From: Alphaproteobacteria bacterium
GTDB lineage: Bacteria > Pseudomonadota > Alphaproteobacteria > Micropepsales > Micropepsaceae
Reading direction: 5' to 3'
NCBI GenBank assembly: GCA_019242395.1
Contig: JAFAVP010000067.1
Span: 1 to 32,346, forward strand
DNA: 32,346 nt
Shown: positions 1 through 32,346 of the stretch, piece by piece
How the letters are laid out: each line of letters opens with the position of its first letter
Position numbering within the stretch: the first letter of the stretch is position 1
The notes under the pieces: generated by a model
Databases searched by the model: none
Seen by the model: only the letters and a program-made list of their open reading frames with translations
What the model was told of the DNA's origin: nothing
Translations under genes and position numbers: made by a program

Positions 1-1531
1 TGTTTACGAAAGAAAGAAGCACAAATCCGAGTGATACGCCGATGGTGATTGGAACTCCCGGGTGAACTCGTATCGGCTTGGTTTCCGCAATGCTCCATTT
101 AGATGGAGCGGCATGATACACCCCGTAGCCGAAATAGATTAGCAGACCGATTGCTGTCCAGAACAGCAATCGCAACCAAGTTGCGCCGCCTAGGCTAACC
201 ATCATCACCCCGCAGACGACGATGCCGGCCGGCGCGGTAAACCACACGTAAGGCGTGCGGAACTGCCGCCGCGCGGTGGGAGCCGTCACCCGCAGAATAA
301 GAATACCCGCACATACAGCAATGAAAGCGGCGAGCGTTCCAATCGAGACGAGATCGGCGAGCACATCAAAAGGAAACACCGCCGCCAGCAGTGCAGCAAA
401 GATGCCGATTACTATCGTGCCAAATGCCGGAGTATGAAATTTCGGATGGACCGAAGCGAATTGCGGCCACAGAAAGCCATCGCGTGCCATCGAGAAGAAC
501 ACGCGCGATTGCCCATAGAGCGAGACGAAAACCACTGACGCCAGGCCGACGATCGCTCCGATATTGATGGGCGTCACCAGCCATTTCAGGCCGTCGATCT
601 TCGACACTGCAAAGGAGACGGGGCTGGGAACGTCCAAGGTGCGCCAGTCTGTGATGCCGGTCATCACCACGGCCATCAGCATGTAAAGCACCGTGCAGAC
701 GCCAAGCGAACCAAGAATGCCGATGGGCAGATCGCGGCGCGGATTGCGCGCCTCCTGCGCGGCGACGCTCACCGCCTCGAAACCAAGATAAGCGAAGAAG
801 GCCACGCCGGACGCAGCCAGAATCCCCGTGATGCCGAACCTGCCGAACTGTCCCTCGTTCGGCGGAATGAAGGGCGTGAGGTGCTCGACGCGCACGTAAG
901 AGAGGCCGAAGACGATCACGGCGAGGACAATCGCGACTTTCAGCAGCACCATCAGCCCGTTGAACCGCGCCGTCTCTTTTACGCCCACGACCAGAAAGGT
1001 GGTGAGGATGGCAATCAGCGCCACCGCTGGCACATTGATGATGGCGCCGGTCAAATGCATGTTGCCGAAGCCATTGCCGGCCACAGGTGGACCCATGAAT
1101 TGCGCCGGCAAATGGATGCCGAAATCGCCCAGCAGGCTGCCGAAATAGCCGGACCAGCCGGAACTCACGCCTGCGGCCGAGACTAGATATTCGAGCACCA
1201 TGTTCCAGCCGATGAACCAGGCCATGAAGCGGCCCATTGTGGCGTAGGCATAGGTGTAGGCGCTGCCGGATTCCGGAATCATGGAGGCGAATTCGGCGTA
1301 GCAGAGCCCCGCGAAGAGGCAGCCGAAACCGGCGATCACGAACGAAAGGATCACCGCTGGGCCGGCATGCTGCGCCGCTGCCGTTCCCGTGTAGACGAAA
1401 ATGCCGGCGCCGATGATGGCGCCGATGCCGATGAGGATCAGGTTCACCGGCCCCAGTGCGCGCCTCAGTTCATGCGCCTCTGCGACCACCGGATCGGGTT
1501 GTGTAAGTTCCGCGATATCAGCGCTGCTCAT
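1..1531 (-). CDS. APC-superfamily amino acid permease, C-terminus cut by the window edge
   Basis: The reverse strand is open from an ATG at 1531 to the left edge (510 codons, no stop), so the extreme C-terminus is missing. The product is a polytopic membrane transporter of the amino acid/polyamine/organocation (APC) superfamily, resembling the cationic amino acid transporter (CAT) branch. Residues 37-46 carry the unwound TM1 motif GAIIGAGIFV, and a TM6 region with FFAYLGFEAVS is followed by a conserved ARNPRRDLPIGI loop. I infer about 12 membrane helices and proton-coupled uptake of an amino acid; the substrate cannot be read from sequence. Only a weak purine-rich site (GCGGAAC) precedes the start. 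It lies head to head with a second permease of the same superfamily at 1698, with 166 bases between them. Confidence 0.9.
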   Translation of the reverse strand, partial: MSSADIAELTQPDPVVAEAHELRRALGPVNLILIGIGAIIGAGIFVYTGTAAAQHAGPAVILSFVIAGFGCLFAGLCYAEFASMIPESGSAYTYAYATMGRFMAWFIGWNMVLEYLVSAAGVSSGWSGYFGSLLGDFGIHLPAQFMGPPVAGNGFGNMHLTGAIINVPAVALIAILTTFLVVGVKETARFNGLMVLLKVAIVLAVIVFGLSYVRVEHLTPFIPPNEGQFGRFGITGILAASGVAFFAYLGFEAVSVAAQEARNPRRDLPIGILGSLGVCTVLYMLMAVVMTGITDWRTLDVPSPVSFAVSKIDGLKWLVTPINIGAIVGLASVVFVSLYGQSRVFFSMARDGFLWPQFASVHPKFHTPAFGTIVIGIFAALLAAVFPFDVLADLVSIGTLAAFIAVCAGILILRVTAPTARRQFRTPYVWFTAPAGIVVCGVMMVSLGGATWLRLLFWTAIGLLIYFGYGVYHAAPSKWSIAETKPIRVHPGVPITIGVSLGFVLLSFVN

Positions 1532-1649
1532 GTTCCGCTCGGCCCCTGGTCTTTTCCGCCATCATCATGCCCGCCGCCGCGGCATCCAGCAAATGCAGCG
1601 CGGGAATGCGTCCGAGGACGTAACCTTGCGCCAATCGCATTTGACGCTA

Positions 1650-1661
1650 CTGTCCGGACAG
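1650..1661. promoter_or_regulatory. 12-base perfect palindrome between two divergent permease genes
   Basis: CTGTCCGGACAG is a perfect palindrome in the shared upstream region of the two APC permeases. A TTGACG hexamer at 1641-1646 could be a plus-strand -35 element, but no good -10 follows at normal spacing. An operator is possible. A 12-base palindrome is expected about eight times by chance in a window this long, so the position is the main support. Confidence 0.25.
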
Positions 1662-1697
1662 GGTGGTGCGCAGGGGCCCTGCCGCAGAGGGTGATTC

Positions 1698-3227
1698 ATG
1701 ATGTTCGACCGCGTAAAGCCGTTGAGCGCCATTATGGCGACGGCGGAGAAGAAGGGTTTGCGGCGCTCGCTGGGCGCCTTTCAGCTCACCATGCTCGGTA
1801 TCGGTGCAGTAATCGGCACCGGCATCTTTGTGTTGACGGCCGAGGCGGCACAGAAGGCGGGGCCTGGCATGATGCTCTCCTTCGTGATTGCCGGCTTCGT
1901 CTGCGCGGTTGCCGCCCTCTGTTATGCTGAGCTGGCGGCAATGGTCCCGGTGGCGGGCTCTGCTTACACCTATACCTATGCGGTGATGGGAGAACTGCTC
2001 GCCTGGATGGTGGGATGGGCGCTCATCCTGGAATACGCGGTTGGCGCAAGCGCCGTGGCGGTTGGATGGTCCGGCTATTTCGTTGGACTGATGCGCTCCT
2101 CTCTGGGAATCGACGTGCCATTATGGCTTTCGGTTGGGCCCAGTCAGGGCGGCCTCATCAACCTTCCTGCGGTGGTTATTGCGGCGCTTGTCACGGGCCT
2201 GCTGATCATCGGCACCACCGAGAGCGCGCGGGTGAACGCCATTCTCGTCGCCGTCAAGGTTGCCGCGCTCACGCTCTTTATTGCGTTGACACTGCCGATG
2301 CTGAAGGGGGCCAACTTTCACCCCTTCATTCCCAATGGCTGGGGAACGGTCGGCGTGGTCGGCGCTGCCTCTTCCATATTTTTCGCGTATGTCGGCTTCG
2401 ATGCCGTTTCCACTGCGGCGGAGGAAACCGTCAATCCGCAGCGCAACGTCCCGATCGGGTTGATCGGCAGCCTGCTGATTTGCACGGTGTTCTATTTGCT
2501 GGTGGCGGCCGGCGCGATCGGCACGATAGGCGCCCAGCCCGTGCGCGGCGTCATGGGCCAGATTCTGGCCCCCGGCACGCCGGAACTGGCGCAAAGGTGC
2601 GTGGCTATTGTGGCCAGCGGTGCCGCCCAGCCGTTGACGTGCAGCCACGAGGCTCTGGCGCACGTGCTTCGCAGCATTGGGTACACCCATTTCGGCAATC
2701 TGATCGGCGTGGCTGCGTTCCTGGCGCTGCCTTCGGTCGTGCTCATGATGATGTACGGGCAGACGCGCATCTTCTTCGTTATGGCGCGCGACGGCCTGCT
2801 GCCGCGTAGGCTTGCGTCGGTGCATCCGCGTTGGCGCACGCCCCATGTGGTGACGGCCTTTACCGGCCTTGTTGTCATCTGCATGGCGGCCTTTCTTCCG
2901 GTTGGAAAACTCGCGGACTACTCCAACTCGGGAACACTCTTCGCCTTCGCCATGGTGGCTGTGTCTGTGCTAGTCTTGCGCCGCAAGGATCCGGCGCGTC
3001 GCCGTCCGTTTCGCGCTCCCGCGCTCTACATTGTGGCGCCACTGGCGATCGCCGGTTGCGCGATCCTCTATGCCAAACTTCCGTTGATCGCGATTTTGGT
3101 TCTGCCAATCTGGGGGGCTGTCGGCCTGTTGGTGTACTTCGGCTATGGCCGGCCGCGCAGCTACGTGGCCCGCGGAATTGTCGATGTCGAGGAAGACGCG
3201 CCGCCGATCCACGGCGTCCAAACATGA
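1698..3227 (+). CDS. APC-superfamily (CAT-like) amino acid permease
   Basis: A 509-residue membrane transporter of the APC superfamily, probably taking up an amino acid across the inner membrane. The TM1 motif GAVIGTGIFV is at residues 36-45, and the TM6 segment FFAYVGFDAVSTAAEE is followed by NPQRNVPIGLIGSL, as in bacterial cationic amino acid transporters. AGAGGG at 1686-1691 places a ribosome site 6 bases before the first of two tandem ATGs. Between TM7 and TM8 the protein has an enlarged loop (about residues 283-330) with two cysteines, a feature I recall from some proteobacterial APC permeases. It is a divergent relative of the permease at 1..1531, but the two are clearly different in detail. 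The gene ends 29 bases from the convergent methyltransferase gene. Substrate unknown. Confidence 0.92.
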   Translation: MMFDRVKPLSAIMATAEKKGLRRSLGAFQLTMLGIGAVIGTGIFVLTAEAAQKAGPGMMLSFVIAGFVCAVAALCYAELAAMVPVAGSAYTYTYAVMGELLAWMVGWALILEYAVGASAVAVGWSGYFVGLMRSSLGIDVPLWLSVGPSQGGLINLPAVVIAALVTGLLIIGTTESARVNAILVAVKVAALTLFIALTLPMLKGANFHPFIPNGWGTVGVVGAASSIFFAYVGFDAVSTAAEETVNPQRNVPIGLIGSLLICTVFYLLVAAGAIGTIGAQPVRGVMGQILAPGTPELAQRCVAIVASGAAQPLTCSHEALAHVLRSIGYTHFGNLIGVAAFLALPSVVLMMMYGQTRIFFVMARDGLLPRRLASVHPRWRTPHVVTAFTGLVVICMAAFLPVGKLADYSNSGTLFAFAMVAVSVLVLRRKDPARRRPFRAPALYIVAPLAIAGCAILYAKLPLIAILVLPIWGAVGLLVYFGYGRPRSYVARGIVDVEEDAPPIHGVQT

Positions 3228-3256
3228 TCGCTGCAGTGATGCCGATGCCTGTCAGT

Positions 3257-3910
3257 TTACGGAGCTAGCTGGTAAACGCTAGTTTCCCGGATTTCCCGAT
3301 CCTCGAGTTCCCGGGTGGTCTGGACAGAGTATGTCGCGAGCTTTTGAACACCTGTCTTAGGAAAGTAGGAGCGGCCCGGATCGCCAAGCAGCACGTGTGC
3401 GCCGTTGCGGACGCGCTCCGTCAGCCAGGCCAGCAGCCGTTCCGCCAACGGCCGCTCGTAGCACATGTCGCCTATCAGGATGAAGGCCCAGCCCCGGGTG
3501 GAGCCAATGATGTCCTCCGCTGTCGTTTGGACCGTTGTGCCGTTCGCGGCAGCGTTGAGGCTGATGGCGGCGAGGGCGAACGGATCGATGTCGCTGGCCA
3601 GCACCTCGGCCGCACCGGATTTCGCCGCCGCAATCGCGATCAATCCCGACCCGGAGCCGAAATCCAGCACGGACTTACCGGCAACTTCATGAGCGTTGTC
3701 CAAGATATAGCGGGCGAGTGCCTGGCCCCCGGCCCACGCGAAAGCCCAATAGGGAGGAGGAATGCCCTCCGCCTCCAGCTCCTCCTCCGTCTTGCGCCAC
3801 AAGGGCACCACTTCGGTCGCAAGATGCAGGCGAATCTCCGGCACAAGCGGCGGCGCCATAAGCGCTGTGTTTTCGCGGATGAACTGAATCGGATCGGGCG
3901 GAGAATTCAC
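3257..3910 (-). CDS. class I SAM methyltransferase, ETF-beta lysine methyltransferase (METTL20) type
   Basis: A 217-residue Rossmann-fold methyltransferase. Motif I (LDFGSGSGL) is at residues 82-90 and the motif II acid is in SDIDP at 106-110. The family-specific PPYWAFAW segment at 52-59 and GDMCYE at 147-152 match the seven-beta-strand METTL20 group. Known bacterial and human METTL20 enzymes trimethylate lysines of the electron transfer flavoprotein beta subunit and modulate electron flow from acyl-CoA dehydrogenases. Function here is by family resemblance; a different protein substrate is possible. I chose the GTG at 3910 because it overlaps the desaturase stop as GTGA (3907-3910), implying translational coupling; the longer open frame upstream lies entirely inside the desaturase gene. 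Confidence 0.82.
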   Translation of the reverse strand: MNSPPDPIQFIRENTALMAPPLVPEIRLHLATEVVPLWRKTEEELEAEGIPPPYWAFAWAGGQALARYILDNAHEVAGKSVLDFGSGSGLIAIAAAKSGAAEVLASDIDPFALAAISLNAAANGTTVQTTAEDIIGSTRGWAFILIGDMCYERPLAERLLAWLTERVRNGAHVLLGDPGRSYFPKTGVQKLATYSVQTTRELEDREIRETSVYQLAP

Positions 3911-4860
3911 GCGGGCAGCGCGGCGGGTTCCGGTTTGCTGAGTGCGAGCCGCAGCATCGCCAGATAGCTCGGCTGGATTTCCATCTGCGGGCCGTAGCCT
4001 CTGGCGAGCAGCAGTGCGTGCAGCTTCGGAAGATTGAAGCACGGCACATACATCAGAGCGTGATGATCTACGTGGTAGTTGACCCAGTAAGGCGCAACAA
4101 ATGCGCGCTCGAGAAAGGAAGCGTAGGTGGTGCGTGCGTTACGCAGGACGTCGTCGTTGTCCGGCACCACCGCATGCTCGGCGATGTTGCGGATGCGGGT
4201 AATGACCTGTTGCCAGGTGAGCAGCGGAAACAGCCAGAACAAGAGGTAGTAATGCGGCCTGCCGAAGGCGGATAGCAGCGCCAGTAGCACGGCGTTCACG
4301 ATCAGCGGCCCGCCGAGCTTGCGGCGGAAGGTTGCGAAGCGGAGCGCGAGTGGTTCGCCTGATTCGCCCAACGCAGCTTTGATCTGCGCGCGGCGTTGCT
4401 TGAACCCTGTCTGCCCCGTGACGTCGCGGATCATCTTGCGGCGAAAGCTCGATTTCGTGATCGGAAACGGCGTGGACAGCACAAGATCGGGATCGTCCGG
4501 CTGCTGCGTGGAGCGATGATGCTGCAGGTGATAGTGGCGGTAAGGAATGGTATCGGCGAACACCGGAAAGGCGCACAGCCATTGGCTTATCCACTCGTTC
4601 CGCGCCCGCGTCCGCATCAGCACGCCATGGGCTCCGTCGTGCATCAGAATGGCAAGGCCCAACTGCCGGCTGCCGATCACCAGCACCGCGAGCACGAAGG
4701 TGAGCGGGTTCGGCCACAGGGCGAACAATGCCATGGCGCCGGCGATCACGAGCCAGGCATGCGCGACGCACAGCAGCCCGTTGACGTCCGAGCGCGCCCG
4801 CACCGTCGCCAATTCGGTGGCGGAAAAAACCTGGGTGGGATCGAAACGCCGGGCGTTCAC
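3907..4860 (-). CDS. membrane fatty-acid desaturase family protein
   Basis: An integral-membrane diiron desaturase/hydroxylase, 317 residues from the GTG at 4860. Three histidine boxes are visible: HDGAH at residues 74-78, HLQHH at 111-115 and HVDHH at 263-267, with an extra histidine in RNIAEH at 229. The order and spacing fit the fatty acid desaturase superfamily, which also includes carotenoid ketolases and alkane hydroxylases, so the substrate is open; a fatty acyl group is most likely. Two hydrophobic hairpins flank the boxes. The gene begins 7 bases after the ubiA stop and its stop overlaps the methyltransferase start. An alternative ATG-type start at 4908 would overlap ubiA by about 40 bases and adds an uncharacteristic N-terminus. 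Confidence 0.87.
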   Translation of the reverse strand: MNARRFDPTQVFSATELATVRARSDVNGLLCVAHAWLVIAGAMALFALWPNPLTFVLAVLVIGSRQLGLAILMHDGAHGVLMRTRARNEWISQWLCAFPVFADTIPYRHYHLQHHRSTQQPDDPDLVLSTPFPITKSSFRRKMIRDVTGQTGFKQRRAQIKAALGESGEPLALRFATFRRKLGGPLIVNAVLLALLSAFGRPHYYLLFWLFPLLTWQQVITRIRNIAEHAVVPDNDDVLRNARTTYASFLERAFVAPYWVNYHVDHHALMYVPCFNLPKLHALLLARGYGPQMEIQPSYLAMLRLALSKPEPAALPA

Positions 4861-4867
4861 GCCCGCT

Positions 4868-5830
4868 TTATATGGCGCTTCCGGCCGCGTGGGAAATCCA
4901 GCTGGCAATCCCGTAAGCCAAGGCGATCAGGCCACCCGCTTCGCGGTTGGAACGGAACAGCCGAAGACAAATGGGGGGCGACTCCAGATCCAGCCGCCGG
5001 AGTTGCCACAGGAAGTGTCCCAGCACGGGAAGCAGCAGCGCCGCCGCGGCTGCTTTGCGGAAGCCATAGTCCCCCGCGGCTGCGATCAAGCCGAAGGCAA
5101 AGAGGTAGAACAGCAATATCCAGGCGCGAGCATCCGTCCCGAACAGCCGCGCCGTCGATTTCACGCCCACCAGTGCATCGTCGTCCACATCCTGCAGCGC
5201 GTAGATGGTGTCGTACCCCAGCGTCCAGAACACGCAGCCGGAATAAAGCACGAGATCGGCCGCTGAGGTTCGGCCGGTCTGGGCGGCAAAGCCGAGAAGG
5301 GCGCCCCAGTTGAAGGTGAGCCCCAGCCAAGCCTGCGGCCACCAGGTGATACGCTTCATTATCGGATAGAGCGCAATGAAGATGAGGGACAGGCCGCCGA
5401 GCGCGATGGCATAGACGTTCAGGGAGAGCAGAATGGCCAGTCCAGCGGCGCCTTGCGCGAGCGCAAACATCCACGCCTGCTTGACCGTCACGGCGCCAGA
5501 CGGAATAGGCCGCGCGCGGGTGCGCGCCACTTGCGCGTCGATGTTTCGATCCAGGATGTCATTATACGTGCAGCCGGCGCCGCGCATGACAACCGCGCCG
5601 ATGCCGAACAGGGCGAGCAGCCACCAATCGCGTACCGTGCTCAGGAAGGCATGCCTTTGAGCGGCGGCTCCGAGGGCCAGCCCGAAAACGCATGGCCAGA
5701 ACAACAGCCATGTGCCGATCGGCCGGTCCAGCCGCGCCAGCCGCAAGTACGGCTGGATGCGTGCTGGCGCCCTGTCCACCCAGCCACGCGGGATAGCATC
5801 GGCAGGGATTGCTTGCGTTTCCTCGAGCAT
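4868..5830 (-). CDS. ubiA: 4-hydroxybenzoate polyprenyltransferase
   Basis: UbiA attaches the polyprenyl chain to 4-hydroxybenzoate in ubiquinone biosynthesis, in the inner membrane. The 320-residue protein has the first Asp-rich motif N90-D91-x2-D94-x3-D98, followed by a TRARPIPSG stretch. The second motif is around YDTIYALQDVDDD (206-218) and is followed by GVKST. These two Mg-diphosphate sites and about nine hydrophobic helices are diagnostic of the UbiA family. The ATG at 5830 is preferred over an in-frame GTG at 5845 because GAGAG lies 8 bases upstream of it. It is the first gene of the run ubiA-desaturase-methyltransferase. Its start is only 37 bases from the divergent rsmE start, so its promoter probably reaches into rsmE. 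Confidence 0.95.
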   Translation of the reverse strand: MLEETQAIPADAIPRGWVDRAPARIQPYLRLARLDRPIGTWLLFWPCVFGLALGAAAQRHAFLSTVRDWWLLALFGIGAVVMRGAGCTYNDILDRNIDAQVARTRARPIPSGAVTVKQAWMFALAQGAAGLAILLSLNVYAIALGGLSLIFIALYPIMKRITWWPQAWLGLTFNWGALLGFAAQTGRTSAADLVLYSGCVFWTLGYDTIYALQDVDDDALVGVKSTARLFGTDARAWILLFYLFAFGLIAAAGDYGFRKAAAAALLLPVLGHFLWQLRRLDLESPPICLRLFRSNREAGGLIALAYGIASWISHAAGSAI

Positions 5831-5867
5831 GCAGCACTCTCTCACGGCGTGAACGGATCGGCCAACT

Positions 5868-6614
5868 ATGAACGATCATCTGAGCGAGCCGGGTGGCAAG
5901 GTGCGGCTCTTTGTCGAGGCGCCGCTCGCCGAAGCCGCGCATGTGCAGGCGAGCGAAGCACAGGCGCATTACCTGCTCCACGTCATGCGGGCGAGAGCCG
6001 GAGATCGCGTTTCGCTGTTCAACGGCCACGATGGCGAATGGCTCGCGCAAATTCGAGATGTGAAGAAAAGCGGCTGCGCCTTCGGCTGCGAGCAGCAAAC
6101 GCGAACTCAGGTAGACACACCCGATCTGTGGCTATGCTTCGCGCCGATCAAGAAGACGCCGGCAGACTATCTCACGCAAAAGGCTACCGAGCTGGGGGTT
6201 TCTGTTCTACAGCCGGTGATCACACGGCGCACCATCGTTTCTCGCGTGAATACCGGACGCATGCGCGCCAACGCCATCGAAGCGTCCGAGCAATCCGAGC
6301 GGCTCAGCGTTCCTGAAATCCGCGAGCCGGTTTTGCTTGAAAAACTGATCGCGGCGTGGCCCACCGAACGGCAACTCATCTTCTGCGACGAAGCCGGTCA
6401 GGCACCTCCGCTTGCACAGGTGCTGCGGGGCGCCACCAGTGCCTGGGCGGTGCTTACGGGTCCTGAGGGCGGATTTGATCCCACCGAGCGGGAGATGATC
6501 CGCTCGAAACCATTTGTCACGCCGGTGTCGCTTGGGCCCCGTATCCTGCGTGCAGATACCGCCGGTCTGGCTGCCGTGGCGGTCTGGCAGGCTCTCGCTG
6601 GTGACTGGCGCTGA
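5868..6614 (+). CDS. rsmE: 16S rRNA (uracil-1498-N3)-methyltransferase
   Basis: RsmE is a SPOUT-class methyltransferase that modifies U1498 of 16S rRNA in the assembled 30S subunit. The 248-residue protein has an N-terminal PUA-like domain (about residues 12-80). The C-terminal trefoil-knot SAM site is shown by TGPEGGF at 197-203 and LGPRILRADTA at 222-232, the signature of the family. No clear Shine-Dalgarno site precedes the ATG at 5868; an in-frame GTG at 5901 is an alternative, but the upstream start gives a normal N-terminus. It is divergent from ubiA across 37 bases and upstream of gshA, which seems to have its own promoter. Confidence 0.95.
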   Translation: MNDHLSEPGGKVRLFVEAPLAEAAHVQASEAQAHYLLHVMRARAGDRVSLFNGHDGEWLAQIRDVKKSGCAFGCEQQTRTQVDTPDLWLCFAPIKKTPADYLTQKATELGVSVLQPVITRRTIVSRVNTGRMRANAIEASEQSERLSVPEIREPVLLEKLIAAWPTERQLIFCDEAGQAPPLAQVLRGATSAWAVLTGPEGGFDPTEREMIRSKPFVTPVSLGPRILRADTAGLAAVAVWQALAGDWR

Positions 6615-6651
6615 CATGCAACTTCGCGAGAGCCGGGTTGCGCGGCTTGCC

Positions 6652-6680
6652 TTGCCGCGAAGGTGGACGGAAACTACATA
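6652..6680 (+). promoter_or_regulatory. candidate sigma70-type promoter for gshA
   Basis: TTGCCG (6652-6657) and TACATA (6675-6680) are separated by exactly 17 bases, in the gap between rsmE and gshA. Both match the consensus only partly. The -35 overlaps a 6-base-pair hairpin, CGCGGC/GCCGCG (6641-6659), that could fold at the rsmE mRNA end. No T-tract follows that hairpin, so I do not call it a terminator. Confidence 0.33.
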
Positions 6681-6753
6681 AGCCTGAACGGCTGCATCAG
6701 AATTCATGCACAGCCGGTGGGGTGTTTGCCGTCAAGCGGCCGCAGGAGGCGTC

Positions 6754-8118
6754 ATGTCCATACCGCAGCATGCGGGTGGCCCGATCGGGTCGCGCGACGA
6801 CCTCGTCCGCTATCTGGAGCGGGGCTGCAAACCGCGCGAACAGTGGCGCATCGGCACCGAGCACGAGAAGTTCATCTACGATCTGACCACCTTGAAGCCG
6901 GTGCCCTACGAGGGCCGTCCTGGGATTCGTGCGTTGCTGGAAGGCATGCGACGCTTCGGCTGGTCGCCGGTGATGGAAGGCGACAACATCATTGGGCTTA
7001 CGGGCAAGGACGGCGCCATCAGCCTCGAGCCGGGGGGGCAGTTCGAACTTTCAGGCGCGGCGCTCAAATCGGTGCACGAAACCTGCAGCGAAGTGAACAC
7101 GCACCAGGACCAGGTGCGGCAGGTAGCAGCGGAGATCGGCGCTGGTGCCATCGGGCTCGGCTACGCCCCCTCGTGGCGGCTGAACCAAGTCCCGATGATG
7201 CCGAAGGGCCGTTATGCCATCATGCGGGATTACATGCCGAAGGTGGGCGGCTACGGACACGAAATGATGTTCCGCACCTGCACGGTGCAGGTGAATCTCG
7301 ATTTTTCCAATGAATCCGACATGGTGAAGAAGTTCCGCGTGGGGCTCGCGTTGCAGCCCGTCGCCACGGCGCTGTTCGCCAATTCACCGTTCCGCGAGGG
7401 CAAGCCGAATGGCTTCCTCTCGTATCGCTCACACATCTGGACGGATGTCGACAATGATCGCGCCGGGATGTTGCCCTGGGTGTTCCAAGGCGGCATGGGG
7501 TTCGAACGCTACGTCGATTATGCGCTGGATGTTCCGATGTACTTCGTCTACCGCGACGGCCGCTACATCGATGTCGCCGGCCGCAGCTTCCGCGCATTCC
7601 TTGAGGGGAATGTTCCGGAGTTGAACGGGATTACGCCTACAATGGACGATTGGGCGGATCACCTCACCACCATCTTTCCGGAAGTGCGGCTGAAAACGTT
7701 TCTGGAAATGCGCGGCGCCGACGGCGGTTCGTGGCGGCGCATCTGTGGGCTGCCCGCTTTGTGGGTCGGCCTTTATTATGACCAGGGTGCGCTCGATGCC
7801 GCCTGGGACTTGGTGAACGGCTGGACGGCGGAGGAGAGGCAGGCGATGCGCGATGCCGTCCCCAGGCTGGGATTTGCGGCACCGTTCCGTAATCGCACGG
7901 TTGGCGAAATAGCGCGCGAGATGCTGGACATTTCCGCTGCTGGTTTGCGCCGGCGTGCCAATGAAGACGCGGCTGGAAGTTCGGAAGAAGGTTTCCTGCT
8001 GCCGCTGCGGGAACTTGTCGAACGGGGCTACACCCGCGCCGAAGAACTGCTGCATAAGTTTCACGGCGAATGGAACGGCGATCTTTCCCGGCTATTCGCC
8101 GAGTACAATTTTTTCTAG
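6754..8118 (+). CDS. gshA: glutamate-cysteine ligase, class II (plant/alphaproteobacterial type)
   Basis: Catalyses the ATP-dependent first step of glutathione synthesis, joining glutamate to cysteine, in the cytoplasm. The 454-residue protein belongs to the GCS2 family: IGTEHEKF at residues 33-40, SLEPGGQFELSG, then the MFRTCTVQVNLD and TDVDNDRAGMLPW stretches, as in plant GSH1 and alphaproteobacterial enzymes. It is unrelated in detail to the E. coli-type GshA. The ATG at 6754 has a full AGGAGG 4 bases upstream (6744-6749); an earlier in-frame ATG at 6706 lacks such support. The leader contains an interrupted stem (CGGCT-GCAT / ATGC-AC-AGCCG, about 6688-6715) just before the ribosome site. 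A secreted peroxiredoxin gene follows 85 bases later. Confidence 0.95.
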   Translation: MSIPQHAGGPIGSRDDLVRYLERGCKPREQWRIGTEHEKFIYDLTTLKPVPYEGRPGIRALLEGMRRFGWSPVMEGDNIIGLTGKDGAISLEPGGQFELSGAALKSVHETCSEVNTHQDQVRQVAAEIGAGAIGLGYAPSWRLNQVPMMPKGRYAIMRDYMPKVGGYGHEMMFRTCTVQVNLDFSNESDMVKKFRVGLALQPVATALFANSPFREGKPNGFLSYRSHIWTDVDNDRAGMLPWVFQGGMGFERYVDYALDVPMYFVYRDGRYIDVAGRSFRAFLEGNVPELNGITPTMDDWADHLTTIFPEVRLKTFLEMRGADGGSWRRICGLPALWVGLYYDQGALDAAWDLVNGWTAEERQAMRDAVPRLGFAAPFRNRTVGEIAREMLDISAAGLRRRANEDAAGSSEEGFLLPLRELVERGYTRAEELLHKFHGEWNGDLSRLFAEYNFF

Positions 8119-8203
8119 GGCAGCTGCCGAACCCTGGAAGCATCCCGGATTGATCCGCGGCCTGCCTGTGGTCACAATAGGAGAACGATGGGAGGAAAAG
8201 CTG

Positions 8204-8746
8204 ATGAGAACGCACACGTGGCTCTGCATGGCTGGCGCTTTGCTGCTGTCGGCGGGAAGCGCGGGGGCCGCCTTGCAGGTGGGCGGGAAGGCGCCCTCCT
8301 TCACGACACAAGCCGCGTTGGCGGGGAAAGAGTTTACCTTCTCTCTCGCTGACGCTCTGAAAAGGGGGCCCGTCGTCCTCTATTTCTTCCCGGCGGCGTT
8401 CACGCCCGGCTGCACGCAAGAAGCCCATGAGTTTGCGGAAGCCACAGACAAATTCACTGCCCTAGGCGCGACTGTGATCGGCGTCACCGCCGGTAATCCG
8501 AATCGAGTGACTGAATTCTCCTCAGTCGAGTGCCGCAACAAATTCGCTGTTGCCGCCGATCCTGACGAAAAGATCATCAAATCGTACGATGCCGTGCTGA
8601 CGAAAAAGCCGGAATGGTCCGACCGCACTTCGTATGTGATCGCGCCGGATGGATCGATTCTGATGAGTTACACGAATCTCGATCCGAGCGAGCATGTCAC
8701 GCGCACCCTTGCCGCCGTGAAGGCGTGGCGCGACGCGCACAAATAG
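8204..8746 (+). CDS. secreted peroxiredoxin (AhpC/TSA-Bcp-like)
   Basis: A 180-residue thioredoxin-fold peroxidase predicted to act in the periplasm. Residues 1-22 form a Sec signal peptide ending AGSAGA. The peroxidatic motif P-x3-T-x2-C is present as PAAFTPGC with Cys70. The resolving cysteine found five residues later in many Bcp proteins is absent (His instead); Cys110 in VECRNKF is a possible resolving residue, otherwise it may be a 1-Cys enzyme. The start at 8204 has GGAGG at 8191-8195, and the open frame upstream of it overlaps gshA without protein-like content. Its position after gshA fits a peroxide/thiol role, though glutathione itself is cytoplasmic. The gene converges on the HxlR regulator, 11 bases between stops. 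Confidence 0.9.
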   Translation: MRTHTWLCMAGALLLSAGSAGAALQVGGKAPSFTTQAALAGKEFTFSLADALKRGPVVLYFFPAAFTPGCTQEAHEFAEATDKFTALGATVIGVTAGNPNRVTEFSSVECRNKFAVAADPDEKIIKSYDAVLTKKPEWSDRTSYVIAPDGSILMSYTNLDPSEHVTRTLAAVKAWRDAHK

Positions 8747-8747
8747 A

Positions 8748-8772
8748 CGAGCGCCTCTTACGTCGAGGCTCG
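8748..8772. terminator. candidate bidirectional hairpin between convergent genes
   Basis: CGAG-(CG)-CCTC, a 7-base loop, then GAGG-CTCG form an 8-base-pair stem with a two-base bulge. It spans the 3' junction of the peroxiredoxin and HxlR genes, and the HxlR stop codon sits in the loop. There is no clear T-tract on either strand, so intrinsic termination is uncertain. Confidence 0.3.
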
Positions 8773-9189
8773 GTGCGCAACGGCGGCACTTTTCGCGCGC
8801 GACAGGGGGCGTTTGCCAGCGGCCGTACATCCTTTGTCGAACCGCGTCTGTGCATCGGCGAGCCGTTGCCGATTACTGAGTGCCCAGTCTGCGAGCGCTG
8901 AAACGGGGACCAGCAAGGACCGGCCAAGATGGGTCAGTTCATAGTCGACCCGCGGTGGTACTGTAGGGAATACCGTCCGCGTAATGAGGCCGTCGCGCTC
9001 CAGATTGCGCAACGTCAGCGTGAGCATCCGCTGCGAAATCCCGCCGATCTCACGCTTCATCTCGTTGAAGCGCTTCGGGCCGCTGCCGAGGCGTGAGACG
9101 ATCAGCACGGACCACTTATCGCCAATGCGGGCGAGAACGGCACTCACCGCCCGGCAGTCGTCTGTTACATGGAGGTTACCACGTGCCAT
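8758..9189 (-). CDS. HxlR-family winged-helix transcriptional regulator
   Basis: A 143-residue DNA-binding regulator. The HxlR core covers about residues 12-100: [17 protein letters not shown], then [13 protein letters not shown] and a recognition helix region around [19 protein letters not shown], with a wing ending VDYELTHLG. Cys12 is the N-terminal cysteine that in characterised redox-responsive members (YodB, HypR, QorR) senses quinones or disulfide stress. I infer that it represses the divergent FMN reductase gene at 9288 and probably itself. The ATG at 9189 is preceded by AGAAGG at 8-base spacing; an upstream in-frame start at 9243 has no such site. The C-terminal tail (about 118-143) is basic and probably disordered. 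Confidence 0.92.
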
Positions 9190-9252
9190 GAATGTGCCTT
9201 CTTGCCTGTGGCCTCGGAGATCGCCAGTTCTGGCAGGCACCAATGTAGTGCC

Positions 9253-9269
9253 GGTTACCGCCTGTAACC
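9253..9269. promoter_or_regulatory. inverted repeat between hxlR-type regulator and FMN reductase, candidate operator
   Basis: GGTTAC-CGCCT-GTAACC is a perfect 6-5-6 inverted repeat, 19 bases before the reductase start and 64 bases before the regulator start. A second, shorter repeat, GGCAC-N7-GTGCC (9236-9252), abuts it directly. Placement in the divergent promoter region of a regulator and its likely target suggests a dimeric HxlR binding site. Chance alone would give several 6-5-6 repeats in the whole window but rarely one in this 98-base gap. Confidence 0.45.
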
Positions 9270-9287
9270 AGACCCGAGGAGATGAAC

Positions 9288-9878
9288 ATGGCCCCCAGAT
9301 TACACACTATCATCGCCAGCACCCGCCCAGGCCGTGTCGGCCCGGTGCCTGCGAAGTGGTTTCACGAGTTTGCGCAAGAGCATGGCGCGTTCGACGCCCA
9401 CCTCATCGATTTGAGCGACTTTGGCCTTCCGGTCCTCGACGAACCCAATCACCCCAGCCGCCACGAGTACACCCGTGAGCACACGAAGAAATGGTCAGCC
9501 AGCGTCAACCAGGCCGATGCCTTTGTGTTCGTGACGCCGGAATACAATTACGGTCCGCCGCCGTCACTGCTGAACGCGCTCGATTATTTGTTCTGGGAGT
9601 GGCAGTACAAAGCTGCAGGTCTCGTGGGTTATGGCGGGATATCCGGCGGGGGCCGGTCAACGCACGCGATTAAGCCCACGATCGCGACGCTGAAGATGAT
9701 GCCCATCCCGGAAACGGTGTGGCTGCCGAACGTGTTTCAGCAGATCAAGGACGGCGCATTTCTAGCCAACGAATTCAACGAGCAGGGCGCGGCGGCGCTG
9801 CTGAATGAGCTAATCAAATGGACGGAGGCGCTGGCTCCTTTGCGCGCGCAGGTTCGCGAGCGGTTTGCCAGCCCTTGA
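9288..9878 (+). CDS. NADPH-dependent FMN reductase (flavodoxin-like)
   Basis: A 196-residue flavodoxin-fold reductase that probably uses NAD(P)H to reduce bound FMN and quinone, azo or similar acceptors in the cytosol. The FMN phosphate loop is STRPGRVG at residues 11-18, and the conserved [18 protein letters not shown] segment is at 83-100. The start is the ATG at 9288: GAGGAG (9276-9281) is 6 bases before it but directly touches the alternative ATG at 9282. It is divergent from an HxlR regulator, the arrangement seen for quinone- or electrophile-induced reductases under YodB-type control. It lies 33 bases upstream of the queuosine gene pair. Exact substrate not deducible. Confidence 0.92.
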
Positions 9879-9911
9879 CCCCTGAGTGGCCAGCCGCCAC
9901 AAGCCCGCGCC

Positions 9912-10274
9912 ATGATCGAACTGACACAGGAATTCGTGTTCGATGCGGCCCATTATCTCGCCGTCGGGGGGGCGGAGAACCGGCGTCTGCACGGGCACTC
10001 GTTCTATGCGGAGGTCACGCTGCGCGGCGAGGCGGATGCTCGAACCGGAATCCTGCGCGACCTCGGCGAAGTGAAGACGGCGCTCGACCAGATACGCGTC
10101 AGCCTGGATCATGCGTTGCTGAACGATATCGCGGAAATCGCTGCACCGACATTGGAACACCTGGCGCTATACGTTTTCCAGCGCGCGAAAGCGGCATTGC
10201 CGGAAGTTGTGCGGGTGAAGATCCGGCGTCCGTCCTACGGGCAAAGCTGCGTGTACGAAGAGAGCGCCGGCTGA
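9912..10274 (+). CDS. queD: QueD-like 6-carboxytetrahydropterin synthase family protein lacking the usual catalytic Cys
   Basis: A 120-residue tunnelling-fold (PTPS/QueD) protein. The zinc histidines are present: His14 in FDAAH and His27/His29 in LHGHS; the catalytic Asp66-His67 pair is in SLDHALLND. In standard QueD a cysteine sits four residues before the first HGH histidine; here that position is Asn23. The C-terminal region has [11 protein letters not shown] with Cys113 and acidic residues. By family it would convert 7,8-dihydroneopterin triphosphate to 6-carboxytetrahydropterin for queuosine, and its coupling to queF (TGATG overlap) supports that pathway. The missing cysteine means altered chemistry, a sub-family variant, or loss of that activity. 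No strong ribosome site precedes the ATG. Confidence 0.82.
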
Positions 10275-10732
10275 TGCCAAAACCCCCGGCCAACCTTCAA
10301 CTCGGACGCGCGGTGGCGTTGCCGCGCTCGCCGAAGGAAGCAAAGCTCGACGCGGTAGAGAACCCACATCCCGATACGGATTATCTGGTGAGGTTTAGCG
10401 CACCGGAATTCACCTGCCTCTGCCCGATAACTGGTCAACCGGACTTCGCCCATTTCGTCATCGATTACGCGCCGGGCAAATCCCTTTTGGAGTCTAAATC
10501 GCTGAAGTTGTTCCTCGCCAGCTTTCGCAATCACGGAGCGTTCCACGAAGACTGCACGGTCTCGATTGGCAAACGTGTTGTTCAGGCAATCAGGCCGAAA
10601 TTTCTGCGCATTGCGGGGTTCTGGTATCCGCGCGGCGGCATTCCGATCGATGTGTTCTGGCAAACCGGAAACCTTCCGAGCAATGCGGTGCTACCCGATC
10701 CCGGGGTGGGGCCTTATCGGGCGCGCGGCTAA
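10274..10732 (+). CDS. queF: NADPH-dependent 7-cyano-7-deazaguanine reductase
   Basis: QueF reduces the nitrile of preQ0 to the primary amine preQ1 in queuosine tRNA modification. The 152-residue protein is the short, unimodular type (as B. subtilis QueF). The nucleophilic Cys50 lies in [11 protein letters not shown], with Asp57 nearby. The QueF signature ESKSLKLFL is at residues 73-81, and the substrate-contacting [11 protein letters not shown] is at 84-94. The start ATG shares one base with the queD stop (TGATG at 10272-10276), giving translational coupling. The gene is followed by a 128-base gap before the Kelch-like gene. Confidence 0.96.
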
Positions 10733-10860
10733 AATTCCAAGCCGAGATTACGGATGCGTGACATGGGGGTAATTTGCTCCCGTCGCGCAATGCTGCCTAT
10801 GGTGCCGCTCCGCGCTGCGGCCCTCTGGCCGAAACGCTGCGCTGCTAGAGGGGTTCTTCC

Positions 10861-12273
10861 ATGTTAAGGGTTCTTGTCGCCACCGCGGCTCTCGCGGTGC
10901 TGCCGGGAATGGCGTCCGCCGATTCCATTACGCCGCTGAAGAATGCTCCACCCAATGGAGCACAGGTGACGTTTCTTCTCACCGACGGGACGGTGCTGGC
11001 TCAAGGCGGTAGCGATTCGGACTTTTGGATTCTAACGCCGGACAAAACTGGGAGTTACGTGAACGGCACATGGAAGCAGGTTGCCAGCCTGCAGTCGGGA
11101 TATGCGCCGAATGCCGAAGCTTCACAAGTACTAGCGGATGGCCGCGTGCTGCTGGAGGGCGGTGAGTACAATTTCGGGAGTTTCACTCTCACCAATTTGG
11201 GTGCCGTTTATGACCCCGTGAAGCAGACATGGACCCCCGTGAAACCGCCGAAGGGGTGGCAAAACATCGGGGATTCCCCTTCCGTTGTGCTGCCAGATGG
11301 CCGTTTCCTACTTGGTGACAAGTTGCACAAGCGTGGAGCCATTTTAGATCCCAAGACGATGAAATGGGCCGCAGTCAGCTATACAGGCAAGGACGACTTC
11401 AATGCGGAAGAAGGCTGGACCTTGATGCCGGACGGCAGCGTTTTGACGTTCGACGTCAAGGCGCACCCGAAGTCGGAATCCTACAATATCACGACACAAA
11501 CCTGGACCGACCTGGGCAGTACGATCGTCAACCTCCAGGCGCCGGACTGTTCAGGGCAGTGTTGTCTCCAGTATCCGCCGAGCAACAAGTGTTACTATCC
11601 ACCTGGCGAAGTCGGCCCGGCGGTGCTTCGCCCTGACGGCACGGTTTTCGCCACGGGCGCCTCGTCTCACAATGCCATCTACACGCCTGGAAAGGGCTGG
11701 GCAGCCGGTCCTGATTTTCCTTTTGGCGACAATGCCGGAGACAGTTTCGCGACCTTGCTGACCGATGGCGATGTGCTGGTCGAGGGTGCCAGCGGCAGGC
11801 TGTACGACTGGAACGGTAAGACGCTAACGAACACAGGCTTGGCAGCGGGTGGATTGATGACCGTACTGCCGACGGGACAGATTCTGATCGGCGGTTCGGA
11901 GGTCTACAACAGCACGGGCACGTATCAGGCCGCATGGCAGCCCACGATCTCCAGCGTTCCCACGAACATCGATCGGGGAAAGACTTATCAGATAACTGGT
12001 ACCCAGTTTAACGGGCTATCGCAGGCCGGCGGCGGCATGGGCGACGAGTTCCAGTCTTCAACGAATTATCCACTGGTGCAGATCACGAACAATGCGAGCA
12101 AGAACGTATTTTACGCTCGCACGCACGACCACAGCACCATGGGCGTGGCGACCGGAAACACGCCAGTGTCGACGAATTTCGACGTGCCGGCAAAAGCGGA
12201 GACCGGCGCGAGCACGCTGGTTGTGATTGCTAACGGCATTCCCTCCTCGCCGGTTTCAGTGACTGTAAAGTAA
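10861..12273 (+). CDS. secreted Kelch-like seven-repeat beta-propeller protein with C-terminal E-set-like domain
   Basis: A 470-residue exported protein. Residues 1-20 are a Sec signal peptide (ends GMASA). Seven repeats of the form (D/T)G-x-(V/F/I)-(L/F)-x3-(G/D) recur: DGTVLAQGG, DGRVLLEGG, DGRFLLGD, DGSVLTFD, DGTVFATGA, DGDVLVEGA and TGQILIGGS, which fits a seven-bladed Kelch-type propeller. A cysteine-rich insertion (CSGQCC...NKC) falls before blade five. From about residue 360 the protein looks like the C-terminal Ig-like/E-set domain of galactose-oxidase-like proteins (PTISSVPTNIDRGKTY, then RTHDHSTMGVATG). I cannot identify the copper ligands of galactose oxidase, so enzymatic activity is not claimed. 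GAGGGG at 10848-10853 supports the start. A strong hairpin follows the gene. Confidence 0.85.
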   Translation: MLRVLVATAALAVLPGMASADSITPLKNAPPNGAQVTFLLTDGTVLAQGGSDSDFWILTPDKTGSYVNGTWKQVASLQSGYAPNAEASQVLADGRVLLEGGEYNFGSFTLTNLGAVYDPVKQTWTPVKPPKGWQNIGDSPSVVLPDGRFLLGDKLHKRGAILDPKTMKWAAVSYTGKDDFNAEEGWTLMPDGSVLTFDVKAHPKSESYNITTQTWTDLGSTIVNLQAPDCSGQCCLQYPPSNKCYYPPGEVGPAVLRPDGTVFATGASSHNAIYTPGKGWAAGPDFPFGDNAGDSFATLLTDGDVLVEGASGRLYDWNGKTLTNTGLAAGGLMTVLPTGQILIGGSEVYNSTGTYQAAWQPTISSVPTNIDRGKTYQITGTQFNGLSQAGGGMGDEFQSSTNYPLVQITNNASKNVFYARTHDHSTMGVATGNTPVSTNFDVPAKAETGASTLVVIANGIPSSPVSVTVK

Positions 12274-12283
12274 GGGAGACACC

Positions 12284-12320
12284 AGGCTCGCAGTGATCAA
12301 CTGCGTGCCTATGCATTTTT
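12284..12320 (+). terminator. intrinsic terminator after the Kelch-like gene
   Basis: AGGC-T-CGCAGT, loop GATCA, ACTGCG-T-GCCT form a 10-base-pair stem with a single T-T mismatch (12284-12310). A T5 run follows at 12316-12320. The stem begins 11 bases after the plus-strand stop. It overlaps the 3' end of the convergent small membrane protein gene, whose stop codon is at 12309-12311. Confidence 0.6.
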
Positions 12321-12560
12321 GCGGCTCAAGGCGCGGGCGAGTGCGTAAAGGCTCGTCGCGCCCCAGAAGATTTCCATGAGCGCCGCGGCCAAATTCCACG
12401 CCCACCACAGCGAGGTGAGGATCAGCGCTGCGCCAATCAAATTGAGCAGCGAGTAAACTGCTCCGTCCGAGCGCAATTTCCCTTGCAAGTTGCCGATGTA
12501 AGCGATGGCGACCACGACCGAGCCAGTCAGCCCCGCAACATCCGGGAGTGAGAGCTTCAC
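12309..12560 (-). CDS. small membrane protein, CBU_0592-like family
   Basis: An 83-residue protein with about three hydrophobic helices. It resembles the CBU_0592-like domain family: a VAGLTGSVVVAIAYIGNLQG opening, a SLLNLIGAALILTSL core and an EIFWGATSLYALA end. Function is unknown for the family. I chose the GTG at 12560 because it overlaps the tag stop as GTGA (12557-12560), repeating the arrangement at the upstream junction; the longer frame to 12599 lies inside tag. It is the last gene of the VOC-tag-membrane protein run. Confidence 0.75.
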   Translation of the reverse strand: MKLSLPDVAGLTGSVVVAIAYIGNLQGKLRSDGAVYSLLNLIGAALILTSLWWAWNLAAALMEIFWGATSLYALARALSRKNA

Positions 12561-13144
12561 GCCCGCCCCAGCTTCGCGCATTCTTTGTGGCGGAAGCATT
12601 CCACCGCGTGATCGTTCACCATGCCGACGGCTTGCGCAAAGGCATACACGATCACCGGGCCCACGAAACTGAAGCCGCGGCGTTTTAGCTCTCCAGAGAG
12701 CGCCTCGCTCATTGCGGTCTTGACCAATGGCGCTTCGCCTTCCCGCCGCTGATTCACCACCATGCGCCCGTTCACATGCTTCCAGATGAAGTCGGTGAAC
12801 CCGCCCGGCTCCTGCGCCTGAATGTCAAGCCAGGCCCGCGCGCCGCGGATCGCAGCCTCGATCTTCGCTCGACTGCGTATGATACCTTCGTTCTTCAGCA
12901 AGCGTGACACGTCGCGGCTTCCGTAGCGGGCAATCTTGTCCGGAGCGAAACCATCGAAAGCCTGCCGGAAGTTCTCGCGCTTGCGCAGAATGGTGATCCA
13001 GGAGAGCCCGGCCTGGAAGCCGTCCAGCACGAGCTTTTCATATAGCGCGCGCGGATCGTATTCCGGCACGCCCCATTCTTCGTCGTGGTAAGCGACGTAG
13101 AATGGGTCTGTGCCGGGCCAGCCGCAGCGGGTGCGGGCTCTCAC
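12557..13144 (-). CDS. tag: DNA-3-methyladenine glycosylase I
   Basis: Tag excises 3-methyladenine from alkylated DNA as part of base-excision repair. The 195-residue protein aligns end to end with E. coli Tag: RCGW with Cys7, AYHDEEWG with His20, and H179-x3-C183 near the C-terminus give the four zinc-snap ligands. QAGLSWITIL at 44-53 and FVGPVIVYAF are also conserved. The base-recognition Glu of E. coli Tag (Glu38) is replaced by Asp41 in LDGFQAGLSW, a conservative change. The GTG start at 13144 overlaps the stop of the VOC gene (GTGA, 13141-13144). Confidence 0.95.
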   Translation of the reverse strand: MRARTRCGWPGTDPFYVAYHDEEWGVPEYDPRALYEKLVLDGFQAGLSWITILRKRENFRQAFDGFAPDKIARYGSRDVSRLLKNEGIIRSRAKIEAAIRGARAWLDIQAQEPGGFTDFIWKHVNGRMVVNQRREGEAPLVKTAMSEALSGELKRRGFSFVGPVIVYAFAQAVGMVNDHAVECFRHKECAKLGRA

Positions 13145-13596
13145 CGGCGCGATTTTTTCTTTGCCTTTGCGGCGGGCCTCGTTGGGCGCGATGCCGCCTT
13201 GGAAGCCTGTTTGACAGGCAGCATCAGCATCGCCTCCAGCTTGTTCCCGTCAAGATCATAGGTAAAGGCGCCATAGTAGGAGGGGCCGTAATCCGGCCGC
13301 GGGCCGGGTTCACCGCCGTTGCTGCCACCGTGTTTGAGGGCCGCCCCGTGGAATTTGGTGACCACCTGCTTGGATTTTGCCAGAAAGGCCACGTGCGTGC
13401 CGTTCTCCGCCGTAGCGTGCTGCTGATTGTGCGGCAGCTGGATCCAGAATTCCGGGCGTTCACGGGTTTCCCCATAGCCAATGGCATGGGGCAGGAACTC
13501 CATTATGCGTTTGTACCCCAGCGTCTTCAGCACTGGATCGTAGAATTTGGCCGCACGCTCGACATCGTGCACGCCCACAGACACATGATGCAGCAT
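13141..13596 (-). CDS. VOC-family (glyoxalase/bleomycin-resistance-like) protein
   Basis: A 151-residue protein of the vicinal oxygen chelate superfamily, with an N-terminal HHVSVGVHDVERAAKFYD unit and a second beta-alpha unit ending YDLDGNKLEAM. Potential metal ligands are His3 or His4, His65 or nearby, and Glu119. The last 25 or so residues are a Lys/Arg/Ala-rich tail, unusual for the family and possibly nucleic-acid or membrane interacting. GGGAG at 7-base spacing supports the ATG at 13596. It heads the three-gene run with tag, so an alkylation- or electrophile-related role is conceivable but unproven. Confidence 0.85.
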   Translation of the reverse strand: MLHHVSVGVHDVERAAKFYDPVLKTLGYKRIMEFLPHAIGYGETRERPEFWIQLPHNQQHATAENGTHVAFLAKSKQVVTKFHGAALKHGGSNGGEPGPRPDYGPSYYGAFTYDLDGNKLEAMLMLPVKQASKAASRPTRPAAKAKKKSRR

Positions 13597-13646
13597 GCTA
13601 TTCTCCCTTCAGACGTAAGATAACTCTCCTCTGTGTTCGTCATGCG

Positions 13647-14438
13647 TCAAGTGGCGGTGGCGCTAGCGAGCCATGCAGGTTTGCTGATGCTAATCTCGCT
13701 TTCAGCGGCATGAACCGCCTGATCGCCCACTTCTGACCAGCGGTCGAGACGGATTAATGCAAACCCATGCGCTCCATAGATCGAAACGAGCTCTCCCAGG
13801 GCGAGATTGCCGGACCTCACTTCGGTGCCGGCGCCCGGGAGAGCCGATCCGCCCAGCGCGTAAATTGGCAGGAGACGCTTCCGTGCGGTGCCCCGATGTT
13901 TCATGCGGGCGGTCAGTTCCTGCCCGATGTAGCAGCCTTTCCCGAAGGAGACGCCATGAAGCTCTTCCAGCCCGGCATCTAGCGCGAACATCTTGTCGGA
14001 GCCGAAATCGACCCCTTCGGGCACACCCAGTGAAAGCCGGTGCGCGAGATATTCGGCGCTGCAGTCCGTGTGGGTTACCGCGCCTATTCGCCGGAGTCCG
14101 AATTCCGGAAGGCGCGGATCGGGGGCGCCAGCCTCGCCCCAGCAAACGCCAAGGTCATGGCGCGTCGCGATCTCCACCTTGGCCCGCAGGCGGTACAGGG
14201 TGAGCCGCTTCAGGAGCGATTGTGCCGATCCCGCGGCGCAATCGAGGAAAATGGTGCCATCGTTTTCGCTAAGGAGAAAATCAAAAAGAATTTTGCCCTG
14301 CGGCGTCAGCAGCGCGGCGTAGAGTGGCGCCCCCGGCGCCAGCTTGCTGATGTCGTTGGTAACAAGTCCCTGCAGGAACGCCTTCGCCTCCACCCCGGAG
14401 ATGGCAAGCACGGCGCGATCGGCGAGTTGACCTGGCAT
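13647..14438 (-). CDS. ygfZ: YgfZ/GcvT-like folate-binding protein
   Basis: A 263-residue protein of the YgfZ (IBA57-like) family, which uses tetrahydrofolate to support maturation or repair of certain Fe-S enzymes such as MiaB. The diagnostic K-G-C-Y-I-G-Q-E motif is at residues 167-174, with the catalytically important Cys169. An N-terminal folate-binding half precedes it (LQGLVTNDIS, LLTPQGKILFDF). The ATG at 14438 is preferred over the adjacent GTG at 14441; no strong ribosome site is seen for either. It is divergent from the glycosyltransferase gene, with 63 bases between the starts. Confidence 0.93.
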   Translation of the reverse strand: MPGQLADRAVLAISGVEAKAFLQGLVTNDISKLAPGAPLYAALLTPQGKILFDFLLSENDGTIFLDCAAGSAQSLLKRLTLYRLRAKVEIATRHDLGVCWGEAGAPDPRLPEFGLRRIGAVTHTDCSAEYLAHRLSLGVPEGVDFGSDKMFALDAGLEELHGVSFGKGCYIGQELTARMKHRGTARKRLLPIYALGGSALPGAGTEVRSGNLALGELVSIYGAHGFALIRLDRWSEVGDQAVHAAESEISISKPAWLASATAT

Positions 14439-14501
14439 CACCGGAAAGGAGCCTATCGTTTGCGCCGCCGCAAGCCCCTGATATAGGTCGGGCGGCCCTC
14501 C

Positions 14502-15551
14502 ATGACATCTGCCTCACTCAAAGCGATAACCGTTTGCGGCGCGTCCGCCCTAGGAGGCTCAGAGACCTTTTTCGTTACCCTGACGCGGGCGTTGCAACGC
14601 GCAGGCGTAAATGTCCGGTCTGTGTTAAAGCACAACGGCATTCGAGAAGCGGCGCTGGGCGAGGCAGGCGTTCCCTTCGAGGTGTTGCCGTTCTGGCGGC
14701 GGTTTGATTTTTCTACGGAAAAGCGCTTCAGCCGGATCGCGGCGAGCTTTCAGCCCGATGTGGTGTTGACCATCACCGGTCGCGGCGCAGCCATGACTCC
14801 TCCCGGCGGTTACGCACTGATCGGGCGGTTGGGCGGCTATTACAATCTCGATTATTTCCGCCGCTGCGATTACCTTGTCTGCAACACGCCAGACCTCGTG
14901 CGCTATGTCACCGAAGGCGGCTGGCCGGATGATCGTGTCTTCTACATTCCAAATTTTCCGTACATTGACGGCGCGCCGCCTGTTGACCGCGCGGCGATAA
15001 AGACGCCCGCTGATGTCCCTTTGGCAGTCGCGCTTGGACGCCTGCATCCCAACAAGGCCATGGATATGTTGCTCAAAGCTGCGGCACAGATCCCCGACCT
15101 TTGGGTGTGGATTGCGGGCGAGGGACCGGACGAAAGGACGCTTAAGGCTTTGGCGCGTGAGTTAGGGATTGAAGCTCGGGTGAAATTCCTCGGCTGGCGC
15201 ACCGATCGAGGCGCGCTGCTGAAGGCGGCGGACGTCTGCGCGTTTCCCTCTCGGCAAGAGCCTTTTGGCAACGTGGTCGTGGAGGCCTGGGCTTATGGCG
15301 TGCCTTTGGTGGCCACGGCCAGCACCGGCCCCGCTTGGCTCGCTCGCAACGGCGAAGACGCAATTCTGGTGCCGATCGACGACGCGGACGCGCTGGCGGG
15401 GGGCATTCGCACTGTCTTGGCATCGAAGGAGACAGCGGCTCGGCTGGTGGAGAACGGGCGCAAGCGGGTGGAAGGTGAATTCTGCGAACGGGCGGTGATC
15501 GGACAGTATCTGGAGATGTTTGAGCGGGTGGGGCCGAAAGGGCAAGGTTGA
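14502..15551 (+). CDS. GT-B glycosyltransferase, family 4 type
   Basis: A 349-residue retaining glycosyltransferase. The N-terminal Rossmann half begins ITVCGASALGGSE, with the acceptor-side glycine loop at residues 17-20. The C-terminal nucleotide-sugar half has ALGRLHPNKAMDMLLKA (177-193) and the E-x7-E motif E253-PFGNVVV-E261 followed by AWAYGVPLVAT. Such enzymes build lipopolysaccharide, capsule or glycolipids at the cytoplasmic face of the membrane; donor and acceptor are not deducible. Its stop shares a base with the asnB start (TGATG at 15549-15553), so the two are co-translated. The ATG at 14502 has only a weak upstream site. Confidence 0.92.
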   Translation: MTSASLKAITVCGASALGGSETFFVTLTRALQRAGVNVRSVLKHNGIREAALGEAGVPFEVLPFWRRFDFSTEKRFSRIAASFQPDVVLTITGRGAAMTPPGGYALIGRLGGYYNLDYFRRCDYLVCNTPDLVRYVTEGGWPDDRVFYIPNFPYIDGAPPVDRAAIKTPADVPLAVALGRLHPNKAMDMLLKAAAQIPDLWVWIAGEGPDERTLKALARELGIEARVKFLGWRTDRGALLKAADVCAFPSRQEPFGNVVVEAWAYGVPLVATASTGPAWLARNGEDAILVPIDDADALAGGIRTVLASKETAARLVENGRKRVEGEFCERAVIGQYLEMFERVGPKGQG

Positions 15552-17317
15552 TGTGCGGCATCGCTGGGCTGATGAGTTCTGACAGTTCTCCTCCATCCCA
15601 AGCCGCGCTTGATGCGATGCTCAGGTCGATTGCACATCGAGGGCCGGACGGTGAGGGGAGATATGCCCGCGGAAACGTACTGCTGGGCCAGAAGCGGCTC
15701 GCGATCATCGACCTCGCCACCGGCAACCAGCCGCTGTTTGGCCCTGGCGGAACTGCTATCGTCGTCAACGGCGAAATCTACAATTATATCGAGCTGAAGC
15801 AGGACGGACAGGGTTACGACTTTAGAACATATTCCGATTGCGAGCTGCCGCTCTACACATACGCACATGAGCATGGAAACTTCGCAAAACATCTACGCGG
15901 CATGTACGGCATTGCACTCGATGATCCCTGCGTGCCCGAACTTTATCTCTCGCGCGATCCATTCGGCATCAAACCGCTCTACTACACAGAAGGTACGTTC
16001 GGCCTGGCATTCGCCTCCGAGGCGCAGGCCCTGATCCGCGCCGGTCTGGTGGCCCCGAAGATTCTGCGGGAGAAGGCAAACGAACTGCTGCAGCTGCAAT
16101 TCACGACGGGGGCACAAACCATCTTCAATGGGATTAAGCGTGTGCTCCCGGGCGAAACCCTCGGTGTTCGAAACGGGCGGGTACACACGCGCATTCGCAA
16201 GGCCGCGCTGCCAACAGGCCCGTCCATCGAAAGGGATGACGCGCATGCGCTGCGCGCGCTGGAAGCTGTCCTGCTGGACAGCGTGATGGTCCATCAGCGC
16301 TCGGATGTCCCCTACGGGATGTTCCTTTCCGGCGGAGTAGATTCTTCCGCGCTGCTTGCCTGCATGATGCGGCTGAACGAGCGTCCGGTGCGGACTTTCA
16401 CGGCTGGCTTTCCAGAAACGGGTGTACACGACGAGAGGGCGCAGGCGCGCGCTGTGGCGAAAGCAGCCGGTGCCGAACACATCGAAATCGAGGTGACGGC
16501 GGAGGACTTCTGGCGCGAGTTGCCCGCCATCGCCACTGCCATCGACGATCCCGCGGCTGACTACGCCATCATCCCGACCTACATGCTGGCGAAGACGGCG
16601 CGGCGGGCCGTGAAAGTCGTGTTGAGCGGGGAGGGTGGTGACGAATTGTTCGGCGGTTATGGCCGCTACCGCTCGGCGACCCGCACGTGGTTTATGGGCG
16701 GCCGCCGTATGCGCCGCAAAGGGATTTTGGATGGGCTCGGCGTACTGCGCGATCCTGATTTCCGTTGGCGAGACGGGATTGCCATAGCAGAAGCGGAAGC
16801 CGCGGAGCCCGGGCGGACGAAGTTGCAGGTTGCGCAAGCAACAGACTGCGCCGATTGGCTGCCGCACGACCTGCTTTTGAAGCTGGACCGCTGCCTCATG
16901 GCGCACGGTCTCGAAGGGCGCACTCCGTTCCTCGATCCTGTTGTGGGGAACTTCGCGTTTTGCTTACCGGATCGGCTCAAGGTGCATCGCGGCCTCGGCA
17001 AATATCTCCTGCGGAAGTGGCTTGCCGGTATTCTGCCAGAAGCAATGCCGTTCGAGCGTAAGCGCGGATTCACCGTCCCTGTTGCAGAATGGATTGCGGC
17101 CAGAGCTGGCCAGCTTGCGCCGCTCGTGGCGCGCTCGCCGGGTGTCGCGCAACTGTGTTATCCAGACGCGGTGGAACGGCTGTTCAAATCCGTGGGCCAA
17201 AGCCAGCGTGGCGGCATCGCATGCTGGCAGCTTCTGTTTTATGCCTTGTGGCACCGGATGCATATCGAAGGCGCGCGAAGGGGCCTTCCCCTTATCGAAA
17301 CACTGGAAGCGGCATGA
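15551..17317 (+). CDS. asnB: asparagine synthetase, glutamine-hydrolysing
   Basis: A 588-residue two-domain enzyme converting aspartate, glutamine and ATP to asparagine. The N-terminal Ntn glutaminase starts MCGIAG; Cys2 must be N-terminal after Met removal, which fixes the ATG at 15551 rather than the TTG at 15548. RLAIIDL (Arg49), NGEIYN (73-78) and SDCE (Asp96) complete the glutamine site. The synthetase half has the PP-loop SGGVDSS (260-266), SGEGGDELFGGY and LEGRTPFLDP. It is coupled upstream to a glycosyltransferase and downstream to dihydroorotase, so besides free asparagine it may amidate a sugar or peptide in envelope biosynthesis, as some paralogues do. Confidence 0.93.
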   Translation: MCGIAGLMSSDSSPPSQAALDAMLRSIAHRGPDGEGRYARGNVLLGQKRLAIIDLATGNQPLFGPGGTAIVVNGEIYNYIELKQDGQGYDFRTYSDCELPLYTYAHEHGNFAKHLRGMYGIALDDPCVPELYLSRDPFGIKPLYYTEGTFGLAFASEAQALIRAGLVAPKILREKANELLQLQFTTGAQTIFNGIKRVLPGETLGVRNGRVHTRIRKAALPTGPSIERDDAHALRALEAVLLDSVMVHQRSDVPYGMFLSGGVDSSALLACMMRLNERPVRTFTAGFPETGVHDERAQARAVAKAAGAEHIEIEVTAEDFWRELPAIATAIDDPAADYAIIPTYMLAKTARRAVKVVLSGEGGDELFGGYGRYRSATRTWFMGGRRMRRKGILDGLGVLRDPDFRWRDGIAIAEAEAAEPGRTKLQVAQATDCADWLPHDLLLKLDRCLMAHGLEGRTPFLDPVVGNFAFCLPDRLKVHRGLGKYLLRKWLAGILPEAMPFERKRGFTVPVAEWIAARAGQLAPLVARSPGVAQLCYPDAVERLFKSVGQSQRGGIACWQLLFYALWHRMHIEGARRGLPLIETLEAA

Positions 17318-18657
17318 ACGGCACTTTCGAGCTTCTCATCTGCGGAGGCATCTGCGTCACGCCGAGCGGCATTGGCCCCGCGGATATCGGCGTGATCAAC
17401 GGACGAATTGCCGCGATTGGCTCATTCGCTCCTGCCAACGCGGCCGAAGTTTTTGAGGCGAAAGGGTTGCACGTTTTCCCAGGCGTGATCGACAGCCAGG
17501 TGCATTTCCGAGAGCCCGGCAGTGAGCACAAAGAAGATCTTGAGAGCGGCAGCCGGGCCGCCGTACTGGGCGGCGTCACCACCGTATTTGAAATGCCCAA
17601 CACGAATCCGCCGACCATCACGCGCCTAGCGCTGGAGGATAAGTTCGCGCGCGCCAGGGGCCGCATGCATTGCGATTATGCCTTCTATGCCGGCGCGACG
17701 CCGGAAAACATCGGTGCTTTGGGAATACTGGAACAAATGCCTGGTGTGGCGGGCGTTAAGGCATTTCTTGGTTCTTCGACAGGCTCGCTGCTGCTTAACC
17801 GCGAAGAGGATATCCTCGCCGCGTTAAAGGCCGGCCGCCGCCGGATGGCTGTTCATTCAGAAGACGAAGCCCGCTTGCGCGAGCGAAAATCCTTGGCAGC
17901 GGAAGGTGATCCGCGCACGCATCCTTTCTGGCGCGACGTTGAAACCGCGCGGCTTTCCACTGAACGCGTGCTGCGGCTCGCACGACTGGCAGGCCGCCGC
18001 GTGCATGTGCTGCATGTGACCACGGAGGAAGAACTGCCGCTGCTGGCTGAGGCACGGGATTTCGCCACACTGGAAACCACTCCGCAGCATCTCACCCTGG
18101 CTGCCCCAGAATGTTATGAGAGGCTTGGTACTTACGCGCAGATGAACCCGCCCATTCGCGAAGCGAGGCATCGCGAGGCGCTCTGGCGTGCCGTGAACGA
18201 AGGTCTCGTGGATGTGATCGGCTCCGATCATGCGCCGCACACCCGCGAAGAAAAGGAGAAGCTTTATCCAGGATCACCGTCGGGAATGCCGGGTGTGCAG
18301 ACGCTGGTGACCATCCTGCTCGATCATGTAAATGCCCACCGGCTTTCCATGGAGAGATTTGCCGATCTTACGAGCGCAGGTGCCGCACGCATTTTCGACG
18401 TTGCCGGCAAAGGCCGCATCGCTTGTGGTTATGATGCCGATTTCACCATCGTGGATATGGGTGCGAAGAAGAGGATCGAAAACAGATGGATCGCTTCCAA
18501 ATGCGGATGGACGCCATTCGATGGCATGATGACTACCGGCTGGCCCGTGGCGACGATCGTTCGCGGTCAGACGATCATGCGGGACGGAGCGCTCGTGGCC
18601 GGCGGATGCGGCCAACCTGTGCGCTTCGGAGAGACACTGCCGCCTAGTTCAGCGTAA
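17314..18657 (+). CDS. pyrC: dihydroorotase/amidohydrolase with Gln at the first metal-histidine position
   Basis: A 447-residue TIM-barrel amidohydrolase of the dihydroorotase (COG0044) branch, which cyclises carbamoyl-aspartate in pyrimidine synthesis. Seen: D60-S-Q-V-H64-F-R66 where the usual motif is D-x-H-x-H-x-R, so the first metal histidine is Gln62. Lys149 is in GVKAFLGSSTG, His181 in AVHSEDE, His234 in HVLHVTT, and the catalytic Asp305 in SDHAPHT. I recall other alphaproteobacterial homologues with the same DxQVHFREPG form, so it is probably an active sub-type; a related hydantoinase-like activity cannot be excluded. The ATG overlaps the asnB stop as ATGA (17314-17317), with GGAAG upstream. 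The 3' end overlaps usg by 14 bases tail to tail. Confidence 0.87.
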   Translation: MNGTFELLICGGICVTPSGIGPADIGVINGRIAAIGSFAPANAAEVFEAKGLHVFPGVIDSQVHFREPGSEHKEDLESGSRAAVLGGVTTVFEMPNTNPPTITRLALEDKFARARGRMHCDYAFYAGATPENIGALGILEQMPGVAGVKAFLGSSTGSLLLNREEDILAALKAGRRRMAVHSEDEARLRERKSLAAEGDPRTHPFWRDVETARLSTERVLRLARLAGRRVHVLHVTTEEELPLLAEARDFATLETTPQHLTLAAPECYERLGTYAQMNPPIREARHREALWRAVNEGLVDVIGSDHAPHTREEKEKLYPGSPSGMPGVQTLVTILLDHVNAHRLSMERFADLTSAGAARIFDVAGKGRIACGYDADFTIVDMGAKKRIENRWIASKCGWTPFDGMMTTGWPVATIVRGQTIMRDGALVAGGCGQPVRFGETLPPSSA

Positions 18658-18928
18658 ATTCACCGCCGGCCATCTTCAGCTCGGTCGGTGCGATCAGGCC
18701 ACGGGCTGCAACGCGAATCGTGTGTAGGCGGCCTTCAATATTATCTTCCCAGAACCGGAGGAACTTGTTCAGCACTGGAAGGCGGGGGGCGAGATCGAAC
18801 TCTTGCCACAGAAAGCTTTGCAGCAGTTCTGGATGATCCGGCATGTGGTAAAGAATTTCGGCGGTTAGCAAGCGGTATCCCAGCATCCGCATTTCGATGT
18901 CCGTCATGTTCGTACGCTCGTGCACCAT
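18644..18928 (-). CDS. usg: Usg-family protein
   Basis: A 94-residue cytosolic protein of the Usg family, small conserved proteins of Alphaproteobacteria first noted next to trpF in Caulobacter; the biochemical role is unknown. Family features are YRLLTAEILYHMPDHPELLQ, the SFLWQEFDLAPRLP segment and a FWEDNIEG...HTIRVA region. Start choice is uncertain: ATG at 18928, GTG at 18925 (GAGAGG 5 bases upstream) or ATG at 18907. All keep the conserved region. The stop lies inside the dihydroorotase 3' end. Confidence 0.88.
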   Translation of the reverse strand: MVHERTNMTDIEMRMLGYRLLTAEILYHMPDHPELLQSFLWQEFDLAPRLPVLNKFLRFWEDNIEGRLHTIRVAARGLIAPTELKMAGGEFTLN

Positions 18929-18953
18929 GTCCTCTCATCTTGCTCCACGAATC

Positions 18954-18981
18954 TTAATAAAAGCGTGGCGTGAGAGTTCCA
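18954..18981 (-). promoter_or_regulatory. candidate promoter for usg
   Basis: On the minus strand TGGAAC (18981-18976) and TATTAA (18959-18954) are spaced by 16 bases, placing a transcription start shortly before usg. The AT-rich -10 stands out in this GC-rich gap. No equally good element was found for the plus-strand gene at 19111, whose upstream region shares this gap. Confidence 0.33.
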
Positions 18982-19110
18982 GCCTGTCGAGTGCGGAGCG
19001 CGGTTTGAGGCATTTTCCGGCGTCTCTTGACGCTGTTGCCGTTTTCCTGTGGTTTTTCGGTTTCGCCTGCGCCGCATTTATTGGCAGCACTCCGAAATTG
19101 AAAGTGCCAG

Positions 19111-20103
19111 ATGATTGACCGATTTCGCGCGATCCTTGTTCGCAAGCCGGCGGATACGTCCACTGCGGAGGTGGTCGAACTTGGGCTGGATGAGTTGATG
19201 GACGGCGATGTGACCGTCGCCGTTTCTCACTCGAGCGTGAACTACAAAGACGGGCTTGCGGTGACGGGCGGCGCACCTGTGGTGCGGCGTTTTCCGATGG
19301 TTCCGGGGATAGATCTTGCGGGCGTAGTCGAAGAGTCCACTAGCGCGCACTTTAGATCAGGGGACAAGATCCTGGTCAATGGGTTTGGGCTTAGCGAAAC
19401 GCATTACGGTGGCTACGCCCAGAAGGCGCGTTTGCGAGGCGAGTGGCTTATCCCCTTGCCGGAAGCATTCTCAGCTGCTGAAGCGATGGCGATCGGAACC
19501 GCCGGCTACACTGCGATGCTGTCGGTGATGGCCTTGGAGGAGAGGGGCATCAATCCGGCGAGCGGTCCCATCCTGGTAACCGGTGCTGCAGGAGGCGTTG
19601 GCTCGATCGCGATAGCGCTATTGGCGAAGCTGGGCTACCGTGTGATCGCATCGACAGGCCGCCTGCACGAAGACGTCTATTTGAAAGAGCTCGGCGCCAG
19701 TGAAATCCTTTCGCGCGCAGAGCTTTCCGACAATCCCAAGCCTCTGGGAAAGGAACGGTGGGCGGGCGCAGTGGACAGCGTAGGGTCCAAGACGCTGGCG
19801 AACGTACTTGCCGGCACGAAATATGGCGGCGCTGTGGCCGCCTGCGGTTTGGCGCAGGGGATGGATCTGCCGGCGAGCGTTGCACCGTTCATCCTGCGCG
19901 GCGTATCGCTGCTGGGGGTGGAGTCGGTGTACGCCCCCATCAAGCGCAGACTCGCGGCATGGTCGAGATTGGCGCGCGATCTTGACCCGGAGAAACTCGC
20001 TGCGATGTCTCGCACCATCTCGCTCGCCGAAGTGTTTGGGGCCGCGGAAGACATTCTGGCCGGCCGGGTTCGCGGCCGGCTTGTCGTCGATCTTTCTCGA
20101 TGA
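19111..20103 (+). CDS. acuI: AcuI/YhdH-type zinc-independent alcohol dehydrogenase-like oxidoreductase (acrylyl-CoA reductase)
   Basis: A 330-residue medium-chain reductase of the YhdH/AcuI group, which reduces acryloyl-CoA to propionyl-CoA with NADPH. Group features include HSSVNYKDGLAVTG at residues 40-53, MVPGIDLAG at 63-71, and the nucleotide-binding TGAAGGVGS at 157-165. The structural and catalytic zinc ligands of classical alcohol dehydrogenases are absent, as expected. AcuI detoxifies acryloyl-CoA arising in 3-hydroxypropionate or dimethylsulfoniopropionate metabolism; neither pathway is visible here, so the true substrate could be another 2-enoyl compound. The ribosome site is weak (GAAAG). 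A LysE-type exporter follows after 21 bases. Confidence 0.88.
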   Translation: MIDRFRAILVRKPADTSTAEVVELGLDELMDGDVTVAVSHSSVNYKDGLAVTGGAPVVRRFPMVPGIDLAGVVEESTSAHFRSGDKILVNGFGLSETHYGGYAQKARLRGEWLIPLPEAFSAAEAMAIGTAGYTAMLSVMALEERGINPASGPILVTGAAGGVGSIAIALLAKLGYRVIASTGRLHEDVYLKELGASEILSRAELSDNPKPLGKERWAGAVDSVGSKTLANVLAGTKYGGAVAACGLAQGMDLPASVAPFILRGVSLLGVESVYAPIKRRLAAWSRLARDLDPEKLAAMSRTISLAEVFGAAEDILAGRVRGRLVVDLSR

Positions 20104-20124
20104 CGCCGGAGCGCTAGGGCCCCC

Positions 20125-20772
20125 ATGACCTACTTCGTCGTCATCTTCATAGGTTTCTTTATTGGCCTAATCGCAGCCATTCCCGTGGGGCCCGTGAATT
20201 TGCTGGTGGTCCGACGGACGCTTGCATACGACCCCCTCCATGGCTTCATGTCCGGTTTGGGTGCGGTGCTCGCCGATGCTGTCTACGCCTGCATCACAGC
20301 CTTCGGCTTCACTGCGCTTGCGCAGATGATCCAAGGTCATTCAACGACCTTGGAGGTGCTGGGTGGGCTGATGCTGTTCTTCTTTGGGGCGCGCATGTAT
20401 TTGGCGCCCCCGAATGTCCGGCAGGAAGACGGTGACGCCCAGGAATCCAAAACGTTGCCGCTGTTGCGCGCTATGGCGTCTACCTTCGCGTTGGCTGTGA
20501 CAAACCCGGCGACACTGCTTGCCTTTACCGCCATGTTTGCCGGCGCCGCCGGGCTTGTAGGGCAACAGGCCAGCTTCTATGGAGCGGCATTCTTGGTTAT
20601 CGGGGTGCTGTCAGGCTCGACATTTTGGTGGTTCGCGCTCACGACGATCACAGGGCTGTTTCACCGCCATATCGACGACAGGATCATGACGATCATCAAC
20701 AGGGTCTCCGGCGTCGTCGTTACGGCGTTCGGAGTTGCCGTCTTTGCCCATTTGGCTTTCCGTTTCAGGTAA
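20125..20772 (+). CDS. LysE/RhtB-family amino acid exporter
   Basis: A 215-residue inner-membrane protein with about six hydrophobic helices, matching the LysE/RhtB translocator family. The N-terminal helix ends in the family motif IPVGPVNLLVVRRTL, followed by a GFMSGLGAVLADAVYA second segment. A charged cytosolic loop is at about residues 92-112 (PPNVRQEDGDAQESK). Members export lysine, threonine, homoserine or related compounds to prevent toxic build-up; the substrate is not deducible. AGGG lies about 6 bases before the ATG. It may be co-transcribed with the oxidoreductase upstream and converges on oppA 9 bases away. Confidence 0.92.
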   Translation: MTYFVVIFIGFFIGLIAAIPVGPVNLLVVRRTLAYDPLHGFMSGLGAVLADAVYACITAFGFTALAQMIQGHSTTLEVLGGLMLFFFGARMYLAPPNVRQEDGDAQESKTLPLLRAMASTFALAVTNPATLLAFTAMFAGAAGLVGQQASFYGAAFLVIGVLSGSTFWWFALTTITGLFHRHIDDRIMTIINRVSGVVVTAFGVAVFAHLAFRFR

Positions 20773-20781
20773 CCGGAGGGG

Positions 20782-22431
20782 TCAGGCGCTAAGCGCGCTG
20801 CGATCGAGGCTTAGATAGCACGAGCGGTTAATGTTCAGCTCGTTGTCGACCCAACCTTTCACCTGACGGGACACCAGGTTTCGGGAGACGCCGAAATAAA
20901 TGGGGGCAAGGGCCATGTCATCAAGGAGAATCTGTTCGGCTCTTGCAAGGATGCGGCCGCGCAAGCTTGGACTCCTTTCGCTGTCGGATTTCTGGACCAG
21001 TGAGTCGAATTCCCGGCTCCTATACCGCCCGACGTTCATGTCACCGGCGGAGCTTTGCCAAATGAACAGATAGTTCTTCGGGTCGCGGTAATCGGCAATC
21101 CAGCCAGACCAGGCAACGTCGAAGTCCTGCCGCCGCAATGAATTGTAATGAACCTGGCTCTCTGCGGGCGCAAGTTGAGCATGCACCCCGATTTGCTTCC
21201 ACATTTCCTGGAATGCCACGGCAGTCAACCTGGCATCGTTCTGGTTCTGATAGCTGTACTGGAAAGTCAAAGGCCTGGTGGAGGTAAAGCCTGCTTCTCT
21301 GAGCAGCTTCTTCGCTAAAGACTGGCGCTCCGGCATCGCCATTTGGCGGAAGCGCAGTTCTGCAGTCGAAGGATACCCGGGCAAGCCGCGCGGGAGGTAC
21401 GAATAGGCAGGCTTTTCGCCCGCACGCATCACGCGCGTTGCAATGATTTCGCGGTTGATCGCGAGTGACAGCGCCTCGCGCACACGAATGTCGTCGAATG
21501 GCTTTCTAACCAGGTTGAACTGCAGATACTGCGTCAGGACGTAAGGCGCCACATGCAAAGCGCGGGGCATGTGCGACTTGAGCCAGTCGATTTCCTGGGA
21601 CGGGATGCTGTTTGTCACATCGAACTCGCCGGCGCGGAAGCGCTTCAGCGCGGCACTGTAATCCTGTGTCGGATAGTAGATCACCGTATCGGTCGCGACT
21701 TTGTCTGCCTTGTAGAAATAGGGGTTTTTCCGGAGAACGATGTGCTCGTTCGGAAGCCATTCGGTGAGTACATAGGCGCCGTTTGTCACGATGTTACCGG
21801 CGCGCAGCCAGTCATCGCCATGCCGTTCCAGCACGTGGAGAGGTACCGCGAAGCTCGCCATATGCGAGAGCAGCTGAGCGACATAGGGAACCTGGAATTC
21901 GAACGCGATTTCCAAAGTTCGGTCGTCGAGCGCGCGGACAGCCAATTGGTCGAGAGGCTTTTTGCCCGCATTTACCGGTTCAGCGTTCCGGATGGGGTAC
22001 AAAATCGATGCGTACTGGCCCGCTGTGCGTGGGTCCAGAACACGCCGAAGGGAGAAGACGAAATCTCGAGCGCTCACGCGGCGGCCGTCCGACCATCTGT
22101 GATCGCGGAGCCTGAACGTATAGGTCAATCCATCGCTGCTGACTTTGTAGCTTTCGGCTGCCCCAAACACCGGATCGCCAGCGGCATTCTCCGTCATCAG
22201 GCCGAGGAACATGTCCCCGATGATGTTGTTCTCCCAATTGCCTTGGGCCTTGTGGGGATCTAGGGAATCGGGCTCGGCGCCATTGCCGCGTTTCAGAGTC
22301 TTGGCATCGGCTGCTTGGCGCCGGACAGGCCCGGCGTTGCGCAAGGCCAGAGCCGTCCCTCCGGCAAGCGCCAGAGCTCCGGCCGCCATAAGAGATCGCC
22401 GGGTGACCGATTTGCGATGTGAGCCGCTCAT
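20782..22431 (-). CDS. oppA: periplasmic oligopeptide-binding protein (SBP family 5), Tat-type signal
   Basis: A 549-residue solute-binding protein of the OppA/DppA class that delivers peptides to an ABC importer. The N-terminus has a twin-arginine signal: TRRSLM at residues 10-15 followed by a hydrophobic alanine-rich stretch, so export in folded form is likely. The mature part shows family signatures such as AEPDSLDPHKAQG, YTFRLRDHRWSDG and AREFVFSL-like DFVFSLRRVLDP. ATG 22431 is chosen because AGAGG lies 5 bases upstream and it places the twin-arginine motif normally; an in-frame start at 22500 adds an unlikely extension. It shares the strand of the oppBC-ATPase genes but is separated from them by the oppositely oriented gene at 22542. 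Confidence 0.92.
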   Translation of the reverse strand: MSGSHRKSVTRRSLMAAGALALAGGTALALRNAGPVRRQAADAKTLKRGNGAEPDSLDPHKAQGNWENNIIGDMFLGLMTENAAGDPVFGAAESYKVSSDGLTYTFRLRDHRWSDGRRVSARDFVFSLRRVLDPRTAGQYASILYPIRNAEPVNAGKKPLDQLAVRALDDRTLEIAFEFQVPYVAQLLSHMASFAVPLHVLERHGDDWLRAGNIVTNGAYVLTEWLPNEHIVLRKNPYFYKADKVATDTVIYYPTQDYSAALKRFRAGEFDVTNSIPSQEIDWLKSHMPRALHVAPYVLTQYLQFNLVRKPFDDIRVREALSLAINREIIATRVMRAGEKPAYSYLPRGLPGYPSTAELRFRQMAMPERQSLAKKLLREAGFTSTRPLTFQYSYQNQNDARLTAVAFQEMWKQIGVHAQLAPAESQVHYNSLRRQDFDVAWSGWIADYRDPKNYLFIWQSSAGDMNVGRYRSREFDSLVQKSDSERSPSLRGRILARAEQILLDDMALAPIYFGVSRNLVSRQVKGWVDNELNINRSCYLSLDRSALSA

Positions 22432-22541
22432 GCCGGCCTCTGTCGCCACTCCCCTGGGGCGGGCCTCGCCTCCGCTTTGCAAATGCCCTATCCTGCGCAA
22501 TCCTCGCGTTGCAGATCATTCCAGAATTGGGTGAATGAGAA

Positions 22542-23120
22542 ATGAACTCGCGCGCCATGGCATTAGCGATGTCGGTGCTGGTTACGCCCGGCTCGTATGC
22601 CCACGCCGACATGAGGCAGGATACGCTGGAGGCTGTCGACGGCTGCGCTGGTATCCGCGAAAATCCCGAGCGCCTGGCGTGCTATGATCGAATTGCGCCG
22701 CGCGTAAAGGAAACCTTAGCGAAGCCCCCAGCCACTCTGGACCGTCTGCCTACGAAAAAGGAGCAGGAATCATGGTTTGGCTTCAACATCGATGATCTTT
22801 TCGGAGGCGGCTCGAATGCTGTGACACCGGGGGAATTCGGAAAGGAGCGGACCCCAGAAGTCCAGGCGGTGCGCGAGCACGAGGAGATCGAGAGCATTTC
22901 GAGCCAAGTGTCGGATGTCGCGTTCACGCCCTTCGGCCAATTCATTGTTTTTCTCGCAAATGGGCAAGTCTGGAAGCAACTGCAAGGGGAGGCTGAGCGT
23001 GCTCACTTCCGGACCAACGCTGCAGACAACACGGTGGTCATTTCGCGCGGGTTTCTCGGCAGCTACAATCTAAAGCTGAATGGCTCGGATCAGCTGTTCA
23101 AGGTGACCCGGGTAAAGTGA
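22542..23120 (+). CDS. predicted periplasmic protein of unknown function
   Basis: A 192-residue protein with a Sec signal peptide (about residues 1-22, ending SYAHA). The mature N-terminus has a C-x3-I...RLACYD pattern (DGCAGIRENPERLACYD), seen in many proteobacterial periplasmic proteins of unknown function; the two cysteines may form a disulfide. The C-terminal half (about 115-192) looks like a compact all-beta domain with FTPFGQFIVFLANGQVWKQL and a final LFKVTRVK. I do not recognise a function. It is divergent from oppA across 110 bases. Its stop (TGA, 23118-23120) directly abuts the ABC ATPase stop on the other strand. Confidence 0.82.
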   Translation: MNSRAMALAMSVLVTPGSYAHADMRQDTLEAVDGCAGIRENPERLACYDRIAPRVKETLAKPPATLDRLPTKKEQESWFGFNIDDLFGGGSNAVTPGEFGKERTPEVQAVREHEEIESISSQVSDVAFTPFGQFIVFLANGQVWKQLQGEAERAHFRTNAADNTVVISRGFLGSYNLKLNGSDQLFKVTRVK

Positions 23121-24950
23121 TCACGCCGCCGCAGGTATGGGGTCGTGCTCCGCTACGAAATGGCCCGGCGCGACTTCGATCAGCGGCGGCTCGTACTGCT
23201 CGGCATCTGGGTCATCGATCATCCTGGATTTGAGGAATCTGAGTGGCGCGCGGGTATCTAACGGGGACGGAAGGTCGTCCGTCAGGGGGAGGCGGGACCT
23301 TGTCCGTTGCGCTTTCGGGTCGGGAACAGGAACGGCAGATATCAGCGCGCGGGTGTAAGGATGCCGCGGCTGCTCAAAGATCGCGTGCCGATCAGCAAAT
23401 TCCACGATGCGGCCCATGTACAAAACCATGACCCGGTGCGCCACATGGCGAACTACGGACAAATCATGGCTGATGAAAAGAACCGACATCCCGAATTCCG
23501 CCTGCAGCGACAAGATGAGATCCACGATCTGCGACTGGATCGAGACATCCAGCGCGCTAACGGCTTCATCGCAAACGATCAGTTTGGGCTGAACGATCAT
23601 CGCTCGGGCAATGCCCACGCGCTGATTCTGACCGCCGGAGAATTCATGCGGATAGCGGTTAATCCAGGAAGGGTCCAGACCGACTTTCTGCATCATCCGA
23701 CGGACCTCGCCTGTCACGAGCTCGGGCGAGTGTTCCGGGCGAAGGCTCGTCAGCGGCTCGGCTATGGTTTCCCCCACCGTCATGCGCGGATCGAGACTGG
23801 CCAGGGGATCTTGAAAGACGATCTGAAAATGCTTTCGCAACTTTCGAATCTCTAAGTCGTCCAGCCCGGCGAGGTGCCGGCCGCACCACGCCACGGTTCC
23901 CGAGGTGCTGGGCAGCAGTTTCAACACCGCACGAGCGAGTGTCGATTTCCCGCAACCGGACTCACCCACGACTCCGAGCGTTTCTCCTTCCCTGATCGAG
24001 AAGTTCACGCCATCGATCGCGCGAAGCATCTTGGTGCGTCGGAACGGGAACGTGCCTATTGGAATGGGGTAGTGTACTTTCAGGTCCCGCACATCCAGCA
24101 ATGCTCTTTCTGCACCGATGGTTGACAGGGGCACCAGTTTGCGCTGGCCGCTCCGCGTAGCCTGATCGACTCGTGGAACCGCTTCGAGCAGAGCCTTGGT
24201 GTAGCCATGCCTTGCGCGATAGAAGATTTCCTCCGCGGTGCCGGCTTCCACCGTCTCGCCCTCCCGCATCACCTGAACCTTGTCCGCTACTGTCGCGATG
24301 ACGCCCATATCATGCGATACGGTCACGATCGCGGTTTTTAACTCATCCTTCAGGTCGCGCAGCAGATCGAGGATTTCCCCCTGCACGGTCACATCCAGAG
24401 CAGTTGTTGGTTCATCTGCGATCAGCAAGTCCGGGCCGCAGACCGCCGCCATGGCAATCATCACCCGCTGGCGCATGCCGCCGGAAAGTTGATGCGGGTA
24501 TTGCTGCATGCGCTTTTTCGCTTCCGGGATCCGGACGAGGTCAAGGACCTGCAGCGCACGCCGCTCCGCTTCCCAGTATGGAACATGCTGATGAATGCGC
24601 AGAGATTCGATAAGCTGTGCACCAATTGTCATATGGGGGGTGAGCGACGTGAGCGGATCCTGAAAGATCATTGTGATCTTCGAGCCGCGAATTCGGTTCA
24701 ATTCTGCTTCCCCGGCATTCAGAATCTCATGGCCGCGAAAGCTAACCGCGCCAGTGGCTCGCCCGTTCGCTGCCAGCAGGCCCATGACTGCCAGGAACAG
24801 TTGAGTCTTCCCCGATCCGGACTCCCCGACCACGCCCAGGCATTCACCGGGCCAGATGTCCAAATTTAAATTCCTGACCGCGTGGACCTGCCCGTCGGCG
24901 GTATCGAAGCAAACGTTCAACTCGCGAACGGAGAGGACAGGCTCGCCCAT
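23121..24950 (-). CDS. fused two-domain ABC ATPase of an oligopeptide/dipeptide importer (OppD-OppF fusion)
   Basis: A 609-residue protein carrying both ATPase halves of a peptide importer. First domain: Walker A GESGSGKT at residues 42-49, signature LSGGM at 155-159, Walker B LLIADE at 175-180, H-loop SHD at 212-214, and an OppD-type C-terminal extension near 250-265. Second domain: Walker A GESGCGKS at 329-336, signature FSGGQ at 437-441, Walker B IVCDE at 458-462, then an OppF-type tail ([16 protein letters not shown]). The full catalytic set is intact in both. ATG 24950 is one base after the oppC stop. Such fusions (as in GsiA/YejF-type ATPases) are known; this one probably pairs with the OppB/OppC proteins encoded immediately upstream. 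Confidence 0.95.
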
Positions 24951-24951
24951 G

Positions 24952-25893
24952 TCAGCGGTCTTTCGGGTCCAGCGCATCGCGCAATCCGTCCCCGATGAAA
25001 TTGAAGCAGAACAGCGTCAATGCCATGCAGAGAGCGGGAAAAATCAGCATCCATGGCGCGCTTTCCATCTGGTTCGCACCTTCCGCAATGAGCACGCCTA
25101 GGGAGGTTAGCGGCTCCTGTATCCCCAATCCCAGGAACGACAAGAAACTTTCAGCCAGGATTACAGTGGGTATTGTGAGCGTTACGTATATAATCACTGG
25201 TCCCATCACATTCGGAATTACATGCCGGCGTATGATTGTCGGGGTCGCCACCCCAGCAGCGCGCGCCGCCTCGATGAACTCCTTCTGCTTGATTGAGAGC
25301 GTCTGCCCGCGGACGATGCGGGACATTGTCAGCCATTCCACTGCCCCGACAGCAACGAAGAGCAGGAAAAAATCGTGATCGAAGACCACCATCAAAAGGA
25401 TGACGAGGAAAATATAAGGTAATGAGTACAGAACATCGACGAAGCGCATCATCAGTTCGTCGACTGCGCCGCCGAGAAAGCCGGCGATGGCGCCATAGCT
25501 GATCCCTATCAGGAGGCTGACGAGCGTTGCGACAAATCCGATCGCCAACGAGACGCGCGCTCCGTACAGAACACGGATGAACAGGTCACGCCCGACCTCA
25601 TCCATGCCGAAAATGTGCATACCGGCCGCTGTGCAATAAGCGCTGGCGCCTGGCCACCAGGCCGGGGCGCATCCCGCGAGCGAATAATCGATGACGTCGT
25701 ATTGATAGGGCCAGAAAAACGGCCCGATCACTGAAAGCAGTGCAAGAAGCCCGAGGATGCAAAGACTTGCGACCGCGGGCTTGTTGCGGAACAGCCGCCG
25801 GCGAGCGTCTGCCCATAAGCTGCGGCCCTTTACCAGGGGCGCGTCCTCGCGGCGGCCGCTCTCAAGAGGCTGTATTGAAAGCGCCCGCAGCAT
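24952..25893 (-). CDS. oppC: peptide ABC transporter permease, OppC/DppC type
   Basis: A 313-residue inner-membrane permease subunit. An N-terminal cytosolic segment with [11 protein letters not shown] precedes the first helix, as in OppC proteins. The periplasmic loop carries the typical [22 protein letters not shown] stretch in part ([11 protein letters not shown]). The EAA loop contacting the ATPase is [21 protein letters not shown]-like (about residues 205-225). About six membrane helices. It begins 2 bases after the oppB stop and ends 1 base before the ATPase start, so all three are one transcription unit. A cysteine-containing insertion ([14 protein letters not shown]) in the first periplasmic loop is longer than usual. 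Confidence 0.94.
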
Positions 25894-25895
25894 GC

Positions 25896-26843
25896 TCAGA
25901 CTGCGTACCGCACGCGCGGGTCAAGCGCCGCGTAGAGGAGATCGGCAATCAGATTCAGGGCAATAATGAACGTCGCGTAGCAAAGTACTACACCCATCAC
26001 GAGGGTGTAGTCGCGATTTAGAGCACCCTGCACGAAATAGCGTCCGATTCCCGGGAGCCCGAACATGGTTTCTACAATCAGAGAGCCGGTGAGCAGTCCT
26101 GCAATGGCAGGGCCAAGGTAGCTCACAAGGGGCAGGAGCGCCGCCTTCATCGCGTGGCGGATAACGATAGTTCGAATCGGCAGCCCCTTCGCGCGTGCGG
26201 TGCGGATGTAATTGGTGCGCATGACTTCCACCATGCTGCCCCGCATAAGGCGCGCGATGACGGCGATCTGCGGCAGGGCAAGCACTGCAACAGGAAGGAT
26301 CATGTTGGCGATAGCCCCGCCGTTCCAGCCCCCCGCGGGTAGCTTCAAGTCCATCCCGAAGAGGTGCAGGCCGTAGACGCCGAAGAGCAGCGTCAGAATA
26401 GGTGCAATCACGAAGGTGGGAATCGTCATACCGACCATGGCCAGCGCCATCACGCCGAAATCCACGGCCCCGTTTTGATTCAGCGCGGCTACGGTCCCGA
26501 GCGCTGCGCCGGCGATGATTGCCAGTAGCATTGCGCTCAGCCCAAGCTTTGCGCTGACGGGTAACCCAACCGCAATGAGCTCGGTGACGGTAAAATCCTT
26601 AGTCTTGAACGAAGGGCCGAGATCGCCGTGGACCAACCGCCTCAGATAGTTCCCAAACTGGGCGTAGACCGGCTCGTTGAGATCGTAGGCGGCTTTCATG
26701 TTGTGTTCAATTTCAGGGGGCAGCCGGCGCGCCGTGTCGAAGGGGCCGCCGGGCGCCAGCCGCATCATGAAGAAGGTCAGCGTTACGATGATGAGCAGCG
26801 TCGGGATGGCACCAAGGCCGCGCCGCAGGGCATATGCGAACAT
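25896..26843 (-). CDS. oppB: peptide ABC transporter permease, OppB/DppB type
   Basis: A 315-residue inner-membrane permease subunit with about six helices. The start MFAYALRRGLGAIPTLLII and MRLAPGGPFD are typical of OppB. The EAA loop lies in YIRTARAKGLPIRTIVIRHA (about 211-230), and the protein ends with the usual DPRVRY motif. It is the first gene of the oppB-oppC-ATPase operon. GGAGG is 12 bases before the ATG, slightly distant. The operon starts 90 bases downstream of hutH on the same strand, so read-through from hutH is possible. Confidence 0.94.
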   Translation of the reverse strand: MFAYALRRGLGAIPTLLIIVTLTFFMMRLAPGGPFDTARRLPPEIEHNMKAAYDLNEPVYAQFGNYLRRLVHGDLGPSFKTKDFTVTELIAVGLPVSAKLGLSAMLLAIIAGAALGTVAALNQNGAVDFGVMALAMVGMTIPTFVIAPILTLLFGVYGLHLFGMDLKLPAGGWNGGAIANMILPVAVLALPQIAVIARLMRGSMVEVMRTNYIRTARAKGLPIRTIVIRHAMKAALLPLVSYLGPAIAGLLTGSLIVETMFGLPGIGRYFVQGALNRDYTLVMGVVLCYATFIIALNLIADLLYAALDPRVRYAV

Positions 26844-26933
26844 GAGTGACGCACGCCTCCGCTGTGCCGTGTCTGGCCTGATCGTGCGGGCCGAGTACGC
26901 CGGGCACTTTCAATCAAAGTGGATAAGGGCCGG

Positions 26934-28469
26934 TTAACTGGCCGTTCGGGAAGGCAGCGCCAACGCCGGTAGCGAAGTCTCGAACCCGCGAGCTTCGATC
27001 AGATCGCGGACGGCAGAGATGGCCGGGGCGAAGTACCGGTCATGCTCAAAGCGGGGCGCTCGGGCCCGGACCAGTGCGTGCGCGTGTTCCATGACGCCGG
27101 AACTTCGTAGCGGCCGGTGAAAATCGATTCCCTCCGCTGCTGCCAAGAGTTCGATCGCCAGAATGGAAGCCGTATTCACGTTCATGGCGGTGAGCCGGCG
27201 CGCCGCGAATGTCGCCATGGAGACATGGTCCTCCTGATTTGCCGAGGTGGGCAATGAGTCTACCGATGCCGGATGAGCCAAGGACTTATTTTCGGATGTC
27301 AAAGAAGCCGCCGTGACATGCGCAATCATGAACCCCGAGTTGACGCCGCTTTCCCTGGTCAGGAAGGGGGGTAAGCCACTCAATGAGGCATCCGTCAGCA
27401 ATGCAATGCGCCGCTCGGAAATGGCCCCGATCTCAGAGATCGCCAAGGCAAGCGCATCGGCGGCAATTGCGACAGGCTCCGCGTGAAAATTTCCACCCGA
27501 GAGTATCTCGCCGCTATCGAACACGAGCGGGTTGTCCGTCACCGCATTCGCTTCCCGCTCCAGCACCGAGGCAACATGTCGAAGGGAATCGAGGCAGGCA
27601 CCCAGTACCTGGGGTTGGCACCGGATCGAATACGGATCCTGCACCCGCTCACAGGCAAGATGCGATTGCCGGATCTCGCTGCCCTCCAAGAGCCCGCGCA
27701 GTGTGGATGCGACCGCAATTTGACCTGGCTGCCCGCGCACCTCGTGAATTCGGGCATCGAAAGGAACGTCGCTGCCTTTGATGGCGTCAGTTGAGAGCGC
27801 GCCAGCGATAAGAGCGGCCTCGATGTTGGCTTCCGCCGCAAAGAGGTTGATCAGCGCCAGTGCCGTTGAAACCTGCGTGCCATTAAGGAGCGCGAGTCCT
27901 TCCTTGGCTTCCAGTTCGAGCGGCGCCAACCCCGCTCTGGCTAAGGCTTCGCGCGCGGGCAGGCTCTCGCCGTTGAAATGAGCGCGTCCTTCTCCAATCA
28001 GTACCGCAGAAAGATGCGCGAGTGGCGCAAGGTCGCCGGAGGCGCCAACGGAGCCCTGCGACGGAATTTCCGGCAACAGATTGTGCCGTAACAAATCGAG
28101 CAGCCGCTCGATGACGATAGGCCGCACCCCCGAATGCCCCCGCGCGAGCCCTGCTATCTTAAGGGCGAGAGTGAGGCGGACGGCGTTATCGGGTAGCAGT
28201 TCTCCCACACCGGCCGAGTGGGATAACACCAGATTGCGTTGGAGTAGCTTAAGCTGGTCCAACGGGATCGTGGTTTGCGCCAGCCGTCCAAATCCCGTGT
28301 TAACTCCATAGATAGCGCGGCCAGAACCAAGGGCCTGCTCAACCAACATTCGGGAACGCGAAACGGCAGGCCACGCTCCCTCAGAGAGGACGACAGCTCC
28401 TCCGCTACCCGCAATAGCGCGCCAGCTGCCGAGTGCCACACGGCCGGGCGTAATGGTGATCGGGCTCAT
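26934..28469 (-). CDS. hutH: histidine ammonia-lyase
   Basis: HutH deaminates histidine to urocanate, the first step of histidine use. The 511-residue protein contains the self-cyclising Ala143-Ser144-Gly145 triad (GSVGASGDLAPLAH) that forms the MIO cofactor. Tyr54 is in YGVNTGFG, and His84 in LVLSHSAGVGE is the histidine-selective residue; tyrosine and phenylalanine lyases differ there. NPLVFDSGEILSGGNFH and QEDHVSM are further family blocks. ATG 28469 has AGGA 5 bases upstream; an open frame to 28571 adds a non-homologous N-terminus. No hutU, hutI or hutC is in the window, so the rest of the pathway must lie elsewhere or be absent. Confidence 0.94.
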   Translation of the reverse strand: MSPITITPGRVALGSWRAIAGSGGAVVLSEGAWPAVSRSRMLVEQALGSGRAIYGVNTGFGRLAQTTIPLDQLKLLQRNLVLSHSAGVGELLPDNAVRLTLALKIAGLARGHSGVRPIVIERLLDLLRHNLLPEIPSQGSVGASGDLAPLAHLSAVLIGEGRAHFNGESLPAREALARAGLAPLELEAKEGLALLNGTQVSTALALINLFAAEANIEAALIAGALSTDAIKGSDVPFDARIHEVRGQPGQIAVASTLRGLLEGSEIRQSHLACERVQDPYSIRCQPQVLGACLDSLRHVASVLEREANAVTDNPLVFDSGEILSGGNFHAEPVAIAADALALAISEIGAISERRIALLTDASLSGLPPFLTRESGVNSGFMIAHVTAASLTSENKSLAHPASVDSLPTSANQEDHVSMATFAARRLTAMNVNTASILAIELLAAAEGIDFHRPLRSSGVMEHAHALVRARAPRFEHDRYFAPAISAVRDLIEARGFETSLPALALPSRTAS

Positions 28470-28551
28470 GGCAATCCTGGTGGTTACTTGGGCTCTTTTG
28501 GCGGCTGGCGAGAGGTGCTTCAAGGGCGGCTGACAGCAGAAGCCCATCTGC

Positions 28552-28580
28552 TTGCCTTTGTACGGCAGCAAACCTATTTT
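28552..28580 (+). promoter_or_regulatory. candidate promoter for tRNA-His
   Basis: TTGCCT (28552-28557) and TATTTT (28575-28580) are spaced by exactly 17 bases. They are followed by a GC-rich discriminator-like stretch (TGCCGCCCC), as expected for stringently controlled stable-RNA promoters. The predicted start is about 6 bases before the mature tRNA. Confidence 0.45.
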
Positions 28581-28593
28581 TGCCGCCCCTTGG

Positions 28594-28670
28594 GCAGTCG
28601 TAGCTCAGCTGGTTAGAGCGCCGGATTGTGGATCCGGAGGTCGGTGGTTCGATCCCACCCGACTGTACCA
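28594..28670 (+). tRNA. tRNA-His, anticodon GTG, CCA encoded
   Basis: A full 77-base cloverleaf can be drawn: acceptor GCAGTCG/CGACTGT, D stem GCTC/GAGC, anticodon stem CCGGA/TCCGG with loop TTGTGGA (anticodon GTG), a 5-base variable loop, T stem GGTGG/CCACC with loop TTCGATC, discriminator A73 and encoded CCA (28668-28670). The top of the acceptor stem is a G1-U72 wobble with A73, rather than a G-1:C73 pair. This is the unusual histidine tRNA type known from Alphaproteobacteria. The base at -1 in the DNA is G, but it cannot pair with A73. Confidence 0.96.
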
Positions 28671-28674
28671 CTCC

Positions 28675-28692
28675 GCGGCAATCAATTGCCGC
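28675..28692 (+). terminator. hairpin terminator after tRNA-His
   Basis: GCGGCAA-TCAA-TTGCCGC is a perfect 7-base-pair stem with a 4-base loop, beginning 5 bases after the tRNA CCA end. A pyrimidine-rich run (CTTCCCTTCCTCT) follows, not a pure T-tract. The stop codon of the convergent DUF2243 gene (28682-28684) lies in the loop. Confidence 0.5.
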
Positions 28693-29194
28693 CTTCCCTT
28701 CCTCTCTGCCGCAGGAACAACAGGCCGAGTGCAATCATAGCCAGGCCCCAAGCCAGAAATCCTGTGTCCCACCAGATCCATTGTCGGCGCGGTGCCAGCT
28801 CGTTGACATGGTGAATGCCCAAAATTTGATGATCCAACAAACCTTCAACGAAATTGAAGATGCCCCACCCCAGAAGCAGGGTTCCGGCAAGCAACTTGCC
28901 TGACCAAAACAGCAGGCCGCGGTGGGCGCGCCGCCAAAGGATGGCAAGTCCAAAGCAGACAAAGAGATAGGTGCTCGCGTGAAAAATTCCGTCCCAGAAG
29001 GTGTTCAGCGCCATGGTTGCAACGCTCGTGGGCGGGCGCCAGCTGGAGAGCATATGATGCCATTGCAGAATCTGGTGCAGCACGATGCCATCGAAGAAAC
29101 CCCCGAGACCCAATCCAAAAAGAATGCCGGCAGCTGTCGGGAAATCATGTTGCCGTGCGGCTGCTTCTTCCCCCGCCATTGGGGCCGCCTTCAT
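28682..29194 (-). CDS. DUF2243 membrane protein with duplicated His-rich motif
   Basis: A 170-residue protein of the DUF2243 family with about four membrane helices and no assigned function. Two copies of one motif are visible: F-F-D-G-I-V-L-H-Q-I-L-Q-W-H-H at residues 33-47 and F-V-E-G-L-L-D-H-Q-I-L-G-I-H-H at 115-129. A partial third, WDGIFH, is at 67-72. The paired HQIL-x2-HH units suggest an internal twofold repeat able to bind metal or heme at the membrane; this is inference. ATG 29194 has AGGAGG 6 bases upstream and overlaps the FNT-gene stop as ATGA. The open frame continues far upstream but only in shadow of the FNT gene. Confidence 0.88.
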   Translation of the reverse strand: MKAAPMAGEEAAARQHDFPTAAGILFGLGLGGFFDGIVLHQILQWHHMLSSWRPPTSVATMALNTFWDGIFHASTYLFVCFGLAILWRRAHRGLLFWSGKLLAGTLLLGWGIFNFVEGLLDHQILGIHHVNELAPRRQWIWWDTGFLAWGLAMIALGLLFLRQRGREGGN

Positions 29195-30066
29195 CTCCCA
29201 CCTCCTGATGGGGACTGCGACTTCTCCAACTCGGGGGCGACGGGCGCGTGGTTGAGCAACCCTACCAGAAGCGAGCCTCCTATAGTGTTTCCGATCAGCG
29301 TCGGCACAAAGAAATCGATGAGATATCGGCCCAGCGAAGTGTGCGCAGTAAGAAAAGCATAAGCCGCATCGGTCGAACCCGCGATGATGTGCGAGAACCT
29401 CCCAAGCGCCACAACGTAAGCGAGGAATACGATGACCAGCAGCCGGATGTTGCTTGAACTCGGCAGCAGCCACACCATCAGCGCGATCAGCCAGCCGGCG
29501 AAAACTGCGCTGAGCAGGACCGTCAAGAACGGCCGCGTCACCGCATCGATACCTATGTCGACGAGCGCGCCCGCCGCCTCTGGCGATAGGGGCTGGCCAT
29601 AGGCGAGCACCGCGGCGAAAATCCAGGTCCCCACGATGTTCGCCACCAGCACGATGGCCCACAACCGCAAACAGGCAAGCACCGCCCCGCCCGTTCTTCG
29701 CGTTAGAGCTGGCAAGACGGCGGATAAGGTACTCTCGGTGAAGAGCTGCTGACGCCCCAATACAACGATTGCAAACCCGACAGTGTATCCGAGGTTTGCA
29801 ATCAGGGGCCGCCACGGTTTGTCGGGCAATGCGACCTGCAGTTCCGCCTGCGTTACAAAAGAGAACCCCATGGAGAGGCCTGCTGCCAGGCCAGACCACC
29901 AGATTGCGTTGGCGCTGCGGGCGAGCTGGCGTTCGCCTTCTTCGCGAACGATTTCGTGAATGACTTCGGCGGGAAGGGTGGCGTTTTCATGCGCCTTCTT
30001 TTTGTCGGCTTCGGACAGATGCGGTGAGCCGGCGCCTGCTTCGGTATGATCGATGTCGGCCGTCAT
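29191..30066 (-). CDS. formate/nitrite transporter (FNT) family channel, YfdC-like
   Basis: A 291-residue inner-membrane protein of the FNT family (pentameric channels for formate, nitrite, hydrosulfide or similar small anions), closest in feel to the YfdC branch. A hydrophilic N-terminal segment of about 55 residues with a charged helix (EVIHEIVREEGERQLARS) precedes about six hydrophobic helices. The transported anion cannot be inferred. ATG 30066 overlaps the stop of the upstream hydrolase gene (ATGA, 30063-30066), and its own stop overlaps the DUF2243 start, so all three are translationally coupled. Confidence 0.88.
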   Translation of the reverse strand: MTADIDHTEAGAGSPHLSEADKKKAHENATLPAEVIHEIVREEGERQLARSANAIWWSGLAAGLSMGFSFVTQAELQVALPDKPWRPLIANLGYTVGFAIVVLGRQQLFTESTLSAVLPALTRRTGGAVLACLRLWAIVLVANIVGTWIFAAVLAYGQPLSPEAAGALVDIGIDAVTRPFLTVLLSAVFAGWLIALMVWLLPSSSNIRLLVIVFLAYVVALGRFSHIIAGSTDAAYAFLTAHTSLGRYLIDFFVPTLIGNTIGGSLLVGLLNHAPVAPELEKSQSPSGGGR

Positions 30067-30911
30067 AGGGGAGCGCCGCGCATGCACGCTTCGAGTTCAA
30101 CGGCATCATGGGCACAAATGAGCCGGACTTCGTCTGCATGGCTGAGTGACAGGTCACGCACGCGCTGCTGATTTGAGAGCCGTGCCTTGCGGTCGACTTC
30201 CATCAGCACCTGATACAGGCGCAACCCCGGTGTGCACCTGCGCCGCCTTGCCCTGACTTCGCCACGATAGAAATACGCATCGCCCGCGTGCAGTAGCCAG
30301 CCGTTTTCGCCTTTTACGGCCACGCCGGCGTGTCCCCACGTATGGCCCCGAAGGGGGACGAGCAGTATCTCCGGCGGCAGACCCTTCAGATTCCGCACGC
30401 AATTGAACCCGAACCACCGCTCTCCGTCGCCGCCACGGTAGCGTTCCCAATGATGCACACCGTCGAGTTGCATGGGGCGGTAGCGGCGCCTAGAAACGAA
30501 ACCGTTCCGCCGGCCAAACGCCTCCAGCTCTTGTCCCATCACATGGACCGTCGCGTCCGGGAAGTCCTCGAGGCCGCCCGCGTGGTCGAAATCGAGGTGC
30601 GTCAGCACAATGTGGCGCACGTCCTCCCGGCGGAATCCGAGCGCCTGTATCTGACGAACGGCGGTTTGGTTCTCCTGGAAATGGATATTGAGCATCAACC
30701 GGAAGGCGACGCTCAGGCGGGGATGGGTCCGGTAGACATCGCGCAGACCGTATCCCGTATCCACCAACACCAGGCCTGCATCGGTTTCGAGCAGCAAGCA
30801 ATGGCAAACCAGATGCCCAAGTGGTCCTTTGCTTCTGCCGTTGAAGATGGCGCCGCCGACCGGGCAGTCCGTGCCGCAATTTAAGTGATGGATTCGCGTG
30901 GCGCGCTCCAT
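30063..30911 (-). CDS. metallo-beta-lactamase-fold hydrolase (AHL-lactonase-like)
   Basis: A 282-residue MBL-fold enzyme. Metal ligands are visible: H105-L-D107-F-D109-H110 in THLDFDHAGG, His190 in LRGHTWGH, Asp211 in HAGDAYF and His268 in CAHDAVE. This is the H-x-D-x-D-H variant rather than the commoner H-x-H-x-D-H. The N-terminal HLNCGTDCPVGG and VCHCLLLETDAGLVLVDTG resemble the lactonase branch that includes quorum-quenching AHL lactonases, so lactone hydrolysis is a guess, not an assignment. ATG 30911 with GGAGA nearby is preferred over an in-frame TTG at 30932. First gene of the MBL-FNT-DUF2243 operon. Confidence 0.87.
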   Translation of the reverse strand: MERATRIHHLNCGTDCPVGGAIFNGRSKGPLGHLVCHCLLLETDAGLVLVDTGYGLRDVYRTHPRLSVAFRLMLNIHFQENQTAVRQIQALGFRREDVRHIVLTHLDFDHAGGLEDFPDATVHVMGQELEAFGRRNGFVSRRRYRPMQLDGVHHWERYRGGDGERWFGFNCVRNLKGLPPEILLVPLRGHTWGHAGVAVKGENGWLLHAGDAYFYRGEVRARRRRCTPGLRLYQVLMEVDRKARLSNQQRVRDLSLSHADEVRLICAHDAVELEACMRGAPL

Positions 30912-30956
30912 TTGTCTCCGCGAAAGGAACAAGCGCCATCAGGTGCTTTGAGTTCC

Positions 30957-30989
30957 TTCGAGCGGAAGCCTGTTCGAGGAGCTCTCGAA
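30957..30989. promoter_or_regulatory. TTCGAG repeats upstream of the MBL-FNT-DUF2243 operon, candidate operator
   Basis: TTCGAG (30957-30962) is followed 16 bases later by TTCGAG-GAGCT-CTCGAA (30973-30989), a perfect 6-5-6 inverted repeat. The set lies 46-78 bases before the hydrolase start, where an operator would be expected. No regulator gene is adjacent. Chance occurrence is possible. Confidence 0.3.
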
Positions 30990-31080
30990 GTCTGTTCAAG
31001 CTGCACAAGTTGCTGCCGGCCGGGAGCTTAAGGGTGCCTGTACCACGAGGAATGGGCACTTCGACCTGTTAGGCGGCCCA

Positions 31081-31509
31081 TCACCGTTCTCGGGTCCAAG
31101 TCTCCGAGCGGCAGAAGAGAAGGCGGCAGCCCCTTACCTTCAACACTCCCTCAGAAATCAGCGTTAGGGTAGAGCGTTCCGATTCATCTCCAGTTTGGGG
31201 ATCGTAGATTGTCCCCTCTCGCCACTCCCGCGGCCCCCCACTGTAACCGTGAAGGATCCATAGCCCTTTCACTCTGCGGCCGCGTTTCGCGGGATCTGGA
31301 TTGTGGACGTCCCGTTGATCGGCATCTGCGCGCAGTTGGTCTCCATCCAGAACGCGTCCGCAGATCTCACTTCCGCAATGCTCGATGAGCACCCGCCCGT
31401 GGTTCTTCTGCGTGTCCCAAAGCCCAGCGATGTCGCTGGCGGCAGCAGAAAGTGATGGGCCTAGCAGAACGCCCAATGCGCACCAGGGCCAGAGATCAGC
31501 GGGCCGCAT
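31081..31509 (-). CDS. secreted DUF2147-family protein
   Basis: A 142-residue exported protein. The Sec signal peptide covers about residues 1-24 (ends SLSAAA). The mature domain matches DUF2147: GLWDTQKNHGRVLIEHCGSEICGRV at the start (with the conserved Cys pair), a central GLWILHGY block and WREGTIYDPQTGDE, ending VLKVRGC...ETWTRER. Family function is unknown; it is a small beta-barrel-like fold, lipocalin-like by inference. The ATG at 31509 lies within the last codons of the upstream gene (14-base overlap), and there is no separate ribosome site, so it depends on translational coupling. Confidence 0.85.
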   Translation of the reverse strand: MRPADLWPWCALGVLLGPSLSAAASDIAGLWDTQKNHGRVLIEHCGSEICGRVLDGDQLRADADQRDVHNPDPAKRGRRVKGLWILHGYSGGPREWREGTIYDPQTGDESERSTLTLISEGVLKVRGCRLLFCRSETWTRER

Positions 31510-32344
31510 AATCGGAGGCTAGCATCGCGTCCACGCCGGAAATCAGAATCCGATCGTCAATCTGCCAGGGGTGAAAGCCCGGCTTGTAGAACGCAAAATA
31601 GCTCGGTGCCGCCCGCCGCATAATCCCTGGTCTCATCCACAAATACCGCAACAGGGCGCGCCAGCTCCCGGGCGTGTTGATGCCGTCCTGGCGGAAGAAC
31701 TCACGCACACCGTAGGCGATGAACTGGAAGAACATGATCGTGATCATCCACATGGCAAAACAGCGCGCCCACCAGCGGCGCAGCGGGGACAGGCGCCCCG
31801 CCGCGAACAGAAAGGTGTCGAAGGCAACTGCCTTGTGCTCGATCTCCTCGATTGCGTGCCAGTGCCACATCCGCTTCAGCTCTGTCGGCGCGTTGCCGAG
31901 GTCGTCACCTTGCGATAGCAGCGCATGCGCCAGGATGGCAGTGAAATGCTCCAGTGCGATCGTGGCGCAAAGCTGATTGAGATGGGGGAGCTTTCGGCCG
32001 AAATCGAATCGGCTCTTGAGATAGCTCTCGAGACGGGTGAAATCGTAGCCCTGCTCTGCGACGTTGCTGTTGAAGACGAGGTGTTCGCGGCTATGCACCG
32101 CCTCCTGCGCGATGAAGGCTGCAATCTGCTCGCGCAGGACAGGGGGAGCATCATCGCGATATGGGCGCACAGCATCCATGAAAAAGCGTTCTCCCTGCGG
32201 GAATGAAGCGGAGAGCGCGTTGAAGAAGGCGGTTGCGACAGGATCGCCCCCTACCCACCCGCGAGGCATCTTAGTGTTCCGCCCGAAGGCGAGATCGCGA
32301 GGATGGATGCAGAGGTTTGCTGGAGTTTGCGTTTCGGCCCGCAA
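31496..32344 (-). CDS. predicted metal-dependent hydrolase (PF10118/COG3687 type), at right edge
   Basis: At least 282 residues, reading from a TTG at 32344 two bases from the window edge; the true start may lie outside. The protein is a helical, ferritin-like family member: Glu52 in FPQGERFF, Glu81/His84/His88 in EAVHSREH, Glu132-His133 in LEHF, and Glu166/Glu169/His170 in IEEIEHKAVAFD could form a diiron site. A hydrophobic stretch at about residues 193-208 suggests membrane association. The family is annotated as metal-dependent hydrolase without a firm reaction. It overlaps the downstream DUF2147 gene by 14 bases. Confidence 0.8.
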   Translation of the reverse strand: MRAETQTPANLCIHPRDLAFGRNTKMPRGWVGGDPVATAFFNALSASFPQGERFFMDAVRPYRDDAPPVLREQIAAFIAQEAVHSREHLVFNSNVAEQGYDFTRLESYLKSRFDFGRKLPHLNQLCATIALEHFTAILAHALLSQGDDLGNAPTELKRMWHWHAIEEIEHKAVAFDTFLFAAGRLSPLRRWWARCFAMWMITIMFFQFIAYGVREFFRQDGINTPGSWRALLRYLWMRPGIMRRAAPSYFAFYKPGFHPWQIDDRILISGVDAMLASDYAAR

Positions 32345-32346
32345 AG

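Follow-up and report, generated by a model that had tools for sequence, protein, structure and literature searches.

DUF2243, a small membrane protein family built from a doubled helical hairpin and a putative copper-handling partner of CtaG-type oxidase assembly

The question of what proteins of the DUF2243 family do, and whether their membrane histidines constitute a metal or heme site, is raised by a gene in a 32,346-nucleotide stretch of DNA from an alphaproteobacterium of the Micropepsaceae (assembly GCA_019242395.1, contig JAFAVP010000067.1), the whole of which is referred to below as the window. The product of this gene (P0001) matches PF10002 with 172.8 bits, compared to a gathering cut-off of 25, over profile positions 1–139 of 140, and hmmscan of the protein at E values of up to 1 returned no family besides DUF2243. 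Judged from its sequence, the gene encodes a clear full-length and typical DUF2243 member, with all nine of the conserved residues discussed below, and it is the only DUF2243 match in the genome of the window (Table 1). An earlier note on this sequence had described the family as lacking an assigned function, and a search of the open PMC literature agrees with that description, since no paper mentioning DUF2243 or COG4329 (which we take to be the COG of this family) was found. The relevant part of PMC3879021 merely names PF10002 in a family list.

Table 1. Features of the DUF2243 locus in the window (positions are those of the window; helices are predicted)
Feature	Coordinates	Strand	Basis
DUF2243 gene, 170 aa	28682..29194	-	translation; PF10002 5.5e-51
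FNT (formate/nitrite transporter) family gene, upstream of DUF2243 gene	29191..30087	-	PF01226, 3.7e-48
tRNA-His, 11 bases from DUF2243 gene end	28594..28670	+	
Transmembrane helix 1, residues 20-42, unit 1	29069..29137	-	AlphaFold model m57ddc73b5005
Helix 2, residues 58-91, unit 1	28922..29023	-	AlphaFold model
Transmembrane helix 3, residues 99-124, unit 2	28823..28900	-	AlphaFold model
Transmembrane helix 4, residues 136-162, unit 2	28709..28789	-	AlphaFold model
Unit 1 motif, residues 33-47, D35-x4-H40-x5-H46 then variable H47	29054..29098	-	
Helix-2 motif W67-D68-G-x-x-H72	28979..28996	-	
Unit 2 motif, residues 115-129, E117-x4-H122-x5-H128 then variable H129	28808..28852	-	
D143, helix 4 start, repeat counterpart of D68	28766..28768	-	

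The pattern F-x-(D/E)-G-(I/L)-x2-H-Q-I-L-x2-H-H is matched exactly by residues 33–47 (FFDGIVLHQILQWHH) and 115–129 (FVEGLLDHQILGIHH) of the window protein, and the earlier proposal that this reflects a duplicated two-helix unit was borne out by profile comparison. Profiles of the N-terminal half (residues 18–95) and the C-terminal half (residues 96–168), built from a 74-sequence alignment (A2), were aligned by hhalign over 65 columns with a probability of 96.5, an E value of 9e-10 and 34% identity. The score of 50.0 is far above those of the shuffled controls, the best of which reached 20.6 among 60 column shuffles and 21.2 among 60 shuffles that preserved hydrophobic/polar class. By this comparison, the halves of DUF2243 are true repeats, with the helix 1–helix 2 unit recurring as helix 3–helix 4. 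The repeat alignment pairs D35 with E117, H40 with H122, H46 with H128 and D68 with D143, and leaves H72 with no histidine counterpart in unit 2, where position 147 usually holds L, F, N or I. A partial third copy of the motif had also been suggested at residues 67–72; the residues in question (WDGIFH) are present, but a third copy is ruled out, as helix 2 pairs with helix 4 and W67-D68 aligns to W142-D143.

Conservation was assessed in 61 sequences gathered by HMM or tblastn rather than by motif, which constitute the fair set for this purpose. D35, H40, H46 and D68 were found in 61/61 members, H72 in 60/61, and an acid at position 117 in 61/61 (31 E and 30 D), while H122 and H128 were each present in 60/61 and position 143 was occupied by D in 56 sequences and by N in five. 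The earlier expectation that six histidines and two acids would be invariant therefore stands in part: four of the histidines are invariant or nearly so, but H47 (53/61) and H129 (28/61) vary. Apart from the acid at position 117, the only polar residues to reach 85% conservation in this set were D35, H40, Q41 (58/61), W45 (60/61), H46, H47, D68, H72, H122, H128 and D143. Similar counts were obtained for 80 motif-scan sequences, including H72 in 78/80, E/D117 in 79/80 and D143 in 78/80; these loci were selected on the pattern D[GE]I[VIL][LF]HQ[ILV]L, which renders the conservation of D35, H40, Q41 and L43 among them meaningless. Both the conservation set and the tree described below omit the fragments L018, L165 and L166 and the duplicate regions L115–L128; L019, L020 and L021, which fell below the cut-off and whose frames lacked DUF2243 by the local profile, were excluded from all counts, and a fragment with a stop (L167) was not used. 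On these alignments, the kept set comprises five histidines and four acids, namely D35-H40-H46, D68-H72, E/D117-H122-H128 and D143. The set is partly symmetric, with D-H-H plus D-H in unit 1 and E/D-H-H plus D in unit 2.

The four-helix architecture assumed in the earlier note was reproduced by an AlphaFold2 model based on alignment A2 (pLDDT 91.1, pTM 0.84), in which H46 and H128 lie beyond the predicted helix ends. In 137 of 141 members, the helix 2–3 loop and C-terminus together contain more lysine and arginine than the remaining two loops do; two members are equal and two opposite. Because of this bias and the positions of the helix ends in the model, the helix 1–2 and helix 3–4 ends, together with the nine kept residues, most likely face the periplasm. 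The conservation moment gave permutation p values of 0.35, 0.22, 0.76 and 0.045 for helices 1 to 4, respectively, and on helix 1 the conserved face lies across from D35, which counts against the explanation favoured below.

A Foldseek search of the PDB yielded no solved relative at E ≤0.001, the best value being 0.98. The VIA fold comparison peaked at a Z score of 6.4 (PepTSt), and since all rows fall below 8, they possibly reflect just a common arrangement; ferritin rows reached Foldseek E values of at least 1.8 and VIA Z scores of at most 4.4. Such weak or missing fold matches are no proof of a new fold. A single-sequence match to TM6SF1 in the PDB (E 0.012) was not recovered by either profile search, and PDB profile matches to Peripherin-2 (1.2) and GlyT1 (0.033, 0.089) were taken as chance. 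No homology to Caa3_CtaG (PF09678) was detected by profile comparison (hhalign E 0.12 over 20 columns, with 16 CtaG rows). Neither the motif scan of viral contigs nor tblastn against phage records returned a relative.

The family is widespread. Among 398 genomes of the phylum of the window, 21 DUF2243 matches were found, 18 of them above the cut-off; the family was also present in 7/244 genomes of the order of one member (G046; this sample overlaps the 398-genome draw) and in 32/396 genomes from the phylum to which a Rubrobacteraceae record belongs. By record title, it extends to Cyanobacteria, Bacteroidota, Chloroflexota and others, as well as to halophilic archaea, and it occurs in 160 plasmid records.

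Caa3_CtaG emerged as a partner of DUF2243. According to the relevant sections of two papers, this protein is needed for active caa3 oxidase, tentatively for its CuB centre, and has conserved histidine and aspartate residues, potential metal ligands, located on the outer side (PMC9145763, PMC8239418). One of these sources, a review, presents the role of Caa3_CtaG as tentative and expects additional assembly proteins (PMC9145763). Both are multi-helix inner-membrane proteins with conserved histidines and acids, which in DUF2243 most likely lie on the outer side and in Caa3_CtaG have been proposed as copper ligands there (PMC9145763, PMC8239418). On the other hand, seven helices are predicted for the CtaG of B. 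subtilis (PMC9145763), compared to four in DUF2243, and the motifs differ.

The two genes are neighbours in some clades. Among 51 HMM-collected DUF2243 loci (three further places came without a locus and are outside this count), 12 have a CtaG gene immediately downstream in the same orientation, with a thirteenth, weak case at 2e-5; the same arrangement is found in 2 of 13 plasmid regions, from Streptomyces atratus and Sphingobium AntQ-1. In the 14 clear pairs, the CtaG domain begins 2–118 bases past the DUF2243 frame. On a tree of 112 of the 141 sequences, clustered at 85%, the paired loci form two separate groups, one of which unites the Streptomyces and Sphingobium members, and the pairing label requires three changes compared to a shuffled mean of 11.6, with none of 500 shuffles as low. 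This tree is a quick one; its branches are long and 50 of its 109 inner forks are open, which makes the finer structure unsure. Counted against a general link, a clear CtaG is missing from the nearest 1.5 kb or so at 39 of the 51 HMM-collected loci, and the DUF2243 gene of the window does not adjoin CtaG; among the 80 pattern-scan loci, some of which end at contig ends, no directly adjacent CtaG was found. Oxidase genes occur at a greater distance in a few cases: COX1 and CtaG are located within 9 kb of DUF2243 in three loci (L083, L115 and L116, the latter two from one genus), and COX1 alone in a fourth (L086). In the genome of the window, a COX2 (with cytochrome c)–COX1–CtaG cluster and a further CtaG gene are located on contigs other than that of the window. 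On a Natrinema plasmid, SCO, TlpA and CcdA genes stand just before DUF2243.

The association is also apparent at the level of whole genomes. CtaG was found in 50 of the 398 genomes of the phylum, and the DUF2243 and CtaG counts were taken as one draw, as size, handles and quality tallies agree. CtaG is present in 13/18 genomes with DUF2243 vs 37/380 of the others (p 2e-9). Dropping a short fragment that is counted among the 18 (L018, genome G138) leaves 12/17 (p 2e-8), and removal of the three genomes with adjacent pairs leaves 10/15 vs 37/380 (p 4e-7). Counted by genus, which controls for common descent only in part, the figures are 11/15 vs 24/198, and p is 3e-6 when the genus of the fragment hit is left out. 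CtaG was not found in 5 of the 18 DUF2243 genomes, nor in 5 of 8 further ones, including those of Microseira, a cyanobacterium, and Hymenobacter; these eight include metagenome assemblies that are possibly incomplete, and for two more entries the search covered the plasmid record only. Since several DUF2243 genomes have no CtaG, DUF2243 can probably work without it. Separately, the DUF2243 frame of one locus (L017, genome G308, 1249–1950) leaves the family pattern within helix 4, with H128 replaced by Y, and no CtaG match was found in the same genome, which is suggestive as a single case in which a sequencing error is possible.

The explanation that we favour is that DUF2243 is a small inner-membrane protein derived from a doubled helical hairpin. 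Each hairpin would contribute two acids and two histidines at the same end of its helices, with the first hairpin adding one further histidine, and the nine residues would together make one, probably two-metal, site facing the periplasm. This site may hold or relay copper, or less likely iron, either for heme-copper oxidase assembly along its CtaG branch or in periplasmic copper handling. The parts of this proposal differ in strength. It is likely that the conserved residues form a metal site, and the chances that the role of DUF2243 is linked to CtaG appear evenly balanced. Copper is suggested by the partnership with Caa3_CtaG and by the tentative CuB role of the latter; as the specific metal it is plausible, if somewhat short of an even chance. 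Counted against it, histidine and carboxylate ligands lacking cysteine or methionine are better suited to Fe, Mn, Zn or Cu(II) than to Cu(I). Taken as a whole, the assignment of DUF2243 as a putative copper-handling (less likely iron-handling), periplasm-facing accessory or partner of CtaG-type oxidase assembly is accordingly offered as tentative. A precedent for a four-helix DUF protein acting as an oxidase assembly factor is given by CtaM (DUF420), as described in the relevant part of PMC8239418. The window protein differs in that its hmmscan result contains neither DUF420 nor CtaA.

The route by which copper arrives at the buried CuB site is unsettled, and DUF2243 may bear on it. A bolder version of the proposal, in which hairpin doubling created a new intramembrane two-metal site dedicated to passing copper to or from Caa3_CtaG, as the missing CuB-loading step, is unlikely on the present evidence. 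The family offers an exact candidate ligand set and a clade-limited gene partner in a small and widespread protein, and the doubled hairpin provides a simple natural model for a two-fold metal site that arises via membrane gene duplication.

The alternative that survives best, though it too is unlikely, is that DUF2243 acts by itself as a membrane enzyme whose two-metal centre contains iron, manganese or zinc, apart from oxidase assembly, and that the CtaG pairing is a clade-specific use. Its five histidines and four acids in nearly symmetric array resemble the ligands of two-metal enzymes. Ferritin-like di-metal proteins, which are soluble and carry ExxH motifs on two helices, present an analogy, as their four helices form two hairpins, each with acid and histidine ligands; they differ from DUF2243, whose kept positions contain no ExxH and follow a D/E-x4-H-x5-H arrangement near the membrane face. 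A stand-alone function would also agree with the majority of the examined loci, which have no CtaG neighbour, and with the presence of long variants on plasmids near stress or redox genes (manganese catalase, DUF892, Dsb). It is argued against by the co-occurrence with CtaG that survives the removal of adjacent-pair genomes, and by the neighbourhoods, since none of the 25 commonest of 179 neighbour families recurs in a way that hints at a substrate or an electron donor.

A site that contains histidines and acids and no metal, serving proton transfer, acid–base catalysis on lipid or a structural polar network, is a rather improbable alternative to the metal site. Such a role would fit the weak VIA rows for the intramembrane enzymes ICMT (Z 5.7) and Lit (Z 5.6) and the TM6SF1 match; these Z scores share the sub-8 range of all structural rows, however, and TM6SF1 was lost when profiles were used.

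Somewhat less probable still is a heme protein in which histidines facing each other from the two units, such as H40 and H122, ligate a single b-type heme close to the outer side. The two-fold placement of the histidines in helices 1 and 3, together with many conserved glycines (G27, G29, G31, G109 and G111), is consistent with this arrangement. A precedent exists in CtaA, an oxidase assembly protein which the relevant section of PMC8239418 describes as two near-superimposable four-helix bundles with heme b bound by two conserved histidines, and which thereby exemplifies duplicated helical bundles with paired histidines. In DUF2243, however, the duplicated unit comprises two helices rather than four, the four acid positions, needless for a bis-histidine heme site, vary about as little as the histidines do, and H46 and H128 fall beyond the helix ends. 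A role in metal uptake, efflux or tolerance on its own, which might be suggested by the 160 plasmid records, by a multicopper oxidase gene at a distance of about 7 kb in one plasmid region and by an ArsR/SmtB-type regulator nearby in another, is very unlikely, as four helices with ligands near one face only offer no obvious transmembrane path and no metal ATPase or resistance family recurs among the 25 commonest of the 179 neighbour families.

For the neighbour scan behind these statements, 47 of the 80 motif-scan loci supplied 157 ORFs, of which 149 were covered. They were predicted by a crude longest-ORF caller, so that some are not genes, and no family was represented by more than four members. 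FAD-oxidoreductase neighbours (4/149) were judged, by estimate, to be near background.

In the window itself, the start of the DUF2243 gene and the stop of the FNT gene share four bases (ATGA), and the two genes are possibly co-transcribed. No second FNT gene next to DUF2243 was found by phmmer among the ORFs of the loci collected at that stage. DUF2243 was absent from all 24 other genomes of the same genus that were searched, and FNT matches were present in 2/30 same-genus genomes, merely 24–25% identical. This patchy distribution, together with the position abutting tRNA-His (the three genes span window 28594–30087), suggests that the FNT–DUF2243 segment was probably acquired and inserted at the tRNA. 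A second copy of the tRNA-His end (with up to three mismatches) was not found within the window.

Several settings and variants of DUF2243 may be noted in their own right. A long variant, found in seven loci (L010, L013, L014, L022, L108, L109 and L110), has one more hydrophobic segment and is extended by a C-terminal domain of some 75 residues, which in many cases closes with a G-C-x-x-W-like motif; the extension gave no significant Pfam match in the three members scanned (L022, L108 and L110). Four of the long variants are plasmid-borne and have DUF4142, DsbD, Blh/BigR or manganese catalase genes next to them. In Nostoc-type cyanobacteria (L090, L092, L093), DUF2243 is accompanied by genes encoding a pentapeptide-repeat protein (8 loci), an Rrf2 regulator (8) and a DUF4129 protein (9), identified from one scanned representative per family, and this setting constitutes a separate conserved neighbourhood. 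Finally, one transporter family precedes DUF2243 in Methylobacterium (L029, L030, L031, L032, L034 and L047), and the member from L032, taken as its representative, belongs to the OPT family.
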